Notes under the pieces: model-generated
Seen by the model: the letters and a program-made list of their open reading frames with translations, nothing else
The model's database searches: none
Told to the model about the DNA's origin: nothing
Shown here: positions 1 to 64,000 of the stretch, in pieces
Numbering within the stretch: the stretch's first letter is position 1
Layout: each line of letters begins with the position of its first letter
DNA from: Bacteroidaceae bacterium
GTDB lineage: Bacteria > Bacteroidota > Bacteroidia > Bacteroidales > Bacteroidaceae
Reading direction: 5' to 3'
Length of the DNA: 64,000 bases
NCBI GenBank assembly: GCA_024688885.1
Contig: JAILDV010000055.1
Coordinates: forward strand, 1-64,000
Translations under genes and position numbers: made by a program

Positions 1-14
1 TTGTCTTTGTTCAT
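1..14 (-). CDS. 5' end of a gene running off the left edge
   Basis: Only an ATG and about three codons (M-N-K-D) are inside the window, so the product cannot be named. The start is inferred because a clear -7 box on the same strand (37-45) lies about 23 bases upstream of it, the usual spacing in this genome. Confidence 0.35.
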
Positions 15-17
15 CTT

Positions 18-45
18 GCAGCCATTCAATTTGGCTGCAAAGGTA
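18..45 (-). promoter_or_regulatory. Promoter -7 box with overlapping hairpin
   Basis: On the minus strand TACCTTTGC (37-45) matches the Bacteroidota -7 consensus TAnnTTTG. GCAGCCA (18-24) and TGGCTGC (32-38) form a 7-base-pair inverted repeat with a 7-base loop that covers the expected transcription start, so it could be an operator or a 5' mRNA hairpin for the gene leaving the left edge. Confidence 0.5.
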
Positions 46-151
46 CAAATTCAAATCCGTGCACCCTTAAAACTACTCGTAAATGACTTAATTTCAGCGA
101 TTTCAAAGAACGATTAGTCCACTTTAACGGGACAGTAGTGATGTGTTTATT

Positions 152-341
152 CAACTTTCGCAAGTTTTAGTTTATTGGAGTTAAAGGAGTTATCGCTCCG
201 CTCAGGAGTTAAAAGCCGATACTCTGCCAGCCCATGCGCTGGGCGACCCTCATCTCTATACCCTCAGCCCTATACTCTAAACCATCACATTTGGCTTTCA
301 CTCCTTTAACTCCAAAGAAGTTGAGCACTTGCGAAACTTAA
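152..341. repeat. Inverted-armed intergenic repeat element
   Basis: TTGGAGTTAAAGGAGT (175-190) is exactly complementary to 300-315. Outside it lie imperfect arms: ACTTTCGCAAGT at 154-165 and the complement of AGTTTCGCAAGT near 328-339. The interior has no gene. The GGAGTTAAAGGAGT unit recurs near 19010-19040 and the TTTCGCAAGTTTTA arm near 58881, so this belongs to the dispersed repeat families of the window. The rest of 46-476 holds no gene I can support. Confidence 0.65.
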
Positions 342-476
342 GTGTGTTTATTTTACGTCCACGTTGACAAATATACGACATTCTTTTCACAAACAAATGA
401 TTTTTAGAAAAAAATAAAAGATTTTTGGTTCTTCAATCATCTATGATGACCCCAAATCACAAAAAGTAAATAAAAT

Positions 477-2030
477 TTACTCACAAATCCTCTTCATTTC
501 TTCCAACTGCTGGATGAAAGCATCATAACCTATCTCATGGATGGCATGCAATAGCAAACCATTCCGAACGATGCGGCCATCTGGAGTAATAGTCACGTTG
601 AAAGGGATGGCAGAAAAACCGAACAATTCCTGCAATTGAAGGAATTGCTTGTCATCAAGTGCCAGATGATACTCTCCATCCAGATTTGTGCGCACAAAAT
701 CCTGGTAATCTTTGTCTTCGGGGTTGTTTTCGTTGGCAAGAAAAATAAACTTCATGTCCGAGCGGTCACGGATTTGCCGACGCGCATTCTTAGTGTCCAT
801 GATGGTTCTCCTGCATGGACCACACCACATTGCCCACAAATCCAAAACGATATAACGACCAGGGAATTCAGCCAGCAACTTATGGACAAACTCCGATGCA
901 GCACCTTCAGGAAGGGGATAGGCGACTCCCTGACGTAACAAATCTTGGAAACACTGCTGAGCCATTTCCTTGACTTGGGGATGCGATAAATAAGGAAAGA
1001 ACACATGGAAGTTCCTCTTTGCCTCATCCGCCATATCCATTATAAAGCCCGTTGCATCGTTGATGCTCTGCAGTTGAAGAAGTTGAACAGGCAGGACATC
1101 ATGAGGGGTGGCAAAAATCTCACGACCAAAATCACGGAAAAAACTCAATTCATCCTCCTTTTCTTGCCTAAATTGTCTCAATTCTTCATCCAAATCCCCC
1201 TCTTCCACATACGTTTCTGGGATATTTTTGACAGACAAAGGATACAGAATCGTGGAATTCAAACGGTTCAGAAACCAAGCAGCATACATGGAAGCCATCA
1301 TCAATGAATCATCGCAGGGCAGACGACGCAATACCCGATAGACCTCCCCATCGCTCAAACGTTCCATCATGGAGTTGCCATGATTCGTCGTATTTCGGAT
1401 TCCCAAGAAATAAGAAAGGTAAGCCTGACCAAAATTGGCAGACACATCACATCGCATCAGACGACGCTCATAAGGGGTAAAGCCCTTCTTTGTTGCACAC
1501 TCCTCCACCTCGCGCAACCGTTCCGTATAGACAGAATCAGCCCAATGGTTGAACTCATCTACATCTCCTGCAAACAAACAACACTGTTGGTACGTATCCA
1601 GATATTCCGTCCGCACCTGCAACAGCCGAACCACATCCTCCGCATGACCACCAGCATAGGTGCATTCAGGCACATCCTTACCGTTGAAAGTCACCGTGAT
1701 GTCAAGCGTATCACCTGGACACAGATAGAACGGCACCTCCTTCTTATCCATCTTTTCTCTCGATGTGAAGAACCAATTAAAAATGGGGTGATACAGCAAC
1801 AGCCGCTTCTCAAAAGTTCCATCTTCGCGAATCTCTATAGAAACATTAGGAACACCACCCATCTGTAAATCCCCAATCTGAGAAGTCAAAGTTTGGAATC
1901 CCATTGCACTCGAATAATCCACAATACGCCCACGAATCAAAGCGGAATCAGCACAGAAAAAGGACTTCTGACCCCATCCCACCACAGCCACAAAAGCCAA
2001 TAGTATAGTCATTAGTGATTGCTTGTTCAT
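477..2030 (-). CDS. TlpA-like thioredoxin-fold exported protein
   Basis: 517 residues. The N-terminus is a hydrophobic signal peptide, so the protein is probably periplasmic or exported. The middle 350 residues resemble the helical region found before the thioredoxin domain in Bacteroidota TlpA/ResA-like proteins, but I cannot name a domain there. The C-terminal 130 residues are a thioredoxin fold with an intact redox centre, WCGPC near residue 399, followed by a conserved cis-proline region (AIPFNVTI). Proteins of this type reduce disulphides in exported proteins or cytochromes; the partner is unknown. It stands alone, divergent from mnmG, and no -7 box is obvious upstream. Confidence 0.85.
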   Translation of the reverse strand: MNKQSLMTILLAFVAVVGWGQKSFFCADSALIRGRIVDYSSAMGFQTLTSQIGDLQMGGVPNVSIEIREDGTFEKRLLLYHPIFNWFFTSREKMDKKEVPFYLCPGDTLDITVTFNGKDVPECTYAGGHAEDVVRLLQVRTEYLDTYQQCCLFAGDVDEFNHWADSVYTERLREVEECATKKGFTPYERRLMRCDVSANFGQAYLSYFLGIRNTTNHGNSMMERLSDGEVYRVLRRLPCDDSLMMASMYAAWFLNRLNSTILYPLSVKNIPETYVEEGDLDEELRQFRQEKEDELSFFRDFGREIFATPHDVLPVQLLQLQSINDATGFIMDMADEAKRNFHVFFPYLSHPQVKEMAQQCFQDLLRQGVAYPLPEGAASEFVHKLLAEFPGRYIVLDLWAMWCGPCRRTIMDTKNARRQIRDRSDMKFIFLANENNPEDKDYQDFVRTNLDGEYHLALDDKQFLQLQELFGFSAIPFNVTITPDGRIVRNGLLLHAIHEIGYDAFIQQLEEMKRICE

Positions 2031-2217
2031 ATTCTTTCTTTTATTTCCAAATGATTATTTCTATAATTAGATACGTTGGCTTCAGCAAAAACTTAATTTG
2101 AAAAAGGGTTAAATAATCTTAATCATGACCATAAAATCCCTATTTACTTTTTCTGAACATAAATAACCCATGAGTAACCATTCGCACCATTCGTGTTCAG
2201 AAAAAAACTTGTTTTTA

Positions 2218-2250
2218 TTTTGTATTGTGTGCGGCTTTCACTAACTTTGC
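2218..2250 (+). promoter_or_regulatory. mnmG promoter
   Basis: TTTTG at 2218-2222 (-33 element) and TAACTTTGC at 2242-2250 (-7 element) are separated by 19 bases, the Bacteroides arrangement. The mnmG ATG follows 21 bases later. Confidence 0.75.
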
Positions 2251-2271
2251 ACTCCAATTACGCGTAAAAAG

Positions 2272-4176
2272 ATGATTTTCAACTATGATGTTGTGGTGGT
2301 GGGAGCGGGTCACGCTGGATGTGAGGCTGCTGCCGCTGCTGCTAATTTGGGTGCTCGGACGTGTCTCATCACGATGGACATGAACAAGATTGCACAGATG
2401 TCGTGCAATCCTGCCATTGGTGGTATTGCCAAAGGACAGATAGTGAGGGAGATTGATGCGTTGGGAGGATATACGGGTATCGTGACCGACCGTTGTAGCC
2501 TGCAATTCAGGATGTTAAATCTCTCAAAGGGTCCTGCAGTATGGAGTCCACGTTCACAGTGTGACCGTGCCAAGTTCATCTGGACATGGCGGGAGATACT
2601 GGAGAACACACCCAACTTGCAGATTTGGCAAGACCAAGCAAAAGATTTAGTTGTTGAAAATCAAGAAGTTCAAGGTGTAAAGACGTATTACGGAGCCGAG
2701 TTCAGAGCCCAATGTGTCATCATCACGGCAGGCACGTTTCTGAATGGGTTGATGCACATCGGCAGGGTGATGATACCTGGTGGAAGATGTGCCGAACTGC
2801 CAGCACTGGAACTGACAGAGAGCATCACGAAGCATGGCATCCGTGCTGGAAGAATGAAGACAGGAACCCCTGTGCGCATTGACAAGCGGAGCGTGGATTT
2901 TTCGCTGATGGAGAAACAGGATGGCGACCACGATTTTCACAAGTTCTCTTACCTGCCCACAGAGCGCACGTCAGTGTCGGAACGTAACAACCTCCCTTGC
3001 TGGATTTGCTACACCAACACCGAGGTACACGACGTGCTACGTTCGGGCCTCCCCGACTCTCCCCTTTATAATGGACAAATCCAGAGCATCGGACCTCGCT
3101 ATTGCCCAAGCATCGAGACCAAACTCCACACCTTCCCCGACAAGGACGAGCACATGTTGTTCTTGGAGCCTGAAGGAGAAACCACGAACGAGATGTACTT
3201 GAACGGCTTCTCGTCCTCTCTCCCCTTAGACATCCAGTTGACCGCCCTTCGCAAGATTCCTGCTTTTAAGCATTTGGAGGTTTATCGTCCCGGATATGCC
3301 ATCGAGTACGACTTCTTCGACCCCACTCAACTGACCCATTCCCTCGAATCGAAAGTGGTGAAAAACCTCTTCTTTGCAGGACAAGTGAACGGCACAACGG
3401 GTTATGAGGAAGCAGCAGGACAAGGTGTGATTGCGGGCATCAATGCTGCCATCAACTGCAACAAAACACTGAATGGTGGGGAGCCTTTCACGCTGGGCAG
3501 AAACGAAGCCTACATCGGTGTGCTTATCGACGACCTTGTGACGAAAGGAGTGGATGAGCCTTACCGCATGTTCACCTCACGTGCTGAATACCGCATTCTG
3601 TTGCGTCAAGACGATGCAGACATGCGTCTGACGGAACGCAGTTACAAGCTGGGCTTGGCAACTGAAGAGCGCTACCAGCTGATGCAAACCAAGAAGGCGA
3701 AAATCGATGCCATCATTGCGTTCGCATCAAACTTCTCCTTAAAACCTTCACTCATCAACCCTTCCTTGGAAACACTGGGCACCACCCCACTCCGCCAAGG
3801 ATGCAAGTTGGAGGAACTGTTGGGTCGCCCACAAATCAACATCAACAGCATCGCCCCACATATCGAACCTTTCCGCAAGGAACTGGAACGTATTCTCGGT
3901 GATGACATACGACGCGAGGAAATCATCGAAGCAGCAGAAATACAAATCAAATACAAGGGCTACATCTATCGCGAACAGCAGATGGCAGACAAGATGATTC
4001 GTTTGGAGAACATCAAGATTGCAGGCAAATTCGACTACCCCAACATGACACAAATCTCCATCGAAGCACGTCAGAAGCTGCAAGCCATACAGCCCGTCAC
4101 ACTGGCACAGGCTTCGCGCATTCCTGGGGTTTCACCTTCCGACATCAACATCATGTTGGTGCTGATGGGACGTTAA
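2272..4176 (+). CDS. mnmG: tRNA uridine-5-carboxymethylaminomethyl(34) synthesis enzyme MnmG
   Basis: 634 residues, the normal length for MnmG (GidA). Together with MnmE it installs the (carboxymethyl)aminomethyl group on U34 of tRNAs, using FAD and methylene-tetrahydrofolate. The N-terminus carries the FAD-binding GAGHAGCEAA motif (residues 11-20), then the family motifs CNPAIGGIAKG (about 45-55) and the second glycine-rich GYEEAAGQG stretch near residue 378. The C-terminal helical domain that contacts MnmE and tRNA is complete. The start is fixed by the promoter 21 bases upstream. gidA genes are often found near chromosomal origins, which fits the parS-type sites just downstream. Confidence 0.97.
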   Translation: MIFNYDVVVVGAGHAGCEAAAAAANLGARTCLITMDMNKIAQMSCNPAIGGIAKGQIVREIDALGGYTGIVTDRCSLQFRMLNLSKGPAVWSPRSQCDRAKFIWTWREILENTPNLQIWQDQAKDLVVENQEVQGVKTYYGAEFRAQCVIITAGTFLNGLMHIGRVMIPGGRCAELPALELTESITKHGIRAGRMKTGTPVRIDKRSVDFSLMEKQDGDHDFHKFSYLPTERTSVSERNNLPCWICYTNTEVHDVLRSGLPDSPLYNGQIQSIGPRYCPSIETKLHTFPDKDEHMLFLEPEGETTNEMYLNGFSSSLPLDIQLTALRKIPAFKHLEVYRPGYAIEYDFFDPTQLTHSLESKVVKNLFFAGQVNGTTGYEEAAGQGVIAGINAAINCNKTLNGGEPFTLGRNEAYIGVLIDDLVTKGVDEPYRMFTSRAEYRILLRQDDADMRLTERSYKLGLATEERYQLMQTKKAKIDAIIAFASNFSLKPSLINPSLETLGTTPLRQGCKLEELLGRPQININSIAPHIEPFRKELERILGDDIRREEIIEAAEIQIKYKGYIYREQQMADKMIRLENIKIAGKFDYPNMTQISIEARQKLQAIQPVTLAQASRIPGVSPSDINIMLVLMGR

Positions 4177-4187
4177 AGCATCGCTTT

Positions 4188-4203
4188 TGTTCCACGTGAA
4201 ACA
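4188..4203 (+). promoter_or_regulatory. parS-type ParB binding site, copy 1
   Basis: TGTTCCACGTGAAACA is an exact match to one of the known parS 16-mers of Bacillus subtilis (consensus TGTTnCACGTGAAACA). It starts 12 bases after the mnmG stop. parS sites load ParB/Spo0J clamps for origin segregation and SMC recruitment. No parA or parB gene is in this window. Confidence 0.85.
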
Positions 4204-4275
4204 ATTTATTTGTAGAACGTGCAAAATCAGTCATTTATAAGAATCAACTAACACTAAACATATAACAAAAAAACT

Positions 4276-4812
4276 ATGGAACTTAACAATCAATACCTAT
4301 TAGATCACTTGCGTAGCATCCCCGATTTTCCCAAGAAAGGTATTAACTTCCGTGACGTCACCACACTCTTCAAGGATGCCAAAGCGCTCGAAATGATGGA
4401 AGAACAACTGTATGAGCTCTACAAGGACAAGGGCATCACAAAGGTGGTGGGAATGGAAACACGTGGCTATATCATGGGCTCCATTATTGCCCGTCGTCTC
4501 AATGCTGGTTTCGTGATGGCACGCAAACCTGGCAGACTTCCAGCGACCACCATCAGAGAGAGCTTTACAAAGGAATATGGCACAGATGCCATCGAGATTC
4601 ATTTAGATGCCATCGACGAGAACGATGTGGTGCTCTTGCACGATGACCTTCTTGCCACAGGTGGCACTATCAAAGCAGCATGGAAACTTGTCCAAAAGTT
4701 GAATCCCAAGAAGTGCTACATGAATTTCCTTATAGAGATTCGCGACGAAGGGCTGCAAGGAAGGGAGGCAATTGGCGACGGAATTGAAATCACCACCCTC
4801 TTGACTCTATAG
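4276..4812 (+). CDS. apt: Adenine phosphoribosyltransferase
   Basis: 178 residues, typical of Apt. It converts adenine and PRPP to AMP and pyrophosphate in cytosolic purine salvage. Visible family features are the N-terminal IPDFPKKGINFRDVTTLF segment (residues 15-32), GMETRGYIMG, and the PRPP-binding loop VVLLHDDLLATGGT (about residues 117-130). It lies between two parS-type sites, in the same direction as mnmG and uvrC but with gaps of 99 and 133 bases. Confidence 0.96.
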   Translation: MELNNQYLLDHLRSIPDFPKKGINFRDVTTLFKDAKALEMMEEQLYELYKDKGITKVVGMETRGYIMGSIIARRLNAGFVMARKPGRLPATTIRESFTKEYGTDAIEIHLDAIDENDVVLLHDDLLATGGTIKAAWKLVQKLNPKKCYMNFLIEIRDEGLQGREAIGDGIEITTLLTL

Positions 4813-4893
4813 GAATTGGCGGTATGAAATCTTTGACCAGACATTGAATGTAAACGTGTTTAAACATTGATTTTGCATAAGTTAGCAACGAAT

Positions 4894-4909
4894 TGTTTCA
4901 CGTGGAACA
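4894..4909 (-). promoter_or_regulatory. parS-type ParB binding site, copy 2
   Basis: TGTTTCACGTGGAACA is the exact reverse complement of copy 1 at 4188-4203. The pair therefore flanks apt in opposite orientation, about 706 bases apart. It sits in the otherwise featureless 133-base gap before uvrC. Confidence 0.85.
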
Positions 4910-4945
4910 AACAAGAAAGATGAAGTAACACTTGAAGTAAGATAG

Positions 4946-6763
4946 ATGACGAAGGACGAAGAAAGATTACAACGGCTCAAGGTGATTGTCAATAGCCTAA
5001 CTGAAGAACCTGGATGCTATCAGTATTTAGATAAAGATGGCAGGGTGATTTATGTGGGGAAGGCAAAGAACCTGAAACGACGCGTTAGTTCTTACTTCAA
5101 CAACTCATACAAAAATCGCAAGACACACATTCTTGTCAGTAAAATCGAAGACATCAAATATGTCGTGGTACCTACAGATGAGGATGCACTGATTCAAGAA
5201 AACAACCTCATCAAGGAACACCAACCATTCTACAACATTCTGCTGAAAGACGGTAAGACCTACCCATCTGTGTGCATCACGAATGAGTATTTTCCACGTG
5301 TCATCAAAACTCGAACTATTGATAAAAAGACAGGTACTTATTATGGTCCTTTCAGCCATACAAGCACATTGAACGCCATGATGGAACTGATAGGGAAACT
5401 CTATCAGATTCGTCTTTGCCACACCAGCATTACTCCCGAAAGAATGGAACAAGGGAAGCTGAGAAAATGCCTCTATTACGACATCGGGAAATGCAAGGCA
5501 CCTTGTATTGGGCTTCAAAAAAGGGAGGATTATCTCCAACAAATTGATGAAATCAAGGAGATATTAAGTGGAAATACCAGAAATCTGTGTCAAAAACTTC
5601 TGAAGGAAATGCAGGATTTGGCAGAAAAGGAAGAGTTTCTGGCAGCAGAATCCGTGAAAAAGAAGTATCTCCTCGCCAAAGAATTTGACAGCAAGAGCCG
5701 TGTGATTACCAGCACGAACCAAAATATCGATGTGTTCAGCATCGAAGATGACGAAAACAAGGCATACGTCAATTATATGCATGTGGTGAACGGTTGCATC
5801 ACACGCGTGTTCACCAACGAATACAAAAAACGACTGGATGAGACTGCTGAAGAAATCATCTCGTTGGCTATTGTGGATATGCGCGAACAGTATGGAGATG
5901 AATCCAAGGAAATTGTTGTACCCTTCGAATTGGATTTCACGCTGAAAGACGCACAATTTATCGTGCCAAAAGCAGGAGACAAGAAGAAACTGCTCTTCCT
6001 TTCTGAAGCGAATGTACGTCAATACCGCATAGATGCCTTGAAACAAGCAGAACGGTTGAATCCTGATCAAAGGAATGTAAATCTGCTGAAAGAACTACAA
6101 CGCAAGCTGAAATTGCCCAAAATTCCGATGCGCATTGAGTGTTTCGACAACTCAAATACAATGGGACAAGATGCTGTGGCTGGGTGTGTAGTATTCATCG
6201 GAGGGAAAAAATCGAAGAACGACTATCGCAAATACAACATCAAGACAGTCATTGGCCCTGACGATTACGCATCCATGAGCGAAGTCGTGTATCGCAAATA
6301 TAGCCGTGCCATCGAGGAAGAGACTCCCCTACCCGACCTTATCATCACCGATGGTGGCAAGGGACAGATGGAGGTGGTCAGAAAGGTGATTGAAGACCAA
6401 CTGCATTTAGAGATTCCCATAGCAGGATTGGCAAAGGACAGTCATCACCGTACCAACGAACTATTGTATGGATTTCCAGCACAAGTGGTTGGCATTGAGA
6501 TGGATAGTCCTCTATTTAAGTTGCTCACACAAATTCAGGATGAGGTGCACCGTTTTGCCATCACATTCCACAAAGAGAAGCGGGCAAAGCATAACACAGA
6601 GTCGGAACTCGACCACATCAAAGGCATTGGTACAGCCACTAAGACCTTGTTGCTCAATAAATTCAAAAGTCTTAAACGTGTTAAAGAGGCTGATTATGAA
6701 ACACTTGCAGAAGTTATCGGAGTTTCAAAAGCACAACTCATCAAAGACTATTTCAACGAATAA
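4946..6763 (+). CDS. uvrC: Excinuclease ABC subunit C
   Basis: 605 residues, full length for UvrC, the nuclease that makes both incisions in nucleotide excision repair with UvrA and UvrB. The N-terminal GIY-YIG-type domain is seen as GCYQYLDKDGRVIYVGKAKN (residues 18-37), with Cys in place of the middle Ile. A UvrB-interacting UVR segment follows near residues 205-240, then the RNase H-like endonuclease domain (IECFDNSN and LIITDGGKGQ). The C-terminal helix-hairpin-helix pair (IKGIGTATKTLLLNKF) is complete. It is followed 14 bases later by dtd. Confidence 0.97.
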   Translation: MTKDEERLQRLKVIVNSLTEEPGCYQYLDKDGRVIYVGKAKNLKRRVSSYFNNSYKNRKTHILVSKIEDIKYVVVPTDEDALIQENNLIKEHQPFYNILLKDGKTYPSVCITNEYFPRVIKTRTIDKKTGTYYGPFSHTSTLNAMMELIGKLYQIRLCHTSITPERMEQGKLRKCLYYDIGKCKAPCIGLQKREDYLQQIDEIKEILSGNTRNLCQKLLKEMQDLAEKEEFLAAESVKKKYLLAKEFDSKSRVITSTNQNIDVFSIEDDENKAYVNYMHVVNGCITRVFTNEYKKRLDETAEEIISLAIVDMREQYGDESKEIVVPFELDFTLKDAQFIVPKAGDKKKLLFLSEANVRQYRIDALKQAERLNPDQRNVNLLKELQRKLKLPKIPMRIECFDNSNTMGQDAVAGCVVFIGGKKSKNDYRKYNIKTVIGPDDYASMSEVVYRKYSRAIEEETPLPDLIITDGGKGQMEVVRKVIEDQLHLEIPIAGLAKDSHHRTNELLYGFPAQVVGIEMDSPLFKLLTQIQDEVHRFAITFHKEKRAKHNTESELDHIKGIGTATKTLLLNKFKSLKRVKEADYETLAEVIGVSKAQLIKDYFNE

Positions 6764-6777
6764 AAATCATTATAAAT

Positions 6778-7230
6778 ATGAGAGCAGTACTACAAAGAGT
6801 TACACACGCATCTGTAACGATTAACGGTGAAAGAACATCGTCAATTGGTCAAGGATATTTGGTTCTTCTCGGTTGCGAAAATGCTGACACAGAGGAAGAT
6901 ATAGATTGGCTATCAAAGAAAATCTGTAACTTGCGCGTGTTTGATGATGAGAATGGAGTGATGAACAAATCCATTCTCGATGTGGGTGGCGAAATATTGG
7001 TGGTGAGCCAATTCACCTTATGGGCAAGTTATAAGAAAGGCAATCGTCCATCCTATCTAAGAGCAGGAAGTCACGAAGTGACTGTGCCGCTGTATGAGAG
7101 GTTTTTAGAGGTTTTATCTGAACAACTGGGGAAACCAGTTGCAGCTGGAGAATTCGGAGCGTACATGAAGGTGGAACTGCTGAACGATGGCCCTGTAACT
7201 ATTTGTATGGATACAAAAAACAAAGAATAA
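6778..7230 (+). CDS. dtd: D-aminoacyl-tRNA deacylase
   Basis: 150 residues, standard for DTD. It hydrolyses D-aminoacyl-tRNA and glycyl-tRNA(Ala), protecting translation from wrong chirality. Both signature motifs are present: SQFTL in the middle (about residue 79) and the C-terminal NDGPVTICMD, whose Gly-Pro holds the substrate. It starts with MRAVLQRV as in the family. It sits in a tight run with uvrC upstream and deoC only 3 bases downstream, so cotranscription is likely. Confidence 0.96.
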   Translation: MRAVLQRVTHASVTINGERTSSIGQGYLVLLGCENADTEEDIDWLSKKICNLRVFDDENGVMNKSILDVGGEILVVSQFTLWASYKKGNRPSYLRAGSHEVTVPLYERFLEVLSEQLGKPVAAGEFGAYMKVELLNDGPVTICMDTKNKE

Positions 7231-7233
7231 GAT

Positions 7234-8121
7234 ATGGAAGAAAACAAGTATTTTGAGGCACTGAAACAGTATGATTTAGACCTCGACGATGAGAAAGTGA
7301 AACGTCAAGTGGAAACGCTGCTGAATGAGCATCTGCAAGAGAACAACACCAAGGAAGTGAAGCAGTTTCTGCTGAACAGCGTGGAACTCACCACCCTCAA
7401 GACTACAGACAGTGAGGACAGCGTGTTGAAGTTTGTGGAAAAAGTGAATAAATTCGACGATGTCTATCCAGAATTGGGACACGTGGCTACCGTATGCGTC
7501 TATCCTTGCTTTGCAAAGATCTGTCACGACACATTAGAGAATGAAGAAGTGGAAATTGCTTGTGTTTCAGGAAGTTTCCCATCAGCACAAACGTTTGTGG
7601 AAGTGAAGATTGCTGAAACTGCCCTCGCCATTAAGGATGGCGCCACAGAAATAGACATCGTGATTCCTGTAGGTAAATTCTTGGCAGGCGATTATGAAGG
7701 AATGTGTGATGAAATCGCTGAAATCAAAGCCGTCTGTGGAGACAAGAAACTGAAAACCATCCTTGAAACAGGATGTCTGAAAACTGCTTCCAACATCAAG
7801 ACTGCAAGTATCCTGGCGATGTATGCAGGTGCTGATTACATCAAGACCTCCACAGGAAAATTGGAACCAGCCGCGACTCCTGAAGCAGCTTTCGTGATGT
7901 GCCAAGCCATCAAGGAATACAACGATAAAACCGGCAATCAAATTGGTTTTAAGCCTGCTGGTGGCATGAAAACAGTGGAAGACGCCCTCACCTACTACAC
8001 CATTGTCAAAGAAGTTTTAGGAGAGAAATGGCTGACAAACCAATGGTTACGACTAGGCACAAGTTCGCTTGCCAACAAACTTCTTTCAGAAATAGAAGGA
8101 AAGGAAGTGAAATTCTTCTAA
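7234..8121 (+). CDS. deoC: Deoxyribose-phosphate aldolase
   Basis: 295 residues. DeoC cleaves 2-deoxyribose-5-phosphate to glyceraldehyde-3-phosphate and acetaldehyde in deoxynucleoside catabolism. The Schiff-base lysine lies in YIKTSTGK (about residue 208) and the second active-site lysine in FKPAGGMK (about residue 242), both intact. The first 60 residues form an N-terminal extension of the kind I recall in Bacteroidales DeoC. It is the last gene of the mnmG-to-deoC run. From memory, Bacteroides genomes carry a mazG-type gene between dtd and deoC; here the genes are 3 bases apart. Confidence 0.95.
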   Translation: MEENKYFEALKQYDLDLDDEKVKRQVETLLNEHLQENNTKEVKQFLLNSVELTTLKTTDSEDSVLKFVEKVNKFDDVYPELGHVATVCVYPCFAKICHDTLENEEVEIACVSGSFPSAQTFVEVKIAETALAIKDGATEIDIVIPVGKFLAGDYEGMCDEIAEIKAVCGDKKLKTILETGCLKTASNIKTASILAMYAGADYIKTSTGKLEPAATPEAAFVMCQAIKEYNDKTGNQIGFKPAGGMKTVEDALTYYTIVKEVLGEKWLTNQWLRLGTSSLANKLLSEIEGKEVKFF

Positions 8122-8130
8122 TTAAGGTGA

Positions 8131-9108
8131 TTAAATAGAACGATCTATCGCGTAATCAACATAAGCAATCAGGGCTTGTTTGACATCTGAATCAGGAAAA
8201 GATGCAAGCAAGTCCTTTGCTTTCTGTGCATAGTCGTTCATCATCTTCTCAGCATAGTCAATACCACCGTTCTTCTTCGTGAAATCAACCAACATGTCGA
8301 TTTCATCCTGCGAAACCTGACGGCTCTTCACCTTACGGGCAATTGCCAGCATCTCCTCGTTGCAGGTGGCAAGAAGGGCATGGATGACAGGAAGCGTGAG
8401 TTTACCCTCTTTCATGTCATTGCCAGTGGGTTTGCCTATCTGCGTGTCGTGATGATAGTCAAAGATGTCATCGCGAATCTGGAAACAAATGCCAATGTAT
8501 TTGCCAAAATCATGGAAAATCTGACGCATCTTTTCATCCGATGAAACCGACAAAACTCCTGCTTCAGCGCAAGCAGCAAAGAGAGCTGCCGTCTTGTTAC
8601 GGATAATGTGAAAATACACATCCTCGGTGATGGTTTCATTCTTGACATTGTTCAGTTGCAACAGCTCTCCATCAGCCAGTTTCTGAGCAGCTGCAGAAAC
8701 GATTCTCACCAACTCTATCTGCCCTGTTTTCGTGGCACAAAGCAATGCGTTGGCGAGAATGAAATCACCCACAAGCACTGCCACTTGATTACCATAGGCA
8801 TTGTTGACAGATTCCTGTCCTCGACGTTCTTCACTCTCATCGACGATATCATCGTGGATAAGACTTGCTGTATGGAAGAACTCAAATGTGGCTGCAGTGT
8901 AAACAGAACGCTCATTGGCTTCCTCTCCCACCAGTTTTGCGACAAGAAGCACAAGGGCAGGACGCATCATTTTCCCACTTCTGCTGCTAATGACACTAAG
9001 CACCTTCTGCAGAATGGGATTGGCATGCACAAGATAGGAGTCAAACACTTGTTTGTATTGACTCATCTCGGCTTCAATTGGCTTTCTTATTTGCTGTAAT
9101 GCGTCCAT
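8131..9108 (-). CDS. Polyprenyl (octaprenyl-type) diphosphate synthase
   Basis: 325 residues from the chosen ATG. This is a trans-isoprenyl diphosphate synthase making the long side chain of menaquinone. The two Asp-rich metal-binding motifs are seen: LIHDDIVDESEERR (first) and QIRDDIFDY (second). GKMMRPAL is the substrate-binding lysine/arginine region. An upstream in-frame TTG at 9129 was rejected because the -7 box covers it (9126-9134); the ATG at 9108 lies 17 bases downstream of that box. It converges on deoC with 9 bases between the stop codons. Chain length cannot be read with certainty. Confidence 0.92.
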   Translation of the reverse strand: MDALQQIRKPIEAEMSQYKQVFDSYLVHANPILQKVLSVISSRSGKMMRPALVLLVAKLVGEEANERSVYTAATFEFFHTASLIHDDIVDESEERRGQESVNNAYGNQVAVLVGDFILANALLCATKTGQIELVRIVSAAAQKLADGELLQLNNVKNETITEDVYFHIIRNKTAALFAACAEAGVLSVSSDEKMRQIFHDFGKYIGICFQIRDDIFDYHHDTQIGKPTGNDMKEGKLTLPVIHALLATCNEEMLAIARKVKSRQVSQDEIDMLVDFTKKNGGIDYAEKMMNDYAQKAKDLLASFPDSDVKQALIAYVDYAIDRSI

Positions 9109-9125
9109 ATTACTGAAAAACATCT

Positions 9126-9134
9126 GCAAAGGTA
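9126..9134 (-). promoter_or_regulatory. -7 box of the polyprenyl synthase gene
   Basis: TACCTTTGC on the minus strand matches TAnnTTTG. It lies immediately next to the repeat element at 9140-9242, which would then cover the -33 region. Confidence 0.65.
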
Positions 9135-9139
9135 GTAAA

Positions 9140-9242
9140 GAATTGGGAATTAGGAATTAGGAATTAGGAATTATTTGCTGTTCGAAGTGTTTTTTCGTTG
9201 GAAAAGTAACAATTCCTCATTCCTAATTCCTCATTCCTAATT
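9140..9242. repeat. Inverted-armed repeat between divergent promoters, copy 1
   Basis: A left arm of GGAATTA-type units (9140-9172) and a right arm of AATTCCTCATTCC-type units (9210-9242) are roughly complementary. They flank a core TTTGCTGTTCGAAGTG followed by a small TTTTTCG/GGAAAA hairpin. A near-identical element is at 23631-23732. Both lie between two divergently transcribed genes. Confidence 0.8.
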
Positions 9243-9250
9243 AAAAATCG

Positions 9251-9258
9251 TACCTTTG
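9251..9258 (+). promoter_or_regulatory. polA -7 box
   Basis: TACCTTTG, 19 bases before the polA ATG. Confidence 0.65.
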
Positions 9259-9277
9259 TGGCAAAATCAAAATAGAA

Positions 9278-12169
9278 ATGGCAAAATTGTTTCTTCTCGA
9301 TGCTTATGCATTGATTTATAGAGCCTATTATGGGTTCATCCGAAATCCACGCATTAACAGCAAAGGTGAAAACACATCGGCAGTATTGGGCTTTGTGAAC
9401 ACGCTCGAAGAGATTCTCACGAAGGAAAACCCCGAATACATCGGTGTAGCTTTCGACCCCCATGGTCCTACGTTTCGCCATGAGGCATTTCCTGACTATA
9501 AGGCACAACGAGAAGAAACACCTGAAGGCATACGTTTTGCCGTTCCCATCATCAAGGACGTGTTGAAGGCATATCGCATCCCCGTGCTGGAAGTGCAAGG
9601 CTTCGAAGCGGACGATGTCATCGGTACATTGGCAAAACAAAGTGAATCCATCGGCGAACTTGACACCTATATGATGACTCCTGACAAGGATTATGGGCAA
9701 TTAGTGGCGAAGAACGTGAAGATGTATAAACCACGATTTGACGGGGGTTTTGACATCTTGGGCGAGAAGGAGGTGAAAGAAAAATATGGACTCAGCGATG
9801 TGAAACAGGTCATTGACCTTTTAGGCTTGATGGGTGACTCCTCCGACAACTACCCAGGGTGTCCAGGAGTAGGCGAGAAGACAGCCGTGAAACTCATCAA
9901 CGAGTTTGGCAGCATTGAGAATCTGCTTGCCCATACCGAGCAGTTGAAGGGTGCCATGAAGAAGAAGGTGGAGGAGCATGTGGAGGACATCAAGATGTCG
10001 AAGTTCTTGGCAGCCATCAAGACGGATGTGCCCATCACCCTCAATCTTGACAGCCTCAAACGCGAACCTATCGATGATGTTGCCCTCAAGGAAATATTTG
10101 AGCGATTGGAGTTCCGTACATTACTAAGAAAGAAATTAGGTGGCAGTGACACCACCTCTGCTTCCTCCCCCACTCCAACTGTTTCCTCCAACAAGAATAA
10201 AGGCAAAGGACAGATGGGTGACCTCTTCAGCGGTGATTTGTTTGGAGGAGCATCAGAAAGTCCTCAAACACCCTCTTCTCAAGCCTCCGAGAGTGCAAAA
10301 TTTACGGGAACGGGGCAAGGTGACTTGTTTTTTTCAAATCTCAGCGATTTAACCACCACGCCCCACACTTACCAACTCGTTGATTCTACGGAGGAAATGG
10401 AAAAGTTGGCTGCAAATATCTTGACTTTCGGTTTTGTCAGTTTAGACACGGAAACCACTTCCATCGATGCGATGTCGGCAAAATTGGTCGGATTGAACTT
10501 TGCGGTAAAGGAGGGAGAGGCATATTATGTTCCAGTGCCTCAACATGAGGAATGGGCAGGTGAGGATTTTGAAAAAACCTTAAAAGTTGTTAACATCTTC
10601 AAGAAGGTGTATGAGAACGACCAAATTCTGAAAATCGGACAGAACATCAAATACGACATGATGGTATTGGCAAATTATGGCATCCATCTTGAGGGAAAGA
10701 TTTTCGACACGATGATTGCACATTATATACTTGCACCAGAGTTGCGTCACAACATGGATTATCTGGCAGAGGTGTATCTGAAGTATAAGACCATTCATAT
10801 CGATGCGCTCATTGGTTCGGGCAAGAAGCAACGTTCAATGAGCGAACTTGATCCTAAAGAGGTGTATGAATATGCTGCCGAGGATGCCGACGTGACACTG
10901 AAGTTGAAGAACATCTTGGAGAAGGAGTTGCACGAGAAGGGGCTCTATCAGCTCTTCGAGGAGGTGGAAATGCCACTGGTGCCCGTGTTGGCAAGGATGG
11001 AGATGAACGGTGCCAGAATTGACGAAGCGTCATTGGCAGAGACTTCCAAAGTCTTCACGGAACGAATGGAAGCCATCGAACATGAAATACGTGAAGTGGC
11101 AGGACAGGAACTGAACATCAGTTCACCAAGACAGATTGGGGAACTCCTCTTCGACCAACTCAAAATTGACTCCAAACCCAAGAAGACGAAGACGGGGCAG
11201 TATGTCACCGACGAGGCTACCCTACTCGCTCTGAAGAGCAAGCATCCGGTGGTGGAGAAGATACTCGATTATCGCGGTTACAAGAAGTTGCTGAGCACCT
11301 ATATCGATGCCTTGCCACAGTTGGTCAATCCACGTACAGGACATATCCACACATCTTACAATCAGGCGGTTACGGCTACAGGAAGACTCTCCTCCAGCAA
11401 CCCAAACTTGCAGAATATTCCCATCCGTGATGAGAATGGCAAGGAGGTGCGCAAGGCTTTCATTCCCGACGAGGGCGAACTCTTCTTCTCAGCCGATTAT
11501 AGCCAGATAGAATTGCGCTTGATGGCACACCTCAGCCAAGATAAAAACATGGTTGAAGACTTCAATAGTGGACACGACATTCATCAAGCCACTGCAGCCA
11601 AAATCTTCAAGGTGCCGATCGAGGAGGTGACTTCCACCATGAGAAGAAAAGCCAAGACTGCCAATTTCGGCATTATCTATGGCATCTCCGCCTTCGGTTT
11701 GGCAGAGCGGATGGAGGTGAGTCGAGGGGAAGCACGTCAGCTCATCGATGACTACTTTGCCACCTATCCAGGTGTGAAGGAATACATGGACAAGAGCATC
11801 GAGAAAGCGCGTCAATTAGGTTATACGGAGACACTTTTAGGTCGTCGTTGCCAACTGCCTGACATCAATTCACGCAATGCTGTGGTGCGTGGTTATGCAG
11901 AGAGAAACGCCATCAATGCCCCGATTCAGGGCACAGCTGCCGACATCATCAAAGTGGCGATGATTCGCATCGACAAAAGGATGCGTGAAGAAGGCTTACG
12001 TTCCAAGATGATTTTGCAGGTACACGACGAACTCAACTTCTCAGTCGTACCCGAAGAGAAGGAACAACTACAAGCATTGGTTATCAACGAGATGCAGAAC
12101 GCCATCAAGCTCTCCGTACCGCTCTTTGCCGATTGCGGATGGGGCACCAATTGGCTTGAAGCACACTAA
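9278..12169 (+). CDS. polA: DNA polymerase I
   Basis: 963 residues, full length with three domains. The 5'-nuclease domain (about 1-290) opens with LFLLDAYALIYRAYYG. A Ser/Pro/Thr-rich linker follows (about 293-360). The 3'-5' exonuclease domain (about 365-560) has all metal ligands, LDTETTS (Exo I), IGQNIKYDMM (Exo II) and YAAEDADVTL (Exo III), so proofreading should be active. The polymerase domain shows motif A DYSQIELRLMAHLSQD, motif B RRKAKTANFGIIYG and motif C QVHDEL. It fills gaps in repair and removes Okazaki RNA primers. A -7 box lies 19 bases upstream. Confidence 0.97.
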   Translation: MAKLFLLDAYALIYRAYYGFIRNPRINSKGENTSAVLGFVNTLEEILTKENPEYIGVAFDPHGPTFRHEAFPDYKAQREETPEGIRFAVPIIKDVLKAYRIPVLEVQGFEADDVIGTLAKQSESIGELDTYMMTPDKDYGQLVAKNVKMYKPRFDGGFDILGEKEVKEKYGLSDVKQVIDLLGLMGDSSDNYPGCPGVGEKTAVKLINEFGSIENLLAHTEQLKGAMKKKVEEHVEDIKMSKFLAAIKTDVPITLNLDSLKREPIDDVALKEIFERLEFRTLLRKKLGGSDTTSASSPTPTVSSNKNKGKGQMGDLFSGDLFGGASESPQTPSSQASESAKFTGTGQGDLFFSNLSDLTTTPHTYQLVDSTEEMEKLAANILTFGFVSLDTETTSIDAMSAKLVGLNFAVKEGEAYYVPVPQHEEWAGEDFEKTLKVVNIFKKVYENDQILKIGQNIKYDMMVLANYGIHLEGKIFDTMIAHYILAPELRHNMDYLAEVYLKYKTIHIDALIGSGKKQRSMSELDPKEVYEYAAEDADVTLKLKNILEKELHEKGLYQLFEEVEMPLVPVLARMEMNGARIDEASLAETSKVFTERMEAIEHEIREVAGQELNISSPRQIGELLFDQLKIDSKPKKTKTGQYVTDEATLLALKSKHPVVEKILDYRGYKKLLSTYIDALPQLVNPRTGHIHTSYNQAVTATGRLSSSNPNLQNIPIRDENGKEVRKAFIPDEGELFFSADYSQIELRLMAHLSQDKNMVEDFNSGHDIHQATAAKIFKVPIEEVTSTMRRKAKTANFGIIYGISAFGLAERMEVSRGEARQLIDDYFATYPGVKEYMDKSIEKARQLGYTETLLGRRCQLPDINSRNAVVRGYAERNAINAPIQGTAADIIKVAMIRIDKRMREEGLRSKMILQVHDELNFSVVPEEKEQLQALVINEMQNAIKLSVPLFADCGWGTNWLEAH

Positions 12170-12190
12170 AAAACTGATTGCACTATTTTC

Positions 12191-13150
12191 ATGAGGAAAG
12201 GTTTCGTCATTCTCCTACTATTTATAATGTGTTGTCAGATGAGAGCACAGCAGACCTTTACAATCCTTTCCTATAACATCGAGAATGCTTTCGACACCAT
12301 TCACGACGAGGGTAAGAACGATTATGAGTACTGCGATGGGGGCGAACGGAAATGGAATCAAAACAAACTCTTTCAAAAACTGAAGGGCATCAGCAAGGTG
12401 ATTGCGGCAGCTGATGAGAAGCGTCCTGTTGACTTGATAGGACTTTGCGAAGTGGAGAACGACACCGTAATGCAGTATCTCACACGGTGCACTTCTTTGA
12501 AGAATCTTGGCTATCGCTACATCATGACCAACTCGCAAGACGGGCGTGGAATTGACGTCGCCCTACTCTACTCCCCCTTTACATTTCATCCTATTGAAAA
12601 TGAATCCATTCGACCTAATTCCAAGAAAGAGAAAACACGCGATATTCTGCATGTGGCAGGAATCATTGCAGGAGGTGACACCCTCGATGTGTATGTGGTG
12701 CATCTGCCCTCCAAACGTGGTGGTGCAGAAGCTCAAAAATTAAGTATGGGCATCTGCCAGCAACTGAAGGCACATACTGACTCTGTGCGCACAAAAAGAC
12801 AGCGCCCCAACCTACTCATCATGGGTGATTTCAATGCAGAAAACAACTCCCAGCAACTGAAACTCCTCACTCGCAGTCATCATCTCATTGACCGCACCGC
12901 CAAACTCCAACCTGGCACTTATAAATATCAAGGTGAGTGGTCAACCATCGACCATCTCCTCACCCACACCACTACTCTCTCCCATCAGCAAACCCGCATC
13001 CTCACACTCCCCTTCCTTCTTGAGCATGATGCCACAAACGGAGGAGACAAACCCTATCGCACCTATCTTGGTACTGTTTATCAAGGTGGCATCAGCGACC
13101 ATTTGCCCGTAGTCGGCACCTTCCAACTGAAAAAGTTCGCTACAAAATAA
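12191..13150 (+). CDS. Exported endonuclease/exonuclease/phosphatase family protein
   Basis: 319 residues. A signal peptide (MRKGFVILLLFIMCCQMRA, cut before QQ) points to export. The EEP fold motifs are visible: SYNIEN (Asn), LCEVEND (metal-binding Glu), VVHLPSKRGG (catalytic His), MGDFNAE (Asp-Asn) and ISDHLPV near the C-terminus (Asp-His). The substrate could be DNA, RNA, a phospholipid or a sugar phosphate; the sequence does not decide. It starts 21 bases after polA and may be cotranscribed. Confidence 0.88.
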   Translation: MRKGFVILLLFIMCCQMRAQQTFTILSYNIENAFDTIHDEGKNDYEYCDGGERKWNQNKLFQKLKGISKVIAAADEKRPVDLIGLCEVENDTVMQYLTRCTSLKNLGYRYIMTNSQDGRGIDVALLYSPFTFHPIENESIRPNSKKEKTRDILHVAGIIAGGDTLDVYVVHLPSKRGGAEAQKLSMGICQQLKAHTDSVRTKRQRPNLLIMGDFNAENNSQQLKLLTRSHHLIDRTAKLQPGTYKYQGEWSTIDHLLTHTTTLSHQQTRILTLPFLLEHDATNGGDKPYRTYLGTVYQGGISDHLPVVGTFQLKKFATK

Positions 13151-13171
13151 GATAAACAAGAAAAAAAGTTG

Positions 13172-13180
13172 TAACTTTGC
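13172..13180 (+). promoter_or_regulatory. -7 box of the acyltransferase-parE-coaD run
   Basis: TAACTTTGC, 19 bases before the ATG at 13200. It is placed to drive the overlapping genes that follow. Confidence 0.65.
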
Positions 13181-13199
13181 CACAAATTTCTTTTTTATA

Positions 13200-14333
13200 A
13201 TGGTTACAATCAAACAAGTAGAGACAAAAAAGGAACTGAAGCAGTTCATCCGTTTTAATTACGAACTTTACAAAAACAACCCCTATTCCGTGCCAGATTT
13301 GTATGAGGATATGTTGAACACATTCTCTGACAAAAATGCCGCCATGGAGTTTTGTGAGGCTGCGTATTTTCTTGCATATAAGGAAGATAAGTTGGTAGGG
13401 CGTGTGGCTGCCATCATCAACAAGAAGGCGAACAAGACGTGGAATCTGAAGAATGTGCGGTTCGGATGGATTGACTTTGTGGATGATGAAGAAGTGAGTG
13501 AAGCCTTGCTCAACAAGGTGGAAGAGTGGGGTAGAGAGCGTGGCATGGAAACCATTCAGGGACCTCTCGGCTTTACGGACATGGATGCTGAAGGTATGCT
13601 CATCGAGGGCTTCGAGGAACTTTCGACGATGGCCACCATCTATAATTACCCTTATTACCAGAAGCACATCGAACGACTCGGTTTTGAGAAAGATGCCGAC
13701 TGGATTGAGATGATTATGACGGTGCCGAAGAAGGAAGGACTTCCTGAGCGACTGAAGAAGATTGCCGAGATTGTGATGAAGAAATATGACTTACGCATCA
13801 AGAAATATACCTCAGCCAAGAAGATTGCGAAAGAGTATGGACAAGAGATCTTCTCGGTCATCAACGAAGCCTTCAAACCGTTGTTTGGATACAGCGAACT
13901 GAGTCAGAAGCAGATAGACCAATATGTAAAGATGTATCTGCCTGTGCTCGACCTCAAACTGGTGAGTCTGGTGACAGAAGCAAACGGACGACTGGTGGCT
14001 GTGGGCATCTCCATGCCTTCGATGTCGAAAGCCTTGCAGAAAGCCAAAGGAAAGTTAACTCCTTTCGGTTGGTGGCATCTGCTCAAGGCATTGAAAATCA
14101 AGAAGCCAAAGGTGCTTGATTTGATGCTGGTAGGTGTGCTTCCCGAATATCAGAGCAAGGGAGTCAATTCCATTCTTTTCTACGACCTTCTGCCCATCTA
14201 CATCTCAGAAGGATATGATTATGTGGAAACCAACCCCGAACTGGAGTTGAACGACAAGGTGCAACAGCAATGGATTTATTTTGAAAGACGACAGCACAAG
14301 AGAAGAAGGTGCTACAAGAAGGAGATAAAATAA
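13200..14333 (+). CDS. GNAT-superfamily acyltransferase-like protein
   Basis: 377 residues, cytosolic, no signal peptide. The C-terminal half (about 200-350) has the layout of a GNAT N-acyltransferase: a beta strand with [16 protein letters not shown], which resembles the acetyl-CoA pyrophosphate loop (R/Q-x-x-G-x-A/G). The N-terminal half ([20 protein letters not shown]) is typical of a conserved Bacteroidota family of about 375 residues with unknown substrate. Its stop codon overlaps the parE start by one base (TAATG), so translation is probably coupled to parE. Confidence 0.75.
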
Positions 14334-16297
14334 TGGAAGAACAAAACCTGAACAATACCCCAGAAACCAATTATGGTGATGCCAACATCATCACCTTGAC
14401 AGGTGTGGAACACATCCGTCTGCGCCCTGGTATGTACATCGGACGTTTGGGTGACGGTAGCCATGCAGAAGATGGCATCTATGTGTTGCTGAAAGAAATT
14501 ATTGACAACAGCATCGACGAGTTCAAGATGAATGCCGGCAAGCGCATTGAAGTGGAGGTGATAGAGAACCGGTCGGTGACTGTGCGCGACTATGGCCGAG
14601 GCATTCCGCAGGGAAAGATGATTGAGGCGGTGAGCATTCTCAACACGGGTGGTAAGTACGACTCAAAGGCGTTCCAGAAGTCCATCGGTCTGAATGGTGT
14701 GGGTACGAAAGCCGTCAACGCTTTGTCCAATCGTTTCGAGGTGAGGAGCTACCGCGATGGGGTAGTGCGCACGGCGGTGTTTGAGAAGGGCAAGCTCGTG
14801 GATGACCAGACGGCGAAGACCTCAGAAGAGAATGGCACGTTCATCTCCTTCACACCCGACGACACGCTCTTCCTCAACTACAAGTTCCAGGATGAGTTTG
14901 TCAGCAACATGCTGCGCAACTACACCTACCTGAACACAGGTTTGGAGATATTCTACAATGGCGGTCGCATCGTGAGCCGCAATGGTTTGAAAGACCTTCT
15001 GAAAGACACGATGGATGCCACACCCCTGTATGAGATTATCCATTTGAAGGGCGACGACATCGAGATTGCCTTCACACATACCAACCAGCAGTATGGCGAG
15101 GAATACCACTCCTTTGTGAATGGTCAGCACACCATTCAGGGTGGTACCCATCAGAGTGCCTTCAAAGAGCATATTGCACGCACCATCAAGGAGTTCTACG
15201 GCAAGAACTACGAATATAGCGACATCCGTTCGGGCATCATCGCAGCCATTGCCATCAATGTGCAGGAACCCCAATTCGAGTCACAGACGAAGATTAAGTT
15301 GGGTTCACTCACCATGGAGCCGAATGGTGGCATCAGCGTGAACAAGTTTGTGGGCGACTTCATCAAGACCGAAGTCGATAACTACCTGCACAAGAACCTC
15401 GATGTGGCAGAGGTCATCGAAGAGAAAATCAAGGACAATGAACGTGACCGCAAAGCGATTGCAGGCGTGACAAAATTGGCTCGAGAACGTGCCAAGAAAG
15501 CCAATCTGCACAACCGCAAACTGCGCGACTGCAAGATACACCTCAACGACCCCAAGGGCGAACTGAAAGAGGAGAGCTCCATCTTCATCACCGAGGGTGA
15601 CTCTGCCAGCGGAAGCATCACGAAGAGCCGAGATGTGATGACACAAGCCGTGTTCTCTTTGCGAGGTAAACCGCTGAACTCCTATGGTTTGACCAAAAAG
15701 GTGGTCTATGAGAACGAAGAGTTCAACCTCTTGCAGGCAGCCCTCAACATCGAGGATGGCATTGATGGTTTGCGCTACAACAAAGTCATCGTGGCGACCG
15801 ATGCCGATGTCGATGGCATGCACATCCGTCTGCTGATGATCACCTTCTTCCTGCAGTTCTTCCCCGAACTGGTCAGGACAGGACACGTATATATCCTGCA
15901 GACACCCCTTTTCCGTGTGCGCAACCGTAAGAAACGCATCAAGAAAGCGGTGTTGGAACAGTATATGGAGGAACATCCCGACAACAAGGGCGACTTCATC
16001 ACCATCTATTGCTACAGCGACGAAGAGCGTCAGAAAGCCATCGAGATGTTAGGGCCAGAACCCGAAATCACCCGATTCAAAGGACTCGGTGAAATTTCTC
16101 CCGACGAGTTCAAGAACTTCATCGGTGCCGACATGCGTTTGGAATCTGTCACCCTGCGCAAGACCGACCAAGTGAAGGAACTCTTGGAGTATTACATGGG
16201 CAAGAACACCATGCAGCGCCAGAACTTCATCATCAACAATCTGGTCATCGAAGAGGACAAGCCCGAAGAAGACACAGAACTGGAGGAAGAGGAATGA
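14333..16297 (+). CDS. parE: DNA topoisomerase IV subunit B (GyrB/ParE family)
   Basis: 654 residues. This is the ATPase/TOPRIM subunit of a type IIA topoisomerase. The GHKL ATPase motifs are [18 protein letters not shown] and [14 protein letters not shown]. The TOPRIM motifs are EGDSASGS and [10 protein letters not shown]. The last 20 residues are very acidic. The length and the neighbour coaD argue for ParE rather than GyrB; no parC is in the window. An in-frame ATG 24 bases upstream was rejected in favour of the ATG at 14333, which has AAGGAG at good spacing and overlaps the previous stop. Confidence 0.92.
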
Positions 16298-16737
16298 GCA
16301 AGACAGCCATATTTGCAGGGAGTTTCGACCCCTTCACCATAGGTCACAAGAACATCGTCGACCGCGCTTTGCAGAGTGTGGCTGACGAGGTCATCATTGC
16401 CATTGGCATCAACTACGAGAAGAAATACATGTTCTCGCTCGAAGAGCGCCTGCAAGCCATCCGAAAGGCTTTCGAAAACGAGCCACGGGTGCGTGTGGAG
16501 ACCTATGAGGGCTTGACCACCGACTTTGCCAAGAGGGTAGGGGCGAGCTTCCTTCTCAGAGGTGTCAGGAGCGTGAAAGACTACGAGTTCGAGCGCGACA
16601 TGGCAGAGGTGAACCATCGCCTCACAGGCATCGAGACCGTGCTCCTCTTCACCGATGCACAATATGCATGCATCAGTTCCAGCCTGGTGCGCGAACTCAT
16701 TTCCTATCATCAAGACGTAAAAGATTATCTACCATAG
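16294..16737 (+). CDS. coaD: Phosphopantetheine adenylyltransferase
   Basis: 147 residues. CoaD transfers AMP from ATP to 4'-phosphopantetheine, giving dephospho-CoA. The nucleotidyltransferase motif is [11 protein letters not shown] (T-x-G-H, residues 8-18) and the C-terminal substrate-binding segment is [11 protein letters not shown], where the more usual ISSTxxR is varied. The start overlaps the parE stop by four bases (ATGA), so translation is coupled. The S41 protease starts 3 bases after its stop. Confidence 0.95.
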
Positions 16738-16739
16738 AC

Positions 16740-18431
16740 ATGAACGCAAAACTGAGCAACATAAAATCCATCCTGTTGGCATGCCTCCTCATCATGGCAA
16801 TGCCACTCATGGCACAACAGCCACAACGGAACTCTTCCGAACTTGACACACAGCTTCGCAAACTGGTTTACGCACAGGGCGCCATCGTGCAGCTCTACGT
16901 CGACACCGTCAATATACCCAAACTGACCGAAGACGCCATCCGTGGCATGCTCACCGAACTTGACCCCCATTCCACCTACTCCTCCGCCAAGGATGTGCAG
17001 GCGCTCAACGAGCCCATCACGGGTTCTTTCGAGGGCATCGGTGTGCAGTTCAACATGAACGAAGACACCCTCGTCGTCATTCAGCCCGTCAGCGGCGGTC
17101 CCTCCGAAAAGGTGGGCATCATTGCCGGCGACATGATTGTGACGGTCAACGACACCGCCATCGCTGGTGTGAAGATGTCTCGCGAAGAAATCATGAAACG
17201 CCTGCGTGGCCCTAAAGGCACCAAAGTGCAGCTGGGCGTCATCCGTCGGGGATTGAACGGTGTGCAGCAGTTCACCGTCACACGCGACAAGATACCCGTC
17301 TATACCCTCGACGCCTACTACATGATTGACCCCACAACGGGCTACATCCGCATCAGCAGCTTCGGTTCCACCACCGACAAGGAATTCCGCAATGCCGTCG
17401 ATTTCCTCATGGCACGTGGCATGAAAGACCTCGTCATCGACCTGCAGAGCAACGGTGGCGGTCTCTTGCAGGCAGCTGTTGACCTCACCGACCACTTCTT
17501 CAGCCACAACGAGATGATTGTCTATACCGAAGGGCGCGTAAGCGGCAGACAGGAATACCGTGCCACCTCCGACAAGATGGCGCTCGGAAAAGTCGTGGTG
17601 CTCGTCGATGGCTACACCGCCTCCGCAGCCGAGATATTCTCCGGAGCCATTCAGGACCATGACCGAGGCATCATCGTCGGTCGCCGCACCTTCGCCAAAG
17701 GACTGGTGCAGCGCCCCATCAACCTGCCCGACGGCTCCGAGATACGTCTCACCATCGCCCACTACTACAGCCCCATCGGGCGCTGCTTCCAGAAACCCTA
17801 CGTGAAAGGAGACCTCAAGAAATACGAAAACGACATGCTCGACCGCCTCAACAGCGGCGAACTCATGAGTGCCGACAGCATCCACTTCCCCGACTCGCTC
17901 AAATACACCACCATGGGTGGGCGCACCGTCTATGGAGGTGGAGGCATCATGCCCGACATCTACGTGCCGCTCGACACCACACGCTTCACCCGTCTCCACC
18001 GTGAGATGTCCGCCAAGAGCTGCATCAACACCACCGCACTCAAATGGACAGACACCAACCGCAAACGCCTCACCAAGGAATACAACGCCAATGCCTTCCG
18101 CAAGCAGCGTGCTCGCATGCTCGAAGGCAAGAGTGTCAACTACGAAGACTATCGCGAAGGGTTCGAACGCTTCAAGGCAAACTTCACCGTACCTCAGGAG
18201 ATGCTCGACATGCTTAGGGCAAAGGCACTCGAAGCCAAGATAGAAGTCACCGACTCCGCCTTCCAGGCATCCCTGCCCATGCTCACCCTCCAGCTCAAGG
18301 CATACATTGCACGCGACCTCTTCGACATGTCCGAATACTTTGAGATTATCAACCCCACCAGCGAAATCTACCAGCGTGGACTCGAAGCCATCAAGGACGA
18401 GAAAATCTTTGAGAACATCAAGACAAAATAA
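16740..18431 (+). CDS. Carboxy-terminal processing protease (S41)
   Basis: 563 residues from the ATG at 16740. The signal peptide ends near MAMPLMAQQ, so it acts in the periplasm. A PDZ domain (about residues 85-165, with SGGPSEKVGIIAGD) precedes the S41 catalytic domain. The serine-lysine dyad is in YTASAAEIFSG and TFAKGLVQ. CtpA-type proteases trim or degrade envelope proteins. The start was chosen because it gives a clean signal peptide and lies 3 bases after coaD; upstream in-frame codons overlap coaD. The third codon position is strongly C-rich in this gene. Confidence 0.93.
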   Translation: MNAKLSNIKSILLACLLIMAMPLMAQQPQRNSSELDTQLRKLVYAQGAIVQLYVDTVNIPKLTEDAIRGMLTELDPHSTYSSAKDVQALNEPITGSFEGIGVQFNMNEDTLVVIQPVSGGPSEKVGIIAGDMIVTVNDTAIAGVKMSREEIMKRLRGPKGTKVQLGVIRRGLNGVQQFTVTRDKIPVYTLDAYYMIDPTTGYIRISSFGSTTDKEFRNAVDFLMARGMKDLVIDLQSNGGGLLQAAVDLTDHFFSHNEMIVYTEGRVSGRQEYRATSDKMALGKVVVLVDGYTASAAEIFSGAIQDHDRGIIVGRRTFAKGLVQRPINLPDGSEIRLTIAHYYSPIGRCFQKPYVKGDLKKYENDMLDRLNSGELMSADSIHFPDSLKYTTMGGRTVYGGGGIMPDIYVPLDTTRFTRLHREMSAKSCINTTALKWTDTNRKRLTKEYNANAFRKQRARMLEGKSVNYEDYREGFERFKANFTVPQEMLDMLRAKALEAKIEVTDSAFQASLPMLTLQLKAYIARDLFDMSEYFEIINPTSEIYQRGLEAIKDEKIFENIKTK

Positions 18432-18440
18432 CAAAGTTAG

Positions 18441-18505
18441 CAATTGAATCTCTAAACTCTAAACTCTAAACTCTAAACCCTAAACTCTAAACTCTAAACT
18501 CTAAA
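18441..18505. repeat. CTCTAAACC-type tandem repeat with GAATCTCTAAAC leader
   Basis: CAATTGAATCTC is followed by about eight units of TAAACTC/TAAACCC. The same leader and unit occur at 24945, 27450 and 58980 (reverse). It lies between the S41 protease and ybeY. Confidence 0.85.
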
Positions 18506-18514
18506 AATATCATC

Positions 18515-18955
18515 ATGATCACATACCAAGTCGATGGCGTGAAGATGCCACCCATCCGTCGCCGCCAAATCAGTGCATGGGTTAAAGCCGTGGCAGCCAC
18601 CTACGGAAAGAGGGTGGGGGACATTGGCTACATCTTCTGCAACGACGAAAAAATACTTGAGGTGAACCGTCAGTATCTGCAGCACGACTACTACACCGAC
18701 ATCATCACCTTCGACTACTGTGACGATGCCCTCCTCACCGGCAAGAAAGACACCATCGCAGGCGACCTCTTCATCAGCCTCGACACCGTGCGCTCCAATG
18801 CCCAGCAGCAAGGCACCACCTACGAGGAAGAACTCCACCGCGTCATCATCCACGGCATCCTCCACCTCTGCGGCATCAACGACAAAGGTCCCGGAGAACG
18901 TGAAATCATGGAAGCAGCCGAGAACAAAGCACTAAAGTTGAGAGTTGAGGGTTGA
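18515..18955 (+). CDS. ybeY: Endoribonuclease YbeY (rRNA maturation)
   Basis: 146 residues. YbeY is a zinc-dependent RNase for 16S rRNA 3'-end processing and ribosome quality control. The signature is HGILHLCGIND: His113 and His117 are present, but the usual third ligand (HGxLHLxGxDH) is Asp123. From memory this variant is usual in Bacteroidales. The final residues KLRVEG and the stop codon come from a GTTGAGG-type tandem repeat that starts inside the gene. Repeat blocks flank the gene on both sides. Confidence 0.92.
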   Translation: MITYQVDGVKMPPIRRRQISAWVKAVAATYGKRVGDIGYIFCNDEKILEVNRQYLQHDYYTDIITFDYCDDALLTGKKDTIAGDLFISLDTVRSNAQQQGTTYEEELHRVIIHGILHLCGINDKGPGEREIMEAAENKALKLRVEG

Positions 18956-19120
18956 GGGTTTAGAGTTTAGGGGTTAGGGGTTAGAGTTGACAGTTTATAT
19001 TTCGGTAGTTAAGGAGTTAAAGGAGTTAAGGAGTTAAAGCCAAATGTTATGCTGGTGGGAACTCCTCATTTTGCTTCGGTAACTTAGATTTTTCACTTTT
19101 CACTCTTCACTTTTCACTTA
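18936..19120. repeat. Composite repeat block after ybeY
   Basis: Four modules follow one another: GTTGAGG/TTTAGGGG units (18936-18990), GGAGTTAA units (19007-19040) followed by GCCAAATGTTATG, then TTCGGTAACTTAGATTTTTC, then TTTTCACTCTTCAC units (19091-19119). The last two modules recur inverted at 52761-52806. The GGAGTTAA module recurs inverted near 286-313. No gene is present. Confidence 0.8.
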
Positions 19121-19129
19121 AAAAAAAAC

Positions 19130-20947
19130 ATGAATTGGCAAGACATATACAAAGACCTCAACAGCACTTTCAGCACTAAGGAGGCACGTCCTGTGATTGG
19201 CATCACGGGCAACTACAATCAGGAGACCTGCACACTGGCAGAAGGTTACTATCAGTCAGTGCTCAAGGCAGGTGGCATCCCCTTCATCATTCCTCCCTTC
19301 TACGAGACTGACCGCCTCGGCGAACTCCTCGACCGCCTCGACGGCATCATCTTCAGCGGTGGTGGCGACATCAACCCCCTGCTGTTGGGCGAGGAGCCTA
19401 TCAAGGAACTCCACAGCATCACCCCCGAGCGTGACCTGCAGGAGTTGCTGCTGGCACGTCTTGCCTACGACCGCCAAATCCCCATGCTGGGCATCTGCAA
19501 GGGCATCCAAATCATCAATGCCGCCCTTGGTGGCACCAACTATCAGGACATCCACACACAGATGGAAGGCATACGCATCAAGCACAGCCAAGACCAAGAC
19601 CGCCGCTATCCATCCCATCAGGTCTCCATCACCGATGGCTCCATCCTTGCCAAACTCTTCGGCACCGAATTGGCAGTCAACTCCTTCCACCATCAGGCTT
19701 GCAAGACCGCTGCCCCCTGCCTCACCGTCACCGCCATGAGCACCGACGGAGTCATCGAAGCAGTCGAATCCAACGAGTTCAAGTCCATTCTGGGTGTACA
19801 ATGGCACCCCGAGACCTACATCCTCCGCAACAGCACCGACATGCTCCCCATCTTCGAATGGCTCATTGGTGAGAGTGCTGAATTCAAGCAGGCAAAGAAA
19901 CTGCACTCCAAAATTCTCTCCCTCGACAGCCATTGCGACACCCCCATGTTCTTCCCGCAAGGCATCAACTTCGCCTCACGCGACCCCAAGATACTCGTTG
20001 ACCTCCACAAGATGACCGAGGGACACCTCGATGCCAGCATCATGGTCGCCTATCTCGAACAACAGGAGCGTGACGAGGCATCTCTTCAGAATGCCACCGC
20101 CAAGGCAAACCAAATCCTCACCCAAATCGAGGAAATGGTGGCAAAGAACTGCACAGCTGTCGATATCGCCTACACCCCCGACGACCTCTGGCGACTCAAA
20201 CGCGCTGGCAAACGCGCCATCATGCTCGGCATCGAAAACGGCTACGCCATCGGCAACGACATCCACAATGTCGAAGCCTTCCGCCGACGGGGTGTGGTCT
20301 ATATGACACTCTGCCACAACGGCGACAACGACATCTGCGACTCTGCGCGTGGCAACCACGAACACGGCGGAGTGAGCGAGTTCGGCAAACAGGTCATTGC
20401 CGAAATGAACCGTGTCGGCATGATGGTTGACCTCAGCCATGCAGCCGAGGCAAGTTTCTACGATGCCCTCCAGCTCAGCCAAACCCCCATCGTGTGCAGC
20501 CACTCCTCCGCACGTGCCCTCTGCGACCACCCTCGCAACCTCACTGACGACCAGTTGCGAGCCCTCGCCAAGGCAGGCGGTGTAGCCCAAGTCACCCTCT
20601 ACCACGGCTTCCTTGTTAAAGACTCTGTCGATTTCAACCCCAACTGTCAATTGTCAACTGTCAACTGTCAACTTGAAGCCACCATCCTTGATGCCATAGA
20701 CCATCTCAACCACATGGTCAACATCATGGGCATTGACCACGTGGGCATCGGCACCGACTTCGACGGTGACGGCGGCATACGCGGTTGTGCATCAGCCAGC
20801 GAGCTCATCAACTTCACACGCCGTCTGCTCCGCGAACGCTACACCGAAGAACAAATTCAAATGATATGGGGTGGCAACTTCCTGCGCATCATGCAGCAAG
20901 TACAAAAACGGGATGAAATAATGAAGAGTTTAGGGTTTAGAGTTTAG
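19130..20947 (+). CDS. Fused class-I amidotransferase-like hydrolase (C26) and M19 dipeptidase
   Basis: 605 residues. Residues 1-250 resemble gamma-glutamyl-GABA hydrolase/peptidase C26: nucleophile Cys123 in GICKG and the His-Glu pair in GVQWHPE near 225. Residues 262-600 are an M19 (renal) dipeptidase: HCD zinc ligands near 268, the bridging Glu in IENGYA, VDLSHAAE and CSHSSARA histidines, and DHVGIGTDFDGDGG. The two halves could act in sequence on gamma-glutamyl or other short peptides; that is inference. A CTGTCAA tandem repeat runs in frame through residues about 504-515 (NCQLSTVNCQLE), and the last residues and stop codon come from a TTTAGGG-type repeat. No signal peptide is visible. 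Confidence 0.88.
   Translation: MNWQDIYKDLNSTFSTKEARPVIGITGNYNQETCTLAEGYYQSVLKAGGIPFIIPPFYETDRLGELLDRLDGIIFSGGGDINPLLLGEEPIKELHSITPERDLQELLLARLAYDRQIPMLGICKGIQIINAALGGTNYQDIHTQMEGIRIKHSQDQDRRYPSHQVSITDGSILAKLFGTELAVNSFHHQACKTAAPCLTVTAMSTDGVIEAVESNEFKSILGVQWHPETYILRNSTDMLPIFEWLIGESAEFKQAKKLHSKILSLDSHCDTPMFFPQGINFASRDPKILVDLHKMTEGHLDASIMVAYLEQQERDEASLQNATAKANQILTQIEEMVAKNCTAVDIAYTPDDLWRLKRAGKRAIMLGIENGYAIGNDIHNVEAFRRRGVVYMTLCHNGDNDICDSARGNHEHGGVSEFGKQVIAEMNRVGMMVDLSHAAEASFYDALQLSQTPIVCSHSSARALCDHPRNLTDDQLRALAKAGGVAQVTLYHGFLVKDSVDFNPNCQLSTVNCQLEATILDAIDHLNHMVNIMGIDHVGIGTDFDGDGGIRGCASASELINFTRRLLRERYTEEQIQMIWGGNFLRIMQQVQKRDEIMKSLGFRV
20641..20674. repeat. CTGTCAA microsatellite inside the M19 coding region
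   Basis: Four to five units of the 7-base CTGTCAA/TTGTCAA repeat lie in frame inside a gene. The same unit is otherwise intergenic (27470-27507, 32438-32462, 52894-52916). The peptide it adds sits between two conserved M19 strands. Confidence 0.85.
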
Positions 20948-20973
20948 GGTTTAGGGTTTAGAGTTGAGAGTTA
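20926..20973. repeat. TTTAGGG/TTTAGAG tandem repeat
   Basis: Units of GTTTAGGGTTTAGA run from inside the 3' end of the fused hydrolase gene to 20973. They provide its last codons (S-L-G-F-R-V) and its stop. Confidence 0.85.
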
Positions 20974-20975
20974 CA

Positions 20976-21020
20976 CCCCGCATGGCTCTCCCTCCCCCTT
21001 GGGGGAGTTGGAGGGGGCTT
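20976..21020 (+). repeat. GC-rich palindromic element, half copy (intergenic)
   Basis: It holds CCGCATGGCTCTC followed by the palindrome TCCCCCTTGGGGGA and ends GGAGGGGGCTT. It is the right half of the 122-base element found inside leuS, and it lies between two convergent genes. Confidence 0.85.
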
Positions 21021-21023
21021 CAC

Positions 21024-21446
21024 TCAAGTTTTCACCAAAACTTTCAGCTCTCCCACTTCTATCACATCTCCATCTTTCAACTCCACGCCCTCATGGTTCA
21101 GTTCTGTCCCGTTCAGCAGCGTAGGTATTTCGGGACTTCTCCAACTATATGTAGGGTGAGCAGGACGTGGGTTCACACATCTACCCATACAAAGATTGCA
21201 GGCATGCTGCAGGCGTGAGCGAATCCCCTTCGGGCACTCCGTGCGCCATTGTCCGTTATGCACCATCCACACCCCCTCACTGGTGCGTGTGAACTGACAC
21301 TGAAACAGATCTACGCGCTCATCCTCCACAGCAATCACATTCCATGCCTCCTCCGACTCCCTACCCAACGTGATGATGGTACGAGCACGCGACAAATTCG
21401 CCTCCAAATCTATCTCCTTGTTGTTGATAATGATGTAAGTCTTCAT
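21024..21446 (-). CDS. FHA-domain protein (probable)
   Basis: 140 residues, no signal peptide. The C-terminal LLNGTELNHEGVELKDGD (residues 106-123) and the strand VIEVGELKVLV match the end of a forkhead-associated domain, a phosphothreonine-binding fold; ITLGRESEE near residue 25 is the usual GR start. An insert with HACNLCMGRC (a Cys-x2-Cys-x3-Cys set) separates the two parts, which is unusual. The partner is unknown. The first 16 codons are closely matched by a broken copy at 45892. It is convergent with the fused hydrolase. Confidence 0.65.
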   Translation of the reverse strand: MKTYIIINNKEIDLEANLSRARTIITLGRESEEAWNVIAVEDERVDLFQCQFTRTSEGVWMVHNGQWRTECPKGIRSRLQHACNLCMGRCVNPRPAHPTYSWRSPEIPTLLNGTELNHEGVELKDGDVIEVGELKVLVKT

Positions 21447-21502
21447 GGGTGCTGTAAACCTTGTCCTAAATATGTATAAAAAATCTTGATGCTCCCTTTT
21501 TC

Positions 21503-22891
21503 TTATTCAGCTGCTTTCATTTTGATGATGGTGACAGGACGGAGGAGGTCTGTGCTCTTAAATGTGTAGCCAATACCTAACGAAGTGTTTGTTAATTTTG
21601 TCATTCTCACTTTTCCATCACTACTTCTTAAATAGAAATAAGTATTACCATTAGAAATTGAACCAATATTGGGAATTTTAGGTGTGGTCGCATTAATCGC
21701 AATTGTCGCCTCTGTATCTGTCATGAGTCGCCAACCACTAAAGTTTTCATCTTCCCATAAAGACAAAGCTGTTTGTATTTTCTCCAATGCTTCTGTGTCA
21801 GTCTCCCCACCAGCAAGTGGTGTAATCTGAGTTGGTGACAGCAATAAAACTTCCGAATAACTGCCCTTGTCTGTTACTGCCAAAACATAACAAGTTTGGT
21901 AGGTGCTGCCCACTGTCGGGATAGTTCCTGTGATGATGTCGTCATCGTTATTATTGTTATTGTCGTTGCAAGTGTTGTTATCATTTCCGCTTTCATTTCC
22001 AGTGTTGGTGTCAACTGTTTGGCTGCCGCTTTCATTGAACTCGAAAGAAATGGTTTTCTCGCTCTTCCAAGTGGCTCCTGTAATAGTGCCAGTCAATGTC
22101 ACACCAACTGCCTCGGTGTAGGTGCCTTGGATATTAAACTTACCTGCTGCTTCCAGTACTTCTGCGCTATTATAAGTATAGGTGTTGGTGCCGTTAGGGG
22201 TCACAATATTAACTGCAATTGTGAGGGTATTGCCCGAAGGAGGTAACAAGTATTGTGTGTTAGTGAGTGTCCATGTGCGTTCATTTTCCTGTTTCGTCAG
22301 CGTTATGGTTGCCTCACCTTCTTGCTCAGCGTAGGTGATTCCTTCCAATTGTTGCCATAGAGGAGAAATGGTCACTGATACGGCAGTGGCTGCTGAAGGA
22401 ATCTTGTTGAGCACCACGTTTTTCAGTTCCATAATCTTTCGTTCCAATCCCAGCGTCAGTGTATTCGTTCCCCCATCCACTAATGTTACATTACTTTTAG
22501 CCATCATCAAATCACCATGTGTTTTCCCTTCTTTAAGAGTGATAGCCATTGATGGTGTGGCTGTCTCTTGTGTTGGCAATGCATAATTCTCAGAAGCACC
22601 TCCGATAGCATAAACGGAGTATGTCCCCTCTGTCAATCGAATGTTGAGAGATTGCGTTTCATTGCTGATAGTTTGTAGTGCCACACATTTCTCGCTTTGG
22701 AATACATATACATAAACAGGATAACTGATGACAGCACCTTCGCTGCCTTCTCCTATTCTTGTGCGTACTTGAAGTGATGAGTTTGCCTTTCCTTCATGTT
22801 CAGGGAGTGTCATTTTCTCGCATGCCATGAGGCACCACACTATTACTCCCATCATCAAAATGGGAGTAATCATTTTTTTCATTTTTTTCAT
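21503..22891 (-). CDS. Lipoprotein, fimbrial-subunit-like (FimB/Mfa2 type)
   Basis: 462 residues. The signal peptide ends in a lipobox (LMACEK, Cys24), so the protein is lipid-anchored. Residues 40-270 are beta-rich with VYVYVFQSEK and GTYSVYAIGG motifs, as in Bacteroidales fimbrial anchor/minor subunits that carry two transthyretin-like domains. An Asn/Asp-rich low-complexity linker follows (about 298-318), then a separate C-terminal domain of about 140 residues that I do not recognise. A surface or adhesion role is likely but not proven. No other fimbrial genes are nearby. Confidence 0.65.
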   Translation of the reverse strand: MKKMKKMITPILMMGVIVWCLMACEKMTLPEHEGKANSSLQVRTRIGEGSEGAVISYPVYVYVFQSEKCVALQTISNETQSLNIRLTEGTYSVYAIGGASENYALPTQETATPSMAITLKEGKTHGDLMMAKSNVTLVDGGTNTLTLGLERKIMELKNVVLNKIPSAATAVSVTISPLWQQLEGITYAEQEGEATITLTKQENERTWTLTNTQYLLPPSGNTLTIAVNIVTPNGTNTYTYNSAEVLEAAGKFNIQGTYTEAVGVTLTGTITGATWKSEKTISFEFNESGSQTVDTNTGNESGNDNNTCNDNNNNNDDDIITGTIPTVGSTYQTCYVLAVTDKGSYSEVLLLSPTQITPLAGGETDTEALEKIQTALSLWEDENFSGWRLMTDTEATIAINATTPKIPNIGSISNGNTYFYLRSSDGKVRMTKLTNTSLGIGYTFKSTDLLRPVTIIKMKAAE

Positions 22892-22936
22892 CTGAGAATT
22901 ATTTAATATTTGGGGTTTTCTCTTAAATTTTTGTTT

Positions 22937-23545
22937 TTACAACACCTTAATCAATTCCACATCGAAGATAAGTGTGGCGAATGGTGGGATGGAAGCACCT
23001 GCTCCTCCCTCGCCGTAGGCGAGCATATAGGGGATGTAGAAACGGAATTTGGAACCTTCGGACATGAGCTGCACACCTTCTGTCCAACCTGCAATGACTT
23101 GCTGTAAGCCGAAGTCAGCGGGTTCGTTGCGCTTGTAGCTGGAGTCGAAGATGGTGCCGTCGAGAAGACGTCCTTCGTAATGACAACGTACGGTGTCGGT
23201 GGCTTTGGGCTGCTTGCCTGTGCCTTGGGTGAGCACTTCGTACTGGAGACCGCTCTTGGTGACAGTGATGCCTGCCTTCTTGGCATTTTCGGCAAGGAAC
23301 TTGGCGCCCTCTTCCTTGGCTGCCTTACCAGCAGCTGCTTTGGCTGCATTCTGCTGCTGTTCGAGTTGCTGGAAGAAAGTGTTGACAATCTGCTGTCCTT
23401 CCTGATGACTGACTTTGAGAGGGTTGTCGTTGAGCACATCTGTAATGGATGCTGCGAAGTCTTCTATCTTGAGGGTTCCCTTGAGTCCCATCTGTTTGAG
23501 TTGCTGACCAATTCCGAGGCCAAGTGCATAGCTTAATTTGTCCAT
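22937..23545 (-). CDS. FKBP-type peptidyl-prolyl isomerase (Mip/FkpA-like)
   Basis: 202 residues. The N-terminal helical dimerisation region (1-100) includes SYALGLGIGQQLK and a long Gln/Ala/Lys-rich helix. The C-terminal FKBP domain shows VRCHYEGRLLDGTIFDSSY, the WTEGVQLMSEGSKFRFYIP strand and LAYGEGGAGASIPPFATLIF. The active-site aromatic and Asp positions are intact. There is no clear signal peptide, so it may be cytosolic, unlike FkpA. A -7 box on the same strand is at 23618-23626. Confidence 0.93.
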   Translation of the reverse strand: MDKLSYALGLGIGQQLKQMGLKGTLKIEDFAASITDVLNDNPLKVSHQEGQQIVNTFFQQLEQQQNAAKAAAGKAAKEEGAKFLAENAKKAGITVTKSGLQYEVLTQGTGKQPKATDTVRCHYEGRLLDGTIFDSSYKRNEPADFGLQQVIAGWTEGVQLMSEGSKFRFYIPYMLAYGEGGAGASIPPFATLIFDVELIKVL

Positions 23546-23547
23546 TT

Positions 23548-23588
23548 TTTTTATTTGATAATTGATAATTAATACTTGATAATTATGA
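23548..23588. repeat. TTGATAATTA-type repeat
   Basis: TTGATAATTGATAATTAATACTTGATAATTA lies in the FKBP 5' leader. It is related to the TTATCAATTATCATT blocks at 31741 and 44608. Confidence 0.6.
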
Positions 23589-23617
23589 TTTGAAAGGACG
23601 ATGTTTCAAAATCGGCT

Positions 23618-23626
23618 GCAAAGTTA
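23618..23626 (-). promoter_or_regulatory. -7 box of the FKBP gene
   Basis: TAACTTTGC on the minus strand, 72 bases upstream of the FKBP start. The repeat element at 23631 covers its -33 region. Confidence 0.6.
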
Positions 23627-23630
23627 GTGA

Positions 23631-23732
23631 AGAATTAGGAATTGGGAATTAGGAATTGGGAATTATTTGCTGTTCAGGGTGTTTTTCGTAGAAAAAGTGA
23701 CAATTCCTCATTCCTCACTCCTCATTCCTCAT
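23631..23732. repeat. Inverted-armed repeat between divergent promoters, copy 2
   Basis: GGAATTA/GGGAATT units, the core TTTGCTGTTCAGGGTG, a TTTTTCG/GAAAAA hairpin, then ATTCCTCATTCC units. It is the same element as at 9140-9242, in the same orientation, and again lies between the -7 boxes of two divergent genes. Confidence 0.8.
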
Positions 23733-23742
23733 TTATTTTCCC

Positions 23743-23751
23743 TAACTTTGC
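23743..23751 (+). promoter_or_regulatory. ychF -7 box
   Basis: TAACTTTGC, 38 bases before the ychF ATG. Confidence 0.65.
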
Positions 23752-23789
23752 ACTCAATTCAATAAGGATTATCAGAAAAACTACAGGAT

Positions 23790-24893
23790 ATGGCATTGAA
23801 AGCAGGAATAGTGGGTTTGCCAAATGTGGGCAAGTCAACGCTGTTTAATTGTCTGTCGAGCGCGAAGGCGCAGGCGGCGAATTTCCCCTTTTGTACGATT
23901 GACGCGCAGTTAGGTCAGGTGAGTGTGCCTGACGAGCGGTTGACGAAGTTGGCGGAGCTGGTGCATCCGGGCAGGATTGTGCCGGCTGTGTGCGACATAG
24001 TGGACATAGCAGGATTGGTGAAGGGTGCGAGCAAGGGCGAAGGTCTGGGCAACCAGTTCCTTGGCAACATTCGTGAGTGTGACGCCATCATCCATGTGCT
24101 GCGCTGCTTCGACAACGGCAACATCGTGCATGTGGATGGTTCGGTGAACCCTGTGAGGGATAAGGAAATCATCGACACGGAGCTGCAGTTGAAGGATTTG
24201 GAGACGGTGGAGATGCGTCTGAAGAAGACGGAGAAGCTGGCGAATGTGGGGCACGACAAGGCAGCGAAGGTGGAGTATGACCTGCTGCTGCGCTATAAGG
24301 AGGCGCTGGAGAAGGGTTTGTCTGCCCGTACGGTGGAACCTGAGAACGACGAGGAGGTGGCTGCTGCGAAGAACATGTTCCTGCTGACCACGAAGCCGGT
24401 GCTGTATGTGTGTAACGTGGACGATGCGAGCGCGAAGACGGGCAATGCCTATGTGGAGCAGGTGCGTGAAGCCATCAAGGGTGAGAATGCGGAACTGATC
24501 ATCATCAGTGCCCAGACGGAAGCGGACATCGCTGAACTGGAGAGCTACGAGGAGAAGCAGATGTTTTTGGAGGATATGGGTTTGGAAGAGAGCGGATGTA
24601 ACCGCCTTATCAAAGCCATCTATTCGCTGCTGAACCTGCAGACGTTCATCACGGCTGGTGAGATGGAAGTGAAGGCATGGACATTCCGCAGGGGTTGGAA
24701 GGCTCCACAGTGTGCGGGTGTCATCCATACGGACTTCGAGAAGGGCTTTATCCGTGCGGAGGTGATTAAGTATGAGGACTACATCAAGTATGGCAGTGAG
24801 GCAGCGGTGAGAGAGGCTGGCAAACTGGGTGTGGAAGGTAAGGATTATGTGGTGCAGGACGGTGATATTATGCACTTTAGGTTTAATGTTTAA
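23790..24893 (+). CDS. ychF: Ribosome-binding ATPase YchF (Obg family)
   Basis: 367 residues, normal for YchF/OLA1, a P-loop ATPase of the Obg family that binds ribosomes and takes part in redox and stress regulation. It shows the P-loop GLPNVGKSTLFN (residues 8-19), the G3 region DIAGLVKGASKGEGLGN, a coiled-coil insertion (about 125-190), and a C-terminal TGS domain (about 280-367, with GEMEVKAWTFRRGWKAPQ). The coding strand is markedly G-rich compared with the genes at 16.7-21 kb. Confidence 0.96.
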   Translation: MALKAGIVGLPNVGKSTLFNCLSSAKAQAANFPFCTIDAQLGQVSVPDERLTKLAELVHPGRIVPAVCDIVDIAGLVKGASKGEGLGNQFLGNIRECDAIIHVLRCFDNGNIVHVDGSVNPVRDKEIIDTELQLKDLETVEMRLKKTEKLANVGHDKAAKVEYDLLLRYKEALEKGLSARTVEPENDEEVAAAKNMFLLTTKPVLYVCNVDDASAKTGNAYVEQVREAIKGENAELIIISAQTEADIAELESYEEKQMFLEDMGLEESGCNRLIKAIYSLLNLQTFITAGEMEVKAWTFRRGWKAPQCAGVIHTDFEKGFIRAEVIKYEDYIKYGSEAAVREAGKLGVEGKDYVVQDGDIMHFRFNV

Positions 24894-24902
24894 TGCATAA
24901 TG

Positions 24903-25044
24903 GGGAATTAGGAATGAGGAATTAGGAATGAGGAATTAGGAATTGAATCTCTAAACCCTAATCTCTAAACTCTAAACCCTAATCTCTAACCTCTAAACCC
25001 TAAACTCTAAACTCTAAACCCTAAACTCTAAACTATCAACTGTC
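24903..25044. repeat. Three-module repeat block before lgt
   Basis: GGAATTAGGAATGA units (24903-24943) lead into the linker TTGAATCTCTAAACC, then about twelve TAAACTC/TAAACCC units (to 25032), then CTATCAACTGTC. It fills the whole gap between ychF and lgt, leaving no recognisable promoter. Confidence 0.85.
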
Positions 25045-25058
25045 TAATTTTTCAAAGA

Positions 25059-25928
25059 ATGTTAGGTTATATTGATTGGCAGCCTTCGGTGGAGGCATTT
25101 TCATTGGGTTCGTATAGCGTGCGCTGGTATTCGCTGCTGTGGTGTGTGGGACTGTTGTGTGCCTACCTGATTGTGCAGCGTCTGTATAAGCATCAGAAGA
25201 TTGGGGAGGAGAAGTTTGAGCCACTGTTCTTCTATTGCTTTGTGGGGGTGCTGGTGGGTGCCCGATTGGGACATTGCATCTTTTATGAGCCAGGGTATTA
25301 CCTGACGAGCATGAAGGGTTTCATCGAGATGCTGATTCCGTTCCATCAGATGCCTGACGGGGCGTGGAAGTTCACGGGGTATGAGGGACTGGCATCGCAT
25401 GGCGGCACCATCGGTCTGATTGTGGCGATGATGCTGTATTGGCGCAAGATGAAGCTGAAGCCTTGGGTGGTGATGGACAACATCGCGATTTCGGTGCCTG
25501 CCACGGCTTGCTGCATCCGTCTGGGCAACTTGATGAATTCGGAGATTATCGGTAACCCCACCGATGTGGCTTGGGGCTTCATTTTCCATAGCAGGGAGGC
25601 ACTGGTGGACGGACAATTGGCACCGCGTCATCCTGCCCAGCTGTATGAGGCAATTGCCTACCTCATCATTTTCGTCGTAGGAGCGATGATTTATTGGCGG
25701 TGGTACAAGGTACAGGGTATGGCGGAAAAATCGCGTATAGCGGTCGGTACGGGCTTTTATTTCGGTTTCTGCCTCGCCACCATCTTCACTTTCCGCTTCT
25801 TCATCGAGTTCCTGAAGAAGGAACAGGTGAGTTTTGAAGAGGGAATGCTGTTGGATATGGGACAGCTGTTGAGCATCCCGTTTGTGGTGTTGGGAGTGTG
25901 GTGCATGGGAAGGAAAGGGAGGAGTTAA
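25059..25928 (+). CDS. lgt: Prolipoprotein diacylglyceryl transferase
   Basis: 289 residues with about seven hydrophobic segments. Lgt moves diacylglycerol from phosphatidylglycerol to the lipobox cysteine, the first step of lipoprotein maturation. It is an inner-membrane enzyme. Family motifs are GARLGHCIFYEP (about residue 68), HGGTIG (about 110), and the signature RLGNLMNSEIIG (about 152), which contains the essential Arg-x-Gly-Asn. Several lipoproteins in this window would be its substrates. The stop is followed at once by a palindromic repeat element. Confidence 0.95.
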   Translation: MLGYIDWQPSVEAFSLGSYSVRWYSLLWCVGLLCAYLIVQRLYKHQKIGEEKFEPLFFYCFVGVLVGARLGHCIFYEPGYYLTSMKGFIEMLIPFHQMPDGAWKFTGYEGLASHGGTIGLIVAMMLYWRKMKLKPWVVMDNIAISVPATACCIRLGNLMNSEIIGNPTDVAWGFIFHSREALVDGQLAPRHPAQLYEAIAYLIIFVVGAMIYWRWYKVQGMAEKSRIAVGTGFYFGFCLATIFTFRFFIEFLKKEQVSFEEGMLLDMGQLLSIPFVVLGVWCMGRKGRS

Positions 25929-26046
25929 GCCCCCTCCCCTTGCCGTCCTCAGAAAGGGCACTTTCTTCGGTCGCTCCCGACAGCGCAACATTTAGTTGCC
26001 CTATTTCACCGCTCGCTACCCCCAAGGGGGAGGGAGAGCCATGCGG
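25927..26046 (-). repeat. GC-rich palindromic element, rearranged copy (intergenic)
   Basis: It starts AAGCCCCCTCCCC and ends with the palindrome core CCCCCAAGGGGGAGGG and AGAGCCATGCGG, so both ends match the copy at 20976-21020 in reverse orientation. About 80 bases of unrelated sequence lie between the two parts, as if something inserted into the element. Together with the copy at 20976 it flanks the 21.0-26.0 kb segment as an inverted pair. Confidence 0.75.
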
Positions 26047-26051
26047 AGTGT

Positions 26052-26225
26052 GGAAGTGAAGAGGGAAAAGTGAAAGATGCGGTTGAGCGAGTGTAGAGTC
26101 AAACTTGTTTGAACTATGCCGAGCGTGAGCATCTTCGGCGAAGCCAAAAATCTAAGTTACTCTGCTTTTAGAAGCCAACAGTGAAATAATTAATTTTCAA
26201 TTATCAATTGTCAACTGCCAACTTT
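26052..26225. repeat. Non-coding stretch with decayed repeat modules
   Basis: It contains GAAGTGAAGAGGGAAAAGTG, CCAAAAATCTAAGTTAC (the module also at 19083 and 52790) and TTATCAATTGTCAACTGCC. I see no gene. Confidence 0.55.
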
Positions 26226-26246
26226 CATAGCTTAACATAAAAACAA

Positions 26247-26280
26247 GGAGAGTATCCTCGTGGTGGGACACTCTCTTTTT
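26247..26280. terminator. Terminator after argF-type gene
   Basis: GGAGAGTATCC pairs with GGGACACTCTC (one mismatch) around a 7-base loop. A T-rich run follows on both strands, so it may act in both directions. Confidence 0.65.
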
Positions 26281-26307
26281 TATTTATCATATAGCGTGGT
26301 GCCTTGT

Positions 26308-27336
26308 TTAGAGGCTTTCGAGCATGCGCTTGAGGACAACGGTGGCGGAGATTTCGCGGTTGGCTGCCTCGGGGATGACGATGGAGGTGGGTGCCTCGAT
26401 GACATCGTCGGTGACAATCATGTTGCGGCGCACGGGGAGGCAGTGCATGAAGAAGGCATGGTTGGTGACTGCCATCTGACGGTCGGACACTGTCCATGCT
26501 GCGTAGTCGTGGTAGTCGCCGAGCACCTTGCCGTAGTCTTCGGGACGGGTGACACCGGGACAACTCCAGTTTTTGGCATAGATGAAATCGGCTCCTTCGA
26601 AGGCACGCATCTGGTCGTATTCGACAGGGGCATTGCCTACGAACTGGGGGTCGAGCTCATAGCCTTCGGGATGGGTGACCACGAAGTCAACGTCGGCTGC
26701 GTTCATCCATTCGGCAAAGGAGTTGGGCACTGCCTGTGGAAGCGCCTTGGGATGGGGTGCCCATGAGAGCACCACCTTGGGACGACGGTTGGGTGTGCGC
26801 TGGATGGCTTGACCACCAAAGAGGGGGTTGGGCTGGATGAGTGTCTTGTCCTTGTACTCCTCGATGGTGATGAGGTCGGCAAATGCTTGCAGAGGGTGTA
26901 CGGTGGCACTCTCCATGAAGAAGACGGGGCGACCGCTGTACTGGATGAACTGCTGGAGTATCTTCTCTTCATAGTCGTCCTTGCGAGACTCGAAACGGGC
27001 AAAGGAGCGCACACCGATGAGGTCGCAGTAGCAGCCCATGACGGGGATGGCTTCGAGGAGGTGTTCGCTCTTGTCACTCTCCATGATGACACCCCGTTCG
27101 GTCTCCAGTTTCCATGCACCCTGATTGACGTCAAGCACGATGACGTTCATGCCGAGGTTGAGGGCTGCCTTCTGGGTGGAGAGGCGGGTGCGCAGGGAGT
27201 TGTTGAAGAAGATGAGCATGGCAGTCTTGTTCTTGCCAAGCGATTGGTACTTATAGCGGTCGGCCTTGATTTCGAAAGCCTCATCGAGTGCTTTGCGCAG
27301 GTCGCCAATGTCGGATACGTGTTGGAATACTTTCAT
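26308..27336 (-). CDS. argF': N-succinylornithine carbamoyltransferase-type enzyme
   Basis: 342 residues. This belongs to the Bacteroidota transcarbamylases that carbamoylate an N-acylated ornithine in arginine synthesis. The carbamoyl-phosphate motif is FNNSLRTRLS (family STRT-like), and HPLQAFADL and HCLPVRRN are conserved. In Bacteroides fragilis SOTCase, Pro90 sets succinyl specificity and Glu in AOTCase gives acetyl specificity; here the aligned residue is Ser90 (ESDKSEH). As I recall, Ser at this position favours succinyl. It is longer than the B. fragilis enzyme by two loop insertions (near 187-203 and 265-275). Confidence 0.88.
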   Translation of the reverse strand: MKVFQHVSDIGDLRKALDEAFEIKADRYKYQSLGKNKTAMLIFFNNSLRTRLSTQKAALNLGMNVIVLDVNQGAWKLETERGVIMESDKSEHLLEAIPVMGCYCDLIGVRSFARFESRKDDYEEKILQQFIQYSGRPVFFMESATVHPLQAFADLITIEEYKDKTLIQPNPLFGGQAIQRTPNRRPKVVLSWAPHPKALPQAVPNSFAEWMNAADVDFVVTHPEGYELDPQFVGNAPVEYDQMRAFEGADFIYAKNWSCPGVTRPEDYGKVLGDYHDYAAWTVSDRQMAVTNHAFFMHCLPVRRNMIVTDDVIEAPTSIVIPEAANREISATVVLKRMLESL

Positions 27337-27415
27337 ATTTTTGTGAAGTTAATGTACAAATTTTAAGTTAGGAGTTAGGAGTGAAGCCATGTACGATGAA
27401 TCTTTCAGAATTAGG

Positions 27416-27507
27416 AATGAGGAATGAGGAACCTTTAGCTCGACGGAGTCAATTGAATCTCTAAACTCTCAACTGTCAACTGTCAACTGTCAATTGTCAA
27501 TTGTCAA
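27416..27507. repeat. Three-module repeat block after the helicase gene
   Basis: GAATTAGGAATGAGGAATGA is followed by CTTTAGCTCGACGGAGTCAA (also at 45995), TTGAATCTCTAAACTC, then six CTGTCAA/TTGTCAA units. It ends two bases from the helicase stop codon. The part at 27361-27415 has no gene. Confidence 0.85.
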
Positions 27508-27508
27508 C

Positions 27509-29557
27509 TTACTTTTTTTTCTTTTTCTTGAAGTTTTCGTAGAAGGGTTGGGATTCCACTTGTCCTTCGAAGAACTTTGCCCATTCGGCGGCTCCTTTGG
27601 GACCACGTGCGGCGGTGTAGCCTCGTTCCTCTCGGGAGGGTTTGGCGGCTGCTCCACGGATGACTCCACTGCCTTTCTTGCTCTTCTTTTCTTCGTAGCG
27701 GCGGTCACCACGTTCACCACGTTTGTCGGAACGGCTGTTGCGGTCGCTTCCTCTTGAAGAACGGAAACTGCCGCCTTCCTTGCCACCACGTTTCTTGTCG
27801 CCACCGCGCTGTCCTTCGGGTTGGTCGGTCACCTCCACATTCACTTTCCTGCCGTCGAAGTCGGTGCCGCTGAGCACGTTGAGCACGGTCTTGGTCTGCT
27901 GCTCGGGCACTTCGAAGAAGGAGAAGTTCTGCATGAGGTCGATGCGTCCGAGGTCAATGCGTGCGCCTTGTGCCACTCGGTTGATGAAGCCCATGAAGAC
28001 TTTGGGGTTGATACCGTCTTTCTTGCCCAGATTGATGAAGAGACGGGTATAGCCTGCCTCGGCTGTGCGACTGCGCTCGCCTCCACGACCACGACGCTCA
28101 CCACGGCTGCGCTTGTCGCCGAAACCGTCTTTATCGCCACGGCGGTCACCCTTCTCGGAGGGCTGGAGTATTTCGGGCGCATTCTTATAGTAGTTGAGGA
28201 AGGTGTTGAACTGCATGGACACCATGCGCTTGATGAGGTCTTCCTTCTCCATGAGGTCGAACTTGCGAAAGACTTCGGGGAGGAAGGGGGCAATCTCTTC
28301 TTCGTCCACCTCCACCTTCTCGATGTCGTCAATCACCTTCAAGAGCTGCTTGGCACAGATTTCCTGACCAGAAGGCAGGATGCCCGGCACAAACTTCTTC
28401 TGTATCTGCTGTTCGATGGCTCGCACCTTGCCTTTCTCCTTGACATGGATGATGGAGATGGAGGTGCCAGAACGTCCGGCACGACCGGTACGACCGGAAC
28501 GGTGGGTGTAGCTCTCGATGTCGTCGGGCAAGCCATAGTTGATGACGTGGGTGAGTTCGTCCACATCGAGTCCTCGTGCTGCCACATCGGTAGCCACGAG
28601 CAGCTGCACACGGTGCTGACGGAACTTCTGCATGGTGAGGTCACGTTGTGCCTGTGAGAGTTCGCCATGCAGGGACTCGGCATTGTAGCCGTCCTTGATG
28701 AGCTTATCGGCTATCTCCTGTGTCTCCATACGGGTGCGGCAGAAGATGATAGCGTAGATTTCGGGGTAGTAGTCTGCCACTCGCTTGAGGGCATTGTACT
28801 TGTCGCGGGCACTGACCATGTAGTAGATGTGGTTGACATGCTCTGCACCCTCGTTGCGGCTGCCCACCACAATCTCCTTGGCATCGTGGAGGTAGTTTTT
28901 CGAGATGCGTTCAATCTCCTTGCTCATAGTGGCAGAGAAGAGCAGGGTGTTGCGCTCGGCAGGCACCCCTGCAAGAATGGTGTCGATGCTTTCTGAGAAA
29001 CCCATGTTGAGCATCTCGTCAGCCTCATCCAGCACCACGTTCTCCACGGTGCTCAGGTTTGCCACCTTGCGCTCCATCAAATCGACCAGACGGCCAGGAG
29101 TGGCTACGATGACCTGCACCCCCTTCTTCAGGGCGCGAATCTGGGGTTCGATGCTGGCACCGCCATAGACAGCCAGCACGTGCAGCCCATTGATGTATTT
29201 GGAGTAGTCTTTCAAATCGTCGGTAATCTGCAGACACAGCTCACGGGTGGGTGCCATGATGACCGCCTGCACCTCGTTGCGAGTGGTGTCTATCTTCTGC
29301 AACACAGGCAGACCGTATGCAGCTGTCTTGCCTGTGCCTGTCTGTGCCAGTGCCACCACGTCGTTGTTGTGACCGAGCAGGTAGGGTATCACCTTCTCCT
29401 GCACTGGCATGGGGCTGACATAGCCCATCTCCTGAATGGCTCGGAGAATCTCTCCCGAAACACCCAGTTCTTCAAACGTCGATTCCACTTTAGGCATTCC
29501 GTTTTCTTGCATAGCCTGACTCTCTTGAGTCTCCATACTTTCCTTAATTTCTTCCAT
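27509..29557 (-). CDS. DEAD-box RNA helicase with DbpA-type RNA-binding domain
   Basis: 682 residues from the ATG at 29557. The helicase core shows AQTGTGKTAA (motif I), PTRELC (Ia), TPGRLVDL (Ib), DEADEM (II), SAT (III), ATDVAARGLDV (V) and HRSGRTGRAG (VI). After a hinge comes an RRM-like DbpA domain (YTRLFINLGKKDGINP...). The tail is rich in Arg/Gly/Lys/Ser, typical of CsdA/DeaD-type cold-shock and ribosome-assembly helicases. An upstream in-frame start was rejected because it lies deep in the kinase gene; the chosen start overlaps the kinase end by 14 bases. Confidence 0.94.
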   Translation of the reverse strand: MEEIKESMETQESQAMQENGMPKVESTFEELGVSGEILRAIQEMGYVSPMPVQEKVIPYLLGHNNDVVALAQTGTGKTAAYGLPVLQKIDTTRNEVQAVIMAPTRELCLQITDDLKDYSKYINGLHVLAVYGGASIEPQIRALKKGVQVIVATPGRLVDLMERKVANLSTVENVVLDEADEMLNMGFSESIDTILAGVPAERNTLLFSATMSKEIERISKNYLHDAKEIVVGSRNEGAEHVNHIYYMVSARDKYNALKRVADYYPEIYAIIFCRTRMETQEIADKLIKDGYNAESLHGELSQAQRDLTMQKFRQHRVQLLVATDVAARGLDVDELTHVINYGLPDDIESYTHRSGRTGRAGRSGTSISIIHVKEKGKVRAIEQQIQKKFVPGILPSGQEICAKQLLKVIDDIEKVEVDEEEIAPFLPEVFRKFDLMEKEDLIKRMVSMQFNTFLNYYKNAPEILQPSEKGDRRGDKDGFGDKRSRGERRGRGGERSRTAEAGYTRLFINLGKKDGINPKVFMGFINRVAQGARIDLGRIDLMQNFSFFEVPEQQTKTVLNVLSGTDFDGRKVNVEVTDQPEGQRGGDKKRGGKEGGSFRSSRGSDRNSRSDKRGERGDRRYEEKKSKKGSGVIRGAAAKPSREERGYTAARGPKGAAEWAKFFEGQVESQPFYENFKKKKKK

Positions 29558-30470
29558 AATTTTTTGCAAATTCTTTACTGATTGAGTTGTTGAGGCTCTG
29601 GCACACCTCGGCTGCAAATGCCATGCCGTGTGCAATGATGCGGTTCCACTGCTCTTCGGTGATGGAGGCTACGTCGTCACGACTAATGCCTTCCTTCAGC
29701 AATCCGAAGACGATACCTGCATTGAAGTTATCGCCAGCCCCAATGGTTGATACTGTTTCTATTTTATTTACTTTGTATGTCTTGGTCACGTTGGGAGAGA
29801 AGAGGCAAATGTCACCTTCGGCATCGGTGCAGAGCATCTGCTTGCAATGGAACATCACCTCCTGTTTGTACACCTTTTCAGGGTCGGAGAGCTGGAACAT
29901 GTTCTGGAAGTCTTCCGTAGAGCCACGCACGATGCTGGCATAGTCGAAATTCTCCAAAATGGAGGAACGCAGCTTGATGGCTTCGGAGGCATGAGACGAG
30001 CGGAAGTTGATGTCGTAATAGATCAGCGCCTCCTGCTTTGAGGCATAATCGAGAAACTCCGTCACCTTCTCCCGCAAGATGGGGTTGAGCACGAAATACG
30101 AGCCCATCATCACGATGTCGTCCTTGTTCACCACGGGCCACTCCACGTCCAAACGTGCATTGGGATAGTCCTTGTAGAAGGTGTAGTCGGCATCGTTGCG
30201 TTCGTTCAGATATGCCAAGGAGATGGCGGTGCGCCCGTCTTCATACATGCACACATGGTTGCTGTTCACCCCGTTCTCCTCCATAAACCGCTTGATGGTC
30301 TGCCCCACACGGTCGTTTCCTGTCTCCGTAATCATGGTGACAGGCAGTCCCATCCTACCCAACGAGATGAGTCCGTTGAACGTGGAACCGCCCGGCACGG
30401 CAGCCGTGGGCTGCTCGTTCTTGAAAATGATGTCAAGAATCGTCTCTCCTATTCCTATTACTTTTCTCAT
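29544..30470 (-). CDS. PfkB-family carbohydrate kinase
   Basis: 308 residues, cytosolic. It has the N-terminal GG motif region (VPGGSTFNGLISLGRMG) and the C-terminal signature STIGAGDNFNAG, whose Asp is the catalytic base. The sugar is unknown; fructokinase or a ribokinase-like role are both possible. Its start overlaps the stop of the M16 protease gene by four bases (ATGA), and its end overlaps the helicase start by 14, so the three genes form one coupled unit. Confidence 0.9.
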   Translation of the reverse strand: MRKVIGIGETILDIIFKNEQPTAAVPGGSTFNGLISLGRMGLPVTMITETGNDRVGQTIKRFMEENGVNSNHVCMYEDGRTAISLAYLNERNDADYTFYKDYPNARLDVEWPVVNKDDIVMMGSYFVLNPILREKVTEFLDYASKQEALIYYDINFRSSHASEAIKLRSSILENFDYASIVRGSTEDFQNMFQLSDPEKVYKQEVMFHCKQMLCTDAEGDICLFSPNVTKTYKVNKIETVSTIGAGDNFNAGIVFGLLKEGISRDDVASITEEQWNRIIAHGMAFAAEVCQSLNNSISKEFAKNYGRN

Positions 30471-31720
30471 GAGTTAAAAATCAATGTTGTTAATCCTTCC
30501 TCATCAAACATCTCACGTGCCACCTCCTGCAAGCGCTGCGGTGTCACCTTCTCCAGATGCTCGATGGTGTCCTTCATTCCCTCAAATTTGTTATAGTGCA
30601 GGTAAGCCTTCGCCACGTCGAGCACATAGTTCTCGAAATTGTCGCAAGCCACCCCTATCTGTCCTTTTATCTGTTTCAGAGCCGCCCCGAACTGCCTTTC
30701 GCTCAGTGGCTCGTTCATCAGCCTGTCCAGTTCTCCACGCACAATCTTCAGACACTTCTCCACATCCTCCTCGTCACATCCGAAGTATATCGCCCAGGTG
30801 GAGGTGTCGGTATAGTTGGTCAGTGAACTCTCCACCGTATAGACAAGCCCCTTGTGCTCCCTCAGCGCAATGTTCAGACGGGAGTTCATGCCGGGACCAC
30901 CGAGGATGTTGTTCAGAAAATAGAGCGCAATGCGCCTGTCATCCTTCGAGCCATACCCAGCCCTGCCTATCATCACATGCGCCTGATGCGTACTTCGGTT
31001 CTCGGTGAACATGCCTGCACGGGGCGTTCTCAGCCATTCAGTCTTGGCGGCACTCTCCTGTTTCCTCGGAAAGTCAGTCCTTCCCTTTTCCAGCCTCTTC
31101 ACCAGCCGCTCCACCATCTTCTGCACCCGTTCAAACTTCACATCGCCAAACACAAAGAACACCATCTTTTCGGGGCGATAGAGCCTCTTCACAAACCTCA
31201 GCGCATCCTCCGTCTTGAAGCGTCTCACGTTCTCCGCTGTGCCGAGGATGTCATGCCCAAGGCAGTTCCCCTCGTAGATGAGATCTTCGAAGCGGTCGAA
31301 GATAAGGTCGGCAGGCGAATCGTTGTAACTCTCTATCTCATCTACAATCACCTCACATTCCTTGTCCATCTCATGCTGCGGGTAGGTGCTGTGAAACACG
31401 ATGTCGAAAATCAGTTCTGCAGCACGTTCCAGATGCTCCTTCATGAAAGCGGCATACACCACCGTCTCCTCCTTGTTCGTGTAGGCATTCAGGTCGCCAC
31501 CCACCGATTCCATCCTGTTGATGATGTGCCATGCCTTCCGCTTCTCCGTACCCTTGAACATCATGTGTTCGCAGAAATGCGCCATGCCCTCCTCGCCAGC
31601 TTCCTCGTCACGTGTGCCTGCATCGATGCTGATGCCACAATACGCCACATTCGTTGGCGATGGTATCTGAATCAGTCGCAAACCGTTCTCAAACCTATAT
31701 GTCCTCACCCCTTCAGCCAT
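30467..31720 (-). CDS. M16-family zinc protease
   Basis: 417 residues. The inverted zinc motif HFCEH is at residues 48-52, with the downstream Glu in the NKEETVVYAAF region, so the active-site half is complete. The C-terminal M16 domain (about 190-400) is also present. There is no signal peptide, so it is probably cytosolic and similar to processing-peptidase-like M16B enzymes. It is the first gene of the unit with the kinase and helicase. Its substrate is unknown. Confidence 0.92.
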   Translation of the reverse strand: MAEGVRTYRFENGLRLIQIPSPTNVAYCGISIDAGTRDEEAGEEGMAHFCEHMMFKGTEKRKAWHIINRMESVGGDLNAYTNKEETVVYAAFMKEHLERAAELIFDIVFHSTYPQHEMDKECEVIVDEIESYNDSPADLIFDRFEDLIYEGNCLGHDILGTAENVRRFKTEDALRFVKRLYRPEKMVFFVFGDVKFERVQKMVERLVKRLEKGRTDFPRKQESAAKTEWLRTPRAGMFTENRSTHQAHVMIGRAGYGSKDDRRIALYFLNNILGGPGMNSRLNIALREHKGLVYTVESSLTNYTDTSTWAIYFGCDEEDVEKCLKIVRGELDRLMNEPLSERQFGAALKQIKGQIGVACDNFENYVLDVAKAYLHYNKFEGMKDTIEHLEKVTPQRLQEVAREMFDEEGLTTLIFNS

Positions 31721-31725
31721 TACTA

Positions 31726-31803
31726 TGCGCTGCGCTAAATGATAAATGATAAACGATAAATGATAAATATAAGTTACTTGATTTAGGGAAGTTGGAGGGG
31801 GTT
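31726..31803. repeat. TGATAAA-type repeat with ATTTAGCGCAGCG end
   Basis: GCGCTGCGCTAAAT is followed by several TGATAAA/CGATAAA units, then AAGTTACTTGATTTAGGG and a fragment GTTGGAGGGGGTT of the palindromic element. The GCGCTGCGCTAAAT end also occurs at 44671 and 47118 in the opposite orientation. Confidence 0.7.
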
Positions 31804-32374
31804 AATAAATCAACAACCCCGCCAATCCACACATCAGAATCATGATGATAGGATGCACCTTATAGAGTCTCGTGCCCACAAAAGCGAACAGGAAGATGAT
31901 GATGCTCAGCACAAACACAAAGGGCGATTCGGATGGGCTGCCAAAGTTCTCCTTCGACATCAGCATCAGCGCAGCCGCCGCTATCAAACCCACAATGACT
32001 GGTCGCAACGCACTGAACACACTGGTCACCGTCTTCGAGTCGTGGTGCTTGATGAGGTATTTGCTAATGGTCACCATCAAGATGAATGGCAACCAAATCA
32101 CACTCAGCGAAGCCAACACAGCACCCAGCACGGCTGCCCAAGCAGGATAGCCTGCATGAATCACCGCCGTATAACCCGTGTAGGTGGCACAGTTGATGCC
32201 AATAGGTCCAGGTGTCGATTGACTGATAGCCACAATATCCGTGAATTCGTTGATGGTCATCCAATGATGCTTGTTGACCACTTCATCCTGAATGAGTGAC
32301 AACATCGCATAGCCACCTCCAAAGTTGAAGATGCCTATCTTTGAGAAGACGTAAAACAATTCCAAGAATATCAT
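31802..32374 (-). CDS. Chromate transporter family protein, second half-size subunit
   Basis: 190 residues with about five or six hydrophobic segments. The CHR family signature is clear: FSKIGIFNFGGGYAMLSL near the N-terminus and SQSTPGPIGINCATYTGY. Short CHR proteins usually come as adjacent pairs that together equal one long ChrA. The family exports chromate, possibly in exchange for sulphate, but the substrate here is not shown. Its stop codon lies at the edge of a small palindromic-element fragment. Confidence 0.88.
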   Translation of the reverse strand: MIFLELFYVFSKIGIFNFGGGYAMLSLIQDEVVNKHHWMTINEFTDIVAISQSTPGPIGINCATYTGYTAVIHAGYPAWAAVLGAVLASLSVIWLPFILMVTISKYLIKHHDSKTVTSVFSALRPVIVGLIAAAALMLMSKENFGSPSESPFVFVLSIIIFLFAFVGTRLYKVHPIIMILMCGLAGLLIY

Positions 32375-32395
32375 TTGCTTTGTTAGAAGTTATTC

Positions 32396-32463
32396 TGAAT
32401 TAGGAATTAGGAATTAGGAATTAGGAATTGAATCTCTCAACTGTCAACTGTCAACTATCAACT
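32396..32463. repeat. Three-module repeat block between the chromate genes
   Basis: GAATTAGGAATTAGG units, the linker GAATTGAATCTCTC, then CAACTGTCAACTGTCAACTA. The TAAAC module is reduced to CTC. The last bases supply the C-terminal codons (V-D-S) and stop of the upstream chromate transporter gene. Confidence 0.8.
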
Positions 32464-32987
32464 ACCTTTCCCCATATAAATCCACCCACACCTGCAGCCA
32501 GAATGCACCAGATGGGTGACACGCCAAAAGCAGAAATCAACACAGCCGTCACCACAGGAATCCACCAGTTGAACCTGTTCAGTTTCGCCCTTTTCGCCAT
32601 GCCGAAGCAAGGAGCCAGAATCAGCGCCACCACACAAGGACGTACACCCATGAATATTTTTTCCACATAGATGTTGTCCTTGAAAGTCTGGAAGAAAATG
32701 GCTATGAGAAGAATCGCCACGATGGAGGGTAGGGCAGTGGCAAGCGCTCCCACGATGCCACCTGCAACCCCCTTCAGTTTCAACCCGATATGCGAAGCCA
32801 TATCGATAGCGAAGAGTCCAGGGGTGCTTTGTGCCACCACCAGCGTGTCCATAAATTCCTCTTTGCTCAGCCAGTGCTTGTTATCCACCACCTCTTTCTC
32901 CATCATCTGCACCATGGCAAAGCCTCCCCCAATGGTGAAGCTACCAATCTTGGCAAAGGTGAGAAAGATTTGTGTGTAGGTGCTCAT
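32451..32987 (-). CDS. Chromate transporter family protein, first half-size subunit
   Basis: 178 residues from ATG 32987. It has FAKIGSFTIGGGFAMVQMM and AQSTPGLFAIDMASHIG, the same motifs as its partner at 31802. The start was chosen because upstream in-frame codons overlap purL; the gene begins 4 bases after the purL stop and is probably cotranscribed with it. Its C-terminal end is formed by a CTGTCAA-type repeat. Confidence 0.88.
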   Translation of the reverse strand: MSTYTQIFLTFAKIGSFTIGGGFAMVQMMEKEVVDNKHWLSKEEFMDTLVVAQSTPGLFAIDMASHIGLKLKGVAGGIVGALATALPSIVAILLIAIFFQTFKDNIYVEKIFMGVRPCVVALILAPCFGMAKRAKLNRFNWWIPVVTAVLISAFGVSPIWCILAAGVGGFIWGKVVDS

Positions 32988-32991
32988 AGAC

Positions 32992-35900
32992 TCATTTTTT
33001 ATGCTTTTCCACCCACTTCCTTGCATTCACGAAGGCTTCTATCCAAGGAGTGACCTCGTCAGCCTTGCGGTCAGCAGGATAGTGGGCTTGCTGCCAAGGG
33101 AAGATGGCACGTTCCAAGTGAGGCATCATCGCCAAGTGGCGGCCATCAGCCGAAGCGATACCAGCCACGTCGTAAGTGGAGCCGTTCGGATTGCCTGGAT
33201 AGCCAGAGTAGTTATATTTCGCCACGATGTTATAGTCTTTTTCAGCCTTTGGCAGACGGAAGTTGCCCTCTCCGTGAGCCACCCACAAACCGAGCTTGCT
33301 GCCGCTCAACGAGCCAAACATCACGCTCTTGTTCTCTGGAATCTGCAAGGTCACAAACTCACTCTCGAACTTATGGCTGACGTTGTGCAACATCTGTGCA
33401 TAGTCCTTCGCATCGGTCACAGCGTGGTTGTTGTTGATAAGACCCAGTTCCACCATTAGCTGACAGCCGTTGCAGATGCCGAGCGAGAGCGTGTCCTCAC
33501 GGGCATAGAACGCATCGAGAGCCGCCTTCGCCTTGGGATTGAAGAGGAAGGCACCAGCCCAGCCCTTCGCACTGCCCAGCACGTCGGAGTTGGAGAAACC
33601 GCCACAGAACACAATCATGTTGATGTCTTCCAATGTCTCACGACCGCTCACAAGGTCGGTCATCATCACGTCCTTCACATCGAAGCCCGCCAGATAGAGC
33701 GAGTAAGCCATTTCACGCTCACCGTTCGTACCCTTCTCACGGATGATGGCAGCCTTGATACCTGTGCGCTCACGACGGTCGGCACTGATGCCGTACTGTG
33801 CCAATGTGCCCGTGAATGAGGCGGGGAACTTATGTTCGATGGGTTGCTTCTTATAGTTCTCGAAACGCTCCTTCGCCATACCGTTGAACGACTGCTTGGT
33901 GTCGAGGCGGTAAGAAGTGCTGTACCAGATGTCACGCAGCTTGTCGATGTCGAAATAGCGGTTACGACCACCTTTCTTCACCACAATCTGACGCTCCTCG
34001 ATGGGTTGACCGATTTCCACGAAACCCACTCCAGCCTTGTTCAACAGGAACTCCACCTCTTTCTTGTCAGCATTCTTCACCTGAATGACCACACCGGGGT
34101 TCTCTGCAAAGAGCAGCTTCACGGGGTCTTTCTCCACGATGCCGTTGAGGTTTGCCTTGATACCGCCCTTCTGATTGGCGAAAGTCATCTCCAAAAGCGT
34201 GGTGATGAGACCACCTGCGCTGATGTCGTGACCAGCCAAGATGAGTCCTTCCTTCACCAGTTCCTGCACACCCAAGAAGGCATCGCGGAAATACTCAGGA
34301 TTCTTCACCGTAGGTACATCGCTGCCCACCTTTCCAAGACTCTGTGCAAAGGCAGAGCCACCGAGTTTCAAGGTGTCGAACGAGAAGTCGATATGATAGA
34401 GCGTCGTGTCGGCATCGTTCACCAGCACAGGACTCACCACCTTCTTCACGTCGCTTACCTCACCGCCCGATGAAACAATCACCGTTCCCGGAGAAATAAT
34501 CTTACTGCCGTCAGGATATTTCTGAGTCATAGAGAGTGAATCCTTACCTGTCGGCACATTCACTTGCAAAGCACAGCAGAAGTCGCTCAATGCCTGCACA
34601 CCCTCATAGAGACGTGCATCCTCACCCTTCTGCGAACGGCAAGGCCACATCCAGTTGGCGGAGAGGCTCACAGAATCAAGGCCTTCTGCCAAGGGTGCCC
34701 ATACGAGGTTGGTGAGTGACTCTGCCACCGAGAGCACACTGCCCGCTTTCGGGTCAGCCAGACCTGCCTGTGGTGCATGACCGATGGCGGTGGCAATACC
34801 CTTCTCGCCACGATAATCCAAAGCCACCACACCGCAGTCGCTCAAAGGCAACTGAATCTCGCCCTGACATTGCTGACGGGCAATCTTACCTGTCACGGAA
34901 CGGTCCACCTTGTTGGTCAACCAATCCTTGCAAGCCACAGCCTCCAGCTGCAACACATTCTCCAGATAAGTCTCTATCTCGTTGTAGGAATAAGACACAT
35001 CCTCATACTTCCTCACCACCGTCTCATCCCTCATGTAAGTCTTTGGCGAATGACCGAACATCTGTGCCACATCCAAGTCGAACGGACGCACCCCGTCACC
35101 CTGCTGGAAGGCAAAGTGTGCATCGCCCGTCGTTTCGCCCACCACATACAGCGGTGCACGTTCACGCTCAGCAATCTGGCGCACGTGTTCGATATGCTTT
35201 TCGTCAATGAGCAATCCCATACGCTCCTGACTCTCGTTGGCGATGATTTCCTTGCTTGAAAGGGTCTGGTCACCGATAGGCAGTTTGGTCATGTCGATAA
35301 GACCACCGCACTCTTCCACCAGTTCAGACAGGCAGTTCACATGACCTGCAGAACCGTGGTCGTGAATGCTCACCACAGGGTTCACCTCTTCCTCACAGAG
35401 GGCGCGCACCAAGTTGTTCGCACGCTTCTGCATCTCAGGGTTGGCGCGCTGCACAGCGTTCAGTTCGATGCCTGATGAATAGCGACCTGTATCCACAGAA
35501 GATACGGAACCACCACCGAGACCGATGCGGTAGTTATCACCACCGACCACCACAATCTTGTTACCCTTCTCGGGAGTGCCCTTCAGACAGTCACGCTTGG
35601 TACCGTAACCCACACCACCTGCCAGCATGATGACCTTGTCGTAGCCATATTCCTCCGTCGTGTCGCCCTGCTGTTCGGCATGCTCGAACGTGAGCACAGA
35701 ACCGCAGATGAGTGGCTGTCCAAACTTATTACCGAAGTCAGAAGCACCATTCGATGCCTTGATGAGAATCTGCTCAGGAGTCTGATAGAGCCATTTTCTC
35801 ACAGGCAGAATTTCTTCCCAAGGACGAATATCACCTTCCTTGTCCGACTTGGTCCACTTCGCATAACTGTGAGGTTGACTGGGAGCCACACCATTGCGTG

Positions 35901-36777
35901 GATAGCTGGTCATATACACGGCAGTACCTGCGATAGGCCATGAACCTACACCACCGCCCATACGGTCACGGATTTCACCGCCCGTGCCTGTAGCGGCACC
36001 ATTGAACGGCTCCACGGTGGTTGGGAAGTTGTGCGTTTCAGCCTTCAGCGAGATGACCGACTCGATGTCCTTCACCTCGAAATAGTCGCTCGTCGAGTGG
36101 TCGGCAGGTGCAAACTGCTCCACCACGGGACCTTGACTGAAAGCCACGTTATCTTTGTAAGCAGAAAGAATCTTGTTGGGATTCTCCTGCGTGGTCTTCT
36201 TAATCATCTGGAAGAGCGAACTTTCCTTCTCCTTGCCATCGATGATGAAAGTGCCACCGAAAATCTTGTGGCGGCAATGCTCAGAGTTGATTTGTGCAAA
36301 ACCGAAGACCTCCGAGTCAGTCAACTTTCTGCCCAACTGACCTTCCACCTTGTGCAGATATTCTATCTCTTCAGGAGAAAGTGCAAGACCTTCCTGTTCG
36401 TTATATTCTTCCAGATTCTCGATGTGCAGGATGGGTGCAGGCTCAATGTTCACCGTGAAGATGTCCTGATTCAGTCCCTTATACATACGCTGAAGCATAG
36501 GATCATGTTCAGCATCCTCACTCTCCACAGGGAAGTATTCCTCTATGCGCTGAACACCTTGGATAGCCATATTCTGTGTGATTTCCACAGCATTGGTGCT
36601 CCAAGGCGTTATCATCTCTCGGCGTGGGCCTACAAAGAAACCCTGCAAATTATTCTCGTTTTCTGGGCGAGCTTCACCATACAGCCAGCAAAGCTCATTG
36701 GTTTCATCAGCGGAAAGCTCGTGATTCACCTGAGTGGCAATCACACTCTGCGCTGGTGTTCTGAAAAAGTAAATCAT
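32992..36777 (-). CDS. purL: Phosphoribosylformylglycinamidine synthase (large single-chain)
   Basis: 1261 residues, the single-chain type. It converts FGAR, ATP and glutamine to FGAM in purine synthesis. The N-terminal and two AIRS-type domains include LKAETHNFPTTVEPFNGAA (ATP/substrate region) and GGGSVSSV. The C-terminal glutaminase domain has the nucleophile in LGICNGCQLM and a His-x-Glu in MPHLERA. A longer reading from 36807 was rejected, since it runs into the -7 box at 36805-36812; the ATG at 36777 lies 28 bases past it. Confidence 0.97.
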   Translation of the reverse strand: MIYFFRTPAQSVIATQVNHELSADETNELCWLYGEARPENENNLQGFFVGPRREMITPWSTNAVEITQNMAIQGVQRIEEYFPVESEDAEHDPMLQRMYKGLNQDIFTVNIEPAPILHIENLEEYNEQEGLALSPEEIEYLHKVEGQLGRKLTDSEVFGFAQINSEHCRHKIFGGTFIIDGKEKESSLFQMIKKTTQENPNKILSAYKDNVAFSQGPVVEQFAPADHSTSDYFEVKDIESVISLKAETHNFPTTVEPFNGAATGTGGEIRDRMGGGVGSWPIAGTAVYMTSYPRNGVAPSQPHSYAKWTKSDKEGDIRPWEEILPVRKWLYQTPEQILIKASNGASDFGNKFGQPLICGSVLTFEHAEQQGDTTEEYGYDKVIMLAGGVGYGTKRDCLKGTPEKGNKIVVVGGDNYRIGLGGGSVSSVDTGRYSSGIELNAVQRANPEMQKRANNLVRALCEEEVNPVVSIHDHGSAGHVNCLSELVEECGGLIDMTKLPIGDQTLSSKEIIANESQERMGLLIDEKHIEHVRQIAERERAPLYVVGETTGDAHFAFQQGDGVRPFDLDVAQMFGHSPKTYMRDETVVRKYEDVSYSYNEIETYLENVLQLEAVACKDWLTNKVDRSVTGKIARQQCQGEIQLPLSDCGVVALDYRGEKGIATAIGHAPQAGLADPKAGSVLSVAESLTNLVWAPLAEGLDSVSLSANWMWPCRSQKGEDARLYEGVQALSDFCCALQVNVPTGKDSLSMTQKYPDGSKIISPGTVIVSSGGEVSDVKKVVSPVLVNDADTTLYHIDFSFDTLKLGGSAFAQSLGKVGSDVPTVKNPEYFRDAFLGVQELVKEGLILAGHDISAGGLITTLLEMTFANQKGGIKANLNGIVEKDPVKLLFAENPGVVIQVKNADKKEVEFLLNKAGVGFVEIGQPIEERQIVVKKGGRNRYFDIDKLRDIWYSTSYRLDTKQSFNGMAKERFENYKKQPIEHKFPASFTGTLAQYGISADRRERTGIKAAIIREKGTNGEREMAYSLYLAGFDVKDVMMTDLVSGRETLEDINMIVFCGGFSNSDVLGSAKGWAGAFLFNPKAKAALDAFYAREDTLSLGICNGCQLMVELGLINNNHAVTDAKDYAQMLHNVSHKFESEFVTLQIPENKSVMFGSLSGSKLGLWVAHGEGNFRLPKAEKDYNIVAKYNYSGYPGNPNGSTYDVAGIASADGRHLAMMPHLERAIFPWQQAHYPADRKADEVTPWIEAFVNARKWVEKHKK

Positions 36778-36804
36778 AAAGTTGTGTGTCTGAAAATTTG
36801 GGTA

Positions 36805-36812
36805 CAAAGGTA
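36805..36812 (-). promoter_or_regulatory. purL -7 box
   Basis: TACCTTTG on the minus strand, 27 bases upstream of the chosen ATG. Confidence 0.7.
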
Positions 36813-36956
36813 CGACTTTTTTCCCGAACCCTCACCACAAAACATCATCAACTTACATTATTTATATAGAAAACGTTCACCATCCGTTATTTTCCATCCT
36901 CTCAACGACAACTTTATTTAATACCACATTCCATGAAAAATCCACACTCAGCATCA

Positions 36957-37009
36957 TAATTACCTCTTACCCGTCAAGGTAATTACGATGAAGGGTGTAA
37001 CGTAATTAC
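36957..37009. promoter_or_regulatory. Three TAATTAC repeats at 23-base spacing
   Basis: TAATTAC occurs at 36957, 36980 and 37003, exactly 23 bases apart (about two helical turns). AATTACCT (36958) and AGGTAATT (36977) also form an inverted repeat. It sits between the divergent purL and lipoprotein promoters in an otherwise gene-free 364-base gap. It looks like a set of operator sites, but no regulator is known. Confidence 0.5.
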
Positions 37010-37084
37010 GGCTACGAGTGTGCCCTTTTACCCCATTAAGTGTATTGGCTATGCCTCATGATAAATCATTATTTTCCTTTATTA

Positions 37085-37116
37085 TTGTACTGATTAAAAA
37101 TTTATTGTACCTTTGC
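37085..37116 (+). promoter_or_regulatory. Promoter of the lipoprotein gene
   Basis: TTG at 37085-37087 and TACCTTTGC at 37108-37116 with 20 bases between, followed 26 bases later by the start codon. Confidence 0.7.
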
Positions 37117-37141
37117 AACTACTAACCCAAAAATACACATA

Positions 37142-38440
37142 ATGATGAAACTTAAATTCTTTTTACCTTTTGTGGCTTTAATGGCTTTTTCAAGTGCTTT
37201 TATCTCTTGTAGCAAGGATGATGATGAGGGTTCTAACAATGAATCTTCGGTAAATCCTCTGATGGTTGAAAACTTTGTGCTGGATGGTATGAATGCCTCT
37301 ATCACACGTCCTAATACAGGAGTGGACTTTCCTGACAGTTTGAAGTTTCTTGTTTATTTCCAAAATAATGCAGAACCTAAATTAGATGTCACATACGATA
37401 TAGGTGTGGCACTTTACACAGCAAATAACCGATTGGTCAGCACATTCCCGCTCTATGAGGATGTAGCTATTACATATGGCAAGTCTTTCAAGATGGATGA
37501 TAAGATTCTTTTATCAAAAGATCTTTCGAATGGCATCTATCTGTTGAAGCCTATCTGTAAGGGTAAGGATGAGAAGGATTGGAAGGAGATGAAATTAGCT
37601 AATGATTTTGCTTTGACCATCAACATCGATGGTACTGAGGCACAATTGAAAGAAGCTTTCAAGGACATCATCAGGTTTAAGAACATATCTTACGATAAGA
37701 CTCAAGTGGCGATGAATGAACCTTTTAAAGTCACTGTAAGCCTTTTTGGCAACAAAACCTACAAGTCCATCCCTATCTTTCTGGCACAAAAGGATGAAAA
37801 TAATGGCTACAAGAAACTGACTGGTGAAACATGGACTCCTGACGAGCAGGGAGAAGGCACCATCACTTTCTCTTATGCACCCAATCAAATTGGCAATCAA
37901 ACTTACTACATCATTTCTCCTATCAGCGATGAACCTATCACCCAATTCAGCATCATCACAAAAGGTCAAACTTATGACTTCACCGTGGACAACATTGCTG
38001 ATGATATAGAGTATATTCTTGATGAAAATGCCTTGAAGGGAACATTCATAGTAAAAAACTATGATGACCAAGTGTTTACAAAAGATATCTATGTTATGCT
38101 GGTGGGTATAGACATGATGACCTTTGACTTTAAAGTGGATTCCTTATTCCAAAATCCTAAACTCTATCAGAAGATTCATTTCTCCACTGCCAGCTTGAAT
38201 GAAGAAAAGGGTTCATTCAATTTCACCAACCTTGACTATGGTAGCTACTATGCCATTACATACGGCATAAAGAATAAGGAAGGCAAGTTTGAGGAACTGA
38301 ATGCTGACAAGATGTATATGTTGTACACCACTCCTTTTGATGAGTCAGGTGATGAATTTCTTATTAAGATGGCTAAAGCACCAGCTGCTACAAAAGGCAT
38401 CACTTATATGAATAGGAAAAAGATGATCAGAAAGCAATAG
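37142..38440 (+). CDS. Lipoprotein of unknown function
   Basis: 432 residues. The signal peptide ends in a lipobox (SAFISCSKDDD); the Asp run after the Cys is typical of Bacteroidota surface-exported lipoproteins. The rest looks like several beta-sandwich units (repeated short strands, few Cys), but I recognise no named domain. The start may be the first or second of two adjacent ATGs. It has its own promoter and a strong hairpin terminator, so it is a single-gene unit. A+T content is higher than in neighbouring genes. Confidence 0.8.
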   Translation: MMKLKFFLPFVALMAFSSAFISCSKDDDEGSNNESSVNPLMVENFVLDGMNASITRPNTGVDFPDSLKFLVYFQNNAEPKLDVTYDIGVALYTANNRLVSTFPLYEDVAITYGKSFKMDDKILLSKDLSNGIYLLKPICKGKDEKDWKEMKLANDFALTINIDGTEAQLKEAFKDIIRFKNISYDKTQVAMNEPFKVTVSLFGNKTYKSIPIFLAQKDENNGYKKLTGETWTPDEQGEGTITFSYAPNQIGNQTYYIISPISDEPITQFSIITKGQTYDFTVDNIADDIEYILDENALKGTFIVKNYDDQVFTKDIYVMLVGIDMMTFDFKVDSLFQNPKLYQKIHFSTASLNEEKGSFNFTNLDYGSYYAITYGIKNKEGKFEELNADKMYMLYTTPFDESGDEFLIKMAKAPAATKGITYMNRKKMIRKQ

Positions 38441-38463
38441 TTTCTTCTTTACAAAATAAAATA

Positions 38464-38507
38464 AATGAAGCGATATGCTCCCGACAAAGGAAACATATCG
38501 CTTCATT
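38464..38507 (+). terminator. Strong hairpin terminator
   Basis: AATGAAGCGATATG (38464-38477) and CATATCGCTTCATT (38494-38507) form a perfect 14-base-pair stem with a 16-base loop. T-rich sequence follows. It closes the lipoprotein gene and insulates the AT-rich region beyond. Confidence 0.85.
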
Positions 38508-38741
38508 CATATCATATAATATATTTCTTTTTTTCTTTTAAATTTTAAAGAACTCTTATGTTGATGTATATAGCGTGTCGATAATGTTAATAACTTTTTC
38601 AGTGCTATGTAAATCAATAGTTTATGATGTTAAAATATGCCTTACAACCTATTGATATTTTTTTGAAAAAAATGAATAACTTTTTTTGGTGATTAGAAAT
38701 GAATGGTGGTATATAAATAGTCTTGAAAAAAGCAAGAAAAG
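38508..38741. other. AT-rich gene-free stretch beside the DnaA-box arrays
   Basis: No gene is visible. The sequence is very A+T rich with several GTTAATAA and TTATGATG words, as expected of an unwinding region next to an origin. Confidence 0.5.
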
Positions 38742-39065
38742 TTATTGAAAGTTATTAAAAAGTTATCAATAGGGTTATGAACAGTTTTATCAACAGGTTT
38801 TATTTTCTCAGGAGTTCCATGAAGCGTTTCTTCATGGCTTGTTTCAGTTCTCCTTCGTCAAGGATAAAGTCATTAATTACTTCATCGAACGCACGTTCTG
38901 CCTTCTGGCGCATCTGAGCTTTACCAGCTCGTAAGCCAGAAGAGAGTTCTGTCTTTGGAAGTAGTTGTCTGTTGAAGTTTCCGTCACTCATGTTTTCTGT
39001 TGATAAGTATGTTGATATTTCTTGTTGATAAGGTGTTGATAACCCTGTTGACAAGGTGTGAACAA
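38742..39065. other. Candidate chromosomal replication origin (oriC)
   Basis: Left array on the plus strand: TTATTGAAA, TTATTAAAA, TTATCAATA (38763), TTATGAACA (38775), TTATCAACA (38787), steps of 10-12 bases. Right array on the minus strand (shown as plus): TGTTGATAA (38998), TGTTGATAT (39010), TGTTGATAA (39023), TGTTGATAA (39034), TGTTGACAA (39046), TGTGAACAA (39057), steps of 11-13. TTATCAACA differs from the DnaA consensus TTATCCACA at one base. The arrays face each other across a 63-codon gene. Neighbouring AT-rich DNA and parS-type sites 34 kb away agree; gene direction on either side does not clearly diverge. Confidence 0.7.
38800..38991 (-). CDS. Small conserved-looking protein between DnaA-box arrays
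   Basis: 63 residues, highly charged, mostly helical by composition. It begins MSDGNFNRQLLPKTE and contains SGLRAGKAQMRQKAERAF. I recall similar short proteins in Bacteroidales but know no function. The ATG at 38991 was chosen over upstream codons because a -7 box at 39069-39077 places the transcript start near 39062; the right DnaA-box array then lies in the 5' leader. Its stop is 5 bases from the left array. Binding of DnaA could therefore control it. Confidence 0.7.
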   Translation of the reverse strand: MSDGNFNRQLLPKTELSSGLRAGKAQMRQKAERAFDEVINDFILDEGELKQAMKKRFMELLRK

Positions 39066-39068
39066 GTG

Positions 39069-39077
39069 GCAAATTTA
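39069..39077 (-). promoter_or_regulatory. -7 box of the small gene
   Basis: TAAATTTGC on the minus strand, directly before the right-hand DnaA-box array. Confidence 0.6.
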
Positions 39078-39126
39078 CAAGTTTTATGTGACATTGCAAA
39101 TATTTGAGAATTAAAATGATTTATAA

Positions 39127-39159
39127 TTTTTGTTTTTGGAGAGGAATGAGTAATTTTGC
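39127..39159 (+). promoter_or_regulatory. ribD promoter
   Basis: TTTTTG (39127-39132) and TAATTTTGC (39151-39159) with 18 bases between, 27 bases before the ribD ATG. Confidence 0.7.
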
Positions 39160-39186
39160 ACGTGTTAATAAGTATGTTGAAAAGTT

Positions 39187-40140
39187 ATGAAAGATGTGTT
39201 GACAACTGATGAAAAGTATATGAGAAGATGCATTCAATTGGCACGTGATGGTAGGATGAATGCACAACCCAACCCGATGGTGGGTGCAGTGATTGTACAT
39301 GATGACCGCATCATTGGTGAGGGCTACCATGTGCGCTGTGGAGAGGGGCATGCTGAAGTGAATGCTTGTGCATCGGTGAAGAAGGAGGATGAACATCTTT
39401 TGAAGGAGAGCACCATCTATGTAAGCCTGGAACCTTGCAGTCATTATGGCAAGACACCTCCATGTGCCGATCTTTTGATAAGCAAGAGATTCAAGCGTTG
39501 TGTGATTGGTTGTCAAGATCCTTTTGCAAACGTGCAAGGAAGAGGTATTCAGAAATTGAAGGAAGCTGGCATTGAAGTGACTGTTGGGGTGTTGGAAGAA
39601 GAGTGCAAGGCTCTGAATAAACGCTTTATGACTTTTCATGGCAAACAACGTCCTTTTGTTACGTTGAAATGGGCAGAGTCGGAAGATGGCTTTATAGATG
39701 GTCACATATCGAATACATACACCCAGATGGTTTGCCACAAACGCAGAGCTGAACATCAAGCTATTTTAGTGGGAAGAAAGACATATGAAGTGGACAAGCC
39801 CTCACTCACTGTGCGTGAATGGTATGGTTCATCCCCAAAACGCTATGTGGTATCTTCTCAGTCATTGACCTTGCCAGATGGTTTTCATCTCATTCAGACA
39901 ACCAGTGTGGAAGGCATCTTGAAGAGATTGTATGAAGATGGCATTCAAACCGTGTTGGTGGAAGGAGGTGCTGAACTTTTGCAGTCATTCATCGATAGTG
40001 GCAAGTGGGATGAATGTTACATAGAGAAAGGAGCCTTGACTCTTTGTGGTGAGGTCAAAGCTCCCGTTCTTTTAAGTGGTGTCTTGAAAGGTGTGAACGC
40101 TGATTTTGGACAGCGGATAGAGGAATATGTGAATTTTTAA
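39187..40140 (+). CDS. ribD: Bifunctional riboflavin biosynthesis deaminase/reductase
   Basis: 317 residues. The N-terminal deaminase domain (1-150) has the zinc motif GHAEVNA and PCSHYGKTPPCADLL; the C-terminal reductase domain (about 155-317) has PFVTLKWAESEDGFI and the VLVEGGAELLQSFI motif. It catalyses the second and third steps of riboflavin synthesis from the GTP product. It is slightly shorter than E. coli RibD (about 367). It is monocistronic here, convergent with comF at 10 bases, and the right-hand neighbour of the candidate origin. Confidence 0.95.
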   Translation: MKDVLTTDEKYMRRCIQLARDGRMNAQPNPMVGAVIVHDDRIIGEGYHVRCGEGHAEVNACASVKKEDEHLLKESTIYVSLEPCSHYGKTPPCADLLISKRFKRCVIGCQDPFANVQGRGIQKLKEAGIEVTVGVLEEECKALNKRFMTFHGKQRPFVTLKWAESEDGFIDGHISNTYTQMVCHKRRAEHQAILVGRKTYEVDKPSLTVREWYGSSPKRYVVSSQSLTLPDGFHLIQTTSVEGILKRLYEDGIQTVLVEGGAELLQSFIDSGKWDECYIEKGALTLCGEVKAPVLLSGVLKGVNADFGQRIEEYVNF

Positions 40141-40149
40141 AATAGGTGC

Positions 40150-40911
40150 TCATTCCATCAGAGGTATACCATATATTGACACATCTATATTGTCTTCCTC
40201 AAGGACAGGAGCGGCTGTGCGTGAAGCCACTGAAAGCGTGAGGATGGACACCTTCACATCAGGCACTTTTGCCAGTTCTTTTGCGCAGGAGGAAAGGGTG
40301 GCGCCTGTAGTCACCACATCGTCAACAAGCAGCACATGTTTGCCCTTGATTTTTTCAGGATGTGTTACTTGAAAGATACCCTCCACATTACTAAGACGCT
40401 GAGTAGCGTTAAGATGTGTTTGTGAAATGTTGTTCTTGATGCGTTTCACCACCCCTTTTTCTACAGGAATGCCTGTCTTTTCATGAATACCCTGACAGAT
40501 GTAATGAGATTGGTTGTAATGTCGTTTCAGCTGCCTTTTCCAATGGAGTGGTAAGGGGATGAGCATGTCAATATCATCGAAATAGTGACATTTCTCCAGT
40601 TCTTCTGCATATAGATATGCCATGTGACGCCCCACTTCCGGGTTACCATTGTATTTGATTTGATAAATAATGTTTCTCGTATTCTTTCCATCATGATAAA
40701 ACATGCTGGTTGCCCTCTCTATCGGGAAAAGTGCCCAAAATTGCTTTTCCAACTGGCTTTGCTCCACCAAATGATAGTAAGTAAAAGGCAAGTGTACGAA
40801 ACAATGCCCACAAATGAATGACTCACCACCCCTCAATCTTTCCCCACACATGACGCACTTCCTCGGCATCAAAAACTCAAGTATATCTCTCAGTATGTCC
40901 TTAATCCTCAC
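40150..40911 (-). CDS. ComF-family phosphoribosyltransferase-like protein
   Basis: 253 residues. A double Cys-x2-Cys zinc-ribbon start (CVMCGERLRGGESFICGHC) is followed by a type I phosphoribosyltransferase domain whose PRPP loop is VLLVDDVVTTGATLSSCAKEL. ComF proteins serve in DNA uptake in naturally competent bacteria, but the family is widespread and the substrate is not known. It lies just downstream of recX on the same strand; comM is elsewhere in this window. Confidence 0.9.
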   Translation of the reverse strand: MRIKDILRDILEFLMPRKCVMCGERLRGGESFICGHCFVHLPFTYYHLVEQSQLEKQFWALFPIERATSMFYHDGKNTRNIIYQIKYNGNPEVGRHMAYLYAEELEKCHYFDDIDMLIPLPLHWKRQLKRHYNQSHYICQGIHEKTGIPVEKGVVKRIKNNISQTHLNATQRLSNVEGIFQVTHPEKIKGKHVLLVDDVVTTGATLSSCAKELAKVPDVKVSILTLSVASRTAAPVLEEDNIDVSIYGIPLME

Positions 40912-40935
40912 CTCTTATCTCTTATCTCTAAACTC

Positions 40936-41403
40936 TTAATCCCCCATCACCTTAACAATATCATCCATCGCAAAACCTCTTCCTAAAGCGAAACGAATCA
41001 GTTTACCTCTGATTTCATACTCGTTCCTTCCTTTCACAGAGGGGCGCTTCTTCTCTATCATTTCTTTCAGCGCATCCAGATTGTCCTTCTCGTCTATTTC
41101 CTCCAGAGCCTCATCGATATGTCGCTGTGCTATCTTCCTTCTTTTCAGTTCCTGTTCAATCCGCACTCTTCCCCAATGGTTGTAGCGGAACTTGTCCCTG
41201 ACAAACGCTTTGGCATAGCGTTCCTCATCAATAAACTTCTCCTTCACCAACCGAGCCACCACTCTTTCAGACACATCATCAGCCATTTCCCACCGCTTCA
41301 TTTTTGTCATCATGTCGTGGCAGCACTGTTCGCTCATAGCACACAGAGCAGAAAGCTTCTGATAAGCCTCCTGCTCTGTGTAAAGATGGGTTTTCTTTTC
41401 CAT
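40936..41403 (-). CDS. recX: Regulatory protein RecX
   Basis: 155 residues. RecX proteins bind RecA filaments and limit recombination. The family helical repeats are visible: RVVARLVKEKFIDEERYAKA (residues 46-65) with FVRDKFRYNHWG following, and a second repeat IAQRHIDEALEEIDE. recA itself is not in the window. It starts 3 bases after the leuS stop and is probably cotranscribed. Confidence 0.9.
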   Translation of the reverse strand: MEKKTHLYTEQEAYQKLSALCAMSEQCCHDMMTKMKRWEMADDVSERVVARLVKEKFIDEERYAKAFVRDKFRYNHWGRVRIEQELKRRKIAQRHIDEALEEIDEKDNLDALKEMIEKKRPSVKGRNEYEIRGKLIRFALGRGFAMDDIVKVMGD

Positions 41404-41406
41404 CAG

Positions 41407-44400
41407 TTATTTCTTCAAAACTACATTGATCATCTTACCTGGCACCACGATGACTTTCGCCACGGTGAATCCTTCCATCCACTTGGCTGACTGTGGGTTT
41501 TCAAGGGCAGCTTTTTCGGCATCCTCCTTCGTCACATCAGCAGGAAACTCCAGTGGGAAGCGTGCCTTACCGTTGAATGCCACCATCATCTTCACCGAGT
41601 CTTCCTTCAGATAATCCTCGTTGAAAGCTGGCCAAGGAGCGTCACATACCGTGGTCGTGTGACCGAGCAGGTGCCAGAACTCTTCTGCCAAGTGAGGACA
41701 GAATGGAGCCAACAAGATGGCAAGTGTCTCCTTCACTTCACGGCTCTCACTCTTCAACTTCGTCAGTTCGTTCAGGCAGACCATGAACGCTGCAATGGTT
41801 GTGTTGTATGAGAATGCCTCAATGTCAGCAGTCTCTTTCTTGATGAGGGTGTGCAGTGCCTTGAGTTCCTCCTTAGAAGCCCCCACCGTCTCCCCCAAGG
41901 GGGAGTGATTGCCATCCGGGTTGTTAGCCGTTTGATTGTCTGTTGAGGAGCAAGCCGCATGGGACTCCTCCCCCTTGGGGGAGGTTGGGAGGGGGCTTGT
42001 CATGAACTTCCACAATTTCTTCAGGAATCTGTGGCAGCCGTCAATGCCATTGGTGTCCCAAGGCTTGCTCTGCTCCACAGGACCGAGGAACATTTCGTAG
42101 AGACGCAATGTGTCAGCACCGAACTTCTCCACGATCATGTCGGGGTTCACCACGTTGAACATGCTCTTCGACATCTTCTCCACAGCCCATCCGCACACAT
42201 ACTTTCCTTCGTCGTTGAGAATGAATTCGGCGGTGTTGTATTCTGGACGCCAAGCCTTGAACGCCTCAACATCCAGCACATCAGCACTCACGATGTTCAC
42301 ATCCACATGGATGGGTGTAACATCATACTGGTCTTTCTTCTCCAAGGTCACAAACGTATTCGTGTCTTTGATGCGATACACGAAATTGCTCCTTCCTTGA
42401 ATCATGCCCTGATTGATGAGCTTCTGGAAGGGTTCTTCCTTGCAAGATACACCCAAGTCAAACAGGAACTTGTTCCAGAAACGGCTGTAAATCAGGTGAC
42501 CTGTAGCATGCTCACTACCACCCACATACAAGTCCACATTCTGCCAATACTCGTCAGCATCCTTGCTCACCAGCGCTTGGTCATTGTGTGGGTCCATATA
42601 GCGCAGGTAGTAAGCAGAACTGCCCGCAAAGCCTGGCATCGTGTAGAGTTCAATAGGGAACACTGTCTTGTTGTCTATCTTCTTATTCTCCACAATCTTC
42701 TTGTTCACCTCATCCCATGCCCACACGGTAGCGTTGCCCAGTGGTGGCTCACCTGTCTCTGTAGGCAGGAACTTATCCACTTCAGGCAATTCGATAGGCA
42801 GGCATTCCTCAGGAATCATCGTCGGGATGCCGTTCTTGTAATATACAGGGAATGGCTCACCCCAATAGCGCTGACGGGAGAAGATGGCATCTCTCAGACG
42901 GTAGTTCACCTTCACACGACCAATGCCCGCCTCCTTCACATACTTCTTCGTGGCAGCAATCGCTTCCTTCACGGTCAGTCCGTTGAGGCTGAAATCAATG
43001 TAAGGCTTCACATCCTTTCGTGGTGAGTTGCATACAATTCCCTCCTTGGCATCGTAGCTCTCCTCGCTCACATCAGCCCCCTCAATCAGTGGGATGATGG
43101 GCAGACCGAAGTGCTTTGCAAACGCATAGTCACGGCTGTCATGCGCAGGCACTGCCATGATGGCACCCGTACCATAACCAGCCAACACATACTCTGAAAT
43201 CCAGATAGGGTTCTTCTCGCCTGTGAAAGGATTGATGGCATACGAACCTGAGAACACACCTGTCACCTTGTGGTCAATCATGCGTTCACGCTCCGTACGT
43301 CCCTTCACATACTTGATATATTCCTCTACGGCAGCCTTCTGCTCCGCTGTGGTCACTTTCTCCACCAGTTCACTCTCAGGAGCCAGTACCATGAACGTCA
43401 CACCAAACATCGTGTCGGCACGAGTCGTGAAGATAGTGAAGGAAGCCCCCTCCGTCTCCCCCAAGGGGGAGTGATTGCCATCCGGGTTGTTAGCCGTTAG
43501 ATTTTCTGTTGAGGAGCAAGCCGCATGGGACTCCTCCCCCTTGGGGGAGGTTGGGAGGGGGCTTGCAATCTTGAATTGCACTTCCGTACCCTCCGAACGA
43601 CCTATCCAGTTCTTCTGTGTTTCCTTGATGCTGTCGCTCCACTCTATCGTGTCCAGTCCGTCCAAGAGTCGCTGTGCATAGGCACTCACCCTCAGGCACC
43701 ACTGCCTCATCTTCTTCTGCTCCACAGGGAAGCCGCCGCGCACACTCACGCCGTCAACTACCTCGTCATTCGCCAGCACAGTGCCCAGTCCTGCACACCA
43801 GTTCACCATCGTCTCGCCCATGAAGGCGATGCGGTAGTTCATCAGCACGTCGCTCTTCTTCTTCTCGTCCCACGAGTTCCACTCCTCTGCAGTGAACATG
43901 AGATTTTCCGTCTGAGCCACACCAAAATCCTCCAGTCCTTCCGTACCCTTCTGCTCAAAAAAATCCACCAGCTCCTCGATAGGACGAGCCTTTCCAGCCG
44001 CATGGCTCTCCTCCCCCTTGGGGGAGGTTGGGAGGGGGCTTTTACTAAAGAACGAGCCAAACATCTTCTGGAAAGCCCATTGCGTCCACTTGTAATAGCC
44101 AGGAGCACACGTCCTCACCTCCCTGTCCCAATCGAAGCAGAAGCCAATCTTGTCCAGCTGTTCACGATAGCGGTCAATATTCTGGAAGGTGGTCTTCTCA
44201 GGGTGCTGACCTGTCTGAATGGCATACTGCTCAGCAGGCAGACCATAAGCGTCATAACCCATCGGGTTCAGCACGTTATATCCCTGCAGACGCTTGAAAC
44301 GAGCATAGATGTCACTTGCAATATAGCCCAGCGGGTGTCCAACATGCAATCCCGCCCCGCTCGGATAAGGGAACATGTTCAGCACGTAAAACTTGGGTTT

Positions 44401-44487
44401 GCTCTTATCTTCAGCAACCTGATAGGTCTTCTCCTCCACCCACTTCTGTTGCCATTTCTGCTCAATCTCTCTAAAATTGTATTCCAT
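41407..44487 (-). CDS. leuS: Leucyl-tRNA synthetase carrying three repeat-derived insertions
   Basis: 1026 residues, about 80-100 longer than Bacteroides LeuS as I recall it. It charges tRNA(Leu). The catalytic signatures HVGH (residues 48-51) and KMSKS (about 770) are intact, as is the editing-domain TRADT motif (about 353). The extra length is explained by three in-frame copies of one palindromic DNA element at residues about 149-164, 308-349 and 830-871. All three are read in the same frame and begin [15 protein letters not shown]. None breaks the frame. A -7 box lies 29 bases upstream; recX follows after 3 bases. Confidence 0.96.
41877..41998 (-). repeat. GC-rich palindromic element, full copy in leuS (A)
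   Basis: 122 bases, bounded by AAGCCCCC and GGGGGCTT. Two inner palindromes (TCTCCCCCAAGGGGGAG and CTCCCCCTTGGGGGAG) flank a single-copy middle of about 65 bases. It differs from copy B at about three positions. It encodes about 41 residues of LeuS between the anticodon-domain segment FLKKLWKF and EELKALHTL. Confidence 0.95.
43443..43564 (-). repeat. GC-rich palindromic element, full copy in leuS (B)
   Basis: 122 bases, about 97% identical to copy A by eye. It lies in the editing (CP1) domain just before [13 protein letters not shown]. Same orientation and reading frame as copy A. Confidence 0.95.
43996..44042 (-). repeat. GC-rich palindromic element, half copy in leuS (C)
   Basis: About 46 bases, holding only the right half: AGCCGCATGGCTCTC, the palindrome CCTCCCCCTTGGGGGAGG and the GGGAGGGGGCTT end. 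It encodes [15 protein letters not shown] after FGSFFSK. Its CATGGCTCTC resembles the intergenic copies at 20976 and 25927 more than copies A and B (CATGGGACTC). Confidence 0.93.
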
Positions 44488-44515
44488 TGTTTTAGTTCAA
44501 TTTTCAAATTTGAGT

Positions 44516-44524
44516 GCAAAGGTA
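44516..44524 (-). promoter_or_regulatory. leuS -7 box
   Basis: TACCTTTGC on the minus strand, 28 bases before the leuS ATG. Confidence 0.7.
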
Positions 44525-44607
44525 CAAAATAAAAATGAAGAAATGAAAAGAATGAGAAAAAAGAAGGTTGCGGCACAGCGCAACCCTCATTTACTTCAAT
44601 AACTTAT

Positions 44608-44683
44608 ATTTATCATTTATCAATTATCATTTATCAATTATCATTTATCAATTATCAATTATCATTTATCATTTAGCGCAGCG
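44608..44683. repeat. TTATCAATTATCATT repeat block
   Basis: About nine alternating TTATCATT/TATCAATT units are followed by ATTTAGCGCAGCGC. It ends at the SGNH hydrolase stop codon. Confidence 0.8.
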
Positions 44684-45340
44684 CTACAGTCCTGCTTCCA
44701 GCAACTGTTCGCAGATGCTCTTCATGCCACTGATGGATGGATGACCATTTTGCTTCTCAATGTCGTGCAGTTCGACAAGCTGCACCTTGTAGTGCTTGCA
44801 CACCTCACGCATTGATTCGTTGATAGGCTCCCGCAATTCCGAGTTCAGGAGGGAAACCAGTTTTGCCTTCGGATAACGCTTCTGCAGCATATCCAGCAGA
44901 CATGCCAATGCAGGACGGAAATTCTTGCAATCATCCTTGGTCCAATCTGCATATTGATACTCACCAATAGGAGAGTTTGCCCAAGCATCGTTCGTACCGC
45001 CAAACACAAAGATGATGTCAGGATTTCCGAGGCTGTCCACACGTGCAATAAAGTTATTACGACTAGAATCCATACGACCATATCCTGTACCACAGATGGT
45101 CGAGCCGCTCCACGAGTCATTCTTCTCCAGCGCATAGCCTTTTGCCTTGATGTAGAGGTTCCACCACATCTGCTCCACCTCCTTCACATCATTCTGATTG
45201 TTCGGGTAGAAAATCGCATAGTTAGCAGGCATAGTACCCTGGAAAGTGGAATACGAGTCGCCCAAAACGGACACCTTCTTCGTCTGTGCCGATGCAGTCA
45301 TTGCCACTGCCATCAGAAAAAGCAAAAATACTTTTCTCAT
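44684..45340 (-). CDS. Exported SGNH/GDSL hydrolase
   Basis: 218 residues with a signal peptide (cut after TASAQ). The SGNH blocks are VLGDSYST (nucleophile Ser), the GTGYGRMD glycine block, FGGTNDAW (Asn) and NGHPSISG (catalytic His). Enzymes of this kind often remove acetyl or other esters from plant polysaccharides such as pectin. It lies beside GH43 and pectinesterase genes, which supports an esterase role in the same pathway; the exact ester is not known. It has its own -7 box at 45374-45381. Confidence 0.85.
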   Translation of the reverse strand: MRKVFLLFLMAVAMTASAQTKKVSVLGDSYSTFQGTMPANYAIFYPNNQNDVKEVEQMWWNLYIKAKGYALEKNDSWSGSTICGTGYGRMDSSRNNFIARVDSLGNPDIIFVFGGTNDAWANSPIGEYQYADWTKDDCKNFRPALACLLDMLQKRYPKAKLVSLLNSELREPINESMREVCKHYKVQLVELHDIEKQNGHPSISGMKSICEQLLEAGL

Positions 45341-45373
45341 AAATAAGTTTTTAATTTAGATTCAACTTGGGGA

Positions 45374-45381
45374 CAAAGGTA
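45374..45381 (-). promoter_or_regulatory. -7 box of the SGNH hydrolase gene
   Basis: TACCTTTG on the minus strand, 33 bases upstream of the start codon. Confidence 0.65.
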
Positions 45382-45473
45382 CGATTAAGTGAGCACAAAA
45401 CAAAATGAAAAATGAAAAGTTCTCATTCTTTTTCTTTTTTCTTAAGACTTTTATCTATATTTGCAAACGAAAT

Positions 45474-45853
45474 CTAAAAAAATAACCTAAAGACACTGTC
45501 TTGCCCTCTTCTATTGTTTCGATGAAGCGTGAGTACGCTTTGTTGTAGTTCACTAACGATATACCCTCCGATGTCCTTGTGATGAAGGAAAGCGGTAAAA
45601 TTATGGGTATTATTCACATTCGTTTCTCCCATTCCAACACGCCGCCGAGGCGTTCTTTTCAGTGAATTTGATTCCGTCGAGCTGAAGGTTCTGTGCTTTC
45701 CGTGTGAAAATAGGGGTTCATACCCCCCAAAATGACCTTCAAGAGGGCAAAAATGAGGTACCATACTCCGAAAATGAGGTAACTTTGAGAGTGTGAGATG
45801 ACACCTTCTGTTTTCGGTGTTAAATTGTTAAATTTTTGTTTTTTTGCTTGCAA
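45474..45853. other. Gene-poor stretch with unexplained short open frames
   Basis: Two minus-strand open frames (45474-45764 and 45659-45853) overlap in different frames and look like no family I know. The composition and the words GGGGTTCATACCCC and CACGCCGCCGAGGCG suggest a decayed mobile element or a long leader, but nothing decides it. Confidence 0.3.
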
Positions 45854-45878
45854 GTAAATAAATGAAAGAAAAAAGATG

Positions 45879-45887
45879 TATCTTTGC
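45879..45887 (+). promoter_or_regulatory. -7 box before the FHA-gene remnant
   Basis: TATCTTTGC, 4 bases before the ATG at 45892. Transcripts could run through to the GH43 gene at 46035. Confidence 0.6.
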
Positions 45888-45891
45888 GCCC

Positions 45892-45999
45892 ATGAAGACT
45901 TATCTCATTATCAACAACAAGGAAGTGGATTTGGAGGCGACTTCCAAAGAAGTTGATGTTCTTTGCGAACAAAGCGCTACGCGATATGCGAAACCTTAG
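45892..45999 (+). pseudogene. 5' remnant of an FHA-type gene
   Basis: 35 codons. The first 16 (MKTYLIINNKEVDLEA) match the start of the FHA-domain gene at 21446 (MKTYIIINNKEIDLEA) at both protein and DNA level. After that the frame diverges and stops at TAG, inside the shared word CTTAGAGCTCGACGGAGTCAA. It looks like a paralogue cut off after its first 48 bases. Confidence 0.65.
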
Positions 46000-46034
46000 A
46001 GCTCGACGGAGTCAAACTTTAATTATTAACTCAT

Positions 46035-47048
46035 ATGCATACATTTTTTCTTATCATCACCTTCCTGTTGGCGATGCCACTAACGGCACAGACAATTCCT
46101 AACAGGATCACTCCCAAATTTGTGCCGCGCACCTTCATGCGCGATAGCATTAACCTCAGCGACCCTTGCATCCTTGCTGATTCCGCCACCCAAACTTACT
46201 ACATGACCGGAACGGATGGCAGGCTCTACACCAGCAAAGACCTTAACACATGGACAGGTCCCTATCCTGTTGCAGAGACTGACCCCAATTCATGGATGGG
46301 TTTCCGACCTCAGATATGGGCGGCAGAACTTCACCACTACAAAGGCAAGTACTACTATTTTGCCACTTTCACCAACGATGCCGTGAAGATAGACACCGTG
46401 CGTGGCAATGTCATTCCCCGACGTGCCTCCCACATCCTCGTCAGCGACAAGCCCACGGGTCCTTATCGCCCTATGGCTGACTCCACCTACCTGCCCGCAA
46501 ATCAACCCACCCTCGATGGCACCTTCTGGGTGGACACCGACGGCAAGCCTTACATGGTCTATTGTGGCGAATGGTTGCAAAACTGGGATGGCACCATCGA
46601 GAAGATACAGCTCAAGCCCGACCTCAGCGGCTCCATCGGACAAGGCACCATCCTCTTCCGTGCTTCCGCATCCCCTTGGAGTCGTGAAGTGGAGAACGGC
46701 AAGGTGCGCCCCAACAAAGTCACTGACGGTCCCTACCTCTTCCGCACTGCCACAGGGCGTCTCGGCATGATATGGACAAGTTGGGTTGATGACATCTACA
46801 CCCAAGGTGTTGCTTACTCCCAGAGCGGCACCCTTGATGGTCCTTGGCTCCAAGAAGCCAAACCCATCACACCCCCCAACTTCGGTCATGGCATGCTTTT
46901 CCGCACCCTCGATGGCAAGTGGCTCATGTCCGTCCATAGTCACAAAAGCGTCAACGGCCGCTACATCCGCATCCCCCACCTCTTCGAAGTCGACCTCTCG
47001 GGCGACAAACTCGTAGTAGGGAAAATGATAGAAGGGAAATATCAGTAA
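46035..47048 (+). CDS. Exported glycoside hydrolase family 43 protein
   Basis: 337 residues with a signal peptide ending near AMPLTAQ. The five-bladed propeller of GH43 is suggested by NLSDPCILAD (catalytic base Asp), LDGTFWVDTDGKPYMVY (second Asp) and TDGPYLFR, where most GH43 enzymes have Glu as general acid and this one has Asp. GH43 enzymes act on arabinan, xylan or galactan side chains, fitting the pectin cluster. It reads toward the DUF4861 gene and has no clear promoter of its own apart from the box at 45879. Confidence 0.85.
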   Translation: MHTFFLIITFLLAMPLTAQTIPNRITPKFVPRTFMRDSINLSDPCILADSATQTYYMTGTDGRLYTSKDLNTWTGPYPVAETDPNSWMGFRPQIWAAELHHYKGKYYYFATFTNDAVKIDTVRGNVIPRRASHILVSDKPTGPYRPMADSTYLPANQPTLDGTFWVDTDGKPYMVYCGEWLQNWDGTIEKIQLKPDLSGSIGQGTILFRASASPWSREVENGKVRPNKVTDGPYLFRTATGRLGMIWTSWVDDIYTQGVAYSQSGTLDGPWLQEAKPITPPNFGHGMLFRTLDGKWLMSVHSHKSVNGRYIRIPHLFEVDLSGDKLVVGKMIEGKYQ

Positions 47049-47117
47049 ATTAGGGCAGCATCTTTCCGTGCAAGCCTGTTTATTTGGTTACAATCTTTTT
47101 ACCTTTGTATGTCATTT

Positions 47118-47135
47118 TTCATTTAGCGCAGCGCA
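47118..47135. repeat. ATTTAGCGCAGCGC repeat
   Basis: The word CATTTAGCGCAGCGCAAT is shared with 44670 and, inverted, 31726. It forms the last codons (I-A-L-R) and stop of the DUF4861 gene. Confidence 0.65.
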
Positions 47136-48358
47136 ATTTTCAATGGGTGTCTCACGCATAGGGCTGCATGGCTGAGGTGTGCTTCCCATTGGGTGAGGGA
47201 GTGAAAATCGGTGTTGGGGTTTTTGTCCCATCCACTGCCGAAGTAGTAGGTGTAGGGGGTGGAGGGACGAATGGTGGCAGTGGCGAGGATATGACCTGTA
47301 GCGATGCCGTTGGGACGCTGCTGGTATGCCGTGGTGATGGGGGTGGGGAAGAGCATGCCCACGTAGATTTTGCCCATTTGGGTGGCGAGCTGGTCACGGT
47401 ATTTTGCGGAATAGACGGAGGGGTCGCCAAGGTCTTCATAGCCCATGTAGCCACTTTCGGAGGAGAGGACATAGGCGGTGGGGTTGCTTTGATGAATGAC
47501 GATGCCTGCTGCCATTTGTGTAGGGGTGGTGAGTCCGTCGTAGGTGACGCTGACACGGTTGAACTGACTGCCTGCATCGAGGGTGATGGTGCGTGTTTCG
47601 GTCAGTGGCTGCCCACCGAATTGTTGGGTGGGATAGGTGAAGCGGACGGTGAAGCGGAGTGGACCCTTGTCGAGAATCTCGAAGGTCTTGTAGCACTGGG
47701 GCATGAAGAGGCTGCCGTCGGGATGGAGGAGGGCGTTGGCACCACCTCCGAGGGTGGGACCTACGGTGTAGCAGTCCATGCCCTTACCGTGGTCAACATG
47801 GTAACTGTAGGCATTGTAGAGCTGGTCAGCGAGGTCACGGTAGCCTCGCTCGGTGAGTTGACGGCTGACGGAGCGCATTTCCTGATTCTGCTCGCTGGCG
47901 TACCAATGGTCGAGCATGAGTTCGGGGGTGCTTTTGTTGAAGAAGTCATAGCCAACGGCAGCGCCATGTCCATAGACTCGGTATGCCACACAGTCGTTTT
48001 CCCAGCCAAATTCGTCTTGACGCTCGGTGAAGAGTCTGCCTTTGGCTCGCACTTCATACTGCTGTGGTGTGCCCTGCTGCACATAATAGGTGGACTTGCC
48101 TTTGGCTGCCACTCCTGCCTGAAAGATGAGCTTGCCGTCCCAGGTGATTTGCGAGGGTATCTCCTTGCCATCGGCGTCTGTCACCACGATGTCTGTCTGT
48201 GTCTGCAGTTTCTTGGTGAGGGTGGTCATGTCCACTTCCACCATCTCCATACGGGCGGTGGCGATGGGGTTTGTCACGGTGACGGTCACTCGTTCTGCGG
48301 CGTGCAGTAATACGGTGAACAGGCAGGCAAGAATCAGTATGAAATGGCGTTTCATCAT
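47123..48358 (-). CDS. DUF4861 family exported protein
   Basis: 411 residues with a signal peptide (cut after LLHA). DUF4861 proteins are found in Bacteroidota pectin and rhamnogalacturonan utilisation loci; their biochemical role is not settled as far as I know. Conserved segments here are ENDCVAYRVYGHG, GYDFFNKSTPELML, HGKGMDCYTVGPTLGGGA and the C-terminal YYFGSGWDKN. Two adjacent ATGs (48358 and 48355) overlap the pectinesterase stop (ATGATGA), so translation is coupled. Its C-terminus is formed by an intergenic repeat word. Confidence 0.85.
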   Translation of the reverse strand: MMKRHFILILACLFTVLLHAAERVTVTVTNPIATARMEMVEVDMTTLTKKLQTQTDIVVTDADGKEIPSQITWDGKLIFQAGVAAKGKSTYYVQQGTPQQYEVRAKGRLFTERQDEFGWENDCVAYRVYGHGAAVGYDFFNKSTPELMLDHWYASEQNQEMRSVSRQLTERGYRDLADQLYNAYSYHVDHGKGMDCYTVGPTLGGGANALLHPDGSLFMPQCYKTFEILDKGPLRFTVRFTYPTQQFGGQPLTETRTITLDAGSQFNRVSVTYDGLTTPTQMAAGIVIHQSNPTAYVLSSESGYMGYEDLGDPSVYSAKYRDQLATQMGKIYVGMLFPTPITTAYQQRPNGIATGHILATATIRPSTPYTYYFGSGWDKNPNTDFHSLTQWEAHLSHAALCVRHPLKIALR

Positions 48359-49680
48359 CGGTTGGGGTAGGTCACTTCGTTGCTCCGATCGCCCAAACCG
48401 CCGTAGTAGTTGGCGCAACGGATGGAGTAACTCACATTCTGCGGGGAGCCTTTGGGTACGTTGTAATAGGGCTGGGTGGTGAATGCCACCACGTCACGGT
48501 TGCGGCACACGGCATAGAGGCAGGCATCGTGCACGTCATCCCAGTAGATGCTGCCTGTGTCCTTGATGTGTATCTCTGGCGGTGGAATTTGTGCTGCCTT
48601 CTGTTCGGGATGCCAGTTGGGGAAGACATCGTGAATGTCGTATTTTTCAGCTTCTGCGGTGGTGAGATTGGTGTTGAAGCGCACGTTTGTCACCACGTTG
48701 TTGGCATCCTTGAACTGCTTGCGGCGCAAGGCTGTGGGTGCGAACTGGAACTCGTTGTCGAGGCTTTCATATTCGGAGAAAAGGCGTGGCAGTGTGCCGT
48801 GCATTTCTGTCCATCCGAGCGAGTCGGGCAGCAGTTCCATGAGTGTACCGATGAAGACTGCCCGAGGGGCATTCTTCCATGGACGTCCCAACATGTATTT
48901 GCCTTCCTGTGCCTTGTCGCCGTAGATGCGGCAGGAGTTGAACACATAGCCGTAGGCACGGTTTGCCTCGGTGGCTGGGGCACAAATCACATTTGCCTTG
49001 TTGCCCCGCTCACGCAGTTCGATGTCGCAGCGGTTGAAGTAGATGGTGCCGCCGCCGCAGATGAAATCGACAGTGCCCTTGACGGTGCAGTCTTCGAGAT
49101 AGGTTGAGCCGCCATCGTTGGTGTAGTAGGTGTCCTGATTGCTCATCAGGGAGAGCCGCTTGAAGATGTTGCCTCGGCAGTTCTTCTCGTTGAGCGCCAC
49201 GGCACGGCTGGCAAATGCCGTCATGTCGTCACGGTAGTTTGACCACAGCTCGAAGTCTTGCAGATAGGTGCTGTCAGCCCCGTTGAGGAAAAGCGTGGAG
49301 GTGCAGCTGATGCCTTCGTGCATGGGCATCGACTCAATCTGCGTGTTCTTCATGCCTTCGCCGCAAATGCTGGTGTTGGGAGCCGTCAGGATGGTCATGG
49401 GAGAGGGGATGGTGAGTTCCTTGCCGTTCTCCGTAATCTTGATGGGATTGCCCTCGCCTTTGATGCGGTACATGGACGATTTCACGAAAATGCGGAAGCG
49501 CTTCGACTTGTCGGCACGATTGTTGGCGGCATGGACAGCAGCAATGAAGTTGCCGTTGTCGGGCACCACGAAATCATACTTGTAGCGAATGCGCCCCAGC
49601 GAGTCAGGAGTCTGTGCCCCTGCTGGATTTGCCAGCAGGGACATCAGAGTAAATGCTATGACAGAAAGAGATGTCTTCAA
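48355..49680 (-). CDS. Exported pectinesterase (CE8 family)
   Basis: 441 residues with a signal peptide (cut after PAGAQ). Pectin methylesterases remove methyl groups from homogalacturonan. The right-handed beta-helix motifs are NQDTYYTND (Gln-Asp), GTVDFICGGG (nucleophile Asp) and LGRPWK (Arg), all intact. The C-terminal part after about residue 340 extends beyond the helix and includes a segment with WDDVHDACLYAVCRNRD that resembles a fibronectin-like fold. It is in one run with the alpha/beta hydrolase (15 bases upstream) and DUF4861. Confidence 0.9.
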   Translation of the reverse strand: MKTSLSVIAFTLMSLLANPAGAQTPDSLGRIRYKYDFVVPDNGNFIAAVHAANNRADKSKRFRIFVKSSMYRIKGEGNPIKITENGKELTIPSPMTILTAPNTSICGEGMKNTQIESMPMHEGISCTSTLFLNGADSTYLQDFELWSNYRDDMTAFASRAVALNEKNCRGNIFKRLSLMSNQDTYYTNDGGSTYLEDCTVKGTVDFICGGGTIYFNRCDIELRERGNKANVICAPATEANRAYGYVFNSCRIYGDKAQEGKYMLGRPWKNAPRAVFIGTLMELLPDSLGWTEMHGTLPRLFSEYESLDNEFQFAPTALRRKQFKDANNVVTNVRFNTNLTTAEAEKYDIHDVFPNWHPEQKAAQIPPPEIHIKDTGSIYWDDVHDACLYAVCRNRDVVAFTTQPYYNVPKGSPQNVSYSIRCANYYGGLGDRSNEVTYPNR

Positions 49681-49695
49681 TGTCTTTTTTTCTTT

Positions 49696-50634
49696 TTACT
49701 TCAGCTTTTCGAGTTTGTCATTTTTCTCAATTGTCCATCCCTCACGCTTGGAGATGCCGCAATCGGCACCTTGGAACATCTTGGCTGCCTCTTTGTCGCC
49801 CTTCAGCTGCCAGTTCAGCCATGCCAGTGCCACGATGGAGAATTCACCGCCATGAGGCTTGCTGTAGGTGCCACCGTGACCCACTGGGAAGTTGGTTGCA
49901 CAAGCGGGCACGTGGTCGATGCGATGGAAGTCGTCCATGCCGTTGCCATAAGCGATGTCAGTCTCACCGCCCAACAGATACATGATGGGGGAATGAATCT
50001 CCTTCAGCTTCTCCTTTGGAGGCATGGGCATGCCGCCTACAGCCTGATTGGCATTCTGCTGGTTGAACAAACCGCTGTTGCAAATCATGAGCAGCTTGAT
50101 GCGCTTGTCGGCACAGTTGAAGAGTGTCTGCAGACCACCGCATGACATACCTGCCACACAGATGTTCTTCAGGTCAATCTTCTTGTAGTAAGGGGAGTTT
50201 TTGTCAGCATTCACCTTCTCCACCCAATCCATCGACTCAATCTGCTGTTCTGTGGTGCTCATAGGGCCGCGATAGCCGTTCTCGTGAGGGAAATAACCTG
50301 TAGCCACCACGATGTAGCCGTGGGAAGCAATCTCGTTGAGGAAGAGGTAGTGCTCCCAAGGAGAGTTGGTGCAGGCACCATTGCCCCATACCAGCACGGG
50401 CAGGGGATTCTTCTCGTTGAAGACAGACAAATCCTGAGGCACGAAAATGGTGTGTGCATCCAGTGAAAGCTCTTCCTTCATGATTGCTTTGTAAGGACCT
50501 GTGCCGCCTTCTTCCACTACACGTGAAGCAGGAGTGGGGGGCTCGTCCATGGTGGTGAAACTCATGCTGATGGCACCTACAGCCACCAGAGCTGTTGCAG
50601 CAAATGCCGAACTAAGAAAACTTTTTACTTTCAT
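49696..50634 (-). CDS. Exported alpha/beta hydrolase
   Basis: 312 residues with an N-terminal signal peptide. The fold is shown by VLVWGNGACTNSP (oxyanion region), the nucleophile elbow GMSCGG (Ser-x-Gly-Gly after Gly-Met), and a later GGETDIAYGN (acid) and GHGGTY (His). The family is close to chlorophyllase/dienelactone-type hydrolases. In this cluster it may remove esters from plant polysaccharides, which is inference. It lies between DUF3237 (52 bases upstream) and the pectinesterase gene. Confidence 0.82.
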   Translation of the reverse strand: MKVKSFLSSAFAATALVAVGAISMSFTTMDEPPTPASRVVEEGGTGPYKAIMKEELSLDAHTIFVPQDLSVFNEKNPLPVLVWGNGACTNSPWEHYLFLNEIASHGYIVVATGYFPHENGYRGPMSTTEQQIESMDWVEKVNADKNSPYYKKIDLKNICVAGMSCGGLQTLFNCADKRIKLLMICNSGLFNQQNANQAVGGMPMPPKEKLKEIHSPIMYLLGGETDIAYGNGMDDFHRIDHVPACATNFPVGHGGTYSKPHGGEFSIVALAWLNWQLKGDKEAAKMFQGADCGISKREGWTIEKNDKLEKLK

Positions 50635-50686
50635 ATTGCGTTAATTGATTATTATTCAAATGGCTCAATAAATCGTACATTGTACA

Positions 50687-51190
50687 TTATTTCACTTTCC
50701 AAATCTTGAGGCAGATGAAGCCCTGCTCACCACCCATGCTGGGTTGGCATACGAAGATGGCATTGTTGAGCCATGCGTATTTGCTGTCAAGAGGAGCCTC
50801 AAATTGTGGTGCTGTGCGGAAATAGAACTGGTTGTTGCCGTTCTCGTCCTTGCCCGTGTAAATCAATCCACGGTTGCGCACATGGATGTTCACGCCATCA
50901 TCGGTTTTGATGCTGTAGATAGCCTCCACTTCGGTGCGACCATGCGCATTGTCCTGTAACTGATAGTCAGCACCGCCAGGGAGAATGGTGCCCTTCATCT
51001 TGGGACCTTCGAATGTGCCTCCCACAATCGGGATGACAAAACGGTTGCCGTGAGAGGTCTGCCCCACCTGATAGGCACCTTCACATTTCACTTTCAGTTC
51101 CACCACATACTCCAGTTGTGGCCCTTCGTTCTGTGCCTTCATTCCAACGAAGAAAGCCAGAAGCATCATTGCAGTCAGAATTCTTTTCAT
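50687..51190 (-). CDS. DUF3237 family exported protein
   Basis: 167 residues with a signal peptide (cut after GMKAQ). The rest matches DUF3237 (UPF0311): GPQLEYVVELKVKC, GNRFVIPIVGGTFEGPKMKG, then TEVEAIYSIKTDDGVNIHV and RTAPQFEAPLDSKYAWLN. The function of the family is unknown. It is the first gene of the likely four-gene transcript to DUF4861, with a -7 box at 51234-51242. Confidence 0.88.
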   Translation of the reverse strand: MKRILTAMMLLAFFVGMKAQNEGPQLEYVVELKVKCEGAYQVGQTSHGNRFVIPIVGGTFEGPKMKGTILPGGADYQLQDNAHGRTEVEAIYSIKTDDGVNIHVRNRGLIYTGKDENGNNQFYFRTAPQFEAPLDSKYAWLNNAIFVCQPSMGGEQGFICLKIWKVK

Positions 51191-51233
51191 TTTCTTGCTA
51201 CGTTTATTTTGATAGGTTTAGTAAAAATAATGG

Positions 51234-51242
51234 GCAAAGATA
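51234..51242 (-). promoter_or_regulatory. -7 box of the DUF3237-to-DUF4861 operon
   Basis: TATCTTTGC on the minus strand, 43 bases upstream of the DUF3237 ATG. Confidence 0.65.
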
Positions 51243-51293
51243 GAGAAAAAATATGAAAGAAGAAAAAAAATTTATGTACAATTTGACAATCAG

Positions 51294-52727
51294 TTAGGAG
51301 TGAAGCCGCTTCAACAATTCGAGCAGCACTTGCCAGATGTCACCGATGGTGGAGAGTTCCACCCGTTCGCTGGCGGAATGGGGCTCGACGATGCGGGGTC
51401 CTATGCTGGCTATCTGAATGCCTGGATAGTGCTGCACGAAAAAGCCTGCCTCGAGAACAAAGTGCATAGCAACCATGCGAGGACGCCAACCTAACACGTC
51501 TTGGAAGGTGTTGCTGACCAGTTGCAGGAAGGGTGACTGCTGGTCTTCCTGCCATGCGGGTGCCGACATCACCAATTCGGATTGGCTGTTGGCAGATGTG
51601 AAGGTGTGGGCAATGTCCTTGCTGAGTGTTTCCATGTCGCCGTCGATAAAACTACGTGTGTGGGTGGACACGAAAAGGTGGTCTTCTGCTGCTGAGATGC
51701 GACCTATATTGTTGGAGGTCTCCACCGTGCCAACCATCGTCTCACTCATCTTCACCACTCCTTGAGGCACTTTCTCAAGACAAGTGACCAATGCCTGCAC
51801 TGCCTCGATGGGGAGGATAGTTTCAGGTCTTTCACATGGCTCGATGCGGCAGGTGATGCGAGGGTCGGTGCTCCCATATTCACTGTGCAGCCACTGGTTG
51901 AGGCTCTCCACTTGCTTGACCATGAACTCGGTGGCATTGTCGGATGGGCAGCCAATCACCATCTCCCCTTTCGAGGCTATGGAAGCATTGGCTTCACCTA
52001 TCTGTATGTCTGATACGACCATGCCACTTTTATGACAGATGGCTGACAGGATGATGCGGGCAGGAATCACTGCACTGCAACGCCCTTTATTGATGTCTAC
52101 GCCAGAGTGCCCTCCCAATCCCCCTTCGATACGGATGCGACACCATTTGCTGATGTCAGCAGATGCTGGTTGCCGCTTCATCGGTATGCGGTGGAACTGC
52201 AAGCAGGCTCCTGCGGCACCCGTTGTGATGGTGTCGTAGTCTTCGGAGTCGAGATTGATGACCTTGCGACCTTTCAGAAAATCCTTGCCCAGCTGCGAGG
52301 CACCAGACATTCCGTCCTCCTCGTTGGTGGTGGTGATGACCTCAAGGGCTGGGTGTACGATGCTGTCGTCTTCGAGCACAGCAAGCGCCATCGACAAGCC
52401 AATGCCATTGTCAGCACCCAACGAGGTGCCACGGGCTTTCATCCACCCGTCTTCCTCATAAGCCTCGATGGGGTCGTTCAGCGGGTCGTTCATGTCCACA
52501 CACACCATGTCCATGTGGTTGAGCAACACGATGGGTTCTGCATCCTCATGACCTGGGGTGGCAGGTTTGCGTATCACCACACAGTTTTCCTGATCACGCT
52601 CATACTCCAAATGGAGACGTTCTGCAAATTGGCAAAGATAGTCTGCCACCCGTTCCTCATGATGAGAGGGACGGGGTATCTTGTTCAGTTCATGGAAGAT
52701 GCTGAATACACGGGCTGTTGTGTTCAT
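51294..52727 (-). CDS. pepD: Cytosolic aminoacyl-histidine dipeptidase (M20)
   Basis: 477 residues, normal length for PepD (carnosinase-type, cytosol nonspecific dipeptidase). Metal ligands are in LLNHMDMVCV (His-x-Asp), GADNGIG (bridging Asp), TTNEEDGMSG (Glu-Glu) and NLDSED. The lid domain contains GGLGGHSGVDI and the C-terminal His is in PHSASERV. It hydrolyses dipeptides such as beta-Ala-His and Xaa-His. No signal peptide. It is preceded by a long repeat block and no -7 box is obvious. Confidence 0.95.
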   Translation of the reverse strand: MNTTARVFSIFHELNKIPRPSHHEERVADYLCQFAERLHLEYERDQENCVVIRKPATPGHEDAEPIVLLNHMDMVCVDMNDPLNDPIEAYEEDGWMKARGTSLGADNGIGLSMALAVLEDDSIVHPALEVITTTNEEDGMSGASQLGKDFLKGRKVINLDSEDYDTITTGAAGACLQFHRIPMKRQPASADISKWCRIRIEGGLGGHSGVDINKGRCSAVIPARIILSAICHKSGMVVSDIQIGEANASIASKGEMVIGCPSDNATEFMVKQVESLNQWLHSEYGSTDPRITCRIEPCERPETILPIEAVQALVTCLEKVPQGVVKMSETMVGTVETSNNIGRISAAEDHLFVSTHTRSFIDGDMETLSKDIAHTFTSANSQSELVMSAPAWQEDQQSPFLQLVSNTFQDVLGWRPRMVAMHFVLEAGFFVQHYPGIQIASIGPRIVEPHSASERVELSTIGDIWQVLLELLKRLHS

Positions 52728-52760
52728 AATTATAATTACAATTTAACACGCCCTGTAGGG

Positions 52761-52916
52761 CAAGTGAAAAGTGAAGAGTGAAAAGTGAAAAATCTAAGTA
52801 ACTTAATTTGGGGGGGAGTTATCGAAGTTAAAGAAGTTATCGAAGTTAAAGAAGTTATCGAAGTTAGCGACGATACTCTGTCAATGAGAAACGCTGTCAA
52901 CTGTCAACTGTCAACC
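52761..52916. repeat. Composite repeat block before pepD
   Basis: AGTGAAAAGTGAAG units, AAATCTAAGTAACTT, four GAAGTTATCGAAGTTAAA units, then CGATACTCTGTCAATGAG and CTGTCAACTGTCAACTG. The first two modules are the inverse of those at 19081-19119, and CGATACTCTG is also near 219. The gap holds no gene. Confidence 0.8.
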
Positions 52917-52929
52917 ATTCGTCTTCCTT

Positions 52930-54477
52930 CTATTCCACCCAGTTGTCTCGGTCGAGATTACGGTAACCAATGGCTTCGGCAATGTGGTGGCTCTGCACGT
53001 CTGCTGTACCTTCGAGGTCGGCAATGGTGCGTGACACTTTCAGAATGCGGTCGTAGGCACGGGCGGAGAGGTTGAACTTCCTCATGGCTGTGCGAAGGAG
53101 ATTGAGTGCCTGGTCGTCGAGTTGCACGTATTTCTGGAGCTGTGAGGTGGTCATCTGGGCATTGCAATGGATACCCTTTTGCCCTTGGAATCGATGCTCC
53201 TGAATCTGCCGAGCCTTCAGCACCCGTTCTCGGATGGCTGAGGATGATTCTCCTTTCGGAGCTTTGGCGATGTCTTCAAAAGGAACACTTTCCACCTCCA
53301 CCTGTATGTCTATCCTGTCCATGAGCGGACCGCTTATCTTGTTCATGTAGCGCTGAATCTGTGCAGGTGTGCAGACACATCGGCGGGTGGGGTGGTGATG
53401 GTAGCCGCAAGGACAGGGGTTCATAGATGCCACGAGCATGAAGGAGCATGGAAGGGTGAGGTTGTAGCGTGCACGAGAGATGGTGATGATGCGGTCTTCG
53501 AGCGGTTGTCGGAGTGTCTCCAGAACTGAACGGTTGAATTCTGGCAATTCGTCCATGAAGAGCACCCCATTGTGTGCCAGACATATTTCTCCAGGCATGA
53601 AAAGGTTGCCACCTCCTACAAGTGCCACATCAGAAATGGTGTGATGAGGGGAACGGAAAGGGCGTTGGCTGATGAGCGAGGTGTCTCGTTGCAGTTTTCC
53701 GGCGATGGAATGGATTTGGGTTGTTTCGAGACTTTCGCTGAGGGTGAGGGGTGGAAGGATGGAGGGAAGGCGTTTTGCCATCATGGACTTTCCGCATCCA
53801 GGGCTGCCCACGAGGATGATGTTGTGACCACCTGCCGCTGCCACCTCAAAAGCCCGTTTCACGTTCTCCTGCCCTTTCACTTCGTCAAAGTCGTAGGGGA
53901 AGGTGAACATCTGCGAATAGAATTCTTCACGGGCATTGACCACTGTGGGTTCGAGTGTGCTCATGCCACTGAAAAACGCCACAATGTCGTTCAGATGGCT
54001 CACTCCATACACTTTCAATCTGTTCACCACCGCTGCCTCACGGGCATTTTCAGCAGGGACGAAGAGTGCTTCGTAGCCCAATTCTCGTGCCTTGATGGAG
54101 ATGGGCAAGACTCCCTTGACGGGAAGGATGGTTCCATCGAGCCCCAATTCACCTACAAACATGAAGCGTTCGGGGCATTCTATCATGAGAAATTCGCAGG
54201 AGAGCATCACGCTGATGGCCATAGGCAGGTCGAAACCCGAACCTTCCTTGCGCATATCGGCAGGGGCAAGATTGACCACCACCGACTTGTTGGGCATCTT
54301 GTAGCCATTCACACGGAGTGCTGACTGCACACGTTCCTGACTTTCTTTCACGGCATTGTCGGGTAACCCCACTATGGTGAACTTGGCATTGCCACCCCCT
54401 TCAAAGTTGTCCACCTCGACGGTGACCACCATGGCATCCAATCCCTGCAATGCCGCACTGTACACTTTTGAAACCAT
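52930..54477 (-). CDS. comM: ComM/YifB-family AAA ATPase (Mg-chelatase-like)
   Basis: 515 residues. The N-terminal Lon-protease-like domain (1-180) lacks nothing obvious, followed by the AAA+ module: GSPGCGKSMMAKR (Walker A, about residue 222), NGVLFMDELPEF (Walker B), and the C-terminal lid with SARAYDRILKVSRTIADL. ComM is a hexameric helicase that extends branch migration during natural transformation; the family is also common in non-competent bacteria. A ComF-type gene is at 40150. It follows the TlpA-like gene by 15 bases. Confidence 0.93.
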   Translation of the reverse strand: MVSKVYSAALQGLDAMVVTVEVDNFEGGGNAKFTIVGLPDNAVKESQERVQSALRVNGYKMPNKSVVVNLAPADMRKEGSGFDLPMAISVMLSCEFLMIECPERFMFVGELGLDGTILPVKGVLPISIKARELGYEALFVPAENAREAAVVNRLKVYGVSHLNDIVAFFSGMSTLEPTVVNAREEFYSQMFTFPYDFDEVKGQENVKRAFEVAAAGGHNIILVGSPGCGKSMMAKRLPSILPPLTLSESLETTQIHSIAGKLQRDTSLISQRPFRSPHHTISDVALVGGGNLFMPGEICLAHNGVLFMDELPEFNRSVLETLRQPLEDRIITISRARYNLTLPCSFMLVASMNPCPCGYHHHPTRRCVCTPAQIQRYMNKISGPLMDRIDIQVEVESVPFEDIAKAPKGESSSAIRERVLKARQIQEHRFQGQKGIHCNAQMTTSQLQKYVQLDDQALNLLRTAMRKFNLSARAYDRILKVSRTIADLEGTADVQSHHIAEAIGYRNLDRDNWVE

Positions 54478-54492
54478 CTGCCTGCCTGACTT

Positions 54493-55512
54493 TTATCGTA
54501 TGTGTTTCTTCAACATCTCGGCCAGTTTGTCCACATTGTCACCACAATCCACCACTTGATGCTTTCGGTCTGTCAGGATGTAGTAGGGCACGGTGTTGAT
54601 GCCGATGAGTTTGATAGCTTTCGATTCGAAACCCTGCCCGTCACAGTAATGCTCAATGGTGGTGAGAGTGGTGTCAGGACGAATGGCATCTTCCCAACGG
54701 AAGGGTTCCACATCGAGCGAGACAGCCACCACCCGCAGTTTTCCGCCATCCAGCTGATTGTCACGCAGGGTGTTGCGGAGCCGCCACAGGAAGTCTGTCC
54801 CGTTGGGCATCCACGTTGCCCAGAAAGCAATCAGGTTGTAGTCTTTCGTTGACTGCCAAAGCTTGACGGTCTTTCGGTCTTTTCTGGTGAGGGGAGCATC
54901 TGGAAGTTTCTTTCCCACCTCACGTCGGTCGGCATTGGCGAGTTTGCTTTCGATGTCGAGCAAGGCATGGTGATGGGGGTGCTTTGCCTTCAGCACTTTC
55001 AGAAGCTCTTTCAATTCGGCATTGCCCACTTCTTCGTTTTGGGCAAAATACTGGTCGAAGAGATAGAGGGCGACGGGCGAAACGGGGTTGTCCTTGATGT
55101 AGGTGCGTGCGGTGTTGGTAGTCAGGGAAGGGTTCTTCGTATATGTCTCTTCCCTGAATCTGTTCATCAGTTCATTCTCTTCACTGCCGCTCACCACGTA
55201 GTTCTTCAGGTCGTTGGCTGTTGCCTCATACTCGATGTCGTCGCCAGGACCTGCAAAGATGACCTGCTCCACACCGTTGGGAAAGACGAGCATGAAGGGA
55301 GTCACCTCGTCAGTCTCTCCTCTGTAGCGGAACTTGCCGCCTTGGATGGTCAGGGTGTCGAGACGGGCATTGTCGCCACTGAGATTGTAGATGTAGAGTT
55401 CACCTGCCTGCATGTCACGGAAGCTCCCCCTGATTCGGAAGGAGTTGCCATCGGAACCACATGCCGCCAACAGCGTCATGATAGCCCCACCTATCAACAC
55501 TTTCATTTTCAT
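54493..55512 (-). CDS. TlpA-like lipoprotein lacking the redox cysteines
   Basis: 339 residues from the ATG at 55512. The signal peptide ends in a lipobox (LLAACGS, Cys18). Residues 25-110 look like the DUF4369 domain common before TlpA domains, and residues 200-339 are a thioredoxin fold (LIAFWATWMPNGTDF). The usual WCxxC is WMPNG (residues 234-238), so both redox cysteines are gone while the fold and the cis-Pro (VPYYILTD) remain. It may be a structural or binding protein rather than an oxidoreductase. Longer in-frame starts were rejected since they overlap the upstream gene. Confidence 0.87.
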   Translation of the reverse strand: MKMKVLIGGAIMTLLAACGSDGNSFRIRGSFRDMQAGELYIYNLSGDNARLDTLTIQGGKFRYRGETDEVTPFMLVFPNGVEQVIFAGPGDDIEYEATANDLKNYVVSGSEENELMNRFREETYTKNPSLTTNTARTYIKDNPVSPVALYLFDQYFAQNEEVGNAELKELLKVLKAKHPHHHALLDIESKLANADRREVGKKLPDAPLTRKDRKTVKLWQSTKDYNLIAFWATWMPNGTDFLWRLRNTLRDNQLDGGKLRVVAVSLDVEPFRWEDAIRPDTTLTTIEHYCDGQGFESKAIKLIGINTVPYYILTDRKHQVVDCGDNVDKLAEMLKKHIR

Positions 55513-55555
55513 TCGTCTCAACTTACATCTCATGTCTCTTGTCACTATAGCATTT

Positions 55556-57229
55556 CTACTGATTGTAGTCGGAGAATTCGGCATCGTTGGCAGCACGCTT
55601 TGCCAGCGAAGCATCCATAGCAATCGCCTTGGCAAGGTTGTCCTTCACCTCCGCTTTGTCCTCCATACGTGCTGCAAGAATGGCACGCAGATAGTAGGTC
55701 ATAGCATCAGGATTCTTGATGTTGCCCAAAATCTGGAGCGCATCGGCATAGTCTTGCGAGAGGATATGGGAGAGGGCTGCACTGTTGTTGGCAGACTTGG
55801 CAAACTTGGCAGCAGCCTGTGGATAGCGGCTCTGTGCCACATAGAGGTGTCCGAGTGCCTCGTCAAAGTTGTTGGCACTCACACCCTTGGCAATGAATGT
55901 CTCAGCATCCTGGAACTGTCCGTTCTGAATGGCGAGCATGCCCAAATTGACATTAGGTTCGGCTGCATTGGCATTGATGCCAAGTGCCTGACGCAGATAA
56001 GATTGTGCAGTTTCTGTGTCACCACGACGCATGGCGAGTTCACCGAGGTTGTTGTAGGCACGGTAGTCGTTGGGGAAGAGCGACACGGTCTTCTTCAGGA
56101 TAGTCTCCTTTTGTGCATCGCTGGTGGAAAGGATGTTTGCGGCATAGACGAGTTCTTCCACGCTCAACTTGGAGGCATCACCATTCACCAACTGCATGAT
56201 GGCTTCGTCGCTGCGACCAATCACATCGTAGTTAATGACCATACGGGCACGGCGCAACTCTGGCAGCACTGCATCAGCCAGTTCCTTATACACCACTGCC
56301 ACATTGCGGATTTCACGCTCACGCTGTTCAGGGTCTTGATACATGGAGAGCACTCGCAAGATGATTTCCTTGTCTTGCAAATTTGACTGTGACACCAATG
56401 CCTGGAAACCTTCCCAGTCCTCAGCCGTGTATTTTGTGTCCACATTGGTGGCAAGCTGATTCTGCTTCAACTGCTGGTTCACATAGCCTTCCGACACTGC
56501 TCCACGCTTTTCTGCCAGACGCTCGTTGATGGCATAGGCACCATCTGGAGAGGCATAGGCACTCACTTCAATATTGTTCAACACAAGGCTTTGTTCATCG
56601 CTCTTGATGTTCTTGAGTGTCTTGATAAAGTCCTGCACGGTTTGCGTGTTCAGTTCGCTGCCACGCAGATTTGCTTGACCAATGAGGAACTTTACGGCTG
56701 CTTCCTGCTTCTGGCTGATGATACGCTGGAAATTGTCGGGAGCCACACCGAAGTTCGCTGTCTTGGCAGTCTTCGTGATGAGCGATGCGGTGCATTGTGT
56801 ACCGTAGCCAATCTTCACTGTCGGCATCTTCACCGTCTTCTTGCCCACTTTGGCATTGAACTGCATCATCAGGTCGCTCTTTTCCATGCCGTCAACGAAA
56901 GGCACTGAAAAACGCATGGTGGCATGACCGCCATTCTTGAAAGAGATGATGGTGTTGTTAGCCTCCACCTTCTCACCCTGCAAGGTGAACGGGTCTCCTG
57001 CCGATGCTCCGCCATCCCATTTCAGTACAGGCGTACACTCCACCACAGCCTTCTTGTTCATTGCCTTGGCAGGCACGTTGATGCTGATGGTGGCAGGCAC
57101 CTCACCCGCCACATACTCCAGTGGAGTGGGCGACACTGCGAAATTGTCCGACACAAATGCTTTCTGTTTGCTGCAACCTGACAGCAGTACCATTGCGCTC
57201 GCTGCCGACAGCCAAATAATCTTCTTCAT
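55556..57229 (-). CDS. Lipoprotein with OmpA-like segment and TPR repeats
   Basis: 557 residues from the ATG at 57229. A signal peptide with lipobox (LLSGCSK) makes it an envelope lipoprotein. The middle (about 215-300) has VSAYASPDGAYAINERLAEKRG, like the peptidoglycan-binding part of OmpA domains. Residues 370-540 hold about four tetratricopeptide-type helical repeats (AYNNLGELAMRRGDTETAQS, NVNLGMLAIQNGQFQDAETF). I recall related proteins in Bacteroidales, but the function is unclear. It lies 17 bases after the permease gene. Confidence 0.85.
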   Translation of the reverse strand: MKKIIWLSAASAMVLLSGCSKQKAFVSDNFAVSPTPLEYVAGEVPATISINVPAKAMNKKAVVECTPVLKWDGGASAGDPFTLQGEKVEANNTIISFKNGGHATMRFSVPFVDGMEKSDLMMQFNAKVGKKTVKMPTVKIGYGTQCTASLITKTAKTANFGVAPDNFQRIISQKQEAAVKFLIGQANLRGSELNTQTVQDFIKTLKNIKSDEQSLVLNNIEVSAYASPDGAYAINERLAEKRGAVSEGYVNQQLKQNQLATNVDTKYTAEDWEGFQALVSQSNLQDKEIILRVLSMYQDPEQREREIRNVAVVYKELADAVLPELRRARMVINYDVIGRSDEAIMQLVNGDASKLSVEELVYAANILSTSDAQKETILKKTVSLFPNDYRAYNNLGELAMRRGDTETAQSYLRQALGINANAAEPNVNLGMLAIQNGQFQDAETFIAKGVSANNFDEALGHLYVAQSRYPQAAAKFAKSANNSAALSHILSQDYADALQILGNIKNPDAMTYYLRAILAARMEDKAEVKDNLAKAIAMDASLAKRAANDAEFSDYNQ

Positions 57230-57246
57230 ATTGTTTTTGTATTTGT

Positions 57247-58488
57247 TTAGTTTCTTGTTTGTCTTGTATATTTTCTGCTCAAATGCCGCACGGGATACCA
57301 CACCGAGAGGAACCCGACAGCAATGACCGTCACCAGCACCAGCACGACATCTGTGGCATGCACACTGACGGGATAGGCGTTGATGATGTAGCTCCCTTCG
57401 CTGTTGCCGAAACGAATGATTCCGAACTCCTGTTGCAGCCAGCAAAGCAGCAATCCGACAGCAATGCCGATGACCGCTCCCAACAACGAAATCATCCTGC
57501 CCTCCATCATGAAGATGCTGCTGATTTGATGCTCGTTCGCACCCAGATTCCGCAACGTGATGGCATCCTGCTTCTTGTCAATGATGAGCATCGAGAGCGA
57601 ACCGATGATGTTGAAGCAGGCAATCACCAGGATAAACGTCAGGAAGATGTAGGAGATGAGCTTCTCAATCTGCATGATTTTGAATGTGTCCTCCTGCTGC
57701 TCATAGCGGTCTTTCACCACATATTTCTCTCCCAACATCTGTTGCAGACGAGCCTTCACCTTCTGCACATCGGCACCCTCACGCACCTTCATCTCCACAG
57801 CCGACACCTCGCCCTCACGTTCAAACAACCGACGGGTGAAGGCTATGTTTGTGATGACATACTGCGAATCATACTTGTTCTGCTTCACCATGAAGCCCAC
57901 TCTCGGCGAGTATAGTTCCTCCTGATTCAGGCTCTCACGCGGGTCATTCAGGTCAATGCGCTCACCCTTCCGTGGGGCATACACCTGAATGGGGTCACCG
58001 AAATCGGTGGATTGTCCCAACTGCATCAGCAGGTTTGCCCCCAAAATGCCATAATCAATCACGTCGGCATGGAGTTCAAACACCCCCTCGCCAATCAAGA
58101 TACGGTCAATGCCCGTCAACTCCTCAAAATTGTCCTCCACACCCTTCACCGTCGCCATCACCTGACGATTGTTGAGCATCAGCAGCGCTTGGTCTTCCAG
58201 TGTCTCCGTACATACGGCTATATCTTTGTCAGTCTTCAACGCCCTCAGTTCCTTCACGTCGGCAGCCATGAACTTACCCACCGCAGGCACCACCTTCAGC
58301 TGTGGATCCATCGCCGTGAACAACCCAGCCACCATGTCCTGAAACCCGTTGAACACCGACAGGATGCATACCAGCGCAGCCGTCGCAATTGCCACACCAC
58401 ACACCGACACACCCGAAATGATGTTGATGGCGCTGTGCGACTTCTTTGACAGCAAGTATCGCTTAGCTATGTAGAATGAAACATTCAT
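57247..58488 (-). CDS. LolC/LolE-type ABC transporter permease (FtsX family)
   Basis: 413 residues. An N-terminal membrane helix follows IAKRYLLSKKSHSAINIISG, then a large periplasmic domain (about 50-270), then three more membrane segments in the FtsX domain (about 275-405), with the family motif LGANEHQISSIFMMEG. LolCDE moves lipoproteins from the inner membrane to the LolA carrier; a role in macrolide-type export is also possible for this family. No ATPase gene is adjacent. The start overlaps the rbfA stop by four bases. Confidence 0.88.
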   Translation of the reverse strand: MNVSFYIAKRYLLSKKSHSAINIISGVSVCGVAIATAALVCILSVFNGFQDMVAGLFTAMDPQLKVVPAVGKFMAADVKELRALKTDKDIAVCTETLEDQALLMLNNRQVMATVKGVEDNFEELTGIDRILIGEGVFELHADVIDYGILGANLLMQLGQSTDFGDPIQVYAPRKGERIDLNDPRESLNQEELYSPRVGFMVKQNKYDSQYVITNIAFTRRLFEREGEVSAVEMKVREGADVQKVKARLQQMLGEKYVVKDRYEQQEDTFKIMQIEKLISYIFLTFILVIACFNIIGSLSMLIIDKKQDAITLRNLGANEHQISSIFMMEGRMISLLGAVIGIAVGLLLCWLQQEFGIIRFGNSEGSYIINAYPVSVHATDVVLVLVTVIAVGFLSVWYPVRHLSRKYTRQTRN

Positions 58489-58856
58489 GCACCCTCACCC
58501 TCAGAAGAGGGGGTATGAGAAGGAGTCTTCAGCAACTTGTCAATATTCTCCACATAATCCAGCGAATCGTCCAGAAAAAACTTCAATTCAGGGATGATGC
58601 GCAATTGGTGACGTTCCAGCTTGCCCAACTCATAGCGAATCTCGCTAGCATGTTCGTTCACGTTCTGCAGCACCTCCTGTGCTTTCTCCGAAGGGAAGAT
58701 GCTCAGATATGCTTTCGCCACGCTCAGGTCAGGACTAATCCTCACCACACTCACGCTCACCAGCAGATTCCTTGTCTGCCTTGTCTGTGCCTGAAAAATG
58801 CCCGCCAAATCCTTTTGAATCAGCCGTGCAATCTTATTCTGTCTTGTTGTTTCCAT
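58485..58856 (-). CDS. rbfA: 30S ribosome-binding factor A
   Basis: 123 residues. RbfA is a KH-domain protein needed for late 16S maturation, especially in the cold. It has RQNKIARLIQKDLAGIF at the start and VSVVRISPDLSVAKAYLSIF in the middle, and ends with a short tail including SHTPSSEGEG. It is followed by the permease through a four-base overlap and begins a likely operon rbfA-permease-TPR lipoprotein-TlpA-comM. Confidence 0.93.
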   Translation of the reverse strand: METTRQNKIARLIQKDLAGIFQAQTRQTRNLLVSVSVVRISPDLSVAKAYLSIFPSEKAQEVLQNVNEHASEIRYELGKLERHQLRIIPELKFFLDDSLDYVENIDKLLKTPSHTPSSEGEGA

Positions 58857-58915
58857 ATCTTTGAAAATTAAAAGCTAAAGTTTCGCAAGTTTTAATATTT
58901 TGAAGTGTTTGTCAT

Positions 58916-59042
58916 GCTGACAGTTGACAGTTTAGGGTTTAGGGTTTAGGGTTTAGGGTTTAGGGTTTAGGGTTTAGAGTTTAGGGTTTAGAGTTTAGAG
59001 ATTCAATTCCTCATTCCTAACTCCTCATTCCTCATTCCTCAT
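58916..59042. repeat. Three-module repeat block, inverse orientation
   Basis: Read on the minus strand: GGAATGAGGAATTGAATCTC, then about twelve TAAACTC/TAAACCC units, then CTGTCAACTGTCAG. This is the same order (GGAATTA-type, linker, TAAACCC-type, CTGTCAA-type) as at 24903 and, in part, 27416 and 32396. Near 58881, TTTCGCAAGTTTTA also matches the left-edge element. Confidence 0.85.
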
Positions 59043-59680
59043 TTTTCATTTTTTTTAATGATTGTCAATCCGTCTCTCAGAGGCAATATCACCTTCTCCA
59101 CTCTGTCATCCTTTGCCACCCAGTCATTGAAAGCACGGATGCCTTCTGTTTGGGCATCCTTTGCCTCCTCTTCCACCACATGTCCATCCCATAGCGTGTT
59201 GTCGGCGAGGATATATCCTCCCACATTCAGGTGCTTCATCACCATCTCATAATATTCCACATACTTGCGCTTGTCACCATCGATAAATGCCATGTCAAAC
59301 ATCAGTCCTAACTTCGGCACCACCTCCAACGCATCACCGATGTGCATCGTAATCTTGTCCTTGTAAGGAGAACCTTGAAACCACGGCAACGTGAAGTCCT
59401 CCTGCTCATCGTTAATCTCCACCGTGTGAAGATGTCCACCCTCAGGCAATCCCTCCGCAATGCACAAACCCGAATAGCCGCTATATGTGCCGATTTCCAG
59501 CACCATCTTCGGTTGCACCATCCCCACCAGCATCTTCAGCAATCTTCCTTGCAAGTGACCACTCGCCATGCGTCCATAGAGCAAGTGCAACTGAGTTGCC
59601 CTCCATAGACGGTGCAGGTAGTCACTCTCCTTGTCTATGTGGGAGAGGATGTAGTCGTCTATTCGCTCACTTTCCGTCAT
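59039..59680 (-). CDS. O-methyltransferase (caffeoyl-CoA/catechol type, class I)
   Basis: 213 residues, no signal peptide. The S-adenosylmethionine site is VLEIGTYSGYSGLCIA (motif I, about residue 60) with LHTVEIND as the acidic loop after it, and the catalytic metal ligands are in MAFIDGDKRKYVEY and ILADNTLWDG. The substrate cannot be told from sequence. Its start overlaps the aroQ stop by 14 bases. Confidence 0.92.
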   Translation of the reverse strand: MTESERIDDYILSHIDKESDYLHRLWRATQLHLLYGRMASGHLQGRLLKMLVGMVQPKMVLEIGTYSGYSGLCIAEGLPEGGHLHTVEINDEQEDFTLPWFQGSPYKDKITMHIGDALEVVPKLGLMFDMAFIDGDKRKYVEYYEMVMKHLNVGGYILADNTLWDGHVVEEEAKDAQTEGIRAFNDWVAKDDRVEKVILPLRDGLTIIKKNEK

Positions 59681-60098
59681 GGTTCTTCAGTGCCTCCACG
59701 CCCAGTCGGTAGCTGTCCAATCCAAACCCGCAAATCACACCCAGACAGGCACAGCTGATCATCGACTTGTGACGGAAATCTTCACGTTGATGCACGTTCG
59801 AGATGTGCACCTCCACCACAGGTGTTTTCACTCCACGGATGGCATCCTGCAAAGCGATGCTCGTGTGCGTGTAAGCCCCTGCATTCAGCACGATGCCGTC
59901 CCACGAGAAGCCCACCTCATGAATCTTGTTAATCAGTTCGCCCTCCACATTCGACTGGTAATAAGCCAGTTCCACATCGGGAAACATCCGCTTCAATTCC
60001 TCAAAATACACCTCGAAGCCCTTCGAACCGTAGATGCCAGGCTCTCGTTTGCCCAACAAGTTCAAGTTGGGGCCATTCAGAATTAGAATCTTCTTCAT
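59667..60098 (-). CDS. aroQ: Type II 3-dehydroquinate dehydratase
   Basis: 143 residues, the normal dodecameric type II length. It dehydrates 3-dehydroquinate in the shikimate pathway. The N-terminus ILNGPNLNLLGKREPGIYG carries the catalytic Tyr-containing loop (residues 4-22), and NAGAYTHTSIALQDAI and VEVHISNVHQREDFRHKS complete the active site. A longer frame upstream was rejected: the ATG at 60098 begins the standard N-terminus and a -7 box lies 22 bases before it. Confidence 0.96.
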   Translation of the reverse strand: MKKILILNGPNLNLLGKREPGIYGSKGFEVYFEELKRMFPDVELAYYQSNVEGELINKIHEVGFSWDGIVLNAGAYTHTSIALQDAIRGVKTPVVEVHISNVHQREDFRHKSMISCACLGVICGFGLDSYRLGVEALKNHDGK

Positions 60099-60119
60099 GT
60101 TCTTAATACAATTATGTGT

Positions 60120-60128
60120 GCAAAGATA
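60120..60128 (-). promoter_or_regulatory. aroQ -7 box
   Basis: TATCTTTGC on the minus strand, 21 bases upstream of the aroQ ATG. Confidence 0.7.
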
Positions 60129-60183
60129 GCCCTTTTTTTCGACATTCCCATCACAAATATAGCATTTAAATGAAATTAAGGCA

Positions 60184-61221
60184 TCACCGATTTTCAGCAA
60201 TGCCCAAAATCCGCTCCTTAGCCTCGTCGAGCAAGGCAAAGAGTTCCTCCTGCGTCTCAGCACGCAGAATCTTGACGCGTGTCTGACGGAAGTCTGGAAT
60301 GCCCTTGAAAAGGGGACTGTTGGCAAGGTGTCGTCTCACGTGCATGATGCCGCCGAGTTCTGTGCGCTTGCGCTCCTTCAGTGCATTGTCCTCACGAAGG
60401 GAATACTCCACACTCTTTTTCACTTGCCGTTTCAGCACGTCCATCTTCCAATCGAGCGTCATGCTCTCATCGTGAAGCCCAGTGTCAAGATAGGTGCGTA
60501 CATCCTTGAAGAGCCAAGGTTGACCGAATGTGGCACGCCCAATCATCACGGCATCCACACCATAGCGGCTGAAAGCATCAGCAGCCTGTTCAGCCGTGCA
60601 GATGTCGCCATTGCCGATGATGGGGATGTGCATGCGTGGATTCCGTTTCACCTCACCGATGAGTGTCCAGTCAGCCTCTCCTTGATACATCTGGCTACGC
60701 GTTCTGCCGTGAATGGTCAGCGCCTCAATGCCGCAATCCTGCAGTTGCTCTGCCAATTCCACGATGATTTTGTTCTGATGGTCCCATCCCAAGCGGGTTT
60801 TCACCGTGACAGGAATGCTCACCGCCTTCACCACCTCACGTGTGATGTCGAGCATCAGCGGCACATTTCTCAGCATGCCGGCACCAGCACCCTTGCCCGC
60901 CACCTTCTTCACGGGGCAACCAAAATTGATGTCGAGCATGTCGGGATGCGCCTCGCTTTCCACCATCTTGGCGGCCTCCACCATGCTCGGCACGTCGCGT
61001 CCGTAAATCTGTATGGCGACAGGGCGTTCACGGTCATCCACCCGAATCTTTTCCAGCGAGCGGTTCACATTGCGAATGAGCGCATCGGCACTGACAAACT
61101 CCGAATACACCATGCTTGCCCCGAACTCCTTACACAGAAGCCTGAAAGCCTGATCTGTCACGTCCTCCATGGGCGCCAACAGAACAGGCTTTTCTCCAAG
61201 ACTGATGTTACTTATCTTCAC
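60184..61221 (-). CDS. dusB: tRNA-dihydrouridine synthase (DusB type)
   Basis: 345 residues from a GTG start at 61221. Dus enzymes reduce uridines in the tRNA D-loop with FMN and NADPH. Family features: LLAPMEDVTDQAFR (residues 14-27), the catalytic Cys in NFGCPVKKVAGKGAGAG, and the FMN-binding IGNGDI and VDAVMIGRATFG. The GTG was chosen because homologues begin KI-NI-LG at this point, AGGAG-like bases precede it, and it starts 1 base after the rubredoxin stop. A reading from upstream ATGs would overlap rubredoxin. Confidence 0.93.
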   Translation of the reverse strand: MKISNISLGEKPVLLAPMEDVTDQAFRLLCKEFGASMVYSEFVSADALIRNVNRSLEKIRVDDRERPVAIQIYGRDVPSMVEAAKMVESEAHPDMLDINFGCPVKKVAGKGAGAGMLRNVPLMLDITREVVKAVSIPVTVKTRLGWDHQNKIIVELAEQLQDCGIEALTIHGRTRSQMYQGEADWTLIGEVKRNPRMHIPIIGNGDICTAEQAADAFSRYGVDAVMIGRATFGQPWLFKDVRTYLDTGLHDESMTLDWKMDVLKRQVKKSVEYSLREDNALKERKRTELGGIMHVRRHLANSPLFKGIPDFRQTRVKILRAETQEELFALLDEAKERILGIAENR

Positions 61222-61222
61222 G

Positions 61223-61381
61223 TTATGCCTCCGAAAAATCACTCTTGCCCACACCGCAGAGAGGGCATTCGAAATCATCGGGCAGGTCTTCAAAAGCCGT
61301 ACCAGGCTCTATGCCGCCTTCCGGATAGCCTACTTCTGGGTCATACTCCCAACCGCAGGTGTCACATACATACTTTTTCAT
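61223..61381 (-). CDS. Rubredoxin
   Basis: 52 residues. Rubredoxin is a small one-iron electron carrier. The two Cys pairs are in [11 protein letters not shown] and [10 protein letters not shown]. It is the likely electron donor to the rubrerythrin encoded just upstream (its start is 2-5 bases after that stop). An adjacent ATG at 61384 is an equal candidate start. dusB follows after one base, so the three genes are one unit. Confidence 0.92.
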
Positions 61382-61386
61382 CATCA

Positions 61387-61950
61387 CTACTTGAAAAATC
61401 TGTTATACAATCCTTGGAAACCAGCACCGTGACGTGCTTCGTCCTTCGCCATCTCGTGAACGGTGTCGTGAATGGCGTCGAGGTTCAGCTTCTTAGCCAC
61501 CTTTGCAATTTCCAGTTTGCCGGCGCAAGCACCTTCCTCTGCTTCCATGCGCTTCTTCAGGTTGGTCTTGGTGTCCCAAACCACCTCGCCGAGCAGTTCA
61601 GCAAAGCGTGAAGCGTGGTCAGCCTCCTCGTAGGCATAGCGGCGGAAAGCTTCAGAAACCTCTGGGTAGCCTTCGCGGTCAGCCTGACGAGCCATTGCCA
61701 AATACATGCCCACTTCGGTGCATTCACCCATAAAGTGGTCTTTCAGACCTTGCAGCACGAATGCGCCCTCTTCACCTTCTGGGATAGCCTTAGCCACACC
61801 CAATTCATGTTCACAAGCGAAAATCAGTCCTTCAGTTTCTTCCTTCTCCTTGAACTTTGAGCCAGGAACCTTACACTGTGGACACTTCTCTGGAGGGTTC
61901 TCTCCCTCATACACATAGCCACACACGGGGCATACCCATTTTTTTGCCAT
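61387..61950 (-). CDS. Reverse rubrerythrin (NADH peroxidase type)
   Basis: 187 residues. The rubredoxin-like domain is at the N-terminus ([10 protein letters not shown] and CPQCKVPGS), the reverse of classical rubrerythrin. The di-iron ferritin-like domain follows, with metal ligands in [24 protein letters not shown] and KDEARHG. Such proteins reduce hydrogen peroxide to water with electrons from rubredoxin in anaerobes. First gene of the unit with rubredoxin and dusB. The -7 box is about 100 bases upstream, leaving a long leader with a hairpin. Confidence 0.94.
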
Positions 61951-62007
61951 AAATGTTAGAGTTTTAAAATTAGTAATATTTTTAGTTAACGCTCTTCTTC
62001 ATTCACA

Positions 62008-62022
62008 GGGTGTCAGACACCC
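62008..62022. promoter_or_regulatory. Hairpin in the rubrerythrin leader
   Basis: GGGTGTCAGACACCC is a perfect short inverted repeat about 58 bases before the rubrerythrin ATG and downstream of the -7 box at 62050-62058. It could be an operator for a redox regulator or an mRNA hairpin. Confidence 0.45.
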
Positions 62023-62049
62023 TTCTATCTCTCCTTTCGAATTAGAGTT

Positions 62050-62058
62050 GCAAAGATA
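62050..62058 (-). promoter_or_regulatory. Rubrerythrin-operon -7 box
   Basis: TATCTTTGC on the minus strand. Confidence 0.65.
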
Positions 62059-62114
62059 CGATTAAATGAGAATAATACAAAGAAAAGAAGATTATTTTCA
62101 GTTTTTTTATAAAA

Positions 62115-62156
62115 AAAGAGGCTCCGAAACAATTGCAAACGTATCAGAGCCTCTTT
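62115..62156 (-). terminator. groEL terminator
   Basis: AAAGAGGCTC (62115-62124) pairs with GAGCCTCTTT (62147-62156), followed on the minus strand by a T-rich run. It lies about 160 bases downstream of the groEL stop; the stretch between holds no gene. Confidence 0.8.
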
Positions 62157-62317
62157 CTTTGCTATTTTTAAGTGCTTCTGCGAGGCTTAAATCAAACAAA
62201 TCCTCTCAAATCTCCATGTTTCATTTGTCAAATTGGGCAAGATTTGTAAGATCTCTCGCAAAGCGACTTCTCACGTCTTTCTCACCGCATGGAGAAAATC
62301 GCCAAACGCGTGAGCCA

Positions 62318-63961
<1,644 letters not shown>

Positions 63962-64000
63962 TTAACTATTTACAATTTACCATTTATTTTTCGATTTGAC

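Follow-up and report, generated by a model that had tools for sequence, protein, structure and literature searches.

Short palindromic DNA elements were found in frame within leuS, the leucyl-tRNA synthetase gene of a Bacteroidaceae bacterium, and within other protein genes of the same genome. Copies occur genome-wide with a common repeat anatomy, and most of the relatives examined lack them. Several families were found at the same loops, and both orientations at one loop. It is reasonable to consider the element a short, non-autonomous mobile palindrome, of which the copies within genes very probably survive where they stay in frame in a tolerant loop, and are most likely translated. Palindromic inserts in leuS had been described in the original prediction, made from the DNA letters; that observation was confirmed, and its interpretation is supported.

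The inserts in leuS

The window, i.e., the whole analysed stretch of 64,000 nucleotides, holds the features given below. The leuS gene sits within a 119,633-base contig (C67) of a 3.03 Mb draft genome, which is 98% complete. The inserts were lettered A (the half element), B, and C in leuS coding order.

41407..44487, (-) strand: leuS, leucyl-tRNA synthetase, host of the three inserts; 1026 aa, open frame with HVGH and KMSKS
43996..44041, (-) strand: insert A, half element with one hairpin and GCCATGCGGCT; aa 150-164
43442..43565, (-) strand: insert B, full element with terminal inverted repeats, two hairpins, and a spacer; aa 309-348
41876..41999, (-) strand: insert C, full element, 98% identity to B; aa 831-870
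20973..21021, (+) strand: solo half element of the same family, intergenic
25927..26051 (end approximate), (+) strand: half element of the same family, intergenic, interrupted by about 80 nt of other sequence

The leuS product showed leucyl-tRNA synthetase 1h3n as its top PDB match (E 3e-169), and the gene stays open with both motifs, as had been predicted. The prediction of two 122-base copies with about 97% identity and one half copy was right as to the copies; the full ones are direct repeats of 124 nt each with 98% identity. Insert A is a 46-nt half copy with 96% identity to the corresponding part of the full copies, and it encodes a 15-residue peptide. All three blocks have one orientation and one reading frame in leuS and open with this same peptide, which agrees with the prediction. 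The intergenic relatives placed at 20976 and 25927 were also recovered, the latter as a split copy. The interruption in this split copy ends in ..CACCGCTCGCT, and a near copy of part of it flanks the copies at 3094 and 9667 of another locus (L129), in opposite orientation. Short tandem ATTTATCAATTATC units at 44594-44675 separate leuS from its neighbour gene.

The element has the ends AAGCCCCC/GGGGGCTT, two hairpins, and a central CCATCCGGATGG. Twelve compact copies were aligned as AGCCCCCTCCCATCCTCCCCCAAAGGGGAGG..CCATCCGGATGG..CCCCCCTTGGGGGG..GAGGGGGGCT, in which the ends pair and the hairpins are paired. In the consensus of these copies the terminal inverted repeats AGCCCCC and GGGGGCT pair with each other, as in MITEs. 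The compact form has about 80 nt, and longer forms carry a central spacer, which in leuS is placed within the central palindrome.

As RNA, the two full leuS copies fold as a single long hairpin at -75.2 and -70.4 kcal/mol (z -7.6 and -7.0), and none of 200 shuffles folded as low. Half copy A alone was unremarkable (z -1.2; 23/200 shuffles fold at least as well). A search of positions 41400-44500 with RNA family models returned only two microRNA models, far below their thresholds (31/142 and 23.3/65 bits). That an essential mRNA with a hairpin near -75 kcal/mol is translated smoothly is less obvious.

In the AlphaFold2 model of LeuS (mean pLDDT 75.5, 34 sequences), residues 310-346 of insert B are predicted as coil with pLDDT <50 between strands 297-308 and 349-354. 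Residues 835-867 of insert C are likewise predicted as coil with pLDDT <50, between helices 812-830 and 872-890. Both full inserts are thus modelled in loops between secondary-structure elements, and insert A is not low-confidence in the model. In the 1h3n alignment, the segments 148-237 and 243-877 are matched and insert B is located between them; insert C comes after KMSKS. We take B to lie close to where the editing domain begins.

LeuS was searched in 101 genomes, each of which gave at least some match. Five genomes of the genus (G001, G005, G013, G014, G027) and one of the order (G070) had a weak match only, and therefore were counted as not LeuS. The alignment comprised 27 same-genus loci among 30 returned, from a genus of 45 genomes. 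In agreement with the original prediction, the blocks are absent in most relatives examined, i.e., 20 of the 27 carry no palindrome at A, B, or C. All three inserts were found in the own genome (G000) and in G003. Outside the own genome, the F1 form of insert A was present in G003 and G038 only among the 27. G038 also has a different small palindrome at B (AGCCCAAGCGCTGGGCGTC..., L012), outside the described families. G002 carries a shorter insert B, and a different family occupies site C in G036, G041, and G007, the last with a diverged insert at A as well. Near site A, G002, G025, G010, and G011 (L011, L020, L022, and L023) have in common a distinct segment, FFCLKEQKA..PIEKLIQRFETKGT.SDDGGTVQVAC. 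This segment conflicts with the tree, a sign of core-gene recombination between species.

The nearest named LeuS records were uncultured Prevotellaceae or Bacteroidaceae bacteria or bins, and many of their titles indicate ruminants. Recent duplication within leuS alone was considered as a source of the inserts and rejected, because the B copies of two species are orthologous, as are their C copies.

Copies in other genes and genomes

The palindrome core TCCCCCNNGGGGGA was found at 39 places in the 3.03 Mb genome and its reversed control at none; with the fold scores of the full copies, this shows that the repeats are not chance. In the genome stretches fetched around the matches and the leuS locus, at least 45 copy clusters were counted, 29 within open frames and 16 outside; this is a lower bound, with at least two further weak places (C61:18663 and C31:19140). 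Four of the in-frame clusters (L122, L124 at 3017, L142, and L127 at 8658) were dropped because the element precedes the likely start or the ORF is short, which left 25 accepted copies in 21 genes. The element is therefore not unique to leuS, in line with the prediction. These 25 copies were chosen by a spanning open frame, and frame-shifted insertions would fall among the 16 outside clusters.

Several copies are carried by leuS (3), murF-alr (2), and argC (2); of the argC pair, one copy is at the very N-terminus and may be untranslated. Single copies were found in alaS, pyrG, trpA, recO, a DPP IV peptidase, an M20 peptidase, a methylase-CbiC fusion, a GH95 enzyme, an FeS assembly protein, a dicarboxylate symporter, a topoisomerase, a sigma-54 regulator, a laccase-family protein, and five others. 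Names such as argC and murF-alr were read from Pfam hits and sequence, and trpA from sequence alone. In a Pfam scan of 20 copy-bearing proteins, 19 matched a family at E <=1e-3 and 17 exceeded the curated cut-off. Domains running across the insert include CTP_synth_N, tRNA-synt_2c, DPPIV_N, Topoisom_bac, and RecO_C.

In the 12 compact copies, 59 of 72 frames are stop-free vs 53% in shuffles (script recheck), and the two long leuS copies are stop-free in only 1/6 and 2/6 frames. Hairpins within genes are read as S-P-x-G in 36/46, L/I-P in 7/46, and P-P in 3/46, counts in which the hairpins of one element are not independent and three come from the dropped cluster of L127 at 8658 (35/43 for S-P-x-G without them). 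The S-P-x-G bias is what selection against other frames would give, and the few open frames of the long copies imply that stops force part of it. When empty and filled alleles were compared by eye, no clear target-site duplication was found. In filled loops the insert also takes the place of a few to about 13 native residues, so the insertion is not clean.

For murF-alr, alaS, trpA, and pyrG, 45 genomes were searched and 30 loci each were aligned. The corresponding loops are palindrome-free in most aligned loci and hold other families in some; the insert is absent in 26/30 alaS loci, and the F1 insert in 24/30 trpA loci. Loss of an ancestral loop by the relatives was judged unlikely, since most LeuS, AlaS, TrpA, and PyrG examined are without the loop, LeuS also outside the genus. 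Different palindromic families occupy one loop in pyrG, in murF loops 1 and 2, in alaS, and at leuS site C, where the families per site and the tree states were assigned by eye and by hand. In pyrG of G003, one family is apparently nested inside another. At the GH95 site, the element of G036 has the orientation opposite to that in G038, G025, and G000 (71/82 positions identical when reversed, 62/85 when direct).

Three further loci showed unusual sequences. G044 has short tandem repeats (CTCACACCTCACACC) at the CTP synthase site (pyrG, L258) where others have palindromes. The trpA gene of G022 (L227) has a short loop, AGCACTCCCCCTTCGGAGGTTGGGGGGCTT, a possible remnant of a fourth-family palindrome. 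The M20 peptidase of G003 (L296) has an F1 insert in common with the own genome and an apparent F2 start further on (LSPTLPH).

A covariance model of the compact form, used with stricter filters, matched 34/45 genomes of the genus and 50/151 genomes of the family, in 12/30 genera, with the own genome counted in both. The own genome has the most matches, i.e., 55 with both strands counted. A second family matched 30/45 genus genomes. Two families thus have many matches in the genus, and two more were found at murF, alaS, and pyrG. Strong matches occur beyond the genus; the sole locus checked for gene context there, L297, has no spanning frame by the thresholds used. Carriage by plasmids or phages was rejected on a search with a single compact copy of 81 bases, for which 72,556 plasmid and 50,697 phage records gave no match at E 1e-3; no LeuS relatives were found in viral contigs.

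Divergence, age, and proposed movement of the inserts

It is reasonable to propose that copies of the element land at many places in the genome, and that within protein genes only the frame-keeping copies in tolerant loops would survive. These copies would most likely be translated as a disordered loop, with a presumably neutral effect on the host enzymes. Movement would depend on an enzyme acting in trans, which was not found in a search that covered the RAYT domain, and we know of no transposase linked to the element ends. As the insert sequences appear much younger than their flanks, a second layer may exist, in which exchange limited to the element would keep the in-place copies alike between species.

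A comparison of G000 with G003 showed 7/285 differing bases in the leuS inserts (dS 0.029, dN 0.024) and 330/2793 in the rest of leuS (dS 0.78, dN 0.021). Over five genes with F1 and F2 inserts, the insert was less diverged than fourfold sites in 42/43 comparisons, which share species and are not independent. The exception is murF loop 2 in G038 vs G025 (insert 5/72, fourfold sites 0.03). Third positions differ at 18/394 in the inserts, at 25/130 in the first five codons outside, and at 22/130 in the next five, i.e., 17-19% in the first ten codons, vs 27-29% further out; one of the 14 pairs, L253-L257 of pyrG, was dropped because it was misaligned at a gap (31/87; realigned 1/99). Less alike are the inserts of the trpA pairs with G038 (13-18/81), the F2 inserts of murF loop 2 (17-24/~102), and the F2 pair at leuS site C (16/124). 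The low insert divergence and the jump at the edge indicate that the inserts are either younger than the genes or constrained at the nucleotide level.

Recent spread inside leuS had been proposed from the similarity of the copies. Two sites tell copy B from copy C in both G000 and G003, so both full copies predate the split from G003, and the proposed timing needs correction. The two full copies are nevertheless far less diverged than the surrounding gene.

Exchange between species limited to the element, in which related elements convert the filled alleles or enter the empty ones in a homing-like manner, would make the insert younger than its flanks. This reading is a tentative one. It agrees with the near identity of the leuS inserts beside a dS of 0.78 in the remaining gene, and with the step in third-position differences at the element edge, which speaks against plain homologous transfer of the region. 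Carriers were also patchy in a FastTree of five genes from 30 genomes. G025, the sister of G000, is without the leuS and alaS inserts, but has the murF and trpA inserts in common. In trpA, G011 and G025 have inserts with 2/120 differing bases, while G010, the sister of G011, is without one. However, among the 45 genomes the only close matches to the leuS spacer are in leuS itself, in two genomes. Outside leuS no close donor was found, only weak matches of 17-40 bases, a result that speaks against fresh insertion from some other locus. No enzyme is known to us for such exchange, and with the apparent core-gene recombination in the genus, the 17-19% divergence near the edge also fits short homologous tracts. 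A stronger form is possible but doubtful: in a homing-like drive, palindromes may enter and re-convert the same loops across species, with the tract ending at the element edges, and the inserts would be several to about thirty times younger than their host genes.

A functional hairpin, acting in mRNA stability, pausing, or DNA structure, would instead make the inserts old and hold them by constraint at the nucleotide level. Paired positions are indeed less variable (31/943) than unpaired ones (38/458) over 15 partly dependent comparisons, the divergence of the murF loop 1 insert rises with that of the gene, and the full copies fold very stably. However, the unpaired bases are also far below the divergence of fourfold sites, and only two double changes were counted. 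Most relatives examined manage without the element, and different families occupy one loop. The similar dN and dS of the leuS inserts are predicted by both codon-blind constraint and recency. Constraint is rather unlikely as the main cause, and we lean to element-limited exchange, with part of the hairpin conservation coming from structure.

Ordinary REP or BIME repeats mobilised by a RAYT transposase are an improbable source. The elements are GC-rich, short, paired palindromes within and between genes, like the REPs in the available part of PMC3733652, and copy-rich G003 has a partial match to the RAYT domain (PF01797, Y1_Tnp) above the cut-off (29.9 bits, positions 40-120); partial matches above the cut-off occur in G005 and G008 as well. 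However, no RAYT above the cut-off was found in the own 98% complete draft genome, which has two partial PF01797 matches below it. RAYT as the mobiliser was rejected, since across 45 genomes, 28 of them of the genus, PF01797 does not follow copy number. Full-length PF01797 occurs in G004, G015, G019, and G024, which have 5, 36, 5, and 0 element matches, and G014, G013, and G002, with 40, 30, and 26 matches, have none. GTAG is absent in 12/12 aligned copies, and CGTC was seen on one strand in 6/12, not conserved and mostly within the central palindrome.

Ribosome bypass or RNA excision would leave the palindrome untranslated, like the bypassed palindromic elements of Magnusiomyces mitochondria mentioned in the accessible text of PMC6649704. 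The hairpin is very stable, but the open frame and the frame preference of the compact copies would not be needed if it were skipped, and this reading is very improbable. A repeat-assembly artefact is hardly credible: the named records that carry leuS F1 inserts are without exception uncultured or bins, and several copies are close to contig ends, but leuS is inside its long contig, its spacer has close matches in leuS only, and the same inserts recur in separately published genomes, bins of different sources (among 80 named LeuS loci, all three F1 blocks in L083 and one each in L039 and L040).

Comparison with known palindromic repeats

MITEs are short and gene-free, with terminal inverted repeats and many copies. 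The present element is short, has terminal inverted repeats, carries no gene, and is multi-copy; no target-site duplication was recognized here in the alleles compared by eye. In Nematomorpha mitochondria, according to the portion of PMC6649704 available, inverted repeats in protein genes are gained and lost between species; they are long and perfect, and are set apart there from the Rickettsia kind. The present inserts are likewise inverted repeats in protein genes that vary between species, but those of Nematomorpha are mitochondrial and long perfect repeats. The repeat of Prevotella intermedia, as far as described in the available part of PMC4755523, is without terminal inverted repeats, and therefore is a different thing.

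Intragenic REP repeats and dimers of the GTAG/CGTC families occur in genes including tRNA synthetases, and a REP lies in recB at nearly the same site in two Xanthomonas species (available part of PMC3733652). The present elements are similar in being hairpin repeats and dimers within genes. They differ in having no conserved GTAG/CGTC tag and no RAYT above the cut-off in the own genome, and in that terminal inverted repeats hold two hairpins together as a single element.

In the accessible parts of PMC10969869 and PMC3733652, discussion of palindromes that lie in frame in protein genes centres on Rickettsia, and REP cases are scattered among other bacteria. In the open PMC literature, no title or abstract among the matches listed describes them in Prevotella or other Bacteroidales. 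The Rickettsia palindromic elements (RPE) are palindromes of about 150 bp in several families, in frame in unrelated protein genes, as given in the same partial sources (PMC10969869, PMC3733652). The parallel to RPE drawn in the original prediction holds in anatomy and location: palindromic repeats lie in frame in many unrelated genes, here 25 copies in 21 genes, with several families within one genus. This likeness is one of description. Unlike RPE, the present elements belong to another phylum, Bacteroidota; one loop takes several families and one site both orientations, and the inserts are near-identical between species with 40% divergence at the fourfold sites of their genes. RPE-like insertion of several families is found here in gut Bacteroidota, whose genomes have about 3 Mb and for which many relatives have been sequenced. 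These features make testable how such elements move, whether essential proteins gain loops from selfish DNA, and whether an element can spread between species while the surrounding gene does not.
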